In this document: in pieces, positions 1-48,293 of the stretch
Layout of the letters: each line of letters starts with the position of its first letter
Numbering within the stretch: the first letter of the stretch is position 1
From: Nitrososphaerota archaeon
GTDB lineage: Archaea; Thermoproteota; Nitrososphaeria_A; Caldarchaeales; JAVZCJ01
Length of the DNA stretch: 48,293 nt
Assembly (NCBI GenBank): GCA_038817485.1
Contig: JAWAZL010000010.1
Location: 1-48,293 of the forward strand
Direction of reading: 5' to 3'
Made by a program: the position numbers and the translations under genes
The notes under the pieces: generated by a model
Told to the model about the DNA's origin: nothing
Seen by the model: only the letters and a program-made list of their open reading frames with translations
Database searches by the model: none

Positions 1-998
1 CCATAAATTTGTGCAGCTCTAACTTGAAAATTTTCCATAAAAATTGGTGCTTCAACATCTGCCCTTCCAATCCATGTTATTTTCCCTCCTATTGCTAAAC
101 ATTTTTGCATTTCAGGCAAAGTTTTTAATGGTGCTCCTGCAGCTTCAACTTGAAGATCTGCTCCCATTCCATTTGTTACTTCCAAAACTTTTTCGTATGG
201 ATGAATATTTTCTTTCTCAAGTTTTATAGGATTAAAAACATAATCTGCTCCCATTTCTTTAGCTAATTTTGCCCTTTCTTCAGAAGTTTCAAAAGCAATT
301 ACTTTTCCAGCTCCACTTGCTTTTGCTAATGCTATTGAAGCTAATCCTATTGGCCCAGCTCCATAAACTACTACATATCCACCTGGATTAAATCCACCAG
401 CTCTTACAAAAATTGCATTATATGCTACACTTGTTGGCTCAACTAATGATCCTGCTTCATAAACTCTATCTTCAGAATTATAAATATTTAATAAATCGTT
501 TATCTTCCAACAATATTTAGCATCTATTGCGATATATTCTGCAAATCCTCCTTGAACTGTAAAACCCATTTCTTCAAGATTTTCACATTGATTTACATAA
601 CCTCTTCTACATGGAGTACAATATCCACACCACCACATTTCTTCAGCTGTAACCATATCTCCTTCTTTTAATTCTTTTACTTTCTCTCCAACTTTTACTA
701 CTTCTCCAGATAATTCATGTCCAATAACTACAGGTAACTTAACTAACCCAGGATAAAGCATATATCCTTCATTATCTTTTTCATACATATGGACATCTGA
801 TCCGCATATTCCACATGCTTTAACTTTTATTAAAACTTCCCTAGAACTTATTTTTGGAATATCTATTTCTTCAATTTTTAAATTTGGATTATTCCATATT
901 CTACTTCCAATTTTAACTTTCTTAGTTTCTACTTCTGTCTTAGAAGGAATATATCCTTTTCTAGGTTTCCAATTTGCATATAAAGTAGCTACTAACAT
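1..998 (-). CDS. Zinc-dependent alcohol/polyol dehydrogenase, IolM-like (3' end cut off by window edge)
   Basis: Medium-chain zinc dehydrogenase that probably oxidises a sugar or cyclitol hydroxyl with NAD(P). Reading the minus strand from the ATG at 996-998 gives 332 open codons to the edge. Visible in order: ACGICGSDVH (catalytic zinc Cys), GHELSGEVV, a structural-zinc cysteine cluster (WWCGYCTPCRRGYVNQC), and a Rossmann motif VVYGAGPIGLASIALA. An N-terminal extension of about 40 residues precedes the catalytic domain, and the KYCWKINDL segment is one I associate with scyllo-inosose 3-dehydrogenase (Thermotoga IolM); that identity is from memory. It is divergent from the creatininase and Gfo/Idh genes at 1145-3223, and this set matches the iolM-iolN-iolG trio. 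A TATA-like ATTTAAATAT lies about 20-30 bases upstream, so the mRNA is probably nearly leaderless. Confidence is high for the family and moderate for the substrate. Confidence 0.88.
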   Translation of the reverse strand, partial: MLVATLYANWKPRKGYIPSKTEVETKKVKIGSRIWNNPNLKIEEIDIPKISSREVLIKVKACGICGSDVHMYEKDNEGYMLYPGLVKLPVVIGHELSGEVVKVGEKVKELKEGDMVTAEEMWWCGYCTPCRRGYVNQCENLEEMGFTVQGGFAEYIAIDAKYCWKINDLLNIYNSEDRVYEAGSLVEPTSVAYNAIFVRAGGFNPGGYVVVYGAGPIGLASIALAKASGAGKVIAFETSEERAKLAKEMGADYVFNPIKLEKENIHPYEKVLEVTNGMGADLQVEAAGAPLKTLPEMQKCLAIGGKITWIGRADVEAPIFMENFQVRAAQIY

Positions 999-1144
999 AA
1001 TTATCTAAAAATAAATGGATATATTTAAATTTTGATTAGTTTAAAAACGACTGGAAAATAATGTTTAGGCTAGGAATCATATAACTTTAAGTTTGATATT
1101 TCTCTTTAAAAATTTTAAATATAACAAATTTTAAAATTAAGTAT

Positions 1145-2233
1145 ATGAAGCAAGAAAGAAAAATTCCACATGATTTAGTTTTTGAAGAAACAAGTGTTGG
1201 TAAATTGGAAAAAGAAATATGGCTTGCAAGTGAAGAAGATATAGATAAAATCTTAGAAGATTATGGTATCCCTTCACCTTCAGAATTAGCAAAACCAAAT
1301 GTTTACATACAAACTACTCCTGGATATAAAATTGAAGAAAATTTAAAAAAGAATGATATTCTTTTAATACCTGTAGGAAGCACGGAGTATCATGGAAAGC
1401 ATTTGCCATCAGGTGCTGATACATTTTTTGTCACTCAAATTTGTGAAGCAGTAAGAAGATATACTGAAAAGAAAGGAAGAGCGGTAAGCTTAGCTTGGCC
1501 GATAACTTATGGTGCTCATCCGTGGCATCATTATGGAATGCCAGGTACTGTAATCATAGAAGAAGATCATCTTAAGAACTATACTTTAGATATGATGCTT
1601 GGGTTTTGGAATATGGGTTTTAGGAAACAAATACTTATTAACAATCATGGTCATTTATGGGTTTTTGAATCAATTATTCAAGAATTTATGAAAAAATATC
1701 AATTACCAGGAATATATAGAGTAATAGATTGGCATAGAGCTTCAAGAAAATTTTTCAGAACAAGAGAAAGAGGAGGAGAATTAGAAACATGGTTTGTACA
1801 TGCAGATGAAGCAGAAACTTCCCTAGCTTTGCTTCTTATCCCTGAAATGGTTGAAATGAAATATGCTGTTAATACAGAACCTAAGCATTATTTGCCAAAT
1901 GGACATATAGATAATGCAGTAGATGGATTAGGAAGACCATCCATGTGGAGCTCAGGACAAGGACATATGCCTATTGAAATTGTATCAACTCCTGAAGGAG
2001 TAGTTGGAAAAGCTAAACTTGGAGAAGCAAGAAAAGTTAAAAGAGCAGTTGCTTTCTTCTTAAAATATTTAACATTATTAATAGATGAAATACTTGAAGT
2101 TTTTCCACCTGGAAAAGTTCCACCAGTTGAAGAAGTTACATACAGAACTGAAGAAGAAATGAAACCATATCTTTTACCTCCTGGAAGCAAAGGTTGGAAA
2201 CCAGTTTATGCTTTATTTAAAAGAGTAGACTGA
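1145..2233 (+). CDS. Creatininase-superfamily metal hydrolase, candidate 3-dehydro-scyllo-inosose hydrolase (IolN-like)
   Basis: Amidohydrolase-like metal enzyme of the creatininase superfamily, 362 aa. Three metal/active-site blocks are visible: GSTEYHGKHLPSGADTFF near residue 77, NNHGHLWVFE near residue 170, and HADEAETS near residue 220. It is longer than classical creatininase (about 250-260 aa), with a 60-70 residue N-terminal extension and a C-terminal tail. Three bases separate it from the Gfo/Idh dehydrogenase downstream, so the two are one operon, divergent from an IolM-like zinc dehydrogenase. In Thermotoga maritima a ring-opening hydrolase (IolN) lies between iolM and iolG, so hydrolysis of a diketo-inositol is the most economical guess. 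The alternative is a creatininase-family amidase for another substrate. A TATA-like TTTTAAATAT lies 20-30 bases upstream of the ATG. Confidence 0.85.
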   Translation: MKQERKIPHDLVFEETSVGKLEKEIWLASEEDIDKILEDYGIPSPSELAKPNVYIQTTPGYKIEENLKKNDILLIPVGSTEYHGKHLPSGADTFFVTQICEAVRRYTEKKGRAVSLAWPITYGAHPWHHYGMPGTVIIEEDHLKNYTLDMMLGFWNMGFRKQILINNHGHLWVFESIIQEFMKKYQLPGIYRVIDWHRASRKFFRTRERGGELETWFVHADEAETSLALLLIPEMVEMKYAVNTEPKHYLPNGHIDNAVDGLGRPSMWSSGQGHMPIEIVSTPEGVVGKAKLGEARKVKRAVAFFLKYLTLLIDEILEVFPPGKVPPVEEVTYRTEEEMKPYLLPPGSKGWKPVYALFKRVD

Positions 2234-2236
2234 AAA

Positions 2237-3223
2237 ATGAATAGAAATATTAATATAGGAATAATTGGAGCAGGTAAAATAGGAACCCTTCATGCAAAAA
2301 ATGTAGCATTATATACAAATGCGAAAGTTTTAGCTATAGCTGATGTAAATAAAATAGCTGCAGAAAATTTAGCAAAACAAATCGGAGCAAAGAAAGTTTA
2401 TTCTTCTTATGAAGATTTAATAAAAGATAAAGATATAGATGCTGTTGTTATTTCTTTACCAAATAATTTACATTATGAAGTATCTATTGCTGCTATTGAA
2501 GCTAATAAACATGTTTTTTGTGAAAAACCTTTATGTTTAAATATTAAAGAAGCTGAAGAAATAGTTAATAAAGTAGAAAAATACAAAGTAAAATATCAAG
2601 TAGGATATAATAGAAGATTTGATCCTTCATATGAAAAAGCAAAAGAATTAATTGATAAAGGTTACTTAGGAAAAATTTTAATTGCAAATTCAAATACTTT
2701 TGATCCTGAGCCACACTCAGGATGGGAAGCAAATGAAGACCTTAGTGGTGGAATACTTTTTACAACTTGTAGCCATGATTTTGATTTATTATATTGGTTA
2801 ATAGGATCAGAAGTAAATAGAGTATATGTTGAATCTAGAGGTAAATTTGGAAAAAATGAAAGCTTAATATGCTTTTTATCTTTTAAGAATGATGCTTTAG
2901 GAGTGGTAAGCACGATTGAAACATGCTCTTATGGACATGATGTAAAAACAGAAATAATAGGAGATAAAGCAGCAATTAGAATAGAAAAACCATCTTCAAC
3001 TTTTATTAAAATTATGGATAAGAATGGTATACACAATGATTATCCATATTGGTTTATAGAAAGATTTGAAGAATCTTATATTAAAGAAATACAAGATTTT
3101 GTAAAATGTATCATAGAAAATAAAGAACCAAGAGTAAGTGCAAAAGATGGAATGTATATTGTAAAAATATCTCAAGCTGCAAAAGAATCAAAACAAAAAG
3201 GAAAACCTACCATATTAGAATGA
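2237..3223 (+). CDS. Gfo/Idh/MocA-family dehydrogenase, probable myo-inositol 2-dehydrogenase (IolG-like)
   Basis: NAD(P)-dependent cytoplasmic oxidoreductase for sugars or cyclitols, 328 aa, which is normal for the family. The N-terminal Rossmann fold has GIIGAGKIG at residues 8-16. The family CEKPL motif carries the catalytic Lys near residue 95. GYNRRFDPSY is typical of inositol dehydrogenase relatives, and SHDFDLLYWLIGS holds the conserved active-site D/H pair near residue 180. It follows the creatininase-family gene by 3 bases and precedes the broken URO-D-like gene by 13, so all three were probably one transcript. With the IolM-like enzyme upstream, oxidation of myo-inositol to scyllo-inosose is the best inference. 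Other Gfo/Idh substrates cannot be excluded. Confidence 0.88.
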   Translation: MNRNINIGIIGAGKIGTLHAKNVALYTNAKVLAIADVNKIAAENLAKQIGAKKVYSSYEDLIKDKDIDAVVISLPNNLHYEVSIAAIEANKHVFCEKPLCLNIKEAEEIVNKVEKYKVKYQVGYNRRFDPSYEKAKELIDKGYLGKILIANSNTFDPEPHSGWEANEDLSGGILFTTCSHDFDLLYWLIGSEVNRVYVESRGKFGKNESLICFLSFKNDALGVVSTIETCSYGHDVKTEIIGDKAAIRIEKPSSTFIKIMDKNGIHNDYPYWFIERFEESYIKEIQDFVKCIIENKEPRVSAKDGMYIVKISQAAKESKQKGKPTILE

Positions 3224-3236
3224 TTTCTTAAAAAGA

Positions 3237-4400
3237 ATGGCCTATATGGAACATGTAGAAAGAGTATTAACAACTATCAATTTAAAAGAGCCTGATAGAG
3301 TTCCATTAGATCTAGGAGGTCCTATAAGCGGTATATCTAAAATTGCTTATTATAGATTAGTAAATTATTTAGGATTAAAAGATATAAAATTAATTGTTTA
3401 TGATAAAATGCAAGGATTAGTAGAAATAGATGAAAGAATTTTAAATATTTTTAATATTGATTTTAGGCATATAAATATAAATGCTCCAACTAAAGAAGAT
3501 GAAAATTATAAAGAAATTAATGAAAATTGTTATATTGATGAATGGGGAATAATGCATAAAAGACAATATCATGGATATTATTACGAAATAGTTGAACAAT
3601 ATAGTCCATTATATAATGCAAAAAATATTGAAGATATAGAAAATTATAAAGGAGCTGTACCTCATCCTAATAGATTTAAAAATCTTTCTAAAAAAGCAAA
3701 AGAATATTCTGAAAATGGATTTGCTGTTACAGCAGATGCATTTACTGGAGGCATTCTTGAATTAGCAGTTTGGCTTAGAGGTTTTAATAAATTCTATCGT
3801 GATATAGCAATAAATATAGATTTTGTAAACGCATTATTAAATAAAAACATTAGAATTGCAAAAATCCTTTTGGAAAGAATATTTAAATGAAGTAGGAGAT
3901 TATATCAATATTGTTCTTTATGGAGATGATTATGGTCATCAACAAGGATTATTAACATCACCAAAAATATGGAGAGAATACATTAAGCCTAAAGTTAAAG
4001 AATTAATTTCTTTAATAAAAAAAAGAAGTTAAGCATGTAAAAATTTAATTACATAGTTGCGGTTCAATAGAGCCTCTTATAAAAGATTTAATTAAAATAG
4101 GTTTTTGATATAATAAATCCTATTCAACCTAGAGCAAAAAATATGGATTCAAAATTATTAAAAGAGAAATATGGGAAAAATGTATGTTTTCATGGAGGAA
4201 TAGATATTCAATATACTCTTCCAAGAGGTTCTCAAAAAGATGTAGAAAATGAAATGAAGAATAGAATTAAAGCACTTGCTCCTGTAGGAGGTTATATTTT
4301 AGCTGCAGCTCATAATATTCAACCAGATATTCCTCCAGAAAACATAGTTACAATGCACAAGTCTGCTTTGCGATATGGAAAATATCCTTTAACAATTTAA
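3237..4400 (+). pseudogene. Uroporphyrinogen decarboxylase-family (corrinoid/sugar-linked) gene, broken by frameshifts and a stop
   Basis: Fragments of one URO-D-superfamily protein (about 387 codons if repaired) lie in three successive frames. Frame A runs 3237-3890 and opens MEHVERVLTTINLKEPDRVP, the usual start of this family. It is lost at the A-run 3860-3864, where an extra A moves the reading to a frame encoding YGDDYGHQQGLLTSP until TAA at 4030. A second extra A near 4016-4024 leads to a third frame with an in-frame TAA at 4046 followed by HSCGSIEPLIKDLIKIG. An extra T at 4101-4106 restores the first frame, which ends with FHGGIDIQYTLPRGS and a normal C-terminus. HSCGS and GGID are family landmarks. 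The lesions add one base each in homopolymers, so assembly error is possible, but neighbouring genes are intact and there is also a true stop. It may still be expressed as fragments. Confidence 0.85.
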
Positions 4401-4454
4401 TTTTATAATAAAATTGTGGCAACGTTCTAGATTTAAATTTCTAAAATTAATAAA

Positions 4455-4464
4455 AAATATATAA
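4455..4464 (+). promoter_or_regulatory. TATA-like box of the coiled-coil gene
   Basis: AAATATATAA lies 33 bases before the ATG at 4498. This is the spacing expected for an archaeal TATA box driving a short-leader or leaderless transcript. It separates this gene from the broken operon upstream. Confidence 0.45.
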
Positions 4465-4497
4465 GCTTATATTTTAGATTTTTTATTAAAATATTAG

Positions 4498-5298
4498 ATG
4501 AGTACTACATTAAAAAAGAATTTTTTAAAATTATTAGATAAAGATATTGAATTTAGATACGCAGTAGCTGGCTACTTAGGATTATCTGAAATTTTAAAAA
4601 GATTAGATTCATTAGAAGAAGGGCAAAATAAATTATTCGAAGGTCAAAAAAGAATATGGGAAAATATTGAGAAATTATGGGAAAATCAAAATAGATTATG
4701 GGAAGAAGTAAGAGAATTAAGAGAAGGACAAAATAAGCTTTGGGAGGAAGTAAAAGAGTTAAGAGAAAGTCAAAATAAGCTTTGGGAAAATCAAAATAGA
4801 TTATGGGAAGAAGTTAGAGGATTAAGAGAAGAACAAATAAAACACTCAAAAATATTAGAAGAACATAGTGAAATATTAAAAGAACACTCTCGAATATTAG
4901 AGGAACATAGTAAAGCACTAGGTCAATTAATTCATAGTCAAGGCATTTTAGGAATGGAGCTAGGGGCTCTTACTGAAAGTACTTATGCTAATTTTATTTT
5001 AGAAGATTTAAGTAAAATAATTGCTTCTAATAAAGAAAATATATTATTAAGATATAGAAATGAAAGAATTGATGAAAAAGATATAGACTTACTTATAATA
5101 ACAGAAAGGCATGCATATGTAGTAGAAATTAAGATTCATCCTAGAATAGAGGATATTAATGAATTATTATTAAAAAAAGATATTATAATAAAGAATTATC
5201 CAGATAAAGAAGTAGTACCAATACTTACGGGTGCATTAATAGGGAAAGATATAGAACAATATGCGAAAAGCAAAGATATAAAAGTATATAAATACTAA
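4498..5298 (+). CDS. Coiled-coil protein with C-terminal PD-(D/E)XK-like domain (DUF3782-type)
   Basis: Protein of 266 aa whose function is not known. Residues 35-145 are a long coiled coil built from internal repeats: an eleven-residue-like pattern (QNKLWEEVKELRE, QNRLWEEVRELRE) and then four clean heptads (EEHSKIL, EEHSEIL, KEHSRIL, EEHSKAL). Residues 160-266 resemble a PD-(D/E)XK nuclease fold: EKDIDLLIITERHAYVVEIK supplies the D...ExK signature near residues 195-211. Proteins of this architecture (annotated DUF3782 or 'PD-(D/E)XK nuclease family') are common in thermophilic archaea and vary in coiled-coil length. It has its own TATA box and stands alone. A DNA-binding or DNA-cleaving role is inferred only from the fold signature. 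Confidence 0.75.
   Translation: MSTTLKKNFLKLLDKDIEFRYAVAGYLGLSEILKRLDSLEEGQNKLFEGQKRIWENIEKLWENQNRLWEEVRELREGQNKLWEEVKELRESQNKLWENQNRLWEEVRGLREEQIKHSKILEEHSEILKEHSRILEEHSKALGQLIHSQGILGMELGALTESTYANFILEDLSKIIASNKENILLRYRNERIDEKDIDLLIITERHAYVVEIKIHPRIEDINELLLKKDIIIKNYPDKEVVPILTGALIGKDIEQYAKSKDIKVYKY
4678..4814 (+). repeat. Intragenic direct repeat encoding coiled-coil units
   Basis: An exact 32-base sequence (starting TGGGAAAATCAAAATAG) occurs at 4678-4709 and again at 4783-4814, a 105-base (35-codon) period. Diverged copies of the LWEEV/ELRE unit lie between them. The near-identity at DNA level suggests recent expansion of the coiled coil by unequal recombination or slippage. Confidence 0.75.
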
Positions 5299-5484
5299 AC
5301 TAACAACTCGCTTTTTATATTTTTAATTTTATTTTCTTATTTTGAGTTAATCTTTTATAATATTACCCCTTAAAAGATATTTAATAAAAACTAATAAAAA
5401 GTTTAATAAGTTAAATATTATAATTAAAGATGAGTTAGTAAAATAAATTGAAATTTCTTAAAGTATAGTATACAAAAAGATATT

Positions 5485-5760
5485 TTAATACTGTCCTCCA
5501 CCTATTACTGGAAGTATAGTTAATACGGAATCATTATTAATTATAGTTTCTAACCCATCAAGTAAATTTATACTTTTTCCATTAAGGAGTATTATTGCAT
5601 CATTCTTATTTTCCATGATATCTTCAAATATTTTTCCATATTTTTCTGCTAAAATTTTAAACAATTCTTTAATTTTAATAGATGAAGCTATTTCTATTTC
5701 TTCATTTTTCTTTTTTGAATAATCTCTAAATAAACCATAGTACTCTATAGTAACTTTCAT
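5485..5760 (-). CDS. MoaD/ThiS-family ubiquitin-like sulfur carrier with a C-terminal extension
   Basis: Beta-grasp small protein of 91 aa, the size and pattern of MoaD, which is thiocarboxylated on a C-terminal Gly-Gly and donates sulfur to molybdopterin/tungstopterin or to tRNA thiolation. Visible landmarks are a start VTIEYYGLFRDYS, a central ILLNGKSINLLDGLET, and the end ILPVIGGGQY. The end is odd: the diglycine is followed by Gln-Tyr, whereas mature MoaD, ThiS and SAMP proteins end in GG. Either two residues are trimmed by a protease (as for QbsE-type carriers cut by a JAMM enzyme) or this member does not form a thiocarboxylate. No moaE or E1-like gene is adjacent. The window does hold an AOR (37137-39020), a pterin user. 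Confidence 0.82.
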   Translation of the reverse strand: MKVTIEYYGLFRDYSKKKNEEIEIASSIKIKELFKILAEKYGKIFEDIMENKNDAIILLNGKSINLLDGLETIINNDSVLTILPVIGGGQY

Positions 5761-5866
5761 TTTCTTAGTAGAGTATTTTTTATCTTGCTTTTAAATTTTA
5801 CTCTTATTTTTTAAAAATACAAATTTATTTATAATGCTCTTTTTTTAGAAATAATTAGATTAAGAT

Positions 5867-6520
5867 ATGAGCAAATATCCTATACTTCAAGTTGCTTTAG
5901 ATTTTAAAAATCTTAAAGATGCATTAAAAATAGCTAATGAATGTTATAAAGCTGGTATTGAATGGATTGAAGCAGGCACTCCATTAATAAAAAGCGTAGG
6001 TATTAAAGCTGTTAGAGAAATTAAGAAAAAATTTCCAAATGCTTGTGTTATAGCTGATTTAAAAACTTTAGATGCGGGTGCTTTAGAAGTAGAAATTGCA
6101 TCTGAAGCAGGTGCAAATATAATAACAATATCAGGTTTAGCTAGTTTTCAAACAATTATTGAAGCGCTAGATGCTGCTAAAAAATATAATTCAAAAATAA
6201 TGATTGATTTAATGTATGTAAAAAATATTCTTAAAAAATCAATTGAATATTCAAAAATAGGAGTTGATTTTTTATGTTTACATACTGGTTTAGATATACA
6301 AAGAACTGGAGCTTCAATAATTAATAAAGCTTCTTTATTGAAAAAAATTAAAACTTCTGTAAAAATTCCTATAGCTATTGCAGGTGGAATAAATTTAGAA
6401 AATTTAAATAATCTTTTAATTCTTAAACCAGATATTATAATAGTTGGTAGAGCTATAACTAATTCTAATAATCCATATAAAGTCGCACTTGAATTTATTA
6501 AAAAAATAAAAAACCTTTAA
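5867..6520 (+). CDS. 3-hexulose-6-phosphate synthase (OMP-decarboxylase superfamily)
   Basis: Aldolase that interconverts hexulose-6-phosphate with ribulose-5-phosphate plus formaldehyde. Archaea lacking the oxidative pentose pathway use the reverse direction to make pentoses. The protein is 217 aa, normal for HPS, and is a complete TIM barrel. ADLKTLDAGALEVEIA near residues 62-77 carries the DxKxxD catalytic signature of the OMPDC suprafamily. IAIAGGINLENL and IIVGRAIT near the C-terminus form the phosphate-binding loops. The partner isomerase (PHI, HxlB) is not adjacent. The nearby PyrE (16623-17228) would use the product after conversion to PRPP. 3-keto-L-gulonate-phosphate decarboxylase is a less likely alternative. 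Confidence 0.88.
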   Translation: MSKYPILQVALDFKNLKDALKIANECYKAGIEWIEAGTPLIKSVGIKAVREIKKKFPNACVIADLKTLDAGALEVEIASEAGANIITISGLASFQTIIEALDAAKKYNSKIMIDLMYVKNILKKSIEYSKIGVDFLCLHTGLDIQRTGASIINKASLLKKIKTSVKIPIAIAGGINLENLNNLLILKPDIIIVGRAITNSNNPYKVALEFIKKIKNL

Positions 6521-6548
6521 ATTCTTAAAAAATTGATTATTTAAGGTA

Positions 6549-6908
6549 ATGGATATGTCTCATCCAATTATTAAAATGTTAAGTTGGAAAACAAGACTTT
6601 TAAGTGAAGAAGAAATAATTCAAATACTTGCAGCTATAGCAAATATTAATTTAAATGAATTTATGCTTAGAGATATTATTAATTTTCTTCCTGAAAAAAT
6701 TTCAAATGATAAAAGGAAAAGAAGAAGTATTTCTTCTTTTTTAGAAACTTTAGTAGAAATTGGTTATTTAAAAAAACCCTCTGAAAGAAAATGGTCACGA
6801 ACAGCACCATCTTTAAGCCATTTTTTAAGTCCATTATTATTAGAATTAAGTGAATTAGAAAGAAAACCAATTAAAAAAGAGGAAGAAAGAGTAATTAAAT
6901 TTTCTTAA
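6549..6908 (+). CDS. Hypothetical archaeal protein, possible winged-helix fold
   Basis: Protein of 119 aa that I do not recognise. It is predicted to be mostly helical. The middle part, through SISSFLETLVEIGYLKKPSERKWSRT, resembles the recognition helix and wing of a winged-helix domain, and the C-terminus is charged. Twenty-eight bases separate it from the HPS gene, so it is probably co-transcribed. It overlaps the 3' end of hjc by 14 bases on the opposite strand (convergent). A DNA-binding role is a guess. Confidence 0.65.
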   Translation: MDMSHPIIKMLSWKTRLLSEEEIIQILAAIANINLNEFMLRDIINFLPEKISNDKRKRRSISSFLETLVEIGYLKKPSERKWSRTAPSLSHFLSPLLLELSELERKPIKKEEERVIKFS

Positions 6909-7326
6909 TTTTTTTATTAGCTTTAATTATTAATGAATTTTCTAATTCCATTGGAATTTCTAAAAATTTCCATTCTCGATTAAGAAATCTTACAGCTAAA
7001 ACAGGCTTTGGAGAAAATTCTTTTCCACAATGAGGACATTTTACAATAAATTTTTCACAAAATTCTTTTATACGCTTAATTTGTTCTTTATTTAGTATAA
7101 TATAATCTTTACGAGTTGATTTTACTTCTATAGCAAGTAAATTTCCATTATCTACTGCTATTAAATCTGGTTTAGCCATTTTACCTGATCCGCTTCCAGG
7201 AGTTCTAATAGCATAAAATCCAGCTTTTTCCATATTCAAAAATTTTCTTAATAAATAATATTCTCCCTCATATCCTATACGTGCTTTATATTTAGGAGAA
7301 CCAATTTCTTTAGGTTTTCTAGGCAA
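6895..7326 (-). CDS. hjc: Archaeal Holliday junction resolvase Hjc
   Basis: Homodimeric structure-specific endonuclease that resolves four-way junctions in recombination and fork repair. It is 143 aa, the usual size. The PD-(D/E)XK core is intact: GYEGEYYLLRKFL (catalytic Glu near residue 21), then IRTPGSGSGKMAKPDLIA with the catalytic Asp, and AIEVKSTRKDY with the E-x-K. Unusual is a KCPHCGKEF segment near residues 105-113, with a further Cys nine residues before CPHC, resembling half a zinc knuckle. It diverges from alba across 110 bases and converges on the 6549-6908 gene. Confidence 0.93.
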   Translation of the reverse strand: MPRKPKEIGSPKYKARIGYEGEYYLLRKFLNMEKAGFYAIRTPGSGSGKMAKPDLIAVDNGNLLAIEVKSTRKDYIILNKEQIKRIKEFCEKFIVKCPHCGKEFSPKPVLAVRFLNREWKFLEIPMELENSLIIKANKKIKKI

Positions 7327-7380
7327 AATCCATCAAAAAAATATTGTTTTATAAGAATAAAAATCTAACTTAAAAAAAGA

Positions 7381-7427
7381 AATATTTATTTACTTCAATT
7401 TTTCTTTTTTTATTACTAAACGAGGAG
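7381..7427 (+). promoter_or_regulatory. alba promoter region and Shine-Dalgarno
   Basis: A TATA-like AATATTTATTT (7381-7391) lies about 46 bases before the alba ATG. A strong Shine-Dalgarno GAGGAG sits at 7422-7427, nine bases from the start. Most genes here show no such clear ribosome site, consistent with high expression of this chromatin protein. Confidence 0.5.
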
Positions 7428-7436
7428 AAAAACATT

Positions 7437-7736
7437 ATGGCAGAAGAAGCAGTAATACTTGTAGGTAAAAAACCTTTAATGAACTATGTTCTTGCAGCAA
7501 CAATGCCTCTTGCAGATGGAAAAAAAGTAGTTTTAAAAGCACGTGGAAGAGCTATTAGTAGAGCTGTTGATATTGCTGAAATAATTAGAAGAAGATTTGT
7601 ACAAGATGCTGTATATGAAAAAATCAATATAGGTACTGAAGAAGGAAGAATCGGAACAGATAATCGTCCAAGAAACGTTAGTACTATAGAAATTGTTGTT
7701 TCAGCACCATCTGGAAAATCTAAGAAATCTAAATAG
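7437..7736 (+). CDS. albA: Alba (Sac10b) DNA/RNA-binding chromatin protein
   Basis: Abundant dimeric nucleic-acid-binding protein of archaeal chromatin, which also binds RNA. It is 99 aa, with VGKKPLMNYVLAA holding the DNA-contacting, acetylatable Lys near residue 12. This is followed by KARGRAISRAVDIAEIIRRR (main helix) and the beta-hairpin IGTEEGRIGTDNRPRNVSTI, whose arm enters the minor groove. The Ser/Lys-rich tail is short. It is a single gene with a strong Shine-Dalgarno upstream and a GC-rich hairpin just downstream, so it is probably monocistronic. Confidence 0.96.
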   Translation: MAEEAVILVGKKPLMNYVLAATMPLADGKKVVLKARGRAISRAVDIAEIIRRRFVQDAVYEKINIGTEEGRIGTDNRPRNVSTIEIVVSAPSGKSKKSK

Positions 7737-7756
7737 CATATGACTTCCTTTAAAAA

Positions 7757-7788
7757 AGCTCACGCTAGGTTTTTCCTAGCGTTGAGCT
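7757..7788 (+). terminator. Strong hairpin plus T-tract downstream of alba
   Basis: AGCTCACGCTAGG and CCTAGCGTTGAGCT form a 13-base-pair stem with one bulged base around a TTTTT loop, followed by TATTTTTTATTTT. It is the only conspicuous GC-containing hairpin between genes in the window. It looks like an intrinsic terminator or a 3'-end stabiliser of the alba mRNA. The geranylgeranyl reductase gene ends just downstream on the other strand, so it could serve both. Confidence 0.65.
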
Positions 7789-7825
7789 ATTTTTTATTTT
7801 TAATATTTTTTTAGATTTTATAAAA

Positions 7826-9022
7826 TTATAATATTGCTTTTGCAATTTTTAAAGCAAATAATGGATGCTTCATAAGTTTCATAGCTACTCTAGTTGTATT
7901 CATTCCATTTGCTAAATCCACTATATCTTGTCCATCTAATGTATCTGCAAGCATATTTAATTCTTCATCACTTAATTTTTCCAATGCTCTAAGTACTTTT
8001 AAACTTTTATTAATTCTTTCACCCCAATAAATATTATATTTTTCAACATATTTTTTAAGAAAATCCTTTGAATAATTTTTTTCTTCAATAGACATTGCAG
8101 CTATTTCTCCAGCTATTTTTCCAGCTGCGATACTTGAATGTATTCCTCCCCCTGTTACTGGAATAACTTGTCCAGCAGCATCACCACATAACATTATGTT
8201 ATCTGAAACTATTTCTTCAATCATTCCACTTATTGGAACTGGAGCTGCACCTATCTCTATTATTTTACTTTTTGAAAAGAAATTTTTATGATTTTCAATA
8301 AACTTATCTAAATAATCTTTTGCATTTGCATTCCTAACCCCTATTCCAACATTTGCAATATTTTCACCTTTTGGAAATATCCATGCATATCCAAGAGGGG
8401 CAACTTCTTTCCCAAAATAAAAATAAATTTTATCATTTTCAAGGTTTTCATAATTAGTAATTCTATATTGTAAACAAGTAATTACTTCATAGTTCTCCCT
8501 TTTAAAGAATTTCTTTGCAACTATCGAATTTACTCCATCACACCCAATTAATATTTTTGTTGAAATAGTTATTTTCTTTCCTAAAATGGATAATAATATT
8601 TCTATTTTGTCCTTATTTCTTCTTATATCTTGTGCATTGGCACATATAGCAAAATCTGCTCCTGCTTTAACAGTTTTTGATGCTAATTCTTCTAAAAAAG
8701 TAGGTTTATCTATTATTGCTCCCCCTTCTTTAGAATAGCCAATTATATCTTTAAGAGAAAAAACAACTTTTTTATCTTCATTAGGTGCAAATATATATGC
8801 TCCATTAATTTTTTGTTTTATAAAATTTGAGGAAGGTTTTATTTCGGCTGTCTCAAATGTTGAAAATGATACAGCTTCAGCACATGGTTTTTCTCCTAAT
8901 CTTTTTTCTTTCTCTACTATAAGAGTTTTAGCTCCTCCTTCAGAAGCTTTTCTAGCAGCCGTTAATCCTGCTGGTCCAGCTCCAATAATTACTATATCAT
9001 ATTCTTTATCTATTTTGAACAT
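7826..9022 (-). CDS. Geranylgeranyl reductase-family FAD oxidoreductase
   Basis: FAD enzyme of 398 aa that saturates geranylgeranyl chains; in archaea this is the digeranylgeranyl-glycerophospholipid reductase of membrane lipid synthesis. The N-terminal dinucleotide motif is DIVIIGAGPAGLTAARKA. KPCAEAV near residue 46 is the conserved Cys-containing active-site segment. GYAWIFPKGENIANVGIGV is the YxWxFP signature, and the second FAD motif is NIMLCGDAAGQVIPVTGGGI. The C-terminal helices are complete. It lies 36 bases after the translin gene on the same strand. It could also act on menaquinone or polyprenol chains. Confidence 0.92.
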   Translation of the reverse strand: MFKIDKEYDIVIIGAGPAGLTAARKASEGGAKTLIVEKEKRLGEKPCAEAVSFSTFETAEIKPSSNFIKQKINGAYIFAPNEDKKVVFSLKDIIGYSKEGGAIIDKPTFLEELASKTVKAGADFAICANAQDIRRNKDKIEILLSILGKKITISTKILIGCDGVNSIVAKKFFKRENYEVITCLQYRITNYENLENDKIYFYFGKEVAPLGYAWIFPKGENIANVGIGVRNANAKDYLDKFIENHKNFFSKSKIIEIGAAPVPISGMIEEIVSDNIMLCGDAAGQVIPVTGGGIHSSIAAGKIAGEIAAMSIEEKNYSKDFLKKYVEKYNIYWGERINKSLKVLRALEKLSDEELNMLADTLDGQDIVDLANGMNTTRVAMKLMKHPLFALKIAKAIL

Positions 9023-9058
9023 ATTATTTTTTAATAAATTGGATAAATATATGCTTTA

Positions 9059-9709
9059 TTATTTTATTTTACTTATTTTTTCTTCGAATTTTTCTAAACT
9101 TTTCTCTATTTCTATTTTTCTTGCTTCAAATAATATATCACTTTTTGTTTTTTCTATTAATGAACGTGCAATATCGCACTTTCTTCTTAATCCATGTATA
9201 TTTGAAACTAAAAGTGTACTCATAAGTTCATAGTAAATATTTTCCATTAATTCAAGAATTTCTAAAGCATATTCCAAGTTTTGTCTTCTTAAACTTTCTA
9301 TTGCTAATCTTCTTAATTCTCCTATAAAATCTGCTAAACTAGTTACATATGTTTCAGCTAATACTGGTGCTTCTTTATAATTAAGCAAGCGTTTTTCTTC
9401 AATAAATGTTTTAAATAACATTGCTTCACAAAATTCTTGAAATGCTACTAACACTTCTCCAGAATATATGAATTCTTCATTTTTTGAAAGCATTTCTTTA
9501 AGCATTTCTAAATATTTTTTTGCTTCTAAGAAATGTTTTTCTGCTATTTCTTTCTCTCCTTTATGAAGCGATATTATCGATAAACCACTTTCTTGAACAA
9601 TTTTTCTAGTTATTTTAATTATTTCTTCTTTTATTTCACTTTTTATTGCAAGTTTTTCACGTAATTCTTCCATATCTTTACGAAATTCTGTTAAATCCAT
9701 TATTCCCAA
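9059..9709 (-). CDS. Translin-family RNA/ssDNA-binding protein
   Basis: All-helical protein of 216 aa of the translin/TRAX family (archaeal COG2178), which assembles into octamers that bind or trim small RNAs. Visible are the family segments ISLHKGEKEIAEKHFLEAKK, ALADFIGELRR-like (SLADFIGELRRLAIESLRR), LELMENIYYELM and LRRKCDIARSLIEKT. The TRAX catalytic acids cannot be assigned confidently. A start at MDL, three residues downstream of the first ATG, is equally possible. It is probably co-transcribed with the geranylgeranyl reductase gene. Confidence 0.88.
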   Translation of the reverse strand: MGIMDLTEFRKDMEELREKLAIKSEIKEEIIKITRKIVQESGLSIISLHKGEKEIAEKHFLEAKKYLEMLKEMLSKNEEFIYSGEVLVAFQEFCEAMLFKTFIEEKRLLNYKEAPVLAETYVTSLADFIGELRRLAIESLRRQNLEYALEILELMENIYYELMSTLLVSNIHGLRRKCDIARSLIEKTKSDILFEARKIEIEKSLEKFEEKISKIK

Positions 9710-9812
9710 CCTTATTCATATTGAAATTTATTAGTTTATTTAGTTTTACTTTCAATAATCTATTCCTAAATTTTTTATAATTGCATTTTATTAAATAATT
9801 TAAAAGAAAAAA

Positions 9813-9822
9813 CTTATATAAT
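9813..9822 (+). promoter_or_regulatory. TATA-like box upstream of the TYW1 gene
   Basis: CTTATATAAT stands out in the 162-base gap between the divergent translin and TYW1 genes. Transcription would begin near 9845, giving a leader of about 25-30 bases. Confidence 0.45.
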
Positions 9823-9871
9823 ACTCTATAATAAAACATTGAAAGGGAAGTCTTTAATTTAATGAGAATTT

Positions 9872-10792
9872 ATGTTTGAACTTTCAGAAGAAGTTAAAAA
9901 AATTCTTTATAAAGAAGGTTATAGAATAGTTGGTAAAAATCAGCATTCTGCTGTTAAAATTTGTCATTGGACAAAAGAAAGCTTAAGAAAAGGAAGAAAT
10001 TGTTTTAAGCGTTGGTATGGTGTTCAAAGCCATAAATGTTTACAATGTACTGTTTGGTTAGCTTGTATTAATCGCTGTCTTTATTGTTGGAGAAGTATTA
10101 GGCATTCTGGGCCTATTCCAAATGAAAAAGATGTTGATGAACCATTAGAATTAATTGAAGAATTAATAAAACAACAAAGGCTTTTATTATCTGGTTTTAA
10201 AGGCAATCCAAATGTTGATAAATCAAAATGGGAAGAAGCGCAATATCCAAATAATGTTGCTTTAAGCCTTATTGGAGAAAGTATACTTTATCCAAAAATT
10301 TCTGAGCTTTTAGAAGAATTTCATAAAAGAGGTTTTACTTCTTTCTTAGTAACAAAAGGTACTTTACCAAAACAATTAGCATCATTAAAAGAAGAACCTA
10401 CTAATCTTTATATTTCTATTTCTGCACCAGATAAAGAAACATATGAAATAATAGATAAACCATTAACAGAAAATAGTTGGGAAGCACAAATGGAAAGTTT
10501 AGAATTAATGAAAAGCTTCAATTGTAATAAAGTTATAAGAATAACTTTAGTAAAAGGATTAAATATGAAAAATCCAGAAAAATATGCTAAATTAATAGAA
10601 AAAGCAGACCCTGATTTTTGCGAAGTTAAAAGTTATACATGGGTTGGTGAAAGTAGAAAAAGATTACCTAAAACAGCAATGTGTTCTATGGAAGATATTG
10701 AAAAATTCTCAATAGAATTATCAGAAAATTTAGGATATAAGATTAAAGATAAAGATATACCTAGTCGAGTTATTTTGCTTTCTAAAAAATAA
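9872..10792 (+). CDS. taw1: 4-demethylwyosine synthase (TYW1/Taw1), radical SAM
   Basis: Radical-SAM enzyme that builds the tricyclic 4-demethylwyosine base at position 37 of tRNA-Phe from N1-methylguanosine and pyruvate. It is 306 aa, as in archaeal Taw1, which lacks the flavodoxin domain of eukaryotic TYW1. The SAM cluster is C65-x3-C69-x2-C72 in ACINRCLYCW. Cysteines at about 31, 44 and 56 can form the second, pyruvate-binding cluster. The LYISISAPDKETYEIIDKPL segment and the SYTWVGESRKRL motif near the C-terminus are characteristic. It is a single gene with its own promoter. A tiny out-of-frame ATG ORF overlaps its start. Confidence 0.94.
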   Translation: MFELSEEVKKILYKEGYRIVGKNQHSAVKICHWTKESLRKGRNCFKRWYGVQSHKCLQCTVWLACINRCLYCWRSIRHSGPIPNEKDVDEPLELIEELIKQQRLLLSGFKGNPNVDKSKWEEAQYPNNVALSLIGESILYPKISELLEEFHKRGFTSFLVTKGTLPKQLASLKEEPTNLYISISAPDKETYEIIDKPLTENSWEAQMESLELMKSFNCNKVIRITLVKGLNMKNPEKYAKLIEKADPDFCEVKSYTWVGESRKRLPKTAMCSMEDIEKFSIELSENLGYKIKDKDIPSRVILLSKK

Positions 10793-10842
10793 ATTTAATA
10801 TTTTATTTTTAATATTTTATTAAAAAATTATATTTGCTTTAT

Positions 10843-11448
10843 TTATAATCTGATTGTTTCATTTATTTCTAATCCTTTTGAAGTGAAAACTAATATATCT
10901 ATACCATTACCACTTGCAGCATCTCTTGAAATTGAAGCTTTTATTGCTTTAATTGCTAAATCATATAATTCTTTTGGCTTCATATCCTTTCTATATTCTG
11001 CTTCTATTATTCCTATTGCTATTGCTGCTCCTGAACCTACACTTGCATAATCATCTTCTATTATTGATCCTAAAGGATCTAGAACAAATATATGCGCCCC
11101 CTCATCATCTATCCCTCCTATTATTGTTTCAGTTAAATAAGGGAAAAATCTACTATTAAATAAATGATTAGATAAAACTTTGCTTACAGTTTGAACACTA
11201 GGCTCTCTACCTATTTCAAGTCTATATAAATTTATTATAGCTATAGCATCTCTAATTAATATTTGCATATCCCCAATCATTCCTGCACATGCTGCTCCAA
11301 TTTTATCAGTTATTTGAAAAACTTTTTTTGCTTCTTTGCTTATAACAAAATATCCATAAGATACTCTTTTTTCTGATGCTAATACAACGCAATTATCTCC
11401 TTTAAGCCCGACTGTAGTTGCTCCTGGATAAGGATATTGAGTTGTCAA
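10843..11448 (-). CDS. psmB: Proteasome beta subunit, crenarchaeal type, predicted non-catalytic (Thr1 replaced by Ala)
   Basis: 20S proteasome beta-ring subunit, 201 aa. The expected auto-processing junction Gly|Thr-Thr-Thr-Val-Gly reads PGATTVGL here, so the residue at the Thr1 position is Ala10. The other catalytic-site residues align: Glu26 (E17) in LASEKRV and Lys42 (K33) in SKEAKKVFQI. GSGAAIAIGIIEAEY and RDAASGNGIDI are typical. Without Thr1 the subunit should be structural or regulatory, as I recall for one of the two Sulfolobus beta subunits. An active beta paralogue should be encoded elsewhere. The short leader MTTQYPYPG is probably not cleaved. It is a lone gene converging on the TYW1 gene. 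Confidence 0.93.
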   Translation of the reverse strand: MTTQYPYPGATTVGLKGDNCVVLASEKRVSYGYFVISKEAKKVFQITDKIGAACAGMIGDMQILIRDAIAIINLYRLEIGREPSVQTVSKVLSNHLFNSRFFPYLTETIIGGIDDEGAHIFVLDPLGSIIEDDYASVGSGAAIAIGIIEAEYRKDMKPKELYDLAIKAIKASISRDAASGNGIDILVFTSKGLEINETIRL

Positions 11449-11600
11449 ATTTATTACCTCTTTTTTATATTATCATTCCTTAACTATTCATTTTTATTCT
11501 TATATTCCTTAATAATAAACATTTTCTTCCTTATTTTTTTTAAAGAATAAAAGATAAAAAATAATTTAAATATTTAATTAAAAATGGTAAGGCGATTATT

Positions 11601-12410
11601 TTGAATAATGGACTTAACTTAATCGTTCTTATAAAACAAGTTCCTGAAATAGATAAGGTAAAATTCGATATTGAAAAAGGGAGGATAGATAGAAGTTCTG
11701 CTAAAGGTATAATAAACCCATTCGATTTAAATGCTATTGAAGCTGCAGTACAAATTAAAGAAAAAATTGGAGGTAGTATAACAGCTATTAGTATGGGCCC
11801 TCCACAAGCAATATCTTCTTTGAAAGAAGCTATCGCAAGAGGTGTCGATAAAGCTATTCTTCTTTCAGATAATAAATTTGCAGGTGCTGATACATTAGCT
11901 ACATCTTATACATTAGCATGTGCAATAAAGAAAATAGGTAATTTTGATATAATTTTTTGTGGAGAGAAAACTATAGATGGAGATACTGGCCAAGTTGGAG
12001 CTGAAGTTGCTGAGCATCTTAATATTCCTCATGCTTCATATGTTTCTAAAATAATTGAATATAGTAAAAAAGATATTATTGTTTTATCTGAAATGGGCTC
12101 GTATAATTATATTATAAAACTTAAATTTCCATGTTTAATTTCTGTTACTAAGGATATCAATACACCAAGACTTCCAACTTTCAAAGATTTAATGAAAGCA
12201 AGAAAAGCTGAAGTAGAAATATGGAATTCTAATTTTCTTTCAGATATTGCTGATATTAATAAATTTGGTATAGAAGGATCGCCTACGCGTGTTATTAAAA
12301 TTGCTATACCAAAAGAAGAAATTGGAAAATGCAAAATATTTAAAGGGGAAATAAATGAAATTGTTTCACTCTTAACTGAAGAATTGGGGGTTATACTTAA
12401 ATTATGGTAA
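11601..12410 (+). CDS. etfB: Electron transfer flavoprotein beta subunit
   Basis: ETF beta chain, 269 aa, starting with TTG (no in-frame ATG fits the conserved N-terminus LIVLIKQVPEIDKVKFD). It passes electrons between a dehydrogenase and an acceptor. CGEKTIDGDTGQVGAEVAE near residue 120 is the nucleotide-binding segment; its GDT-QVG pattern is one I associate with bifurcating ETFs rather than AMP-binding mitochondrial types. It overlaps etfA by 7 bases, and an FAD-linked oxidase follows. The order beta-alpha-oxidase matches the lactate dehydrogenase/ETF operon of Acetobacterium, which drives lactate oxidation with NAD by electron confurcation. Confidence 0.92.
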   Translation: MNNGLNLIVLIKQVPEIDKVKFDIEKGRIDRSSAKGIINPFDLNAIEAAVQIKEKIGGSITAISMGPPQAISSLKEAIARGVDKAILLSDNKFAGADTLATSYTLACAIKKIGNFDIIFCGEKTIDGDTGQVGAEVAEHLNIPHASYVSKIIEYSKKDIIVLSEMGSYNYIIKLKFPCLISVTKDINTPRLPTFKDLMKARKAEVEIWNSNFLSDIADINKFGIEGSPTRVIKIAIPKEEIGKCKIFKGEINEIVSLLTEELGVILKLW

Positions 12411-13408
12411 AAAATAATGGTATTTTTATTCTATCAGAAGTAGTCGATGAAAAAATTCATCCAATTACTTATGAACTTTTAGGAAAAGGAAGAGAAATTG
12501 CTAATAAACTTAATACATATCTTTCTTCAATTATTTTAGGTTATAATATTAAAGAATTAGCTAAAGAACTCATATATTATGGTTCTGATAAGGTATATGT
12601 ATACGATCATCCTTTATTAAGAAATTTTGATGTCTTACTATATAAACACAATATAGTTAAGCTTCTTTTAGAAGAAAAACCAAGTATTTTTTTAATTGGT
12701 GCAACACCTTTTGGCAGATCTCTTGGTCCAAGAATTGCAGCAGCTCTTAATACTGGATTAACTGCTGATTGTATTGATCTTGATATAGATGAAGAGGGGA
12801 ATCTTATACAAATTAGACCTGCTTTTAGTGGAAATATTATTGCTTATATAAAAACTAGTACTAAGCCACAAATGTGTACTATTAGATATAAAACTATGAA
12901 ACCTGCAATTAAAAACGAGAAAAGGATTGGAGAAATTATTAATAAGAATGTAGAAATTTTAAATGATAATCGTATAGAAATTTTAGATATTAAAAAAGCT
13001 AGAGAAATTAATATATCTGATGCTGAAGTTATTGTTTCTGCTGGTAGAGGATTGAAAAAACCTGAAGATTTTTCAATGATAAAAGAACTTGCTGATTTAT
13101 TAGGAGGAGTAGTAGGATCAAGCAGGCCTCTTGTTGATGAAGGATGGATATCAAAAGAACATCAAGTAGGCTTTAGTGGAAATACTGTTAAACCAAAAGT
13201 TTATATTGCATGTGGAATATCTGGTTCTCCTCAACATCTTTTTGGTATGAGAGATTCTGAAATTATTATAGCTATAAATATAGACCCTTCTGCACCAATA
13301 TTTAGAGTAGCTCATTATGGAATAATTGGAGATATGTATAAGATTATTCCAAAATTAATTGAAGAAATTAAAAGGAGGTTGAAATTAAAGAATGAAAAAT
13401 ATAATTAA
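12404..13408 (+). CDS. etfA: Electron transfer flavoprotein alpha subunit
   Basis: ETF alpha chain, 334 aa, binding FAD in its C-terminal domain. Signature blocks are VGSSRPLVDEGWI, QVGFSGNTVKPKVYIACGIS and INIDPSAPIFRVAHYGIIGD. There is no N-terminal ferredoxin extension, unlike the alpha chains of some clostridial bifurcating ETFs. Translation is coupled on both sides: it overlaps etfB by 7 bases and the FAD oxidase by 17. The heterodimer with EtfB should form the electron carrier for that oxidase. Confidence 0.93.
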   Translation: MVKNNGIFILSEVVDEKIHPITYELLGKGREIANKLNTYLSSIILGYNIKELAKELIYYGSDKVYVYDHPLLRNFDVLLYKHNIVKLLLEEKPSIFLIGATPFGRSLGPRIAAALNTGLTADCIDLDIDEEGNLIQIRPAFSGNIIAYIKTSTKPQMCTIRYKTMKPAIKNEKRIGEIINKNVEILNDNRIEILDIKKAREINISDAEVIVSAGRGLKKPEDFSMIKELADLLGGVVGSSRPLVDEGWISKEHQVGFSGNTVKPKVYIACGISGSPQHLFGMRDSEIIIAINIDPSAPIFRVAHYGIIGDMYKIIPKLIEEIKRRLKLKNEKYN

Positions 13409-14759
13409 AGAAATTGAAAAAATTGTTGGTAATGAATGGGTTATTAAAGAAAAAGAAAAAATGCTTAATTATATTTTTGATGAAACACCTTTACCAATTA
13501 GACCAAAACCATCTGAAAATATAATTCTTGTTAAACCTAAGAATACAGAAGAAATTTCTCAAATTCTTAAATTAGCTAATCAAGAAAAAATCCCAGTTTA
13601 TCCTAGGGGAGGAGGTACTGGTCTTGTTGGAGGATGCATCCCAACTAAAGATGGAATAATTTTATCTTTTGAAAGAATGGATAATATTGAAATAGATAAA
13701 GATAATCTTATGGCAATAGCAGAAGCTGGAGCAACTCTTGGAAAACTTTTATCAATTAGTGAATCCTCTGGATTATTTTTCCCACCTCATCCAGGAGATG
13801 AAGGAGCCCAAATAGGTGGATTAATAGCTTGCAATGCAGCAGGTGCAAGAACTGTAAAATATGGTCCAATAAGAAACTTCGTAAAAGGGATAGAAGTTGT
13901 ATTGCCTACTGGTGAAATATTAAAAATTGGTGGTAAACTTCTTAAAAATAATTTTAGTTATGATTTAATGGATTTAATAATTGGAAGTGAAGGAACATTA
14001 GCAATTATTACAAAAGCAATAATAAGACTTTATCCTCCACCAAAAGCTATTTTAACTCTCATTGTTCCATATGAAAATAGGCATGATGCTATAAATTCTG
14101 TTCCTAAAATATTACAAGAAGGGATAATTCCTCTTGCTATAGAATATGTTGAAAAAGATGTTATAGAAATTTCTGCTAAGCATATAAATAAAAAATGGCC
14201 TATTGAAGAAGGAATAGCTTATTTAATAATAATTGTTGATGGAATAAGCGAAGAAGAAGTTTATGGAGAATGTGAAAAAATAGTTGAAATTTGCAAAAGC
14301 TTTAATTCACTTGAACCAATTGTAGCAACATCTAAAGAAGAACAAAAAAATATTCTCGATATAAGGAGCAATATATATACTGCTTTAAAACCAAATACTG
14401 CAGATATACTTGATGTTACTGTTCCACCAGCTAGCATAGGTAAATTAATGGATATAGTTGATAATATTGCTAAAAAATTTTCTACATATTTGCCTACTTT
14501 TGGGCATGCTGCTGATGGTAATCTTCATGTGCATATTATGATAGATAAAATTAATGAAATAGATAGTATTAGAAATGAAATATATATTGCTACGTTAAAG
14601 CTTGGAGGAACAATAACTGGAGAACATGGAATTGGTGAAGCTAGAATAAAGTATATTCATAATTTTATGGATAAAAAACAATATGAAATAATGTTTAAAA
14701 TAAAGGAAATATTTGATCCAAATAATATTTTAAATCCGGGAAAGAAACTTCCTTTTTAA
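13392..14759 (+). CDS. FAD-linked 2-hydroxyacid oxidase (GlcD/D-lactate dehydrogenase family)
   Basis: FAD-binding oxidase of 455 aa, close in size to GlcD and LctD. The PCMH-type FAD domain shows PRGGGTGLVGGCIPT (residues about 73-87) and GSEGTLAIITKAII. The C-terminal cap carries FGHAADGNLHVHIM and GEHGIGEARIKYIH, the substrate and FAD-binding His motifs of D-lactate/glycolate dehydrogenases. It overlaps etfA by 17 bases, so ETF is the likely electron partner. The substrate (D-lactate, glycolate or another 2-hydroxyacid) cannot be fixed from sequence. A D-2-hydroxyacid dehydrogenase is encoded at 23910-24956. Confidence 0.92.
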   Translation: MKNIIKEIEKIVGNEWVIKEKEKMLNYIFDETPLPIRPKPSENIILVKPKNTEEISQILKLANQEKIPVYPRGGGTGLVGGCIPTKDGIILSFERMDNIEIDKDNLMAIAEAGATLGKLLSISESSGLFFPPHPGDEGAQIGGLIACNAAGARTVKYGPIRNFVKGIEVVLPTGEILKIGGKLLKNNFSYDLMDLIIGSEGTLAIITKAIIRLYPPPKAILTLIVPYENRHDAINSVPKILQEGIIPLAIEYVEKDVIEISAKHINKKWPIEEGIAYLIIIVDGISEEEVYGECEKIVEICKSFNSLEPIVATSKEEQKNILDIRSNIYTALKPNTADILDVTVPPASIGKLMDIVDNIAKKFSTYLPTFGHAADGNLHVHIMIDKINEIDSIRNEIYIATLKLGGTITGEHGIGEARIKYIHNFMDKKQYEIMFKIKEIFDPNNILNPGKKLPF

Positions 14760-14804
14760 TATAAAAAAATTTATTAAATTCTAAAAATTATTTTTCTAAT
14801 TAAG

Positions 14805-15923
14805 ATGTATAAGAGAAAAATACTATGCATAATTTCATTATTTTATCTTATTTTACCCCTTTTTATAGAAATAAGTATTGCCTCTTTTTCTGAACCAATT
14901 TATTATAAGCTCCCTCTATTAGAATATTTTCCAAGCAATATTTATGCTTTTAATGATGAAAAAATATGGATGATAATACCTAGAATTTCAAAAATTGGTT
15001 GCTTAAATCCTAAATTAAGTAGTATTTCACTTTATGATTTACCGAAAGATTCTATTCCAAGAGATATCACAATAGTTGGAGAAAATATATTCTTAATTTT
15101 TTCAGGAAAGACTTTCTTAACATTATTTTCTCTTAATTCATTCAATTTTTCTTTTTATGAACTTAATTATGAACCAATAGATTTAGCTTCATATAAAGAT
15201 GGAGTATGGATTACTTTACCAGATATAAATGAAATAATATTTTTCTCTCTTTCTTCAAAAGAAATTTCTAGAAGAATTAAATGCTCAACTTTATCAACTA
15301 AGAATGTTTTAACTATAAGCTCAAATTATTTATGGGCTATATTGGATACAAGATATCAAATAGCTAGAATTTCTCTTAATTCTTATGAAATAAAAATTTT
15401 AAATTTAAGTAGTAATGCTTTACTTTTATCTTCATCAATAAATGATGAAATATGGATTTTTAATGAAAAAAATGAAATATTAAAAATTGATCAAAATGGA
15501 AAAATTATTTATAAAAAATTTTTAGGAGAAGGAGCAATTTTAATTAATGAATTAGCCTCTTCTCAAGATGGTTCATTATGGTATATAGATATTGGAAGAA
15601 AAAGAATAGGACATATAACTTATGATGGAAAAAAGGAAGAAATGCTTGTTAAGGATACTTCTATAAGAGCTTTTTCTTTAAGTCCAAGCAATAAATTATG
15701 GTTTATAGATGAAAAAAATAATCAAATTGGATTTGTAGAATATATTAAAGAATCTATTAATGAAACTACTTCAATAATTACTATTGAGCAAACAGCTTTC
15801 ACAAGTGTAACTAATACTCCTATTTCTCCAATGATTTTTACAGAATTGCTTTTTGGAATTTTATTAATATTTCCAATAATTATATTATTAATTAAAAGGC
15901 TTTCTAAAAAAAGAAAAAGATAA
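14805..15923 (+). CDS. Membrane-anchored beta-propeller protein (virginiamycin B lyase/streptogramin-lyase-like repeats)
   Basis: Exported protein of 372 aa with an N-terminal signal segment (residues 1-27, hydrophobic after MYKRK) and a C-terminal membrane helix (about 335-362) followed by KRLSKKRKR, so the body faces outside. Repeated blades have the pattern 'LW-x-ID...IG-x-I...G', clearest at SLWYIDIGRKRIGHI and KLWFIDEKNNQIGFVEY, as in six- or seven-bladed Vgb-like propellers. A Ser/Thr-rich linker precedes the helix, as in archaeal cell-surface proteins. The ligand is unknown, and lyase activity is not implied. Confidence 0.75.
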   Translation: MYKRKILCIISLFYLILPLFIEISIASFSEPIYYKLPLLEYFPSNIYAFNDEKIWMIIPRISKIGCLNPKLSSISLYDLPKDSIPRDITIVGENIFLIFSGKTFLTLFSLNSFNFSFYELNYEPIDLASYKDGVWITLPDINEIIFFSLSSKEISRRIKCSTLSTKNVLTISSNYLWAILDTRYQIARISLNSYEIKILNLSSNALLLSSSINDEIWIFNEKNEILKIDQNGKIIYKKFLGEGAILINELASSQDGSLWYIDIGRKRIGHITYDGKKEEMLVKDTSIRAFSLSPSNKLWFIDEKNNQIGFVEYIKESINETTSIITIEQTAFTSVTNTPISPMIFTELLFGILLIFPIIILLIKRLSKKRKR

Positions 15924-15982
15924 TTTTAAAAAAGAATATAAATTAAAGAATATAAATTATTAAATCTTTTATTTAAATAAAA

Positions 15983-16597
15983 ATGAACGATTTTGAAATA
16001 AAGAAAATTAAACAAAAATTAAGAGAAGAAATATGGAAAAAAATGGAAAAAGATGGTATAGCAATATTCCCAGGTGCTTATGGCAGAATTCCTAATTTTA
16101 TTGGAAGTGATAAAGCTGCTGAAAAAGTTCGTGAATTGGAAGAATGGAAAAAAGCAAAAATTGTATTTTCAAATCCAGATTCAGCTCAAAAAAAGATTAG
16201 AGAATTTGCATTAAAAGATGGAAAATTGTTAATAATGGCTTCGCCTAGATTAAAACATGGTTATATAAAAATTGATCCTAATAAAGTAAAAGGGAAAGAA
16301 AGTTTTGCTTCTACAATAAAAGGGGCTTTTAAATATGGTGAAATATTAAAAGAATTACAAAAACCTGATATAATTATTACTGGTTGTGTAGCTGTTGATC
16401 CATTAACTGGTTATAGATTAGGAAAAGGACATGCTTATGGAGATCAAGAAATAAGAATGATAAAAGATAATTTTGGAGAATTGCCAGTAATTACAACTGT
16501 GCATGATATACAAATTGTTAATTCAATTCCTTATGAAAAGCATGATGAAAAAGTTAGTATAATAGTCACACCAACAAAAATAATTAGAATCAGATAG
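15983..16597 (+). CDS. 5-formyltetrahydrofolate cyclo-ligase-like protein
   Basis: Protein of 204 aa of the MTHFS family (COG0212), which converts 5-formyl-THF to methenyl-THF with ATP. Archaeal members may act on pterins other than folate. Family segments: FPGAYGRIPNFIGSDKAAEK (substrate loop), ELEEWKKAKIVFSNPDSAQK, LLIMASPRLKHGY, and GYRLGKGHAYGDQEI, the GKGxGYxDxE signature near residue 150 that binds ATP and metal. It has its own start 59 bases after the propeller gene and converges on pyrE, ending 25 bases from it. Confidence 0.87.
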   Translation: MNDFEIKKIKQKLREEIWKKMEKDGIAIFPGAYGRIPNFIGSDKAAEKVRELEEWKKAKIVFSNPDSAQKKIREFALKDGKLLIMASPRLKHGYIKIDPNKVKGKESFASTIKGAFKYGEILKELQKPDIIITGCVAVDPLTGYRLGKGHAYGDQEIRMIKDNFGELPVITTVHDIQIVNSIPYEKHDEKVSIIVTPTKIIRIR

Positions 16598-16622
16598 TAA
16601 AATTTTATTAATTTGAAATTCT

Positions 16623-17228
16623 TTATTCATAAGATATTTCTTTATATTCATCAATTGTTATTAATCCACTTTTATAAAATTCCTTAATAACTTTCTTACT
16701 TGTAGTTAAACTATGTAAATTCACATTTATTTTTTCTAAATTCTTTTTTGCTCCTTCTTCTCTATCTATCAAAACTAGAGCATCAGTAACTATTCCGCCT
16801 TCAGACCTTATAACTTCTGTTGTTGAAATTAATGTATTTCCAGTTGATGAAAAATCATCTATTAATAATACATTTGAGCCTGCTTTTAATATTCCTTCTA
16901 TAATTCTTTCTCTATCATGTCTTTCTTTCTTTTTAATATATATGAGTGGTTTATTTAATTTATATGCACATACTGATGCAAATGTTAAACCAGCTAAAGG
17001 TATTCCGCATAAATATTTTTGTTCTAATAATTTTTTATTTCTTTTTATTAATTCAATGAATATTTCTATAATTTTTGAAAAAGAAGATGGATCACTTAAA
17101 ACTAAGTTTATATCTATATAATATGAAGAAAGTATTCCAGATGAAAGTTTAAATGTGCCAATTTTTAAAGCATTTAGCTTCATTAATATTTTAATGAAAG
17201 CATCTTCTATATCTCCCTTTTCAAACAT
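16623..17228 (-). CDS. pyrE: Orotate phosphoribosyltransferase
   Basis: Type I phosphoribosyltransferase of 201 aa that makes OMP from orotate and PRPP in pyrimidine synthesis. LKIGTFKLSSGILSSYYIDI is the OPRT N-terminal substrate segment. IPLAGLTFASVCAYKLNKP is the conserved loop, KKKERHDRERIIEG the flexible catalytic loop, and VLLIDDFSSTGNTLIST the PRPP-binding motif. No other pyr genes are nearby. An orphan PRTase with another base preference is possible, but the N-terminal block favours PyrE. Confidence 0.88.
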   Translation of the reverse strand: MFEKGDIEDAFIKILMKLNALKIGTFKLSSGILSSYYIDINLVLSDPSSFSKIIEIFIELIKRNKKLLEQKYLCGIPLAGLTFASVCAYKLNKPLIYIKKKERHDRERIIEGILKAGSNVLLIDDFSSTGNTLISTTEVIRSEGGIVTDALVLIDREEGAKKNLEKINVNLHSLTTSKKVIKEFYKSGLITIDEYKEISYE

Positions 17229-17325
17229 ATGCTTTTAATATAAAAAATACTTATTTAAACCTTATTAAAAATCTCTTTAATTGTAAATTTAAAAACTAGT
17301 TCTTTATTTTCTTTTTGATAAATGC

Positions 17326-18555
17326 ATGGTTGAAATCTGGTTAAAATATGGAAATACAGAAATATTTTTTGAATCAGAAAATTTCCAAGTTTTTCAACCT
17401 AAAAACTACCCATCTTTACTGAATATGAATGAAGCTTTTCAAGAAATTATTAAAAAATTGATAGATGATTACTTTTTAAAAAAAGATGAAAAAATCGTAT
17501 TTGTTATTGATGATAAAGGTTTCCCTGAATCAATAAAACTTTTTATAAATCGTTTAATTGAAGAATTGCGTTCATTAAAATTAAATGATAAAAATATAAT
17601 TTTTTTAATTGCTTCTAAAAATGGAAAAGAATTAAAAAGTAAAGATTTATACAATCTATTCAATAAAGAAGCAATTAATAATTATAAAATTATATGTCAT
17701 AATCCTTTAAAGAATGAATTTGAATTTATTGGAAAAACAAGTTTTGGAACAAATGTTTATTTAAATAAAATATTTACTGAAGCAGATAAAAAAATCCTTT
17801 TAGGAAATATTTTAATTAATCCACTTATTGGATATTCTAGTATTGGAGAAACAATAATTCCTGGAATAGCTAAAGAAGAAACTATAAAACAAAATTTTTC
17901 ATTAATATTAGAAAATAAGGAATTAAAAAAATTTAGCGAATATTCAATACATAAAGATTCTTTAGAAGCTGCAAAAATTTCTGGAATAGATTTTTCAATT
18001 TATTTTTTATTAAATTCAAATAATGAAATTTCAGCAATATTTTCAGGAAGTATAGACGAAATTAATGAAAAATCAATAAATCTATTAAATGAAATTTATA
18101 ATTTAAAAATTGATGAAAAAGCAGATATAGTCGTAGCTTCTTTAGGAGGCCTTCCATATGATAGAACTTTAGAAAATGCATGCGATTGCTTAATTAATTT
18201 ATTAAATATTCTCTCTGAAAAAGGTGTTTTAATAATTGTTTCAGAATGTAGAAAAGGTTTAGGAAGTATGATTTTTTCTTCTTTCTTAGAAAAAGATTCT
18301 AAAGAAATTTATGAAAAATTAAAAAAAGAACCTAGGATTGAAATATATAGAGCATACATATTAAAGAAATTTTTAGAGGATTTTAAAATGGCAATTGTTT
18401 CCATTATACCAAAATCTATTATTTCTGAATTATTAAAAATAAAATCTTATGATAATGTTTCAGAAGCATTAACTTATGCTTTTAGAATTGTTGGTAAAAA
18501 CTCTAAATTATTTGTAATCCCTGAATGTTATAAAACAATTTTTAAAGAAGTATAG
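17326..18555 (+). CDS. LarA-like (DUF2088) protein lacking nickel-pincer and catalytic residues
   Basis: Protein of 409 aa with the fold signature of lactate racemase LarA: NPLIGYSSIGETIIPGI in the centre and VVASLGGLPYDRTLENACDCL at the start of the C-terminal half. Aligned on GYS and PGI, the residues LarA needs are absent: the cofactor-binding Lys184 position is Glu175, catalytic His174 is Asn165, nickel ligand His200 is Phe191, and the His108 site (around 99-100) is Asn/Gly. Racemisation with the nickel-pincer cofactor is therefore unlikely. No larB, larC or larE is present here. It overlaps the site-2 protease gene by 14 bases, convergently. The actual role is unknown. Confidence 0.8.
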   Translation: MVEIWLKYGNTEIFFESENFQVFQPKNYPSLLNMNEAFQEIIKKLIDDYFLKKDEKIVFVIDDKGFPESIKLFINRLIEELRSLKLNDKNIIFLIASKNGKELKSKDLYNLFNKEAINNYKIICHNPLKNEFEFIGKTSFGTNVYLNKIFTEADKKILLGNILINPLIGYSSIGETIIPGIAKEETIKQNFSLILENKELKKFSEYSIHKDSLEAAKISGIDFSIYFLLNSNNEISAIFSGSIDEINEKSINLLNEIYNLKIDEKADIVVASLGGLPYDRTLENACDCLINLLNILSEKGVLIIVSECRKGLGSMIFSSFLEKDSKEIYEKLKKEPRIEIYRAYILKKFLEDFKMAIVSIIPKSIISELLKIKSYDNVSEALTYAFRIVGKNSKLFVIPECYKTIFKEV

Positions 18556-19645
18556 GAAACATAGGAACATATGTTAATATTAAAATAAGAATAACTATGC
18601 TTAATGCCATTTTCCTACTTTTAGAAAGAGGGGAATATTCATCTAAAGGTGGTATATCTATTGTTTGTGGCATCATTAATAATAAAAATAAAGCCATAAA
18701 CCAATATCCTGTTATACTCATGAAGATTATTGATATGTAAGAAACTATTTTATGCTTCTTTCTTGATAGAAAAGATCTAAATATTCTTCCACCATCTAAT
18801 TGCCATATTGGAAGAAGATTTAATGCTGTAACAATTGATCCAAGCCATGCTGCAAATCCTATTGGTGTAAAAATTAATCCTTCAAAATTTTTCATAAATG
18901 GCTCTAATATTATTTCTAATAAATTGAATAATAGTGGCATTGGCAATCTTCCTACATATCCTAATTTTTCCCATTCTGCTATTTGCGGCAAAGATGCTGG
19001 AAGCGCTGTGAGAAATGCAAATATTCCAACAATGACTGTCATTAAAAAACTTACTATTGGTCCACTAAGACCCATATCAAATAAATCGTCTCTATTTACA
19101 ACAGGCTCTTTCGAAAATATTATTGCACCATAAGTTGGTAAATGTCCTGGTATTCCTGGTATAAAATATGGTAAACTTGTATCTATTTTGTCTTTTCTGG
19201 AAAAATATTTATGACTTAATTCATGTAAACCAAAAATAGATAGTATAGCTATAGTAAATATTGTAGCTTCACTAGCTATTTTAAAAGGTGTAAGTGGCCC
19301 CATAAGTTCTTCATAAACTGGGGATATAGATTTTAGTATTCCATCTATGAATGTTGTTAAAATTGTTGCAGTAAATAATATGTATGGTATTTTTGTCTTC
19401 TTTATTGGTTGTCTAATAAATTGATCTATTTTTAAAATTAATTTTTCTCCATCTTTCCTCATTATAGGAATTAAATCCATTTCTTTCAAATCTTCTACAA
19501 GTTTTTTAAATTCTTCTTTATAATTTCCTTCAGATAATACAAATGTTAATACTCCATACTCATAATATAGATCTTCTACTTTAAATCTAGAATTGACTAT
19601 GGCTTTTACTTTTTCAAGCTTATCTTCATATATATATGAACACAT
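18542..19645 (-). CDS. Site-2 protease-family (M50) intramembrane metalloprotease
   Basis: Integral membrane zinc protease of 367 aa. A soluble N-terminal domain (about residues 1-95) precedes six or more membrane helices. The zinc site is complete: GLHELSHKYF (HExxH near residues 141-145) and NLLPIWQLDGGRIF (third ligand Asp, near residue 283). The soluble domain resembles the N-terminal part of other archaeal and plant EGY-type S2P homologues. Substrates are unknown; S2Ps usually cleave membrane-tethered regulators. It converges on the LarA-like gene and starts divergently from the acetyltransferase. Confidence 0.9.
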   Translation of the reverse strand: MCSYIYEDKLEKVKAIVNSRFKVEDLYYEYGVLTFVLSEGNYKEEFKKLVEDLKEMDLIPIMRKDGEKLILKIDQFIRQPIKKTKIPYILFTATILTTFIDGILKSISPVYEELMGPLTPFKIASEATIFTIAILSIFGLHELSHKYFSRKDKIDTSLPYFIPGIPGHLPTYGAIIFSKEPVVNRDDLFDMGLSGPIVSFLMTVIVGIFAFLTALPASLPQIAEWEKLGYVGRLPMPLLFNLLEIILEPFMKNFEGLIFTPIGFAAWLGSIVTALNLLPIWQLDGGRIFRSFLSRKKHKIVSYISIIFMSITGYWFMALFLLLMMPQTIDIPPLDEYSPLSKSRKMALSIVILILILTYVPMFPILL

Positions 19646-19772
19646 TTTCTTTACTGTCTAAAATATTTATTGATTAAAAAACTTTTATTTATAATGTTTT
19701 TATATTAAAGTAAAAATTTATCTATTTTAATTAAAATTCTATAATTAGAAATTTAGAGAGAGGCCAAAAGAA

Positions 19773-20297
19773 TTGTTCTATACTTTAATAAGCTTATTAT
19801 CAATATTTTTAAATGAAAAAAATTTTATTAATATAAGGAATGCTGAAAAAAAAGATTTAATAAAAGTTATTGAAATAAATAGACGTTGCCTTCCAGAAAA
19901 TTATTCTTATACTTTCTTTGAAGCTATTTTAAAAGATTATCCAAAATCTTTTTTTGTAGCAGAAACTTATGAAGGAGAAATTGTAGGATACGTAATGTGT
20001 AGAGTTGAAAGAGTATTATCTAAAATTAGTTCTTTTAGAATTAAAAAGAGTGGGCATATAATTTCTATAGCAGTTATACCAGAATATAGAGGATTAGGTA
20101 TAGGAAAAATGCTTATGTTAAATGCTTTGAAATCTCTTAAAGAAGAATATGGATGTGAAGAAAGCTTTTTAGAAGTAAGAGTTTCTAATAAAGTTGCTAT
20201 AAAACTTTATTTAGATTTAGGTTATAAAATAGTTGATGTTCTTAAATCATATTATGTTGATGGAGAAGATGCTTATATGATGGTAAAAGCTTTATGA
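19773..20297 (+). CDS. Archaeal Ard1/RimI-type protein N-terminal acetyltransferase
   Basis: GNAT acetyltransferase, 174 aa from a TTG codon preceded by a GAGAGAGG ribosome site. The conserved domain begins near NIRNAEKKDL (residue 22), so the first 20 residues could be non-domain or the start could lie further in. RRCLPENYSYTFFEAILKDY is the substrate-loop pattern of archaeal Ard1. IAVIPEYRGLGIGKMLM is the acetyl-CoA motif with R/Q-x-x-G-x-G/A. LEVRVSNKVAIKLYLDLGYK and SYYVDGEDAYMM complete the fold. In Sulfolobus the homologue acetylates many nascent proteins. Confidence 0.9.
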   Translation: MFYTLISLLSIFLNEKNFINIRNAEKKDLIKVIEINRRCLPENYSYTFFEAILKDYPKSFFVAETYEGEIVGYVMCRVERVLSKISSFRIKKSGHIISIAVIPEYRGLGIGKMLMLNALKSLKEEYGCEESFLEVRVSNKVAIKLYLDLGYKIVDVLKSYYVDGEDAYMMVKAL

Positions 20298-20399
20298 AAA
20301 ATTTTTTACTTTAAATTAATTATAATAGTGTTTTTTTATACTTAATCAAGATTTTATTTATTAACTTATTTAATTTAAAGTAAATTTTTAAAACTAAAT

Positions 20400-20720
20400 T
20401 TATTCTAATTCTAAATTATGAGAAATAACATTTATTATTGGAATGCTTAATGTATTTGGTTCAAGTGAAATGGTATCTCCAAAACTTATTTTTCCAGTAG
20501 TTCTATTGAAATAAACGAATTTATTTTTTATAACCTCTTTTATCTTTGTATAGAAAATAACTGGTATATTACTTGGAACTATTTCAAAGAAGACAAATGC
20601 TATATTTTCATTCTCTTCCTTTTTAAAAATATTTATAAAGGGTATCGGTAATGAAGAAGCTAAAATTACTATTTCATCAAAACTTTTTATTTCTATTAAA
20701 ATATTCTTCTTCTTTTCCAT
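20400..20720 (-). CDS. Small hypothetical protein
   Basis: Protein of 106 aa that I cannot assign. It has alternating hydrophobic strands throughout (for example IAFVFFEIVPSNIPVIFYTK), no cysteines, no signal peptide and no clear membrane helix, suggesting a small all-beta domain. It lies downstream of the guide RNA on the same strand. Codon use resembles that of its neighbours. Confidence 0.6.
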   Translation of the reverse strand: MEKKKNILIEIKSFDEIVILASSLPIPFINIFKKEENENIAFVFFEIVPSNIPVIFYTKIKEVIKNKFVYFNRTTGKISFGDTISLEPNTLSIPIINVISHNLELE

Positions 20721-20780
20721 ATCAAATAAAAAAATATTTAGAAGCTTTTAAATTTTTAATATTAAACATAACACCTCTTT

Positions 20781-20873
20781 TTATTTCTTAAAATCTCTCA
20801 GAGACCCTGTGTTTTTCATCATCTTTTTTTCTAGTGAGCTGGTTTCATCATTGAGCAATATTATTTCTTAAAA
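20781..20873. repeat. 13-bp direct repeats flanking the C/D guide RNA
   Basis: TTATTTCTTAAAA occurs at 20781-20793 and again, exactly, at 20861-20873, enclosing the C/D RNA with an 80-base period. It could be a promoter/terminator pair sharing a sequence, or the trace of a small duplication. Confidence 0.55.
20792..20857 (-). ncRNA. C/D box small guide RNA (2'-O-methylation guide), predicted 23S rRNA targets
   Basis: Read on the minus strand, all elements occur in order. A short CTC/GAG terminal stem encloses box C ATGATGA (20845-20851), a guide AACCAGCTCA, a degenerate D' box at CTAG(A) (20830-20834), box C' ATGATGA (20816-20822), a guide ending ACACAGGGTCT, and box D CTGA (20798-20801). 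This spacing is normal for archaeal sRNAs bound by L7Ae, Nop5 and fibrillarin. The D guide complements AGACCCUGUGU, and the D' guide complements GUGAGCUGG. Both resemble conserved peptidyl-transferase segments of 23S rRNA as I remember them (AGACCCYGUG and GAGCUGGGUUUA). It begins about 33 bases after the upstream nuclease-like gene on the same strand and may be processed from its 3' UTR. Confidence 0.8.
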
Positions 20874-20889
20874 AGTAGTATTTTAATTT

Positions 20890-21603
20890 TTAAAATTGTT
20901 TTATTTTATTTATATCTATTTTTGAATTTAAAAATATTGTAATATGAGGTAAATTATAAAATTCTACATCAATCTTTTCAAGAAAATCTTTTAATGCTCT
21001 TACATAAAGTATTGTACAATATTCATTTGAATGAATTTTCGTTTCATATAAAGATAATATTATTGGTAAAATGTTTATTCTTATTAAACCCTTATTATAA
21101 TTTTTTTCTAATAATTTTTCGAAAATTTTTGCTCTATAGTATTGCTTTTTACTTATAATTTCTAAATTTTTTCCTATTAATGGTTTATTCCATTTTTTAC
21201 AATCAAATAATAATATTAAATTTCCTTTTATTGCTAAAATATCTATTTCTATTCTTTTCTTATTTTCCTTGATTCTAAAATTTTTAGCAATATCATATCC
21301 ATAAATATATAATATTTTTGAAGAAAATTTTTCAAAATCTTTCCAATTTAGGAATTTGGCTAATTCTTCTATATTTACTCCAGAAGTTAATGCTTCAAAA
21401 GCAATGGATAATTTTTCACTTCCATTTATTAAAATTTCTTGATTTATTTTTAAATTAATACTTTTTAAAACTTCCTCTAAAACATTTTTTGAAACATTTG
21501 AATATTCCATTAATTCCTTAAAAGAAATTTTTTCCTTATCTTTACTAAGTTTAATTATATTTAACAATATTCTCTGTTTAACTTCAGTTTTTATATTGGA
21601 CAA
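20890..21603 (-). CDS. Winged-helix plus PD-(D/E)XK (Mrr-like) nuclease-family protein
   Basis: Protein of 237 aa. Residues 1-60 form a winged-helix-like module (KISFKELMEYSNVSKNVLEE). Residues 85-210 form a restriction-endonuclease-like domain with Asp121 in RIEIDILAIKG and the D134-C-K136 strand in LILLFDCKKW, a D...(D/E)xK core with Asp in the Glu position. Such archaeal proteins are often annotated 'restriction endonuclease' but lack a partner methylase, as here. Real nuclease activity and target are unknown. Its 3' end runs into the C/D RNA. Confidence 0.72.
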   Translation of the reverse strand: MSNIKTEVKQRILLNIIKLSKDKEKISFKELMEYSNVSKNVLEEVLKSINLKINQEILINGSEKLSIAFEALTSGVNIEELAKFLNWKDFEKFSSKILYIYGYDIAKNFRIKENKKRIEIDILAIKGNLILLFDCKKWNKPLIGKNLEIISKKQYYRAKIFEKLLEKNYNKGLIRINILPIILSLYETKIHSNEYCTILYVRALKDFLEKIDVEFYNLPHITIFLNSKIDINKIKQF

Positions 21604-21657
21604 TTTATTTACTTTTTTATTTAATATCGTTTATTGTATTTAAATATATCTATTTTA

Positions 21658-21951
21658 TTAAATTCCTAATTTTTCAAGTTTTTTCTTTGCTTTAGCTATA
21701 GCTTCAGCTTTCATTAAAGATACTTTTTCAGGCGAAACTTCTTCAATTGTTCTTCTTTTAATTTTTAATGCACAAATTCCATTTGGTAATAATTTTCTTT
21801 GTAAGCATACAGCATATTTGCATTTTCCACCTATGCATATATCATTAGCCCATTTGCATATATATTTTCTAGACCTAGTATCTAAAGCTTTTTGAGCACA
21901 TCTAAAAATTCTACAAAAAGGGGTGCAAGATTTTTCCTCAGATTTAGCCAA
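21658..21951 (-). CDS. Small cysteine-rich archaeal protein, probable metal binder
   Basis: Protein of 97 aa with eight cysteines in its first 60 residues, in CTPFCRIFRC, YICKWANDICIGGKCKYAVC and NGICALK, followed by a Lys-rich helix. The spacing suggests zinc or Fe-S binding, but I do not recognise the family. It is preceded by a 65-base gap and lies between the nuclease-like protein and the Ig-repeat protein, all on the same strand. A nucleic-acid-binding role would fit the basic C-terminus but is inference. Confidence 0.7.
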   Translation of the reverse strand: MAKSEEKSCTPFCRIFRCAQKALDTRSRKYICKWANDICIGGKCKYAVCLQRKLLPNGICALKIKRRTIEEVSPEKVSLMKAEAIAKAKKKLEKLGI

Positions 21952-22016
21952 ACTTTTTCACACCCTAAAAAATCTACCCCTTTATTAACCTCAATAATAA
22001 TTATTTTCCTTCCTTT

Positions 22017-23720
22017 TTAAATTTTCCTTTTTATAATTGGATAAAGGTATATTAGAAATATTATAAAAAATGATATACTTATTAAAAATATTATAAAAAT
22101 ATCTATCTTTATTATCAAATTAAAAATTTTAACTATAGGTTTTAAAATAATATTTTTAATAAGCGGTTCTTTAATATACAATATATCTGTATAATATTCT
22201 TCATCATTTATGAAAATGCTTATTTTAATTTTTCCTGGATAAGGAATTATAATTTTTAAAGAATTATTCATCATTTTATTTGAAAAAATATTTTCTTCAT
22301 TAAAATCTATTTTTACATATGCTTCTTCTAAATTGTTTCCAAAAAAATCTTTAATAAATATTTCAATTGGAATATTCAAATTAACATTTTCTATGATTTT
22401 TTCTGGATTATCTATTTTTATTTTTCCTTGAAATACTGTAATATTGTTTTTTATAATTGTTATATCATATCCACCATATAAAAGTTTTAATATGGTTGTA
22501 CCATCCTTATTAGTAATGCTTTCATAAATTCTATTAATATCTGCTTTATCTACCAATCTTATTTTAGCATTTTCAATAGGTTTTCCAATTCTATCAAGAA
22601 TAGTGATTTTAACTTCTTTTAATGGAACAATTATTGTTTTTACTTCTTCATGTGAAGCTAACGTAAAATTAGCTTCAGTTATTTCTTCTCCACCTCTTAA
22701 AACTTTCACAAAATATTCTCCAACAATTTTTGATAAAGGTACTTCTTCTATTTTTGCTTCTCCATTATTATCTGTGTTTATTCTTTTAAAATTAGATAAA
22801 AATTTATGAGAAAAAACCAATGTTACATTTTTTAACGGCTTTTGATCAGAATCTGCTACTTTTATTATTACTCTTCCTACATCACATATAGCATTTAAAT
22901 TCATACTCTTATTTATAAATTTTGTTTCATTATAAACAATTCCTCCATTAACTTCCACATTTATCCTATATTCTCCAACATTCTCTATGCTTGATGAAGG
23001 TATTTGTTTAAAACTTACTTTTCCATCAACACTTAATAATGTTCTACTTATATTCTTCCCTTTATTATAAATCATTACCTTTGCTTTATCAATAGGCCTT
23101 CCTTCCAAATTTACAATAGTAACATTCACATTTACAAGATTTGCTATAAGCTTAATTGGTCCAACTGGTATATATAATTCCTTTGAAGCTACTAAATATT
23201 TTTCTTCATAAACTTCTAAAACATATTTATCTATCCTTTCAAAAATTGAATATGGTAATTTCTCAAAAACAACAATTCCTGAATTATTTGTTTCTCCCTT
23301 TTTAGTAAAATTTCCTAGTGGACATTTTAAAATAACTTCTTTATTTTCTAAAGGTTTTCCATCAAAATCTACTATAGTAACAGTTAAACTTCCAAATGAA
23401 ACGATTAATACTACTTCATTCTCCTCAGGAAAGGTAACTTCTGTAGTATTTAATTTTATTTCTTCATATAAAATGGATATATTGTATTTCCCTTTTCCTA
23501 TGCCTTTAAATTCTGCCCATCCAGAAGAATTTGTTAAAAATCTATGAACATAAGTTTTATTTTCTAATAAAACATCCATATTTGCTTGAGGTATTCCATT
23601 TTGATCTATAACTAAAACCTTTAAACTTAAGCTATTTTCTTCAGCATAAGCTATTTTCAAATTTGATATTATTAAAAATAAAGAAAAAATTATTAATAAA
23701 ATTAATGTTTTTTTCTGCAT
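22017..23720 (-). CDS. Surface protein of repeated Ig-like/carboxypeptidase-regulatory (Cna-B type) domains
   Basis: Secreted, membrane-anchored protein of 567 aa. It has a signal peptide (about residues 1-26, LILLIIFSLFLIISN) and a C-terminal membrane helix (about 533-563). Between them lie roughly six or seven beta-sandwich repeats with the motif 'V-x-I-x-D-x-x-G-x-P-(L/I)-x-N-A/K-x-V', for example VLVIDQNGIPQANMDV, VTIVDFDGKPLENKEV and ITILDRIGKPIENAKI. Repeats of this kind form stalks or adhesins in archaeal cell envelopes. Potential N-glycosylation sequons are frequent. There is no enzymatic domain. Confidence 0.85.
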   Translation of the reverse strand: MQKKTLILLIIFSLFLIISNLKIAYAEENSLSLKVLVIDQNGIPQANMDVLLENKTYVHRFLTNSSGWAEFKGIGKGKYNISILYEEIKLNTTEVTFPEENEVVLIVSFGSLTVTIVDFDGKPLENKEVILKCPLGNFTKKGETNNSGIVVFEKLPYSIFERIDKYVLEVYEEKYLVASKELYIPVGPIKLIANLVNVNVTIVNLEGRPIDKAKVMIYNKGKNISRTLLSVDGKVSFKQIPSSSIENVGEYRINVEVNGGIVYNETKFINKSMNLNAICDVGRVIIKVADSDQKPLKNVTLVFSHKFLSNFKRINTDNNGEAKIEEVPLSKIVGEYFVKVLRGGEEITEANFTLASHEEVKTIIVPLKEVKITILDRIGKPIENAKIRLVDKADINRIYESITNKDGTTILKLLYGGYDITIIKNNITVFQGKIKIDNPEKIIENVNLNIPIEIFIKDFFGNNLEEAYVKIDFNEENIFSNKMMNNSLKIIIPYPGKIKISIFINDEEYYTDILYIKEPLIKNIILKPIVKIFNLIIKIDIFIIFLISISFFIIFLIYLYPIIKRKI

Positions 23721-23783
23721 CTTTCTTCACTCTTCTCTAAGTTTCTTTTATCAATTTAATTCTAATATAAAAGTTTATTTTTC

Positions 23784-23831
23784 ATTTTTCTTTTTTTAAA
23801 AAAAGAAAATCATTTTTTCATTTTGAAAAAA
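23784..23831 (-). terminator. Two adjacent AT hairpins after the hydroxyacid dehydrogenase
   Basis: ATTTTTCTTTTTTT/AAAAAAAGAAAAT (23784-23810, one bulge) is followed directly by TTTTTTCA-TTT-TGAAAAAA (23813-23831, perfect). They lie 80-125 bases beyond the dehydrogenase stop on its strand, and before the surface-protein gene. They are plausible transcription end signals, though such pairs also arise by chance in AT-rich DNA. Confidence 0.35.
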
Positions 23832-23909
23832 CAAGAATAACTAAAGGATTAAAAAGATAATTTAAAGAAAATTACATTATAAAAGCCTAAATTGTTATTA
23901 TTTTTTATC

Positions 23910-24956
23910 TTACGTATTTTTAAATTTTTCTCTCCATTTTATAATCGCTTGCGGATTAAGTGTTGTTTCAGGTACTTGTCCTTTTAATGCTTTAATGCAA
24001 CAATTAACTTGTGCTAATGTTAATGCTCTTTCCATTTCAGGAGTTAATCCAGAAACATGAGGAGAAAGTACCAATTTATCATAAATATCTGGAGATAATA
24101 ATGGAGAATTTATTGGAGGTTCTTTTTCAAAAACATCTAATGCAGCTCCAGCAATCCACCCTTCTTTTAATGCTTTTACTAAAGCTTTTTCATCGATTAT
24201 CGCTCCTCTTGCAGTATTAATAATATATGCATTATTTTTCATCTTTTTTAATACTTCTTCATTAATCATATGCTTAGTTTCAGGTGTTAAAATTGTATGA
24301 ATACATAAAAAATCCGATTCTTTAATCAATGTATCAAAATCCACCATATTAACATCAAGTAGAAATTCTTTCTCTCTTGTAACATATGGATCATATACGA
24401 TTATCTTAACTCCCCAAGGTTTCATTAATTTTGCAACATATGAACCAATTCTACCAAATCCAAGTATGCCAATAGTTTTTCCTCTTATATAAACCCCTCT
24501 TAATTTATCATAATTTTCTAACCATTTATTTTCTTTAACATTTCTATCACATATTAGAATTCTCTTTGCTATAGCTAATAATCTTGCAACAGTACCTTCT
24601 GCTACACCAATATAATCTTCTGGAACTGGTGTGTTTGCTACTATTACACCATATTTTGTAGCTCCTTCAATATCGATATTATCAACACCTACTCCTGCTT
24701 TAATTACAATCTTTAATTTTGGTAAATTTGCAAAAATTCTTTCAGTAAGTTTTTCTCTTGCAATTAATAATATAGCATCAAAATCTTTCCCTTTTTCAAT
24801 TATTTCATCTTCAGAATATGGTTTATCTGCTTCTGTTTGTAATCTTCCAATTTCAACACTAATACCTTCCTTTTCAAGAATTTCTTTACCTTCTAAATAA
24901 ACATCTGGCATTGGTTCAATCCACCATACGCTTTTATTTTTTAATTCAGAATCCAT
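23910..24956 (-). CDS. D-isomer-specific 2-hydroxyacid dehydrogenase (phosphoglycerate dehydrogenase-like)
   Basis: NAD-dependent reductase/dehydrogenase of 348 aa. Visible are IVIKAGVGVDNIDIEGATKY (substrate-binding), the Rossmann motif TIGILGFGRIGSYVAKLMKP, the helper Arg/Glu regions in INTARGAIIDEKALVKAL and AALDVFEKEPP, and the catalytic His in LVLSPHVSGLTPEM. There is no ACT domain, so it is not a canonical regulated SerA. Candidate substrates are 3-phosphoglycerate, glyoxylate or another 2-ketoacid. It is a single gene with a Shine-Dalgarno AGGAGGAAT just upstream. It might interconvert a 2-hydroxyacid used by the ETF-linked oxidase. Confidence 0.9.
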   Translation of the reverse strand: MDSELKNKSVWWIEPMPDVYLEGKEILEKEGISVEIGRLQTEADKPYSEDEIIEKGKDFDAILLIAREKLTERIFANLPKLKIVIKAGVGVDNIDIEGATKYGVIVANTPVPEDYIGVAEGTVARLLAIAKRILICDRNVKENKWLENYDKLRGVYIRGKTIGILGFGRIGSYVAKLMKPWGVKIIVYDPYVTREKEFLLDVNMVDFDTLIKESDFLCIHTILTPETKHMINEEVLKKMKNNAYIINTARGAIIDEKALVKALKEGWIAGAALDVFEKEPPINSPLLSPDIYDKLVLSPHVSGLTPEMERALTLAQVNCCIKALKGQVPETTLNPQAIIKWREKFKNT

Positions 24957-25167
24957 TCTTATTCCTCCTTATCCTATAATATTTAAGAATTTTTAAATCT
25001 TTAAATTTATTTTCTAAGTCTTATTAATGATAGAAGAAAAGGATTAAAGAATAAATTTTAAAAAATAGCCAAAGAAATTAATGATCGATTTAATAAAGTT
25101 TATTATTTTTATATTCATTATAACTAAAAAATATTTATTTAGCAGTTATATGAAGGAAATGTTAGAA

Positions 25168-26568
25168 ATGGCACTATATCTCTATAATACTTTATCAAGA
25201 AAAATTGAAGAATTTAAGCCACTTAAAGATAAAATAATTACTATTTATTCTTGTGGTCCAACAGTTTATGATTCGCCGCATATTGGACATGGAAGACATG
25301 AAATAATTATGGATTCTTTTACAAGATTTTTGGAATACATTGGTTATGAAGTTAAGTATGTTGAAAATATTACAGATATAGATGATAAAATTATTGCAAA
25401 AGCAGAGAAAATGGGCTTAACTCCAGGAGAAGTAGCTTTAATTTTTACATTAGATTATTTTGAACAAATGGAAAAATTAGGTGTTAGAAGAGCTTGGAGA
25501 CATCCCCAAGCAACAAATCATATTCAAGAAATGATTGAAGTAATTAAAAGTTTGATTGAGAAAGGATATGCATATGAAGTTGATGGAGATGTATATTTTT
25601 CAGTTAATAAATTTAAAGAATATGGAAAATTATCTAAACAAGATATAAATTCTTTAAGAAGAGGTGCTAGAGTAGAAATTGATGAAAAGAAAAAGGATCC
25701 AATAGATTTTGCTTTATGGAAGAAATCTAAACCAAATGAGCCTGCTTGGTCAAGTCCATGGGGTTTAGGAAGGCCAGGTTGGCATATAGAGTGCTCTGTA
25801 ATGTCGATTAAATATTTGGGAGAAACGATAGACATTCATGCAGGTGGTGAGGAACTTATCTTCCCACATCATGAAAATGAAATTGCACAAAGTGAGGCAT
25901 ATACTGGAAAACCTTTTGTAAGATATTGGATGCATCATGGATTAATAACAATAAAAGCAGAAAAAATGGCTAAATCTATTGGAAATGTTATTCTCATAAG
26001 CGAATTGTTAGAACGTTATGATGCAGATGCTTTTAGATATTTTGTTCTTTCAGCTCATTATAGAAATCCATTAGAATATTCAGAAGAATCAATGATAGCA
26101 GCTCAAAATACAATAAATAATGTAAAAAGAGCAATAAAGAAAATCGAATATGCTTTATCTCATCCTTCTAAAGAAATAAAAGAGAAAACTAATATAAATA
26201 TTGAAAAATTTAAAGAAGAAATAATTAAAGAGCTTTCTTATGATTTTAATACTCCAAAAGCTTTAGCTTTGCTTATAGAACTTACTTATAAAATAGCAGA
26301 TAATGCTAATAAAATAAATCCTGAAGATTTAAAAGAGTCTTTAAAAATTATTAAAGAATTATGGAATGCGCTTGGTTTCTTCCAAGAAAAGAAATTAGAT
26401 AAAAAAGAAATTCTTATAGAAAATTTATTAAAAATCATATTAGAAATTAGAGAAATTGAAAGAGAAAAGAAAAATTATGAATTATCGGATTCTATAAGAG
26501 AAAAATTGAGAAAATTAGGTATTGAAATAGAAGATACTCCATATGGAACTTTTTGGTTTTTTAAATAG
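25168..26568 (+). CDS. cysS: Cysteinyl-tRNA synthetase
   Basis: Class I synthetase charging tRNA-Cys, 466 aa from the ATG at 25168. I chose this start because family members begin LYLYNTLSRKIEEFKPL. An upstream in-frame extension to 25081 reads as AT-rich promoter sequence with a TATA-like AAATATTTATTT, although ATGs at 25150 or 25159 remain possible. Motifs: YSCGPTVYDSPHIGHGR (zinc Cys and HIGH), CSVMSIKYLG and IFPHHENEIAQSEA (remaining zinc ligands), and AEKMAKSIGNV (KMSKS equivalent). The DALR-type C-terminus is complete. It heads a same-strand run of five genes. Confidence 0.96.
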   Translation: MALYLYNTLSRKIEEFKPLKDKIITIYSCGPTVYDSPHIGHGRHEIIMDSFTRFLEYIGYEVKYVENITDIDDKIIAKAEKMGLTPGEVALIFTLDYFEQMEKLGVRRAWRHPQATNHIQEMIEVIKSLIEKGYAYEVDGDVYFSVNKFKEYGKLSKQDINSLRRGARVEIDEKKKDPIDFALWKKSKPNEPAWSSPWGLGRPGWHIECSVMSIKYLGETIDIHAGGEELIFPHHENEIAQSEAYTGKPFVRYWMHHGLITIKAEKMAKSIGNVILISELLERYDADAFRYFVLSAHYRNPLEYSEESMIAAQNTINNVKRAIKKIEYALSHPSKEIKEKTNINIEKFKEEIIKELSYDFNTPKALALLIELTYKIADNANKINPEDLKESLKIIKELWNALGFFQEKKLDKKEILIENLLKIILEIREIEREKKNYELSDSIREKLRKLGIEIEDTPYGTFWFFK

Positions 26569-26577
26569 GAGCTAAAA

Positions 26578-28221
26578 ATGTTTAATGAAAAATTTAAAAA
26601 TTTAATCGATATAGCCCTTAAAGCATCTGAAAAAATTATTAATAAAAATTTCATAGTAGCATTATGCATTTATGGTTCACATGTAAGTGGATACGCTTCT
26701 CCTGAAAGTGATTTGGATGTTCTTTTAATTGCTAAAGATTTTAATCAAAAAATAAAATATTTTTATGTAAGAGATTTTAAACCTATTGTTTCTATTTTAG
26801 TTATTGATGAAAAATTATTTGAACAAGATGTTGAACAAGCATATCTTGGAGAATTTGTTGCTGGTAGATTATTTACTCCATATTATATTGTTAGTGGAAA
26901 AGAATATATAAATGAAATGGATTTAAGATTAAAAAGAAGAACAATTCTTGAACTTACAGAAAACTTAATTTTAGAAAGGAAACTTTTATCAACAGAATTA
27001 TTAATAAAACCAGAATATTTTCTTTTTGAAAAACTTAGAAGAAGAGCAGCTGCATATCCTCCAGCAAAATATAGTTATTTAAAAATTCTTTATGGAATAA
27101 ATGGTGAGAAAAATTTAGAATTTATGTTAAATGGATTTAGATTAGCTTTAGATAAATTAGTTTCAGAAAATCTTTTTGAAAAAATAAATAGTTTTTATTC
27201 TCCAAAAAAAGAATTAGTTTTAAAAATGCTAAAGGATTTAAAAACTCCAATAAAAGTTATGGAAGAAGGTGAAAGAATAATTAAAATGTATTTAACACAT
27301 GGTTTTGCAGGAAGATTAAATCCAAGGCTCATACTTGAAGAAGCATATTCTAAAATTAAAAGAAGTATTAAAGTAGGTTTTGAAAAAGATTTACCTGATC
27401 CAGAAAATTATTTATTCATTAATACTGATTTAGGATTTCAATCAGCTGGAATAGAATGGTCTATCTCAGATTTTGCTAATAAATTCTATGGAGTAAGCAA
27501 AAATGATTTTAAAATAGAGAAAATTGGTTCTTTATTTAATTCAACTTATTTATTAAATATTCCAATTAAAAATAAAAAAATATTTGTTAAAAAATATTTG
27601 AATTGGACAGATTTTAAATGGATTGTAGCATGGATATGGACAATAGGTGTTAGGAATTTTAAAGTTCTTGCTAATGATAGAATGGCTAATGAAATTCATT
27701 TTATTAATACTCTTAAAAAAGAAGGGTTTAGTGTTCCAAGCATACTTCATATTAATTGGAAAAGAAAGCTTTTATTTGAAGAATATATTCCAAGCATAGA
27801 TTTATTATCTTTATGGAAAAATTATGATAAAAATTCAAAAGAATGTGAAGAAGCAGCTTTTAAAACTGGTTTAAATATTGCTAAAGTACATAAATTAAAT
27901 ATTGCTATTGGAGATTGTAAAGCTGAAAATTTCTTATTAAGTAATAATAAAATATATTTAACAGATTTAGAACAAGCAGAATTTAATGGAGATAAAGCAT
28001 GGGATTTAGCTGAAATGCTTTTTTATCCAGGACATTATTTAGGAACTAAAAAAAGCATAATTTTTGCTTCAAATATAGTAGATGGATATTTAAAAGAAGG
28101 GAATGAAGAAATATTAGCTTCTTCTATGAAATTAAGTTATAGTAGATTATTAGTTCCTTGGACTCCTCCTTGGATTATAAAAGAGGTACAAAGAATTGTT
28201 TATGAGAAAATTAAAAAATGA
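26578..28221 (+). CDS. Fusion of nucleotidyltransferase (MNT-like) and Bud32/RIO-like kinase domains
   Basis: Protein of 547 aa with two recognisable ends. Residues about 25-115 hold a polymerase-beta-type nucleotidyltransferase with CIYGSHVSGYASPESDLDVL (GS...D-x-D). Residues about 115-270 are helical, with R-rich segments such as EKLRRRAAAYPPAKYSYLK. Residues about 315-547 look like an atypical kinase: AKVHKLNIAIGDCKAENFLL is the catalytic loop (Asp near 446, Asn near 450), and IYLTDLEQAEFNGDKAWDLA is the metal-binding segment, with DLE in place of DFG as in Bud32-like kinases. It starts 9 bases after cysS, so it is co-transcribed. The substrate is unknown. I know of related archaeal proteins only vaguely. 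Confidence 0.78.
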   Translation: MFNEKFKNLIDIALKASEKIINKNFIVALCIYGSHVSGYASPESDLDVLLIAKDFNQKIKYFYVRDFKPIVSILVIDEKLFEQDVEQAYLGEFVAGRLFTPYYIVSGKEYINEMDLRLKRRTILELTENLILERKLLSTELLIKPEYFLFEKLRRRAAAYPPAKYSYLKILYGINGEKNLEFMLNGFRLALDKLVSENLFEKINSFYSPKKELVLKMLKDLKTPIKVMEEGERIIKMYLTHGFAGRLNPRLILEEAYSKIKRSIKVGFEKDLPDPENYLFINTDLGFQSAGIEWSISDFANKFYGVSKNDFKIEKIGSLFNSTYLLNIPIKNKKIFVKKYLNWTDFKWIVAWIWTIGVRNFKVLANDRMANEIHFINTLKKEGFSVPSILHINWKRKLLFEEYIPSIDLLSLWKNYDKNSKECEEAAFKTGLNIAKVHKLNIAIGDCKAENFLLSNNKIYLTDLEQAEFNGDKAWDLAEMLFYPGHYLGTKKSIIFASNIVDGYLKEGNEEILASSMKLSYSRLLVPWTPPWIIKEVQRIVYEKIKK

Positions 28222-28273
28222 TTTTTATAAAAAAGAAAAAACTTAATTATAGCATTTTTATAAAATATTTTTT

Positions 28274-28588
28274 ATGAATGGATTAATTGAAGCATTAGTA
28301 GAAATTCTTTCTATTCCTGAAACAACAATTTTATTAATAATTATCTTTTTTATAGGATTATTAATAGGTTATGCTTTAGCAAAATTATTAAAAGTTTTAT
28401 TAATACTTTTTATAGCATTTTTTCTCGCATCTTATTTTGGAATAATAAAATTGAATATTTCTGATTTTAAAACAATAATTGAAAAATATGGTATGGAAAT
28501 TGCTTCTATTGCATCTGCTCTTTTATCATCAACAGCTTTTGTAATTGGTGCAATCATAGGATTTTTAATAGGATTATTTAAATCTTAA
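28274..28588 (+). CDS. Small membrane protein with about three transmembrane helices
   Basis: Hydrophobic protein of 104 aa with helices at about 17-40, 40-57 and 77-103, separated by the soluble segment LNISDFKTIIEKYGME. Small-residue patterns (GLLIGYALAK, GAIIGFLIGLF) suggest tight helix packing. I do not recognise a family. It is followed after 12 bases by archaemetzincin, so it probably belongs to the same transcript. Confidence 0.65.
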   Translation: MNGLIEALVEILSIPETTILLIIIFFIGLLIGYALAKLLKVLLILFIAFFLASYFGIIKLNISDFKTIIEKYGMEIASIASALLSSTAFVIGAIIGFLIGLFKS

Positions 28589-28600
28589 AAAAGATTAAAA

Positions 28601-29128
28601 ATGAAGAAATTTTTAAAGATTGTTCCATTAGAAAATGAATTAAAAGATTTATGTAATATAATTTCTGAAAAAATAAAAGAAACATATTCAATTGAAAACA
28701 AAATAGAATATGTTGATATAAATATTCCAGATTTTTCTTATAATAAGAATAGAAAACAATACAATGCTTTTTTAATGTTATCTTCTTTTTCAAATATTTT
28801 TTCTGAATATACTCTTTTTATTACAAATAAAGATATTTATGTTCCTGGAATGAATTTTATTTTTGGACTTGCATGGAAAGGTTTAGCAATAATTTCTATA
28901 GCACGACTTTTACCTACTTTTTATGGAGAAAAAATGGATTATAATATCTTCATTTCTAGAGTTATTAAAGAAGCAATTCATGAAATTGGTCATTTATTAG
29001 GTTTACTTCATTGTTCAAATTCTAAATGTGTTATGCATTTTAGTAATTCAATATATGATACAGATTATAAAAATGAAAAACCATGCCAAAAATGTTATTT
29101 TATTTTAAAAAATAAAGGAATAATTTAA
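28601..29128 (+). CDS. amzA: Archaemetzincin (zinc metallopeptidase)
   Basis: Peptidase of 175 aa with the archaemetzincin signature HEIGHLLGLLHCSNSKCVM (near residues 127-145). Three His and a catalytic Glu bind the first zinc. The cysteines of HC, KCVM and the PCQKCYF pair bind the second, structural zinc. The CVM supplies the Met-turn. The usual size is 170-190 aa. The methyltransferase downstream starts one base after the stop. The physiological substrate of this family in archaea is not known to me. Confidence 0.92.
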   Translation: MKKFLKIVPLENELKDLCNIISEKIKETYSIENKIEYVDINIPDFSYNKNRKQYNAFLMLSSFSNIFSEYTLFITNKDIYVPGMNFIFGLAWKGLAIISIARLLPTFYGEKMDYNIFISRVIKEAIHEIGHLLGLLHCSNSKCVMHFSNSIYDTDYKNEKPCQKCYFILKNKGII

Positions 29129-29129
29129 A

Positions 29130-29822
29130 ATGTTTTCTAAAGAAAGATTAATTAAATTAGATTTATTTGGAATGGAAACTTTATTAAAAATAAATAAACA
29201 TGTATATTTTCCATCAAAAGTATCTTATTTAATAGCTAAAAATCTTATAATAAATAAGAATGATATAGTTTTAGATATTGGGACTGGAATAGGAATTCTT
29301 GCAATAATTGCTTCTAAATTAGGTGCTAAGAAAGTTTTTGCTATAGAAATTTCTTTTAAAGCTTTAAAAAATGCTAAAGAAAATATTATTCTTAATAAAA
29401 TATCTAATATAGAATTAATAAATGGTTCATTATATAATCCATTGAAGAAAAAAGAATTTTTTGATTTAATTATTTGTAATCCACCTATGACTCCTTCTCC
29501 TAAACCTGTTTCAATATTTACTTGGGGTGGATATGATGGAAGAAAAATTCTTGATGAAGTTATAAAAAATGCGAATGATTATTTAAAAAAGAATGGTAGA
29601 TTAATTGTTCCAACGATATCTGTTTGCAATATTGAAAAAACAAAACTTATGATTAAAGAATTAAATTTTTCTTATAGAATAATTGCAGAAGATTTATTTC
29701 CATTTAGTAAAATTATGATAAAATTAATTGACCATATAAAATCTCTTCCTGGTGTTGAGATATTTTACAAAGATAATATCCCATATTTTAAAGCAATTAT
29801 TTTTGAAGCTATTAAAAATTGA
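29130..29822 (+). CDS. Class I SAM-dependent methyltransferase (HemK/PrmA-like)
   Basis: Methyltransferase of 230 aa. Motif I is VLDIGTGIGILAIIASKLG near residue 49, the acidic post-I end is VFAIEIS, and motif IV is LIICNPPMTP, an (N/D)PP(Y/F)-type site with Met in the last position, typical of enzymes that methylate an exocyclic amine or a protein side chain. The target cannot be decided. It is coupled to archaemetzincin (1-base gap) and ends directly against the aminotransferase gene on the other strand. Confidence 0.82.
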   Translation: MFSKERLIKLDLFGMETLLKINKHVYFPSKVSYLIAKNLIINKNDIVLDIGTGIGILAIIASKLGAKKVFAIEISFKALKNAKENIILNKISNIELINGSLYNPLKKKEFFDLIICNPPMTPSPKPVSIFTWGGYDGRKILDEVIKNANDYLKKNGRLIVPTISVCNIEKTKLMIKELNFSYRIIAEDLFPFSKIMIKLIDHIKSLPGVEIFYKDNIPYFKAIIFEAIKN

Positions 29823-31016
29823 TTATTCCATTAATTCATTTACTGCTTTTCCTAATAATCTTATTCCATTAATTATATTTTCTTCTGATGTTGCAAAGCA
29901 TATTCTAATATATCCTTCTCCATATTTACCTAATGAAGAACCATGAAGAACTGCAACTCCATAATTCTCCATTAAATATTCAACAAATTTTTCAGAATTC
30001 ATTTTTCTCTTTTCCAATGGCTTTTTCACATTTATCCATCCATAAAAAGCTCCTCTTGGTTTAAATAAATAAGCATTTTCTATTTTCTCAAATTCAGAAA
30101 TCATTATTTTTCTCCTTTCATCATATTTTTTAACCATTTCATTTACTGCTTCCATTGAACCTTTTAAAGCAGCTATTCCAGCTTTTTGAATAAATGCTCC
30201 TATGCAAGATGTTATTACATTAACAAGTTTTATTACTCTTTTTGTTACTTCTTCAGGAGCTATAACATATCCACATCTCCATCCAGTCATCGCATAGCTT
30301 TTAGATAATCCATCAATAATAATTGTATTTTCCAATCCTTTCCCAAAACATGCTGCTGAATAATGCTTTAATCCATCGAATATAATATGCTTATATATTT
30401 CATCTGATATAATATATAAATCATGATCCTCAGCTATTTCAGCTATTCCTTTAACATCTTCTTTTTTAAGAACAGAACCGCAAGGATTATGAGGAGAATT
30501 TAAAATAATTGCTTTTGTTTTGTTTGTAATTAATTCATTTACTTTTTCAGGAATCATTCTAAATTCATTTTCTTCTTCAAGTATTACAGGAATAGGTTTT
30601 GCTCCTGAAAATAGAATCGTAGATTCATATGCTGGAAAACCAGGATTTGGATATAATACTTCATCTCCTTCATTTAAAATTGTTATTAATGAAGTAAAAA
30701 TTGCTTGTTTAGCTCCAGTAGTTACTACTACATTCTTTTTCCAATCAATATCTATTCCTCGTTCTTCTTTAGCTTTTTCAGCTATTGCTTGTCTTAATTC
30801 TGGAAGACCAGCAGAAGGAGTATAATGAGTTTCTCCTTTTAATAAACTTTCTATAGCTGCATCTTTAATATATTTTGGAGTATCAAAATCTGGTTCTCCT
30901 ATTTCTAAATGGATAATCTTTTTTCCAATTGCTTCAAGCTCTTTAGCTCTACTTAATACAAAAAAAGCTGCTTCAGCGCTTACTAATTCTACCCTAGAGG
31001 AAATGCTTTTAACCAT
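29823..31016 (-). CDS. PLP-dependent aminotransferase, class I/II (aspartate-aminotransferase family)
   Basis: Fold-type I transaminase of 397 aa. Visible are EIGEPDFDTPKYIKDAA, YTPSAGLPELRQAIA, NSPHNPCGSVL, DEIYKHIIFDG and the PLP-lysine block GLSKSYAMTGWRCGY (Lys near residue 236). YIRICFATSEENI near the end holds the substrate carboxylate Arg. Aspartate, alanine or aromatic amino acids are all possible substrates in archaeal members. It has its own start and converges with the methyltransferase, with no bases between the stops. Confidence 0.92.
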   Translation of the reverse strand: MVKSISSRVELVSAEAAFFVLSRAKELEAIGKKIIHLEIGEPDFDTPKYIKDAAIESLLKGETHYTPSAGLPELRQAIAEKAKEERGIDIDWKKNVVVTTGAKQAIFTSLITILNEGDEVLYPNPGFPAYESTILFSGAKPIPVILEEENEFRMIPEKVNELITNKTKAIILNSPHNPCGSVLKKEDVKGIAEIAEDHDLYIISDEIYKHIIFDGLKHYSAACFGKGLENTIIIDGLSKSYAMTGWRCGYVIAPEEVTKRVIKLVNVITSCIGAFIQKAGIAALKGSMEAVNEMVKKYDERRKIMISEFEKIENAYLFKPRGAFYGWINVKKPLEKRKMNSEKFVEYLMENYGVAVLHGSSLGKYGEGYIRICFATSEENIINGIRLLGKAVNELME

Positions 31017-31125
31017 TCTACCACCTATTTATTTAAGCTTTTTTTCATTAAATGATTATAAATATTTTTAGTTTAAAGAATTATTTATTTTATTTTTTTA
31101 AAACTATATTTAATAATAAATTTAT

Positions 31126-31157
31126 ATTTTTCATAATACTTTAAAAGTATGAAAAAT
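31126..31157 (+). promoter_or_regulatory. Inverted repeat covering the deoC start region
   Basis: ATTTTTCAT (31126-31134) and ATGAAAAAT (31149-31157) are inverted arms, with an inner pair ACTTT/AAAGT. Only three extra bases on the left side interrupt the symmetry. It lies between the AT-rich promoter and the deoC ATG (31156), so it could be an operator for a dimeric regulator or a start-codon hairpin. Confidence 0.35.
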
Positions 31158-31860
31158 GTATATTCAAAAAATTAATGAATTAACTTCTAAAATAGATTTA
31201 ACTCTTCTTAAACCTGATGCTACTCTTGAAGACATAGAAAATCTTTGCAAAAATGCTATTAAATATAAATTTTGGGCAGTTTGTGTAAATCCATTCTTTG
31301 TTAAATTTGTATCTGAAAAATTAAAAAAACATAATATAAATACATGTACAGTTATAGGTTTCCCTCTTGGCTCAACAACTACTTCTACAAAATTATTTGA
31401 AGCATGTGAAGCTTTAGAAAATGGAGCAAATGAAATTGATATAGTAATGAATATAAGTGCTTTTAAATCAAGAAACTATGAATATGTTAAAAATGAAATA
31501 AAAAATATTGTTGAAGAATCTAAAAGAAGAAAACCAAAATCTATAATTAAAGTAATAATAGAAACTTGCTTATTAAATAATGAAGAAAAATCTATTGCAT
31601 GTAATATAATTATTTCAGCTGGTGCTGATTTTGTAAAAACTTCAACAGGTTTTTCTAAAAGTGGAGCAACAATAGAAGATGTAAAATTATTAAAAAGCAT
31701 TGTTAATGGAAAATTAAAAATAAAAGCATCAGGAGGAATTAGAAATTTAAAACAAGCATTAGATATGATCAATGCAGGAGCTGATAGAATAGGTACTTCT
31801 CATGGAGTTGAAATTATTAAAGAACTTTTAAATATTTCCAAAAATTCAATAATGAAATGA
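31156..31860 (+). CDS. deoC: Deoxyribose-phosphate aldolase
   Basis: Class I aldolase, 234 aa, splitting 2-deoxyribose-5-phosphate into glyceraldehyde-3-phosphate and acetaldehyde. Family landmarks are KIDLTLLKPDATLEDIE, VCTVIGFPLGS-like CTVIGFPLGSTTTSTK, EIDIVMNISAFK (active-site Asp), IKVIIETCLLN, the Schiff-base Lys in ADFVKTSTGFS (near residue 160), and the second Lys in IKASGGIRN. It sits one base upstream of gatD and is probably in its transcript, with an inverted repeat over the start. Confidence 0.94.
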   Translation: MYIQKINELTSKIDLTLLKPDATLEDIENLCKNAIKYKFWAVCVNPFFVKFVSEKLKKHNINTCTVIGFPLGSTTTSTKLFEACEALENGANEIDIVMNISAFKSRNYEYVKNEIKNIVEESKRRKPKSIIKVIIETCLLNNEEKSIACNIIISAGADFVKTSTGFSKSGATIEDVKLLKSIVNGKLKIKASGGIRNLKQALDMINAGADRIGTSHGVEIIKELLNISKNSIMK

Positions 31861-31861
31861 A

Positions 31862-33187
31862 ATGAGTCTCTCAGGATATAGAGGTTATGCAAGGAAAATA
31901 CTTGAAGAAAATGGATTAAAAATAGGAGATTATATTCAAGTAAAATTAGAAGATTATGTTTATGAAGGAATCCTTATGCCAAGGTATGAATTAGCTGATG
32001 ATGAACATATTGTATTAAAACTTAATAATGGATATAACATAGGTATAAGAATTAAAAATGTAAAATTTATTAAAAAAATTTTTGAAGCTACTCCTCCAAA
32101 ATATGAAATTCCACCTTTATCTCTTTTTAAAGAAGAAATGCCAATTGTAGCTATAATAGGTACTGGAGGAACTATTGCAAGTAGAATAGATTATAGAACA
32201 GGAGCTGTTAAACCAGCTTTAACAGCAGAAGAAATATGTTCAATAGTTCCAGAATTAGCAAATATAGCTTCTATAAAAGCTGAGGTTCTATTTAGTATCT
32301 ATAGTGAGAATATTACAATATTCCATTGGAAAAAAATGGCTGAAAGGGTAAATGAATTAATAAAAGAGAAAGTTAATGGAATAGTTATTACACATGGTAC
32401 AGATACAATGGGCTATTCTGCAGCTGCTTTAAGTTTTGCTATACAAAAACCTCCAATTCCAATAGTTTTTGTTGGTTCTCAAAGATCTTCTGATAGACCA
32501 AGTAGTGATGCAGCAATAAATTTGATTTCAGCTGTAAAAATTGCTGCTGAAGCACCATTTGGGGAAGTTGTAGTAGCGATGCATTCATGGCATTCAGATG
32601 ATAAAATAGCAATCCATAGAGGAACAAAAGTTATGAAACTTCATACAAGTAGTAGGAATGCTTTTAATTCTATAAATATAGATCCAATTGCATATGCTTA
32701 TCAAGATAAAATAGAAATGAATATAGAAAATTTTAATCCTAGAGGAAATTATAAAGAATATTCTTATTATCCTAATTTTAGTGATAAAGCTGCATTGATA
32801 AAATTTTATCCAAATCTTGATCCTGAAATATTAAATTGGTTTATTGATAAAGGATATAAAGGAATAATCCTTGAAGGAACAGGTTTAGGACATGTATCAA
32901 CAATTTTTATAAAATATATTAAAAAAGCTATTAAAGAAAATGTGTTTATAGGGATGACTTCTCAATGTATTTGGGGAACAGTTGATATGTTTGTATATGA
33001 AACTGGAAGAGATTTATTAGCTGCAGGTGTAGTTCCTTTAGGAGATATGCTTCCAAATACTGCATTAGTTAAACTTATGTGGGTTTTAGGTCAAACAAGT
33101 GATATAGAAAAAATAAAAGAAATGATGTTAACTAATATAGCTGGTGAATATAGTGACAAAAGAGGACCTTTTAAAATTAATGCTTGA
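31862..33187 (+). CDS. gatD: Glu-tRNA(Gln) amidotransferase subunit D
   Basis: Asparaginase-like subunit, 441 aa, that releases ammonia from asparagine/glutamine for the archaea-specific GatDE amidotransferase making Gln-tRNA(Gln). The N-terminal beta-barrel (about residues 1-80) binds GatE. Then come IIGTGGTIASRIDYRTGAV (first catalytic Thr, near residue 103), VITHGTDTMGYSAAALSFA (second Thr with Asp) and RSSDRPSSDAAINLISA with the catalytic Lys region further on. It overlaps gatE by 8 bases. GatDE implies that the genome lacks a glutaminyl-tRNA synthetase. Confidence 0.96.
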   Translation: MSLSGYRGYARKILEENGLKIGDYIQVKLEDYVYEGILMPRYELADDEHIVLKLNNGYNIGIRIKNVKFIKKIFEATPPKYEIPPLSLFKEEMPIVAIIGTGGTIASRIDYRTGAVKPALTAEEICSIVPELANIASIKAEVLFSIYSENITIFHWKKMAERVNELIKEKVNGIVITHGTDTMGYSAAALSFAIQKPPIPIVFVGSQRSSDRPSSDAAINLISAVKIAAEAPFGEVVVAMHSWHSDDKIAIHRGTKVMKLHTSSRNAFNSINIDPIAYAYQDKIEMNIENFNPRGNYKEYSYYPNFSDKAALIKFYPNLDPEILNWFIDKGYKGIILEGTGLGHVSTIFIKYIKKAIKENVFIGMTSQCIWGTVDMFVYETGRDLLAAGVVPLGDMLPNTALVKLMWVLGQTSDIEKIKEMMLTNIAGEYSDKRGPFKINA

Positions 33188-35090
33188 AAAAATTGATTAT
33201 AAAGAAATAGGCTTAAAAGTAGGATTAGAAATACATAGACAATTGAATACAAAACATAAATTATTTTGTAATTGTCCAACTATTGATATTGAAGGAGAAG
33301 AAATAATTTTTATTAGAAAATTAAGACCAACTATTAGTGAATTAGGAGAAGTAGATCAAGCAGCTTTATTTGAAGCTGAAAGACATAGAACAATAGTATA
33401 TCATGCTAAAAAAGGAAATACATGTCTTGTTGAAATGGATGAAGAACCACCACATCCAATAAATCAAGAAGCAGTAGAAATAGGTTTAACTATTGCTTTA
33501 ATGCTTGGAATGAAAATTGTTGATGAAATACATGTAATGAGAAAAATTGTTATAGATGGATCAAATACTTGTGGCTTTCAAAGAACATGCATCTTAGCTA
33601 CTGGAGGAAAAATAATAATTGAAGGAAAAGAAATACCTATTAATACTTTATGCTTAGAAGAAGATGCTGCTACATTAATAAAGAGAGAAGATGATTTAGT
33701 ACATTATGATTTATCAAGATTGGGTATACCATTAGTAGAAATATCTACAGCTCCATTTATTAATTCTCCTGAAGAAGCTAAAAAAGTTGCTTTAGCTATA
33801 GGTAATATTTTAAAATCTACTTCTAAAGTAAAAAGAGGGATAGGTTCTATAAGACAAGATATAAATATTTCAATTAAAAATGGAGCATTAATTGAAATTA
33901 AAGGAGTTCAAGAACTTGATCTTATACCAAAAATAATAGAAAATGAAGTTAAAAGGCAAATTCTTTTATTATTTATTAAAGAAGAACTTAATAGAAGGAA
34001 TATTAAAAAGTCTGATTTAAAATTTGAAATATTCGATGTAACCAAAATTTTTGAAAATACAAAATGTAAATTAATTAAAGATTCTATTGAAAAAGGGAAT
34101 AAAGTATATGCTTTAAAATTGAATGGTTTTGGAGGATTACTTAATATAGAAGCTGGACCAAATATAAGATTTGGAGCTGAACTTAATAACATTGCTAAAG
34201 CATGGACTGGAATAAAAGGGATTTTTCATACCGATGAAATGCCTGCTTATGGAATTTCAGAAAATGAAATTAATTCTTTAAAAGAAATGCTTAATGCTTC
34301 AAATAATGATGCTATTGTTTTTATTGTAGAAAGAGAAGATAAAGCTAAGAAAGCACTTGAAAAAATTTATCAAAGAGCTTTAGAAGCAATCGAGAGGATT
34401 CCTGAAGAAACTAGAGCTGCACAATCAGATGGTACAACGATATATTCTAGACCAAGACCAGGTTCTGCAAGAATGTATCCAGAAACTGATATTCCACCTT
34501 TAAAAATTAGTGAAGAATTACTAGAGAAAATTAAATTGAATTTACCTGAACCTATTGAAATAAAAATTAAAAGAATTATGGAAAAATATAAATTAAGTAA
34601 GCAACTTGTAGATTCACTTATTGATATGGATAAAATTGAAATTTTTGAAGAATTAACTCAATATTCTAACGTAGCTCCAAGTTTTATAGCTTCAATTTTA
34701 ACTGAAGCGATTATTAATTTAAGAAGAGAAGGATATGATATTTCAAATATTAAAGATGAGCATTTTAAAGAAATAATTAAAATGATTAATGAAAAGAAAA
34801 TAGCTAAAGAATCTGGTATAGAAATTCTTAAATATATATGCAAAAATCCAAAATCAAAAATTGAAGAAGCAATAAAAGAACTTTCTTTAGAATATTTAAG
34901 TATTGATGAAGTAAAATCTATTGTTGAAAAAATCGTAAAAGATAATTTATTAGAAATAGAAAAAGATCCTTTAAAAGCTGAAAAAAAGCTTATGGGTATA
35001 TTAATGAAATCTCTTAGAGGAAAAATAGATGGAAAAATTCTTAATGAAATTTTAAAAGAAAAAATTAATGAAATGATAAAAAAAGCATAA
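33180..35090 (+). CDS. gatE: Glu-tRNA(Gln) amidotransferase subunit E
   Basis: Kinase/transamidase subunit of GatDE, 636 aa from the ATG at 33180. I prefer this start to the in-frame GTG at 33144 because the family begins IDYKEIGLKVGLEIHRQL and a GAGGACC ribosome site lies just upstream. GLEIHRQLNTKHKLFCNCP and LVEMDEEPPHPINQEA are GatB/GatE catalytic-cradle motifs. SIRQDINISIKNGALIEIKG follows, then an AspRS-like inserted domain (about residues 270-390) and the C-terminal YqeY-like tail that contacts tRNA. Translation is coupled to gatD. Confidence 0.96.
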   Translation: MLEKIDYKEIGLKVGLEIHRQLNTKHKLFCNCPTIDIEGEEIIFIRKLRPTISELGEVDQAALFEAERHRTIVYHAKKGNTCLVEMDEEPPHPINQEAVEIGLTIALMLGMKIVDEIHVMRKIVIDGSNTCGFQRTCILATGGKIIIEGKEIPINTLCLEEDAATLIKREDDLVHYDLSRLGIPLVEISTAPFINSPEEAKKVALAIGNILKSTSKVKRGIGSIRQDINISIKNGALIEIKGVQELDLIPKIIENEVKRQILLLFIKEELNRRNIKKSDLKFEIFDVTKIFENTKCKLIKDSIEKGNKVYALKLNGFGGLLNIEAGPNIRFGAELNNIAKAWTGIKGIFHTDEMPAYGISENEINSLKEMLNASNNDAIVFIVEREDKAKKALEKIYQRALEAIERIPEETRAAQSDGTTIYSRPRPGSARMYPETDIPPLKISEELLEKIKLNLPEPIEIKIKRIMEKYKLSKQLVDSLIDMDKIEIFEELTQYSNVAPSFIASILTEAIINLRREGYDISNIKDEHFKEIIKMINEKKIAKESGIEILKYICKNPKSKIEEAIKELSLEYLSIDEVKSIVEKIVKDNLLEIEKDPLKAEKKLMGILMKSLRGKIDGKILNEILKEKINEMIKKA

Positions 35091-35111
35091 TTAAATAAAC
35101 TTTATTGAAAA

Positions 35112-35120
35112 TTTATAAGC
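35112..35120 (+). promoter_or_regulatory. TATA box TTTATAAGC upstream of the winged-helix gene cluster
   Basis: TTTATAAGC lies 27 bases before the ATG at 35147 and is identical to the box upstream of nurA at 39541. The spacing predicts a leaderless transcript and argues against an upstream TTG start. Confidence 0.6.
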
Positions 35121-35146
35121 TTTTTAATATTAATTTTATTTCGAAA

Positions 35147-35548
35147 ATGTCGCACTCAATTTATCTTATTAAGGCGAAAAAAGGAGATATGGAAATAGAA
35201 GCTCAAGCTCCATCATCATCAGAAGCTTTAGAATTATTAAATAAAGCTATAGAAGTACTTGAAAAATTACCTATTGAAAAGCATGAAGTAATAAGTAATA
35301 AAAAAATTGAAGAAAAACCATCTATTGATGCATTCGAAAAAACTTCTACTGGAAGAATAAAATATTTAATTGCAACTGGCTTTTTTAATACTGAACGTTC
35401 TCTTTCAGATACTTATGAAGAACTTGCTAGATTAGGCTATCCTTATGATGTAAAATCTATCGACAAATCTCTTAGACAATTAACACGTAAAGGTTTACTT
35501 AGAAGGCTTGGAACTAGAAGAAATTATAGATATATTGCAGTAAAATAA
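35147..35548 (+). CDS. Small winged-helix protein, paralogue 1 of 4
   Basis: Protein of 133 aa from the ATG at 35147. An upstream TTG at 35105 would place the TATA box inside the gene. An N-terminal strand pair (SIYLIKAKKGDMEIEAQAPS) and one helix are followed by a Lys/Glu linker. The C-terminal winged helix has ERSLSDTYEELARLGYPYD and GLLRRLGTRRNYRYI. This C-terminal domain closely resembles that of the 39017-39508 protein (ERSLS, EE-AR-GY, GLL-RRG, RNYRYI). The N-terminal part is like that of all four members near the AOR. A sequence-specific or chromatin-associated DNA binder is likely; the target is unknown. Confidence 0.75.
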   Translation: MSHSIYLIKAKKGDMEIEAQAPSSSEALELLNKAIEVLEKLPIEKHEVISNKKIEEKPSIDAFEKTSTGRIKYLIATGFFNTERSLSDTYEELARLGYPYDVKSIDKSLRQLTRKGLLRRLGTRRNYRYIAVK

Positions 35549-35557
35549 GGTGAAAAA

Positions 35558-36052
35558 ATGGAAAAAGAAAAAACTGAATTAAAAGTGATAATAGAGCATA
35601 ATAATACACGTATAGAATTTAAAGGAGATTTTCATGATGTTTGGAATAGTATTAATAAATATTTTTCAACAATTTTTCCATCTTTTGAAGCAATTAAAAA
35701 AATAGTTAGAAAAATAGATGTAAATGAATTATCTGAAATGATATCAGATGAAGTTAAAATAATAAATGGTAAAATAATAGTTCATGGAGAAAATGATGCA
35801 AAAAGAAAAATAGTATTAGCTTTAGCAGGTGCTTATATTGGAGCAACAATGGGTTTAATTCAAAATGATTTTCTTACTCCTCAACAAATTTCTGAAGCTA
35901 CTGGAATAGATAGTAAAATTGTAAGAGCTAGATTAAGTGAAATGGTTAAATCTAATCTTGTATTTAAAATTGATGAAGGAAAATATAAATATTCTCCAAT
36001 TGGAGAAAAATTAATTAAAATGAAGAAAGTTAAAGGAGTTGTAAAAGAATAG
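35558..36052 (+). CDS. Small winged-helix protein, paralogue 2 of 4
   Basis: Protein of 164 aa, 9 bases after paralogue 1, with a GGTGAAAA-type ribosome site. Residues 1-50 (ELKVIIEHNNTRIEFKGDF, then VWNSINKYFSTIFPSFEAI) form a strand-strand-helix module shared with paralogue 3. Residues 85-160 are a winged helix (FLTPQQISEATGIDSKIVRA, LSEMVKSNLVFKIDEGKYKY). The hydrophobic helix LALAGAYIGATMGLIQ belongs to the HTH N-cap rather than to a membrane segment. It is co-transcribed with paralogues 1 and 3. I know the domain pattern from other Thermoproteota and Nitrososphaerota but not its function. Confidence 0.75.
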   Translation: MEKEKTELKVIIEHNNTRIEFKGDFHDVWNSINKYFSTIFPSFEAIKKIVRKIDVNELSEMISDEVKIINGKIIVHGENDAKRKIVLALAGAYIGATMGLIQNDFLTPQQISEATGIDSKIVRARLSEMVKSNLVFKIDEGKYKYSPIGEKLIKMKKVKGVVKE

Positions 36053-36053
36053 A

Positions 36054-36551
36054 ATGTCTGAAAAGAATGAAACCCTTAAAATTAATATTTCTTATAAAGA
36101 TTTATCTGCTACATTTGAAGGTAATCCAGAACAAGTTTATAAATCGATTATAGCTTTTTTAGAAAAAGTTATTCCAGCATATTCTTTAGCATCAAAAATA
36201 AGTTATTCAATTAATATTCAAGAAATTCTTGAAAAAGCTAGTAAAATATTAGCTTATAATCAAAATGAAGGAATTTTCTTTTTAAACCCAATTAATAATT
36301 ATTCTTTAATCGATGGAATAATGCTTTTTTTATTAAAGCTATATATAGAGCATTCTATTGGTTTAAGAGATTCTCCTGAAGCATCTTTATTAGAAATAAG
36401 CAATTTTCTTAATAAATCTCAAAAATCTATTTCTGGAAAGCTTAGTAATCTTATTAAAAATGGTTATGTTAGAAGATTATCAAGAGGTAGCTATGTTTTA
36501 ACAATGACTGGTTTAAAACATTTAATTGAAAATATTATTCCTAAAATTTAA
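36054..36551 (+). CDS. Small winged-helix protein, paralogue 3 of 4
   Basis: Protein of 165 aa, 1 base after paralogue 2. The N-terminal module (LKINISYKDLSATFEGNPEQ, VYKSIIAFLEKVIPAYSLA) aligns residue by residue with that of paralogue 2: strand, acidic turn F-(E/K)-G, then an aromatic helix ending in P. The winged helix LLEISNFLNKSQKSISGKLS with GYVRRLSRGSYVLTMTG lies near the C-terminus. The middle part is more diverged. It is probably a heteromeric partner or a duplicated regulator of the neighbouring ferredoxin/AOR pair. Confidence 0.75.
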   Translation: MSEKNETLKINISYKDLSATFEGNPEQVYKSIIAFLEKVIPAYSLASKISYSINIQEILEKASKILAYNQNEGIFFLNPINNYSLIDGIMLFLLKLYIEHSIGLRDSPEASLLEISNFLNKSQKSISGKLSNLIKNGYVRRLSRGSYVLTMTGLKHLIENIIPKI

Positions 36552-36607
36552 ATTTCAATATAGAAAAATTAATATATTTTAATTTGCTTATTTTTTTACG
36601 ATATAAA

Positions 36608-37135
36608 ATGAAGCAAATATGGATTGCAAGAGATTATTCTAAATGTAGTGGATGTAGAAGATGTGAAATTGTTTGCTCACTTAAGCATGAAGGAGAAATA
36701 TGGCCTGAAGCATCTAGAATAAGAATTTTTATGCTTATTCCAGGGCTTGAAGTACCACATCTTTGTGTTCAATGTCCTGACTATCCTTGTGTAGAAGCAT
36801 GTCCTACAAAAGCTTTATCAATAAATAGAGAAACAACTGCTGTAGAAGTTGATAAAGAAAAATGTATTGCATGTGGAAAATGTATAGATGCATGTCCAGG
36901 AAAAATTCCACACATGCATCCAACTAAAAAGTATATACTTATATGCAATCTATGTAATGGAGATCCAGAATGTGTAAAAGTTTGCCAAGAAGGTAGATGG
37001 AATGCTTTATGGTTAGCTTCTAGACCTAGTCTCAGTCAACTTTCAATAAAACTTTATGCAAGAACTCCTCAAGAAATAACTAAAGATCTTGCTAGAAATA
37101 TTTATGGAGAAGAATTTGAAAAAGGGATGATATAA
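36608..37135 (+). CDS. Polyferredoxin-type electron-transfer subunit of the aldehyde oxidoreductase
   Basis: Iron-sulfur protein of 175 aa from the ATG at 36608. A longer TTG start at 36584 would cover the promoter. Sixteen cysteines are arranged as in DMSO reductase subunit B: CSGCRRCEIVC, CVQCPDYPCVEACP, CIACGKCIDACPG and CNLCNGDPECVKVC, consistent with four [4Fe-4S] clusters. It lies 1 base upstream of the AOR gene and so should carry electrons between the W/Mo enzyme and a soluble or membrane acceptor. There is no twin-arginine signal, so it is cytoplasmic. Confidence 0.92.
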   Translation: MKQIWIARDYSKCSGCRRCEIVCSLKHEGEIWPEASRIRIFMLIPGLEVPHLCVQCPDYPCVEACPTKALSINRETTAVEVDKEKCIACGKCIDACPGKIPHMHPTKKYILICNLCNGDPECVKVCQEGRWNALWLASRPSLSQLSIKLYARTPQEITKDLARNIYGEEFEKGMI

Positions 37136-37136
37136 A

Positions 37137-39020
37137 ATGTTATATGGATATAATGGAAAATTCATCGAAGTAGATTTATCAAATGAAAAAATTTCTATAG
37201 AAAAAATCGATGAACAAATTTTAAGAGAATATATAGGTGGAAGAGCTTTAGCATCTAAAATTTTATGGGATAGACTTGGAAATAAATGGGAGGAAGTAGA
37301 TCCTTTAGGCCCTGAAAATCTTTTATTATTCTTAACTGGGCCATTAACAGGATATTTTCCAGGAGCAAGAATATGTATTTCTGGAAAATCTCCTCAAAGT
37401 AATGGAATAGTTGGTTCTACTGTTGGTGGAAATTTTGCAATGGAACTTAGATGTGCTGGATATGATGGAATAATCGTAAGTGGAGAAGCAAAAAAGCCAG
37501 TTTATTTATTCATAAAAGATGATTTTATAGAAATAAAAGATGCAAATCATATTTGGGGTAAAAGAGGGATAGATACAATAAAAATTTTAATTAATGAAAC
37601 ATTAAAAGAATTATCGAATAAATGGCCTTGGAAAGGATTATGGAAAGATCCTGGAATACTTTACATTGGTCCAGCTGGAGAAAATAAATCTAGAATAGCT
37701 GCTGTAATGTCAAAATGGTCTCATGCTGCAGGATATGGTGGATATGGAGGAGTAATGGGTTCAAAAAAGCTTAAAGCAATAGTTGTTAAAGGATCGAATA
37801 GTCTTCCACCTGTAGCTAATAAAGAAAAAGTTTTAAGCTTGATAGCAGAAGTTTGTAGAGTTTCTATCCAAGAAAAAGATGATTGGAGAAGATGGGGTAC
37901 TGGCTTTGGAGGATATGGAGTTGGTGCAGATACTAGTTCTGAACCTATTAGAAATTGGCAAGAAGAATGGCATGATAATAAAAGCTTTGGAGTTGATAAA
38001 TTTGAAGAAAGAGTATGGATAAAAAGATATTGGGGAGATGATGGATGTCCAACTACTTGTCTTAAGCTTTCAGCAATAAAAGATGGAGAATTTAAAGGAG
38101 CTATAACAGATAATCCAGATTATGAATTACAAGCATATCTTGGTACAAATTTAGGAATATTTACTCCTGAAGGAAATGTTTATGTAGCTTCAGTAGTAGA
38201 TGATTTAGGTCTATGTGGCATACAAGGAGGAAATGTTCTTGGTTTTGCAGCTGAATTATATCAAAGAGGAATATTAACAAAAAAAGATTTAGGTATCGCA
38301 CTTGAATGGGGTAATCCAAAAGCATTTGCAAGATTAGCTGAAAAAATAGCATATAGAAAAGGTATAGGAAATATTTTAGCTGAAGGAACTTATAGAGCTG
38401 CTTTAAAATTATCTAAGAGGAAGAAAATTGATTTAATGAAATATGCTATACAAAGCAAAGGTATAGCAATTGGAGCACATGGAATAAGAAGCGGATTGGA
38501 TTATCCACCAATAATTGCTTATGCATGTTCTGTGCAAGGAGGAGATCATACATCTGTAGCTGGATTAATACGTGAAGAATTATGGAAATGTGAATTATCA
38601 ATGCTATTTGCAGATAGCGGCGTAGTATGCGCATTCAATGTTTTCAAATTAGATTGGCTATGGGATTTCTTAGAAGCTATAACTGGATGGAATATAACTA
38701 AAGAAGAATGGTATGAAAAAATTGCTGCTAGAGTATTAGCTATTCAACGTGCACTTTTATTACTTGGTGGACCAGATATTTATTGGGATCCTAGAATTCA
38801 TGATGAAAATCCTGAAAGGTTTTATGAACCTCTTCCTTCTGGTCCAAAGAAAGGAAAGGCTGCAGATAAAGAAGATTTTCTTAAAACAAAAAGCGAATAT
38901 TATAAAACTTTAGGATGGGATGAATATGGCATTCCTACTTCAGAAACATTAAATAAACTTGGCTTAAAAGATTTAGATAATGTTCTTCAAAAAATAAGAA
39001 ATAAAGTGTATTCTAGTTAA
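37137..39020 (+). CDS. Aldehyde:ferredoxin oxidoreductase-family tungsten/molybdenum enzyme with an Asp in the cluster motif
   Basis: Bis-pterin W (or Mo) oxidoreductase of 627 aa, normal for the AOR family, oxidising an aldehyde or other substrate. The N-terminal pterin domain shows LREYIGGRALASKILWD, GPLTGYFPGARICISGKSPQ and GGNFAMELRCAGYDGIIVSG. AOR normally holds its [4Fe-4S] cluster with C-x2-C-x3-C plus a distant Cys. Here the motif is Asp301-Asp-Gly-Cys304-Pro-Thr-Thr-Cys308, so Asp replaces the first Cys. Cys498 in DSGVVCAFNVF is the fourth ligand. Pyrococcus WOR4 has, as I recall, the same kind of Cys-to-Asp change. It is paired with the ferredoxin subunit upstream. The substrate is unknown. 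Confidence 0.92.
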   Translation: MLYGYNGKFIEVDLSNEKISIEKIDEQILREYIGGRALASKILWDRLGNKWEEVDPLGPENLLLFLTGPLTGYFPGARICISGKSPQSNGIVGSTVGGNFAMELRCAGYDGIIVSGEAKKPVYLFIKDDFIEIKDANHIWGKRGIDTIKILINETLKELSNKWPWKGLWKDPGILYIGPAGENKSRIAAVMSKWSHAAGYGGYGGVMGSKKLKAIVVKGSNSLPPVANKEKVLSLIAEVCRVSIQEKDDWRRWGTGFGGYGVGADTSSEPIRNWQEEWHDNKSFGVDKFEERVWIKRYWGDDGCPTTCLKLSAIKDGEFKGAITDNPDYELQAYLGTNLGIFTPEGNVYVASVVDDLGLCGIQGGNVLGFAAELYQRGILTKKDLGIALEWGNPKAFARLAEKIAYRKGIGNILAEGTYRAALKLSKRKKIDLMKYAIQSKGIAIGAHGIRSGLDYPPIIAYACSVQGGDHTSVAGLIREELWKCELSMLFADSGVVCAFNVFKLDWLWDFLEAITGWNITKEEWYEKIAARVLAIQRALLLLGGPDIYWDPRIHDENPERFYEPLPSGPKKGKAADKEDFLKTKSEYYKTLGWDEYGIPTSETLNKLGLKDLDNVLQKIRNKVYSS

Positions 39021-39508
39021 ACTATAGAATTCTTTATATTATTTAGCTTAATTTCCTCTATTTTTTTACTGGAAATTGTATTTTCTTCTTTTTTAGGAAT
39101 CGAAATTTTAGAAATATATCTATAATTTCTTGGTTTTCCTCTTCTTTCTAATAGTCCTTGTCTTACTAAATCAAGTAATACATGAGATACTGCTGTTGAA
39201 TTATAATTATATCCTCTTCTAGCTATTTCTTCAACTACATTTGATAAGCTTCTTTCTTCAGAAAACCATCCTTCTTTATAAATTGTTTCTATTAAATCTC
39301 TACAAGTTAAATTATTTGGTTTCCTTTTTTGAATTATTTCACTTTTTATTTCTTGCTCTTTTTCTATTATAATTTTTTCTTCTAAATTGCTTTTAAAAGC
39401 TGAAATAACATTTTTAATAGTTTTTTCAAGATCTTTTTGAGGGCATTCAAGCTCTACTTCTATAGAGCCTATTTTCAATTTTACCTTTATAGGTACTTCA
39501 TTATTCAT
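39017..39508 (-). CDS. Small winged-helix protein, paralogue 4 of 4
   Basis: Protein of 163 aa. The N-terminal strands and helix (IKVKLKIGSIEVELECPQKD, LEKTIKNVISAFKS) resemble the other three paralogues. A Lys/Glu linker leads to a winged helix with ERSLSNVVEEIARRGYNYN and GLLERRGKPRNYRYI, nearly the same as paralogue 1. It ends in a polar tail of about 25 residues. It overlaps the last 4 bases of the AOR gene on the opposite strand and is divergent from nurA, with the shared 74-base region holding a TTGATCAA palindrome. Autoregulation or regulation of nurA-herA is possible. Confidence 0.78.
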   Translation of the reverse strand: MNNEVPIKVKLKIGSIEVELECPQKDLEKTIKNVISAFKSNLEEKIIIEKEQEIKSEIIQKRKPNNLTCRDLIETIYKEGWFSEERSLSNVVEEIARRGYNYNSTAVSHVLLDLVRQGLLERRGKPRNYRYISKISIPKKEENTISSKKIEEIKLNNIKNSIV

Positions 39509-39521
39509 ATTTACTCACTAA

Positions 39522-39549
39522 TTGATCAAATTGAGCAACATTTATAAGC
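39522..39549. promoter_or_regulatory. Palindrome and TATA box between paralogue 4 and nurA
   Basis: TTGATCAA (39522-39529) is a perfect 8-base palindrome next to a related TTGAGCAA. TTTATAAGC (39541-39549) is a good TATA box about 34 bases before the nurA GTG. The palindrome lies just upstream of the box and immediately upstream of the divergent winged-helix gene, a suitable place for an operator. Confidence 0.45.
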
Positions 39550-39582
39550 ACGTAAATACTATTATTTAATGGTTGAAAAGCG

Positions 39583-40644
39583 GTGCAAAATAAACAAGAA
39601 AATTTAACTTCAAACAATGTCCCTCTGCACCTAGATATAGGTAGTAGTACTTATTTAAAAGCTTTTTCTAACATAGGATTAATGTCTTTAAATAGAATAA
39701 ACAATAATGAATACTTTTTTCCTGTGCTAGATAAAAATAATAATGATGATGATCAAAATGAAGATATCTTGATAGTAGATTTTAAGCAAGGAAAACCTAT
39801 TTCTTTTTCAATAAAACCTATTGAAATTAAAAAACCTATAATTGCTATAGATACTTCATCTATTAAAATAGCAGAAAATAGTGAAGGTTTTATAATTGCT
39901 ATAAGAGGTGCAATTATACAAAGATTTTTAAATAAATTTTCAGCTTATTTAATAGGACCTTTTCCATTTTATGTTTGTGAAGAAAATTCTTATTTAATCT
40001 ATAATAGGCTTAGAAATATATTTTTTGGATTAAAAGAGAATGTTAATCCGCCATTACTTGAGCATATTTCTAAAAGAATAGGAAATTTATTTGATCGTTG
40101 GCTTCAAATTTATGTTGCTGAAAAATTTTCAGATTCTATTCTTCTTTTTGATGGTTCTCTTACAGCCGGAACAATAGATAGTCCAATTTCTATTATGAAG
40201 AATATAATTGAAATTGCTCAAAAAAATAATAATATAATTATGGCTTTTTCAAAAATGACTAGATTAAGAATTCATGGTATAAGAATAACAGAAATTCAAA
40301 GTAAAGAACCATATCCATATGTAATTAATATTGATAATTGTTTAAAACAAATGAAGTATAAATGTTTTGGAAATATTTATGTTGCACGTTTATCTCCTTT
40401 TCCATTTTCTTATAGATTGGATATTGCACCATTTTCAAAAGATAAACATATAGAAGCTTTAGGAATATTATTAAATAATGATGCTATAATTTATGGGTAT
40501 CCTGAAACTCTATTATTAGCTCATGTATTATCAACTTTTAATAAAATAGATGTTATTGGATTTCAAAGATTGCTTGCAAGTGAATTTAATTTTCCAATAT
40601 ATGAAAATGAAGATATTAGAGAAACTTTATTTCAACCATTTTAA
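39583..40644 (+). CDS. nurA: NurA-domain 5'-3' nuclease
   Basis: Nuclease partner of the HerA translocase in archaeal DNA end resection; 353 aa from a GTG start (nearby ATGs are out of frame). The RNase-H-like core shows IIAIDTSSIKIAE (catalytic Asp near residue 89), ILLFDGSLTAGTID (Asp near 189) and the C-terminal VARLSPFPFSYRLDI with the last acid. It lies 15 bases upstream of the HerA-like gene. The usual mre11-rad50 pair is not adjacent in this window. It has its own TATA box and shares its upstream region with winged-helix paralogue 4. Confidence 0.88.
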   Translation: MQNKQENLTSNNVPLHLDIGSSTYLKAFSNIGLMSLNRINNNEYFFPVLDKNNNDDDQNEDILIVDFKQGKPISFSIKPIEIKKPIIAIDTSSIKIAENSEGFIIAIRGAIIQRFLNKFSAYLIGPFPFYVCEENSYLIYNRLRNIFFGLKENVNPPLLEHISKRIGNLFDRWLQIYVAEKFSDSILLFDGSLTAGTIDSPISIMKNIIEIAQKNNNIIMAFSKMTRLRIHGIRITEIQSKEPYPYVINIDNCLKQMKYKCFGNIYVARLSPFPFSYRLDIAPFSKDKHIEALGILLNNDAIIYGYPETLLLAHVLSTFNKIDVIGFQRLLASEFNFPIYENEDIRETLFQPF

Positions 40645-40659
40645 AAAAGGTGTTTAAAA

Positions 40660-42135
40660 ATGAAAATATTAAAAAAAGAAAAAAATTCAATACAAATAAT
40701 ATGTTTTCCAGAAGATGTTGAAGTACAAAAAGGAGATTATTTAATTGCTGAAGAAGGAAATGGAAAATATGCATTATTACAAGTAATAGATGTAAATTAT
40801 GTTCAAACACCTGGAATACTTGAAGATTTGCTTAGAACAATGTCTCTTGAAAAAATAGATACAAATTTTATAGATCCTTTTGATACAAATTCCTTTATGC
40901 TTTTAATAAAAGATGCTAGAATTGTTTCAACAAAAATACGTGCAATTGCTGAAGGAGAAAATCTTATTTTTGGAAGTTCTTGGTTACCATCTAGATTTAA
41001 ATCTTTTATAAGGAAAGCAGATATTAATACTCTTTATAAATTAATTAAAGTAGATGGTTTTAGAAAAATAAATATTGGGAAAGTTTCTGGACAAGATTTT
41101 TACATAAATGCTGAAGCATTTGATGGAAGATTAACAATCATAACTGGAAAGAAAGAAACCGGAAAATCTCATATAGCAAAAATAATAGTTTCCTCACTTG
41201 TTGAATATGGAGCTAAATGTATAGTGTTTGATATTAATGGAGAATATGTAAATTTAAATAAAAATAAGTTAGGAGAACCAAGTAAATTAGCTAATAAAAT
41301 TAGAATCTTAATTCCTGGAGAAAACTTTAAAGTAACAATAAAAGATGCTGGATTAAAAGTATTGCTTGATGTTCTTGAGTATGTATATAATACTCCTGGA
41401 ACAAGTTGTAGAGAATTTGCAAGGATTTGGCATACAATTGAGCATAAAAAAATTTCTTTAACAATTGATGAATTAATAGAATTTATACAAAGAGCACCTA
41501 TTCATGAATCTGTTAGAGATGCATTAATTTCTAGAATGCTTGCATTAAAATCTTCTCGCTTTTTTACGAATAATGAAAATGAAGCTACATCTTTAATGGA
41601 TGAAATAAATTCTATTGATAATGGAACATTGATTATAATTGATATGAAAAGTCTTATTCCTATAACTAGAAAAATAGTTGTTGAATATATATTAAGTAAG
41701 CTTAGTAATCTTCTTAAAGATGATAAAATTCCACCTATTTTCTTATTAGCTGAAGAAGCACATTTGTATATTAGGAATACTTATTGGGATGATTTAGTAA
41801 CTAGAATGAGACATTTTGGTTTATTTCCCATTTTTGTTACAAATCAACCAGATTCTATACCAGAAACAATTTATAGACAAGCAGATAATATATTTTTATT
41901 TAATTTCACGAATGAAAATGATTTAGATTTTATTTCTAAAGCTTCTAGAATAGATTCTGAAAGTATAAAATCTATTGTAAGCCAACTTCCTCCAAAACAT
42001 TGTTTTATACTTGGTTATGTTGTAGGAGATTTGCCAATTGTAGTTAAAGTTAAAGATATGGATATTCAAACTATGGGTATGACTAAGAAATTCTTTAAAG
42101 AAAAGAAATCGATTCTAATTCAAAAAATGCTTTAA
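40660..42135 (+). CDS. herA: HerA-family hexameric DNA translocase/helicase
   Basis: FtsK/HerA-like ATPase, 491 aa, that works with NurA to resect DNA ends. An N-terminal HAS-like beta-barrel (about residues 10-60, DYLIAEEGNGKYALLQVID) precedes the Walker A ITGKKETGKSHIAKIIV (near residues 158-174). The Walker B is PPIFLLAEEAHLYI (near 356-369), followed by the sensor segment GLFPIFVTNQPDSIPETIYRQ, which resembles the HerA arginine-finger region. It is co-transcribed with nurA. The Walker A loop is less Gly/Ser-rich than the classical GSTGSGKS. Confidence 0.9.
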   Translation: MKILKKEKNSIQIICFPEDVEVQKGDYLIAEEGNGKYALLQVIDVNYVQTPGILEDLLRTMSLEKIDTNFIDPFDTNSFMLLIKDARIVSTKIRAIAEGENLIFGSSWLPSRFKSFIRKADINTLYKLIKVDGFRKINIGKVSGQDFYINAEAFDGRLTIITGKKETGKSHIAKIIVSSLVEYGAKCIVFDINGEYVNLNKNKLGEPSKLANKIRILIPGENFKVTIKDAGLKVLLDVLEYVYNTPGTSCREFARIWHTIEHKKISLTIDELIEFIQRAPIHESVRDALISRMLALKSSRFFTNNENEATSLMDEINSIDNGTLIIIDMKSLIPITRKIVVEYILSKLSNLLKDDKIPPIFLLAEEAHLYIRNTYWDDLVTRMRHFGLFPIFVTNQPDSIPETIYRQADNIFLFNFTNENDLDFISKASRIDSESIKSIVSQLPPKHCFILGYVVGDLPIVVKVKDMDIQTMGMTKKFFKEKKSILIQKML

Positions 42136-42209
42136 ATAAATATTCTATTATGCTTCTTCATAATAAAAAAATTTATAATCTTTTCTTTTTATAAAAAATA
42201 TGATAATAC

Positions 42210-42746
42210 ATGGATGTATTTGAAGCTATTAAAAATAGGAGAAGTATAAGAGCTTTTCAAGAAAAAGAAATTCCAGAAGAATTTATTGAAAAAATTTTAG
42301 ATTCTGCTAGATGGGCTCCTTCAGCAGGAAATATTCAACCATGGGAATTTATAATAGTAAAAAATAAAGAATTAAAAATGAAATTAGCTGAGGCAGCTTA
42401 TGGGCAATACTTTATAGCTGAAGCACCTATAGTAATAGTTGTTTGTACAAATATTAAAAAATCTAGTTCAAGATATGGAACAAGAGGAGAAACACTTTAT
42501 TCAATCCAAGATGCTGCAGCAGCAACTCAAAATATTCTTTTAAGTGTTCACGCTCTTGGATTAGGAGCATGTTGGATTGGTGCATTTTCTGAAGAAAAAG
42601 TAAGTTCAATTCTTAATATTCCAAAATATGTAAGACCTGTTGCTATATTGCCAATTGGATATCCTGCAGAAAAACCTATTCCACCAAATAAAAGGAAAAT
42701 AGACGAAATCACATTTTTTGAAAAATATGGTTTAAAAAAATATTAA
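42210..42746 (+). CDS. Nitroreductase-family flavoprotein
   Basis: FMN-dependent NAD(P)H oxidoreductase of 178 aa. The FMN-binding start is IKNRRSIRAFQEKEIPEE, followed by ARWAPSAGNIQPWEFIIV, the QDAAAATQNILLSVHALGLG helix and ACWIGAF with LPIGYPAEKP. Substrates in this family are diverse (quinones, nitro compounds, flavins), and a specific role cannot be read from the sequence. It has its own promoter-like TTTATAA upstream and is followed by a tiny Lys-rich gene on the other strand. Confidence 0.9.
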   Translation: MDVFEAIKNRRSIRAFQEKEIPEEFIEKILDSARWAPSAGNIQPWEFIIVKNKELKMKLAEAAYGQYFIAEAPIVIVVCTNIKKSSSRYGTRGETLYSIQDAAAATQNILLSVHALGLGACWIGAFSEEKVSSILNIPKYVRPVAILPIGYPAEKPIPPNKRKIDEITFFEKYGLKKY

Positions 42747-42752
42747 AGGAAG

Positions 42753-42824
42753 TTACTTCTTTTTCTTTGTTGTTTTCTTTCTTGTTGATTTTTTCTTTGT
42801 TGTTTTTCTACCGCATTTAGACAT
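42753..42824 (-). CDS. Lys/Thr-rich microprotein with a single N-terminal Cys (23 aa)
   Basis: Twenty-three codons from ATG (42822-42824) to TAA (42753-42755). The product begins MSKCGRKTTKKK and continues with Lys, Thr, Arg and Ser only, for a very high positive charge. A ribosome site AGGGTGAAAG lies immediately upstream, and a TATA-like TATATAATAC lies further up. It resembles the 27-aa microprotein at 47598-47681 (MSCRKKKKK...) in having Cys at position 3-4 and a basic run. It might be a nucleic-acid- or ribosome-associated peptide. No homology is claimed. Confidence 0.6.
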   Translation of the reverse strand: MSKCGRKTTKKKSTRKKTTKKKK

Positions 42825-42943
42825 TCTTTCACCCTTATTATACTAAAATGTATATAATACTTTTATCATATATATTTTTCCTTATTAAAAAAAAAGAAAA
42901 ACTTACATATTAGATATTAAATAAAATTCTATAGTATTTAAGA

Positions 42944-45229
42944 ATGGAAAATAAAAAAATTAGAGCTAGAATTAAAGTTACAGGTATAGTTCAAGGAGTA
43001 GGTTTTAGACCATTTGTATATAGATTAGCTACATCTCTAAATCTTAATGGTTTTGTAAAAAATATGGTTACAGGAGTATTAATAGAAATTGAAGGTTCAA
43101 AAGAATCTATAGAAATATTTTTAAAACGTATTAAAGAAGATAAACCATCTATTTCAAAGATAGAGAATATTCAAGTAACTTTCCTTTCACCAATTGGTTA
43201 TAAAAATTTTGAAATAAGTAAAAGTTCTGAAGATTTAGGAGAAGTATCTCTTGTTTCTCCAGATATAGCTATTTGTAATGAATGCATAGAAGATATTTTA
43301 GATACAAATAATAGAAGATATAGATATCCTTTTACAAATTGTACACAATGTGGTCCAAGATTTACAATAATAAAAGCTCTTCCATATGATAGAATTAATA
43401 CTACGATGAGAAAATTTAAAATGTGTAAAGAATGTGAAAGAGAATATAATGATATTTTTGATAGGCGTTATCATGCTCAACCAAATGCATGTCCTTTATG
43501 TGGCCCAAAAATATGGTTTGAAGAGAAAAATAATAAAAATAAATTTTTTAATGAAGAAGCTATTGAGAAAACAATCAAAGCCATAATGGATGGAAAAATA
43601 ATTGCTATAAAAGGGTTAGGAGGTTTTCATTTAGCATGTGATGCAACAAATGAAGCTGTTGTTAAAGAGCTTCGTAAAAGGAAAAATAGAATGTTTAAAC
43701 CTTTTGCAATAATGAGTTTTAGTATTGATAAAGTGAAAAAATTTTGTTATGTAAATGAATTTGAAGAAAAAATTTTATCTTCAAATGAAAGACCAATAGT
43801 TCTACTTAGAAAAAAAGATGTAAATATTATAGCTGAAAGTGTCTCTCCTAATAATAATTACCTTGGTGTAATGCTTCCATATACTCCTTTACATTATTTA
43901 ATTCTTAAAGAATTGAATGATATTGATGCACTTGTAATGACAAGCGGGAATATAAAAGATGAACCTATAGTTATTAAAAATAAAATTGCTAGAATTAAAC
44001 TTTCTAAATTGGCTGATGCTTTTTTAATGCATAATAGAGATATATATAATAGATGTGATGATTCTGTTGTTACTTTAATTGATAATAAAATTTTATATAT
44101 AAGGAGAGCACGTGGTTATGCTCCTTTACCAATAGAAATTCCTATAAATTCTAAAAGGAATATACTTGCATGTGGAGCAGAATTGAAAAATACTTTTTGT
44201 TTATTAATTGGTAAAAGAGCTTATTTAAGTCAACATATAGGTGATTTGGAAAATATTGAAACATTCAATTTCTTTAAAAATGCTATTAAGCATTTTACTA
44301 AATTATTTAGAGCTAATCCTGAAGTAGTTGCTCATGATCTTCATCCAATGTATTTGTCAACTGAATATGCTCTTAATTTTAATGGAGAAAAAATTGCTAT
44401 TCAACATCATCATGCTCATATTGCTAGTGTTTTAGCTGAACATGATATTAATGAACCTGTGATTGGTTTTTCATGCGATGGTTTAGGATTAGGTTTAGAT
44501 AATACTATATGGGGTGGAGAATTACTTTTATTAAATGAAATTGAAAAATTTGATAGGATTGGATTCTTTGAACAAGTTTGTATGCCTGGAGGAGATTTAG
44601 CATCTAAAGAGCCTCGTAGAATGGCTTTAAGCTATATGGCTAATGCTTTAGGAATTAATAATGAAATTGTTATAAGTTTTGCAGAAAAAGTTTTTGGTAA
44701 GAATGTGGAAATAATTCTAAAACAAATAAAAAATAAAATAAATTCTCCTATGACTTCTTCTCTTGGAAGACTTTTTGATGCTGTTTCTTCAATGATTAGG
44801 CTTGTAGATATTAATGAATTTGAAGGACATGCAGCAATAATGTTAGAGCATATAGCAAATGATAGTGTTAAAGATTTCTACAATTATAATATAAAAGGTA
44901 GTAAAAATTTAATTTTTGAAACAAAATACATGATTTTAGAAATATTAGAAGATTTAAGAAAGAATATAAACCCATCTCTTATTTCAGCAAAGTTTCATAA
45001 TACTATTGCAAAAATAATTACTGAAGCTATTTCTTTAGCTTCTAATGAATATGGAATAAATAAAATTGCTTTAAGTGGAGGAGTTTTTCAAAATATTTAT
45101 CTTTTAAGAAGAATAAAAGAAAATCTTAAAGGAAATAATTTAGAAATTTTAATTAATGAGTTAGTTCCGCCAAATGATGGTAATATATCTCTTGGCCAAG
45201 CTTATATTGCAGCTAAAATATTAGATTAA
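42944..45229 (+). CDS. hypF: Hydrogenase maturation carbamoyltransferase HypF
   Basis: Makes the thiocarbamate on HypE that becomes the CN ligand of NiFe-hydrogenases; 761 aa, full length. Domains in order: acylphosphatase (about 8-95, VTGIVQGVGFRPFVYRLA), two zinc knuckles (CNECIED, CTQCGPRF, CKECEREY, CPLCGPK, about 108-188), a YrdC-like carbamoyl-adenylate domain (about 200-385, with FKPFAIMSFS and MLPYTPLHYL), and a Kae1-like domain (about 400-757) with the metal-binding HHHAHIASVLAEH near residue 487 and LSGGVFQNIYLL. No other hyp or hydrogenase gene is in the window. It overlaps the M29 peptidase gene by 9 bases, convergently. Confidence 0.96.
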   Translation: MENKKIRARIKVTGIVQGVGFRPFVYRLATSLNLNGFVKNMVTGVLIEIEGSKESIEIFLKRIKEDKPSISKIENIQVTFLSPIGYKNFEISKSSEDLGEVSLVSPDIAICNECIEDILDTNNRRYRYPFTNCTQCGPRFTIIKALPYDRINTTMRKFKMCKECEREYNDIFDRRYHAQPNACPLCGPKIWFEEKNNKNKFFNEEAIEKTIKAIMDGKIIAIKGLGGFHLACDATNEAVVKELRKRKNRMFKPFAIMSFSIDKVKKFCYVNEFEEKILSSNERPIVLLRKKDVNIIAESVSPNNNYLGVMLPYTPLHYLILKELNDIDALVMTSGNIKDEPIVIKNKIARIKLSKLADAFLMHNRDIYNRCDDSVVTLIDNKILYIRRARGYAPLPIEIPINSKRNILACGAELKNTFCLLIGKRAYLSQHIGDLENIETFNFFKNAIKHFTKLFRANPEVVAHDLHPMYLSTEYALNFNGEKIAIQHHHAHIASVLAEHDINEPVIGFSCDGLGLGLDNTIWGGELLLLNEIEKFDRIGFFEQVCMPGGDLASKEPRRMALSYMANALGINNEIVISFAEKVFGKNVEIILKQIKNKINSPMTSSLGRLFDAVSSMIRLVDINEFEGHAAIMLEHIANDSVKDFYNYNIKGSKNLIFETKYMILEILEDLRKNINPSLISAKFHNTIAKIITEAISLASNEYGINKIALSGGVFQNIYLLRRIKENLKGNNLEILINELVPPNDGNISLGQAYIAAKILD

Positions 45230-46384
45230 TATTTTTCCATTTTCCATTATTGTTATTTTTTCTCCATTTTTCTTTTCAATTTCCAATGTAATTTTTGGAG
45301 AAGTAACAAAATCCCAATGGAGTGAAGATGCTATATTCCCTCCATATCCTCTATTTTCTCCTATAGCAACATGTATTGAACCTTCAATTTTTTCATCAGT
45401 TAAAATATATCCTATAGCTTCTTTAATATGTGGATTTAAACCTATTCCTAATTCACAAATATTATTTGCTCCTATTTTTGAATATCTTTTTTCATCAATT
45501 TTCATACATTTCTCTATAGTATCTTTTAATTGATCAAAATTTTTCTTTGCATTACTTTCTTCTAAAACAATTTTTCCATTCTTAAAAACTAATAAAGCAT
45601 CTTTAATAATTTTACCTGTAAATCTATCTCTTGTTAATGGACAAAATAAAGTACCTTCTCCATATTCTTCAATAGGAGCAATAAATACTTCTCCTGCTGG
45701 AAGATTTGCTCCTACTTCTCCAATAGAAATATCTTCATCACTTATTATTCCATCATCTAAATTTATTCTTCTACCATTTATTTTTAAATATAAATCAGTT
45801 CCCTTATTATCCATTACATGAATTTTTATAGCTTCTTTAAGTACATTAGCAATTTTCATGCATTTTTCATTAAGCTTATTATAATCTATTAATATTCCAT
45901 TTATTATTATATCTTCTAATTTTCTAAGAGATATTTTAAAATATTTTGCTGCTTCAGGTGTTGGCCAACCTAAATATAGCCATCTTTTTTGTTTTTCATG
46001 TATAATATCTCTAATAGGTTGATGAGCTTCAGTATTCGCTTCAATTTTATTTCTTGGAATTTTAGTATTTATTAAAGGATCTTTAAAAGCATCCATACTT
46101 ATTATTACATTAGTTCTTTCTACTGCTCCTAAATAATGTTGTGGAGTTTGTCTAATATATTCTTCAGAAACTAATTCATAATATCTTTTAAGATAATCAT
46201 CGCTTTGAGTTGAAATGAAAGGTATTCCTCCATTTTTAGCTATTTCTAAAGCTATTTCTTCAATAATATTTTGAAAATAATTATTTCCACGAATTAAAAC
46301 ATTTTCTCCAATTTTTAAATTTATACATTTTACAACTATTTCAGCAATTTTTTTAATTTTTATTTTACTAACCATTTTTTCCAC
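45221..46384 (-). CDS. M29-family (thermophilic) aminopeptidase
   Basis: Metallo-aminopeptidase of 387 aa of the aminopeptidase T / PepS family (two Co or Zn ions). NLPAGEVFIAPIEEYGEG carries the first conserved Glu ligand, NICELGIGLNPHI the second, and KIEGSIHVAIGENRGYGG with LHWDFVTSP the His/Tyr/Asp ligands. The N-terminal Rossmann-like half contains GENVLIRGNNYFQ. The start could be the second Met (MVSKIK), three residues downstream of the first. It converges on hypF with a 9-base overlap and starts divergently from the retropepsin-like gene. Confidence 0.92.
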   Translation of the reverse strand: MEKMVSKIKIKKIAEIVVKCINLKIGENVLIRGNNYFQNIIEEIALEIAKNGGIPFISTQSDDYLKRYYELVSEEYIRQTPQHYLGAVERTNVIISMDAFKDPLINTKIPRNKIEANTEAHQPIRDIIHEKQKRWLYLGWPTPEAAKYFKISLRKLEDIIINGILIDYNKLNEKCMKIANVLKEAIKIHVMDNKGTDLYLKINGRRINLDDGIISDEDISIGEVGANLPAGEVFIAPIEEYGEGTLFCPLTRDRFTGKIIKDALLVFKNGKIVLEESNAKKNFDQLKDTIEKCMKIDEKRYSKIGANNICELGIGLNPHIKEAIGYILTDEKIEGSIHVAIGENRGYGGNIASSLHWDFVTSPKITLEIEKKNGEKITIMENGKILI

Positions 46385-46489
46385 TCTTATCTCTCTTTTT
46401 TTATTCTTATAAAATAAATTTAAATATTTAAAAGATTTAAATTATAGATTTTTACTCTTAAAAAATTCAATAACAAAATAAATAAAATT

Positions 46490-46957
46490 ATGATTAGAAA
46501 TTTAAGAGCATTAATAAAAACATTAAATATTCCCATTTTCTATTATTTAAATGAGAAAGAAATGATCATTAAATCTGATGTTGAATTAAGAGGTTTAAAA
46601 AGTTCTGAGAAATGTAAAGCTTTAGTCGATACTGGTGCTGCTATGACAGTTATAGATAAATACTTAGCTGAAGCATTAGGTGTTACATATACAGGTAGAA
46701 GAAGGACACTTACAAGTGCTACTGGACATAAGCTTATAGGTGAAATAGCCATAATCAAAGAATTAATAATTGAAGGTGAAATTTTAGACTATGAAAAAGT
46801 ACTTGTAGTAGAATTTAATGAAGAAGTTAAAAAAACTTTAAGTAAGCTAGATGTCCACGATTCTATAATCATAGGAGTCACAACCGTGGAACTAGCAAGC
46901 TTTATTCCAGATATTACTACTGGTAAACTAAGGAAAGTTGAAACGTTTCTTTTTTAA
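46490..46957 (+). CDS. Retropepsin-like aspartic protease-family protein
   Basis: Single-domain aspartic protease-like protein of 155 aa. The active-site loop ALVDTGAAMTVIDKYLAEAL has the D-T-G-A motif at residues 47-50. The flap region follows (TLTSATGHKLIGEIAII), then the hydrophobic-hydrophobic-Gly block DSIIIGVTTVELASFIPD. Retropepsins work as dimers, so one DTG per chain suffices. Archaeal members are soluble and of unknown substrate. No retroelement or gag-like gene is nearby. The region around its start resembles a stretch at 47306-47358. Confidence 0.85.
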   Translation: MIRNLRALIKTLNIPIFYYLNEKEMIIKSDVELRGLKSSEKCKALVDTGAAMTVIDKYLAEALGVTYTGRRRTLTSATGHKLIGEIAIIKELIIEGEILDYEKVLVVEFNEEVKKTLSKLDVHDSIIIGVTTVELASFIPDITTGKLRKVETFLF

Positions 46958-47597
46958 TAAAATTTTTATATTATTTGGAATTATATCAAAATGAAAAATG
47001 TATTATTTTCTAACTATATACTTTCCTTCTATTCATTTTTATTATTCAAGTTCAGAAATATGAATCATTACTCTTATTGTGAAGCTTTTAAATAAGCTTA
47101 AATTTTAAAGCAAATAAATGAGAAAAACTATTTCCTAAAATAATAGGATAAAGAATAAAAATTATTTTTTAATAAAAATGCTTAAAGAAAGAGTAACAAA
47201 GATTTAAGGCATATTAAAGTAGATGGATAAAAGACTTAATCATTTTAAAAGTGATTTAAAAGAGAGAAAAAGATTTGAATTATATTTTTTGCTTTCAAGA
47301 ATTTGATAACAAAATGCATAAATAAAGTTATAACCAACAAATTTAAGAAGCGTTAATATGAAAATTCAATTTAAGAATAGTTCTAACAGTATTATCTTGT
47401 TTGAATAATATCTTAAATATATACTATTTTCCAAGAAAACTTTATTTTTGTTTATCTACTAGAAATGAAGCAAACTGTAAATCTTCTTAAAATTAAAGAA
47501 TTGGAAGAAAAAATTCAGTTACTTCAGTAACTTCCTAATAAATTTTTTAAAAAAGATAAATATAAGAAAAATTATTATAAAAAAAATTGTGATAGTT
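46958..47597. other. Long AT-rich stretch without a convincing gene
   Basis: Six hundred and forty bases hold no ORF that I accept. There is a 21-codon ATG ORF at 47465-47530 (MKQTVNLLKIKELEEKIQLL...), perhaps the remnant of a helical protein. A segment at 47306-47358 resembles the retropepsin gene start region (46470-46516). AT palindromes of the sort expected by chance are also present. No tRNA, C/D boxes or repeats of a mobile element are evident. Confidence 0.5.
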
Positions 47598-47681
47598 ATG
47601 AGTTGTAGAAAAAAGAAAAAGAAAGAAGAAAAGCCACCAGAAACAAAGCCTCCAGAAGAAAAATCTAAAGAAGGAGCATGA
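47598..47681 (+). CDS. Lys/Glu/Pro-rich microprotein with N-terminal Cys (27 aa)
   Basis: Twenty-seven codons from ATG at 47598 to TGA at 47679-47681. It begins MSCRKKKKKEE and continues with PPETKPPEEKSKEGA: a basic head with one Cys at position 3 and a Pro/Glu-rich tail, certainly disordered. A GTGATAG ribosome-site-like stretch precedes the ATG, and a TATA-like AAATATAAG lies about 40 bases upstream. Its codons stand out from the surrounding AT-only DNA by carrying CCA, CCT and GGA triplets in one frame. It is similar in plan to the microprotein at 42753-42824. Confidence 0.55.
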   Translation: MSCRKKKKKEEKPPETKPPEEKSKEGA

Positions 47682-47903
47682 TGCACTTAATACCATTTCC
47701 TTTTTTTCCAAAGTTCTTTCTTTAATAAATCTCTTATTGCAGCTTTAATTAATGCTTTTTTCAAATACTTAAATATTTAAAATATTCACATTTTGATAAA
47801 TAAAATAAAAACATTATATACAAAAATAATACTTAAAGAATATTAAATAAATAATAAATTATAAAAATTTTCAAAATATATTTTATAATTAAATTTTTAA
47901 GAA

Positions 47904-48122
47904 ATGAAAGAAATATATTTGAATGATAAAGATGCTATCACAATTTTAAGTAAAGAAGATTCTAAATGCTGGTTTTTTAAATTTGAGAACAATATTTTAT
48001 GCATAGAATATAATAATAAAAATTTAATTGTTTCAATAATGAATAAAGAAAAAGTAAGAGAGAAAATAAAAAATTTAGCTGAAAATTTTTGGGAAATTAT
48101 AAAGAATGAAGAAGAATGGTAA
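47904..48122 (+). CDS. Small hypothetical protein
   Basis: Seventy-two residues, with two predicted strands (CWFFKFENNILCIEYNN, NLIVSIMN) and a C-terminal charged helix (KVREKIKNLAENFWEIIKN). No motif is recognised. The amphipathic pattern and the Trp/Cys content make chance coding less likely than for shadow ORFs. It is isolated, about 220 bases after the microprotein. Confidence 0.5.
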   Translation: MKEIYLNDKDAITILSKEDSKCWFFKFENNILCIEYNNKNLIVSIMNKEKVREKIKNLAENFWEIIKNEEEW

Positions 48123-48206
48123 TGTTACATTTCTATTTTTTATTTCTTTAATTTTATTACTTAATATTTTAATGATAATAATTGTTTTATTGTTTATAAA
48201 GTGAAA

Positions 48207-48293
48207 TTATATTTCTATTGCTTCTTTACTTGTTTTAATTCTTTCTTTTATTTTTGGATTAACATTATCAATTGTTTTTAAAAGATATTCTAA
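48207..48293 (-). CDS. C-terminal end of a gene entering from the right edge
   Basis: The minus strand is open from the window edge to TAA (48207-48209), giving 28 residues ending NPKIKERIKTSKEAIEI. This is an amphipathic, Lys/Glu-rich helix of the kind seen at protein C-termini. The family cannot be told from this fragment. Confidence 0.4.
   Translation of the reverse strand, partial: LEYLLKTIDNVNPKIKERIKTSKEAIEI

Follow-up and report, generated by a model that had tools for sequence, protein, structure and literature searches.

A probable archaeal variant of the ring-opening route of cyclitol degradation, whose first step is uncertain and whose ending probably differs

The first three genes of a 48,293-nucleotide stretch of Nitrososphaerota DNA (the window, contig C10 of genome G000) are read here, with moderate confidence, as the core of a cyclitol-degrading route that opens the ring as in Thermotoga and has an altered lower branch. 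The upper branch is well supported. Gene presence, membership in the IolM, IolN and IolO families, clustering in relatives and purifying selection can be read from the sequences themselves; from the families and from stereochemistry we infer the order of reactions, including the substrate entry, every substrate and the entire lower branch. Because the IolG-like protein lacks a key catalytic residue and the usual downstream enzymes are missing from the genome, both the beginning and the end of the archaeal route appear to differ from those in Thermotoga.

Table 1. Positions of the genes discussed. Plain numbers are window positions; other locations give genome, contig and positions.
Location	Strand	Gene	Family model or remark
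3..998	-	IolM (scyllo-inosose 3-dehydrogenase family; zinc alcohol dehydrogenase)	NF041097; 3' end missing
1145..2233	+	IolN, long type, 362 aa (3-dehydro-scyllo-inosose hydrolase family, creatininase fold)	NF041098
2237..3223	+	Gfo/Idh/MocA dehydrogenase, IolG-like, 328 aa	TIGR04380 below cut-off; triad Asp -> Thr
3237-4400	+	URO-D (corrinoid methyltransferase-like) pseudogene, frameshifted	directly downstream of IolG-like gene
G000:C6:52129-53619		UxaE-like epimerase	PF16257
G000:C6:56235-57152		TIM-barrel isomerase, xylose-isomerase-like	
G000:C22:21176-21982		IolO	NF041099, 307 bits vs cut-off 300
G000:C1:21240-23369		Transaldolase-like gene	

The three genes of the window

Genes for a zinc dehydrogenase, a long creatininase-family hydrolase and a Gfo/Idh dehydrogenase adjoin one another, just as a preliminary description had said, and the first is transcribed divergently from the other two. 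E-values against the IolM, IolN and IolG models (1e-147, 1e-99 and 3e-89) are far beyond chance. The first base of the contig is also the first of the window, so that the IolM gene is incomplete and encodes only 332 of ~389 residues. The trio is kept in the sister species G188. It is genuine, and purifying selection on it is strong: between the two species dN/dS is 0.09-0.12 (gene by gene 0.091, 0.088 and 0.115), below the values of 0.19 and 0.22 found for two neighbouring genes. The contig is archaeal and also carries an Alba gene, above cut-off, and a geranylgeranyl-reductase-family gene. Contamination by a bacterial contig was rejected because of these archaeal neighbours and the conservation of the locus in G188.

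Although truncated, the IolM product scores 491 bits against NF041097 (cut-off 450); the full-length G188 protein (389 aa, 97% identical to the window copy) scores 568 bits. The best PDB match is 3ip1, which we take to be Thermotoga maritima TM0412. In a 77-row tree the window protein falls in a clade of 16 Thermoproteota rows (support 86, inner branches 96-98) and groups with IolM proteins that adjoin IolN and IolO, and 3ip1 belongs to the second major clade; this and the other trees are quick searches without bootstraps and contain several long branches. A recent transfer of IolM from Thermotoga was considered and is unsupported, the window protein being placed in the archaeal clade.

IolN scores 333 bits against NF041098 (cut-off 245). 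The fold of its model resembles creatininase (TM 0.70-0.78 by target length), its solved-structure matches are creatininases only, and the candidate metal-ligand residues E81, H83, D92, H168, E222 and E224 are invariant in 24 relatives. Hydrolysis of the diketo-inositol ring is its putative family function. In the IolN tree the long type is common to the window, to Chloroflexota and others, and to a Thermococcus-labelled metagenome-assembled genome. The window protein groups with bacterial sequences, so that a transfer, whichever its direction, is likely. In bacteria, 36 loci extend 4 kb or more to either side of a long-type IolN; the genes nearby include IolM (32 loci), IolO (32), an IolG-like gene (28) and UxaE (11). 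The contig from the Thermococcus-labelled genome (L110, JALTMZ010000187.1) holds IolM-IolN and a zinc dehydrogenase; its IolN is 72% identical to that of the window, and its label or binning may be wrong. Two further IolN-like genes of the creatininase family were seen: one in G000 (L055:9270-10103, contig C20), whose six-frame match contains a single in-frame stop, and one in G188 (L040:9246-10166), of the ~260-bit type and adjoining ribose-type transporter genes.

The third protein scores 299 bits against TIGR04380, under the cut-off of 355. Its best PDB match is 3ezy, presumably T. maritima TM0414. A Lys-Asp-His triad is catalytic in known inositol dehydrogenases (PMC9603128). The window protein keeps the Lys and the His and has Thr in place of the catalytic Asp (Asp172 of B. 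subtilis IolG), its motif reading LFTTCSHDFD versus LFLDMTIHDFD. This replacement is common only to the window, G188 and G235 proteins, all of one order; every other protein in the alignment, whether from bacteria or archaea, has the Asp, except for one with Glu. The three proteins also form a branch of their own, apart from the 3ezy clade. OxiC, a homologue from C. glutamicum without the catalytic Asp, has no inositol dehydrogenase activity (PMC9603128). Because of the Thr and the separate branch, the third protein is not filed here as IolG, and automatic naming as IolG would hide its changed active site. It is conserved and probably active on some substrate. A second Gfo/Idh gene (L003), considered as the real IolG, keeps the Asp, and its motif resembles those of UDP-sugar dehydrogenases (one gene read). 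Of the Thermotoga-type trio proposed in the preliminary description, the IolM and IolN assignments are supported by curated models and trees, and IolO, found elsewhere in the genome, can be added by its curated model; the IolG assignment and the complete pathway are not supported.

Companion genes in the genome and in other archaea

Synteny with G188:C21 sets the end of G000:C6 beside the start of the window, the alignment of C6 ending at 4199 and that of the window starting at 4976; because the gap is unsequenced, the adjacency of C6 and C10 is one that we infer. The terminal genes of C6 encode a UxaE-family protein, a xylose-isomerase-like TIM barrel and a HAD phosphatase. The UxaE-like protein scores 107 bits against PF16257 (cut-off 27.1) and shares 59% identity with 9kcs, a solved isomerase, and only 26% with the UxaE of L041. 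A literature search for 9KCS yielded nothing useful, and a search of the G188 genome found no UxaE-family match. The left flank had earlier been named as a place to look for an IolO-type epimerase and sugar transporters. The UxaE-like gene and the TIM barrel on that probable flank support the preliminary interpretation. IolO is on another contig (C22); its best PDB match is 2zvr, labelled TM_0416. A transporter adjoins the cluster in relatives; in the fragmentary contigs of G000 it has no full-length match, and the sugar-binding protein of the sister species has no orthologue there. IolO is not on the window contig, and the trio, though adjacent, is divergent; hence there is no single iol cluster in G000. 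The IlvD gene beside IolO was considered as a sugar-acid dehydratase and rejected, as it is the sole copy and scores as a true dihydroxy-acid dehydratase. In G188 a third IolO-like gene (L101:9545-13029, contig C2) lies near a gene for a 626-aa protein that by eye is of the corrinoid-activating ferredoxin type.

An archaeal context had been expected to be unusual. It is not: iol-type clusters are not rare in archaea, and numerous families of the phylum have them. IolN matches exceed the curated cut-off in 21 of 398 sampled Thermoproteota genomes and reach at least 180 bits in 39; the other IolN proteins of the phylum belong either to a short type that scores ~560 bits (G261, G343) or to a distant one that scores ~250. 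In the same order, a single cluster (L041) runs transporter, IolG-like, IolM, IolN, IolO, transaldolase-like, UxaE, hydroxyacid dehydrogenase and TIM barrel. All eight enzymes lie within ~11 kb in G342 (L204), and the same eight occupy adjoining stretches in G380 (L050 and L205). IolN-type and UxaE-family genes co-occur in 25 genomes against 3.6 expected, a genome-level count that ignores relatedness; at the family level the association is still strong (14 shared families of 20 and 15). In G261 and G343, IolN-IolM-zinc dehydrogenase-IolO clusters lack IolG (L042-L044), two of them include a PfkB kinase, and their zinc dehydrogenase may carry out the first step. Literature searches for inositol catabolism in archaea yielded nothing that bears on this route. 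If the present reading is true, ring-opening inositol degradation extends to a broad set of archaea.

The proposed route and its alternatives

In the route proposed here a dehydrogenase, perhaps the IolG-like protein, although its part is uncertain, would yield a keto-inositol (inosose). IolM would convert the inosose to a diketone, IolN would hydrolyse the ring of the diketone to give 5-keto-L-gluconate, IolO would epimerise this to D-tagaturonate, and the UxaE-like enzyme would convert D-tagaturonate to D-fructuronate. The transaldolase-fold enzyme would then cleave D-fructuronate to dihydroxyacetone and tartronate semialdehyde, replacing the UxaD/UxuA branch, and the TIM-barrel isomerase and a 2-hydroxyacid dehydrogenase would carry tartronate semialdehyde to D-glycerate, to be followed by glycerate kinase.

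In relatives the cluster includes a ~710-aa protein with a transaldolase fold, a TIM barrel that resembles IolO, and a 2-hydroxyacid dehydrogenase resembling hydroxypyruvate/glyoxylate reductases; in G000 this dehydrogenase, the transaldolase-like gene and IolO are dispersed among contigs. Among the genomes tested, the transaldolase-like protein is present in 20 of 23 that have a UxaE-family gene versus 2 of 12 that do not, counts that likewise ignore relatedness. Its model (pLDDT 91) matches transaldolases (Foldseek E 6e-9), and its invariant Lys367 aligns with the transaldolase Schiff-base Lys. Class I transaldolases cleave the fructose configuration, and this fits the configuration that IolO and then UxaE would give. 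The 2-hydroxyacid dehydrogenases of G235, G342 and G380 score above the glyoxylate-reductase cut-off, and that of G000 is below it (295 vs 455). Glycerate kinase is present in 20/20 genomes; dihydroxyacetone kinase (Dak1) is present in only 2/20, which counts against the proposed route. So do the dispersed genes and the low dehydrogenase score of G000, its lack of an orthologue of the sister's sugar-binding protein, the missing UxaE-family match in G188, and the loss of the catalytic Asp from the IolG-like protein together with the inactivity of OxiC. The proposal gives an uncharacterised transaldolase-fold family a testable function, in a non-phosphorylated route from ketouronates to three-carbon units. 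Its fullest form is tentative: a cyclitol pathway of Thermoproteota in which transaldolase-fold cleavage of D-fructuronate leads to D-glycerate, some members entering by corrinoid-dependent demethylation of O-methyl-inositol.

It is possible, if doubtful, that the same ring-opening enzymes take an input other than plain myo-inositol, either another cyclitol, for instance an O-methyl inositol that corrinoid methyltransferases would demethylate, or an inosose from a different dehydrogenase, the specificity of the IolG-like protein having changed. The catalytic Asp is lost only in this order, and the gene directly downstream of the trio is a URO-D methyltransferase-like pseudogene. G188 has an intact corrinoid-protein gene upstream of IolN and an intact URO-D gene between IolM and a transporter, whose binding protein is nearest to the rhizopine-binding family (192 bits, under the cut-off of 420), and the transaldolase-like gene of G225 is flanked by URO-D-like and corrinoid-protein genes. 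However, most other clusters are without URO-D and corrinoid genes, the window URO-D gene is broken, and proteins of these kinds serve many methyl donors. The substrate may be other than plain myo-inositol, and the neighbouring genes suggest methylated cyclitols. In the G225 locus (L207:7859-14454) the URO-D-like flanks are two, and the corrinoid protein is 66% identical to that of G188.

A different sugar route with common intermediates, such as degradation of L-glucose or L-gluconate via 5-keto-L-gluconate, is unlikely. L-glucose degradation does include 5-keto-L-gluconate, a C-4 epimerase and D-tagaturonate (PMC12632266), but IolN belongs to a ring-opening hydrolase family with no role there, and IolM and IolN occur together across phyla, as in the bacterial loci counted above.

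The complete canonical Thermotoga pathway via UxaD, UxuA and KDG is disfavoured in G000 and very improbable. Genes for IolM, IolN, IolO and a UxaE-family protein are present, but the third gene fails the IolG tests, and UxaD (PF08125) and UxuA (PF03786) had no match in a six-frame family search of G000, the kind of search on which absences in this genome are based, which found the controls, T. maritima included. Among 20 genomes of pathway-bearing archaea, UxuA is missing in 16, with only weak matches in 2 more, and UxaD in 19; the relatives without UxaD and UxuA include one single-contig genome. Because these two enzymes are missing, the complete pathway is unsupported.

That the trio is a decaying remnant, cut off beside a pseudogene and belonging to a cluster divided among contigs and rearranged in the sister species, can scarcely be credited, since all three genes have low dN/dS, the truncation is a contig end and IolM is intact in the sister; the selection data refute decay of the IolN and IolG-like genes.

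Comparison with known systems

Rodionova et al. reportedly described in 2013 the inositol pathway of T. maritima, with IolG, IolM, IolN and IolO. G000 resembles it in having the IolM, IolN and IolO families and a candidate UxaE-family epimerase. It differs in its IolG-like protein without the catalytic Asp, its long-type IolN, the position of IolO outside the cluster and the lack of UxaD and UxuA, in whose place the transaldolase-like enzyme would act. Bacterial long-IolN clusters (Chloroflexota, Acidobacteriota and Caldanaerobacter subterraneus, L184) are similar in their IolN, which is 60-67% identical to that of the window, and in their IolM-IolN-IolO(-UxaE) neighbourhoods; in contrast, their IolG keeps the Asp, and no transaldolase-like gene was found within 9 kb. 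In other Thermoproteota clusters, such as L204 of G342, L050 and L205 of G380 and L051 of G348, IolN is of a distant subtype that is shorter and scores close to the cut-off of the model, and IolG keeps the Asp; both features set them apart from G000. Their IolM comes from the archaeal clade to which that of G000 belongs, and they share with G000 the families of the UxaE-like and TIM-barrel proteins and, except in G348, the transaldolase-like gene.

Follow-up and report, generated by a model that had tools for sequence, protein, structure and literature searches.

Between two minus-strand genes of the window (the whole 48,293-nucleotide stretch of archaeal DNA analysed here) lies a short segment in which the original prediction had read a C/D box guide RNA with both guides pointing at the peptidyl-transferase core of the 23S rRNA, and the question it raises is whether such an RNA is encoded there and which nucleotides it would modify. 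As had been proposed, the minus strand carries two ATGATGA boxes (C and C'), a CTGA as box D and a CTC/GAG terminal stem, and its sequence from 20857 to 20792 (TGCTCAATGATGAAACCAGCTCACTAGAAAAAAAGATGATGAAAAACACAGGGTCTCTGAGAGATT) runs in the order stem CTC, box C, guide, CTAGA, box C', guide, box D, stem GAG. We put the probability at about 93% that this is an archaeal C/D box sRNA with two guides, predicted from its sequence to direct methylation of C2064 and one nucleotide in 2577-2579 of the 23S rRNA (E. coli numbering), and the stretch very probably encodes a guide RNA aimed at two spots of the ribosome's catalytic centre. The features of the locus are:

20792-20857, minus strand: C/D box sRNA of about 60-66 nt (sequence, sole genome-wide pattern match and covariance model)
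20853-20855, minus strand: 5' arm of the terminal stem, CTC, pairing with GAG at 20797-20795
20845-20851, minus strand: box C, ATGATGA (consensus RUGAUGA), conserved in homologues
20834-20842, minus strand: D' guide, CCAGCTCAC, complementary to own 23S 2703-2711 (GTGAGCTGG; E. coli 2574-2582)
20830-20834, minus strand: degenerate D' box, CTAGA, to be read as TAGA or as a CUGA that has gained an A, from sequence
20816-20822, minus strand: box C', ATGATGA, conserved in homologues
20802-20811, minus strand: D guide, CACAGGGTCT, complementary to own 23S 2193-2202 (AGACCCTGTG)
20798-20801, minus strand: box D, CTGA, conserved in homologues
20795-20797, minus strand: 3' arm of the terminal stem, GAG, pairing with CTC at 20855-20853
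20890-21603, minus strand: gene for a NERD-domain (nuclease-related) protein of 237 aa (Pfam PF08378, E 5.8e-6)

A strict scan of the 1.44-Mb genome for TGATGA-N18..40-TGATGA-N8..16-CTGA returned a single match, this sRNA, and the reversed-pattern control of the same scan returned none. The sRNA has a GC content of 38% against 26% in the surrounding window, and folding of the single strand gives nothing notable (z +1.3), which is normal for C/D RNAs. It had been called unannotated, and in Rfam 15 no family reached its gathering score; the sub-threshold matches were nearly all C/D box families and covered exactly the strand and span of the sRNA, led by SNORD29 (21.9 bits against a cut-off of 48) and followed by SNORD24 and snoPyro_CD, which fits the class and is no proof of it. 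The promoter and terminator scans use bacterial consensus sequences and are therefore uninformative for an archaeon.

The 23S gene of the genome analysed (G000, a member of family f1) lies at G000:C2:101877-104938 and contains AGACCCTGTGG at 2193-2203 and GTGAGCTGGG at 2703-2712, which we take to be E. coli 2060-2070 and 2574-2583, with GACC and GAGCUGGGUUUA as the conserved reference points for counting. Archaeal LSU and SSU models match this genome and, like its fibrillarin and Nop5 genes, mark the organism as an archaeon. Some 510 nt of sequence separate the two targets, both of which form part of the domain V core. The D guide forms 10 contiguous Watson-Crick pairs with AGACCCUGUG and the D' guide 9 with GUGAGCUGG, in each case the best run in the organism's own 23S and 16S rRNA (next best 8 and 6, respectively), where 9 consecutive Watson-Crick pairs are the usual significance criterion (PMC4644070). 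Complementarity to the organism's own 23S rRNA, on which the original prediction had staked its refutation, was found for both guides: the proposed match of the D' guide to a conserved 23S segment was borne out, whilst that of the D guide holds over 10 bp of AGACCCUGUGU and fails at its last base, which is mismatched because the 23S has AGACCCUGUGG. Counted from box D by the N+5 rule (PMC4644070), the predicted methylation falls on own C2197, corresponding to E. coli C2064, which would be the second C of GACC as had been anticipated. One anatomical detail was mistaken, in that the D' target had been placed next to the P-loop uridines; U2584 and U2585 beside GAGCUGGGUUUA belong to the central loop of domain V, and the P loop is at E. 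coli 2251/2252.

Conservation carries most of the argument. A covariance model built from the G000 sRNA and three homologues (G000, G001, G018, G021) found clear homologues in 15 of the 44 genomes of the order, G000 included, and these belong to two families of that order, f1 and f3. All 15 members scored E 8e-10 or better before the next match dropped to about 24 bits; the value for the G000 sRNA itself (E 8.4e-20) comes from a sequence that is part of the model. The order-wide search found no homologue in f2, in f4 or in genus g11 of f3. Two f3 copies had first been found by pattern search: from a scan of 398 genomes with TGATGA-N-GGGTYTCTGA only G000, G001, G018 and G021 were kept, and the other matches, which resemble coding or chance sequence, were dropped. 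The assignment to the C/D class is upheld by the 14 other genomes, in which boxes, stem and guides are kept.

The nearest relative, G001 (same genus), carries a syntenic copy that is unchanged from the C box through the D' region and has a large gap in the flank after the sRNA; its D guide differs by GGGTCT to GGGTTT, with pairing retained through a G.U pair. Across the homologues box C reads ATGAWGA or ATGAGGA and box C' TGATGA or TGAAGA, whilst box D is CTGA in 13 of the 15 members and CGGA in two. Both guide cores are present in every member, AGGGTY in the D guide and an invariant GCTCA in the D' guide, and the D target (AGACCCTGTGG/AGACCCUGUGG) is the same wherever the 23S segment is readable. 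The f3 D guide, CCATAGGGTC, makes one G.U pair with this target and keeps 10-12 bp, and the predicted D duplexes of the members computed amount to -19 to -22 kcal/mol in f3, -19.5 kcal/mol in G000 and -16.7 kcal/mol in G001. The terminal stem is CTC/GAG in G000, CTC/GGG in G001 and CCC/GGG in the others, and is paired in all 15 members (45 of 45 cells) with one pair varying between C-G, U-A and U-G; covariation in this three-pair stem is slight, as one pair changed on both sides and 76 of 500 shuffles were equally good. A phylum-wide search with model R2 gave weaker matches of about 20-33 bits, and among the 15 best most belong to f5 and have a D guide of a different sequence (CCCTAGGGTAT, or one close to it), so we reject them as a different sRNA and claim the C2064 family for f1 and f3 only.

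The f5 loci (L218, L219, L221-L223, L225-L228 and L230-L232, mostly around 1501-1560) hold a conserved C/D sRNA of their own (GCCGATGAAGAATCTAAAAAGCTGA...GATGATGCACCCTAGGGTATCTGAGGC and close variants), the D guide of which may pair with the conserved GATACCC stretch of the 16S rRNA. As a separate observation, the 23S genes of several relatives span 3.5-5.5 kb (LSU loci L171, L172, L173, L175, L176 and L215 in G021, G029, G034, G002, G004 and G015) against about 3.06 kb, and the LSU match of G033 falls in three pieces; these long or split genes suggest that the rRNA of many relatives contains introns or insertions.

Box-like words can also come together by chance in AT-rich DNA, and about 1-2% of random places show a 10-bp rRNA match beside CTGA. 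Shuffled guides reached at least 10 bp (D) in 4 of 300 cases and at least 9 bp (D') in 10 of 300, and 4 of the 218 CTGA sites of the window, that of this sRNA included, have 10 bp of complementarity within the 14 bases that precede them, or about 1% of the other sites; either guide alone would be only suggestive. A chance arrangement has a negligible probability all the same, as this is the sole strict match in the genome, both guides are at their best site in the rRNA, and, above all, 15 genomes of two families conserve the two guides together with boxes and stem, which refutes it and bears out the original argument that two such guides are unlikely by chance. The conserved unit could alternatively be a k-turn element in the 3' UTR of the NERD mRNA, bound by L7Ae and controlling that mRNA, with the rRNA matches secondary. 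The NERD stop codon is 32 nt before the sRNA, and of the 15 genomes only G015 has no NERD homologue near the sRNA; in the 14 others one adjoins it, lying upstream on the same strand in nine (G000, G001, G018, G021, G027, G034, G036, G039, G040) at a distance of 0-32 nt, or about 170 nt in G018; control of mRNAs by L7Ae through k-turns is, moreover, suggested for archaea (PMC5539422). Against this, in five genomes of genus g3 (G003, G006, G009, G012, G024) NERD and the sRNA lie tail to tail on different strands, and G015 has no NERD homologue nearby, yet guides and boxes are kept, and complementarity to the rRNA is retained in all members. The sRNA has changed strand relative to NERD while the adjacency was kept, which argues that the RNA itself is selected and not a 3' UTR element of NERD, and we consider control of the NERD mRNA very improbable. 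As part of the guide RNA reading, the NERD gene is a possible source of a precursor transcript, and the 3' ends of genes are a usual location of archaeal C/D sRNAs (PMC7994747).

The D' site is less sharply placed than the D site. The original prediction had called the D' box degenerate and its exact site uncertain, and rightly: CTAGA, identical in G001, gives an N+5 position of C2579 if read as CU(A)GA, G2578 if read as TAGA and A2577 in the f3 register. The f3 members have a clear CTGA as D' box, or CGGA in three of them, placed two bases further on, with N+5 at A2577; the C-to-D' spacing in the f1 genus is unlike that of its relatives. We take A2577 and C2579 to be yeast Am2946 and Cm2948 from the shared sequence round UGAGCUGGGUUUAG. 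Both yeast methylations are experimentally mapped (snR71 for Am2946, snR69 for Cm2948; PMC5199042), and counterparts of both occur in plants and of A2577 in human too (PMC11542601). The D guide may be the only one that directs methylation (at C2064), the D' guide with its degenerate D' box binding 2574-2582 without methylation, which would make the RNA a guide combined with a folding clamp that joins two strands of the peptidyl-transferase core. The departure of the f1 CTAGA from CUGA speaks for this, as does the f3 D' pairing, which has only 7-8 core pairs supplemented by G.U pairs or by an ACCC/GGGU extension with a bulge, and an invariant GCUCA core nonetheless; bridging sRNAs have also been described, as have double-guide sRNAs of which one guide is non-productive (PMC4644070). 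In most f3 members, however, the D' box is an exact CTGA that puts N+5 at A2577, a position methylated in yeast, human and plants, and we judge a silent D' guide unlikely, though a serious competitor.

For the double-guide sRNA we infer transcription, RNP assembly, methylation and a chaperone role, along the following lines. The transcript would probably be processed from read-through of the NERD gene or made from a weak promoter of its own, and would fold into a k-turn (C/D with the CTC/GAG stem) and a k-loop (C'/D'), on which L7Ae, Nop5 and fibrillarin would assemble; genes for fibrillarin (PF01269, E 3.2e-92) and Nop5 (PF01798, E 7.9e-72) are adjacent at G000:C1:44210-45641. Pairing of the D guide with AGACCCUGUG would direct 2'-O-methylation to C2064 (own C2197), and pairing of the D' guide with GUGAGCUGG to one nucleotide in 2577-2579, C2579 with CU(A)GA or A2577 in the register of the relatives. 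Simultaneous binding of both strands could hold the peptidyl-transferase core together during subunit folding, and the stability of the guide pair across two families is consistent with a folding role.

Several other features surround the sRNA. At g3 loci L187, L192, L193 and L194 (about 1536-1566) the sRNA overlaps the 3' end of NERD in antisense. A 15-codon open reading frame (ATGTTTAATATTAAAAATTTAAAAGC...TGA; window 20721-20769, minus strand) stands behind a GAGGTG motif and stops just before the ATG of a 106-aa open reading frame (20720-20400); its 5' part is deleted in G001. The sequence TTTTAAGAAATAA flanks the sRNA on both sides (20860-20875 and 20772-20788, minus strand) and is not kept in G001, and the pair is either a direct repeat or a coincidence in AT-rich DNA. 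Further along, a 97-aa cysteine-rich protein (CTPFCRIFRCAQKAL...CKWANDICIGGKCKYAVC; 21658-21951, minus strand) is conserved in G001 and has no Pfam match.

The sRNA resembles the archaeal C/D box sRNAs of Sulfolobus, Pyrobaculum, Pyrococcus, Ignicoccus and Thermoproteus (PMC4644070, PMC7994747): it is of similar size, has boxes C, C' and D closed by a short terminal stem, has its targets set by the N+5 rule and situated in the rRNA close to the peptidyl-transferase centre, and is located at or near a gene 3' end. It differs in having no Rfam family at cut-off. The class is well known, whilst the family itself is new in that Rfam 15 does not contain it. The main texts of PMC4644070 and PMC7994747 do not mention C2064 and 2577-2579 as a target pair. 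The paired guides are conserved over two families, whereas only about 17% of predicted sites are common to the (more distant) species of PMC4644070. Guides on strands that are distant in sequence and close in the fold have been described and a folding aid proposed (PMC4644070); like the bridging 'RNA chaperone' sRNAs sR15 and sR17 of N. equitans (PMC4644070, Table 3), this sRNA targets rRNA strands far apart in sequence and near in the fold, but sR15 and sR17 pair with both strands of one helix, whereas the guides of this sRNA match separate segments within the central core of domain V. The D' guide addresses the same 23S/25S stretch as yeast snR69 (Cm2948), snR71 (Am2946) and their plant counterparts; snR69 and snR71 are separate eukaryotic snoRNAs, and convergence on the D' site is possible.

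For the D site, we take C2064 to be yeast C2406, counted from Um2417/Um2421. Its equivalent was not found among the mapped methylation sites in the eukaryotic lists and main texts examined, and a full-text literature search for this methylation returned no paper. On this basis the sRNA might add an undescribed ribose methylation at C2064, beside the A2450-C2063 pair of the catalytic centre and always together with 2577-2579, and so serve two families as a dedicated clamp for folding the peptidyl-transferase core, an extension that we regard as rather doubtful. The locus represents an sRNA family that is absent from Rfam 15 and retained by at least 15 species of archaea, with a predicted methylation at C2064 and a second guide targeting the stretch that bears the eukaryotic Am2946 and Cm2948. 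As both families have kept the two guides on one RNA, it offers a good test case for whether double-guide sRNAs assist the folding of the ribosome's catalytic core in addition to its methylation.
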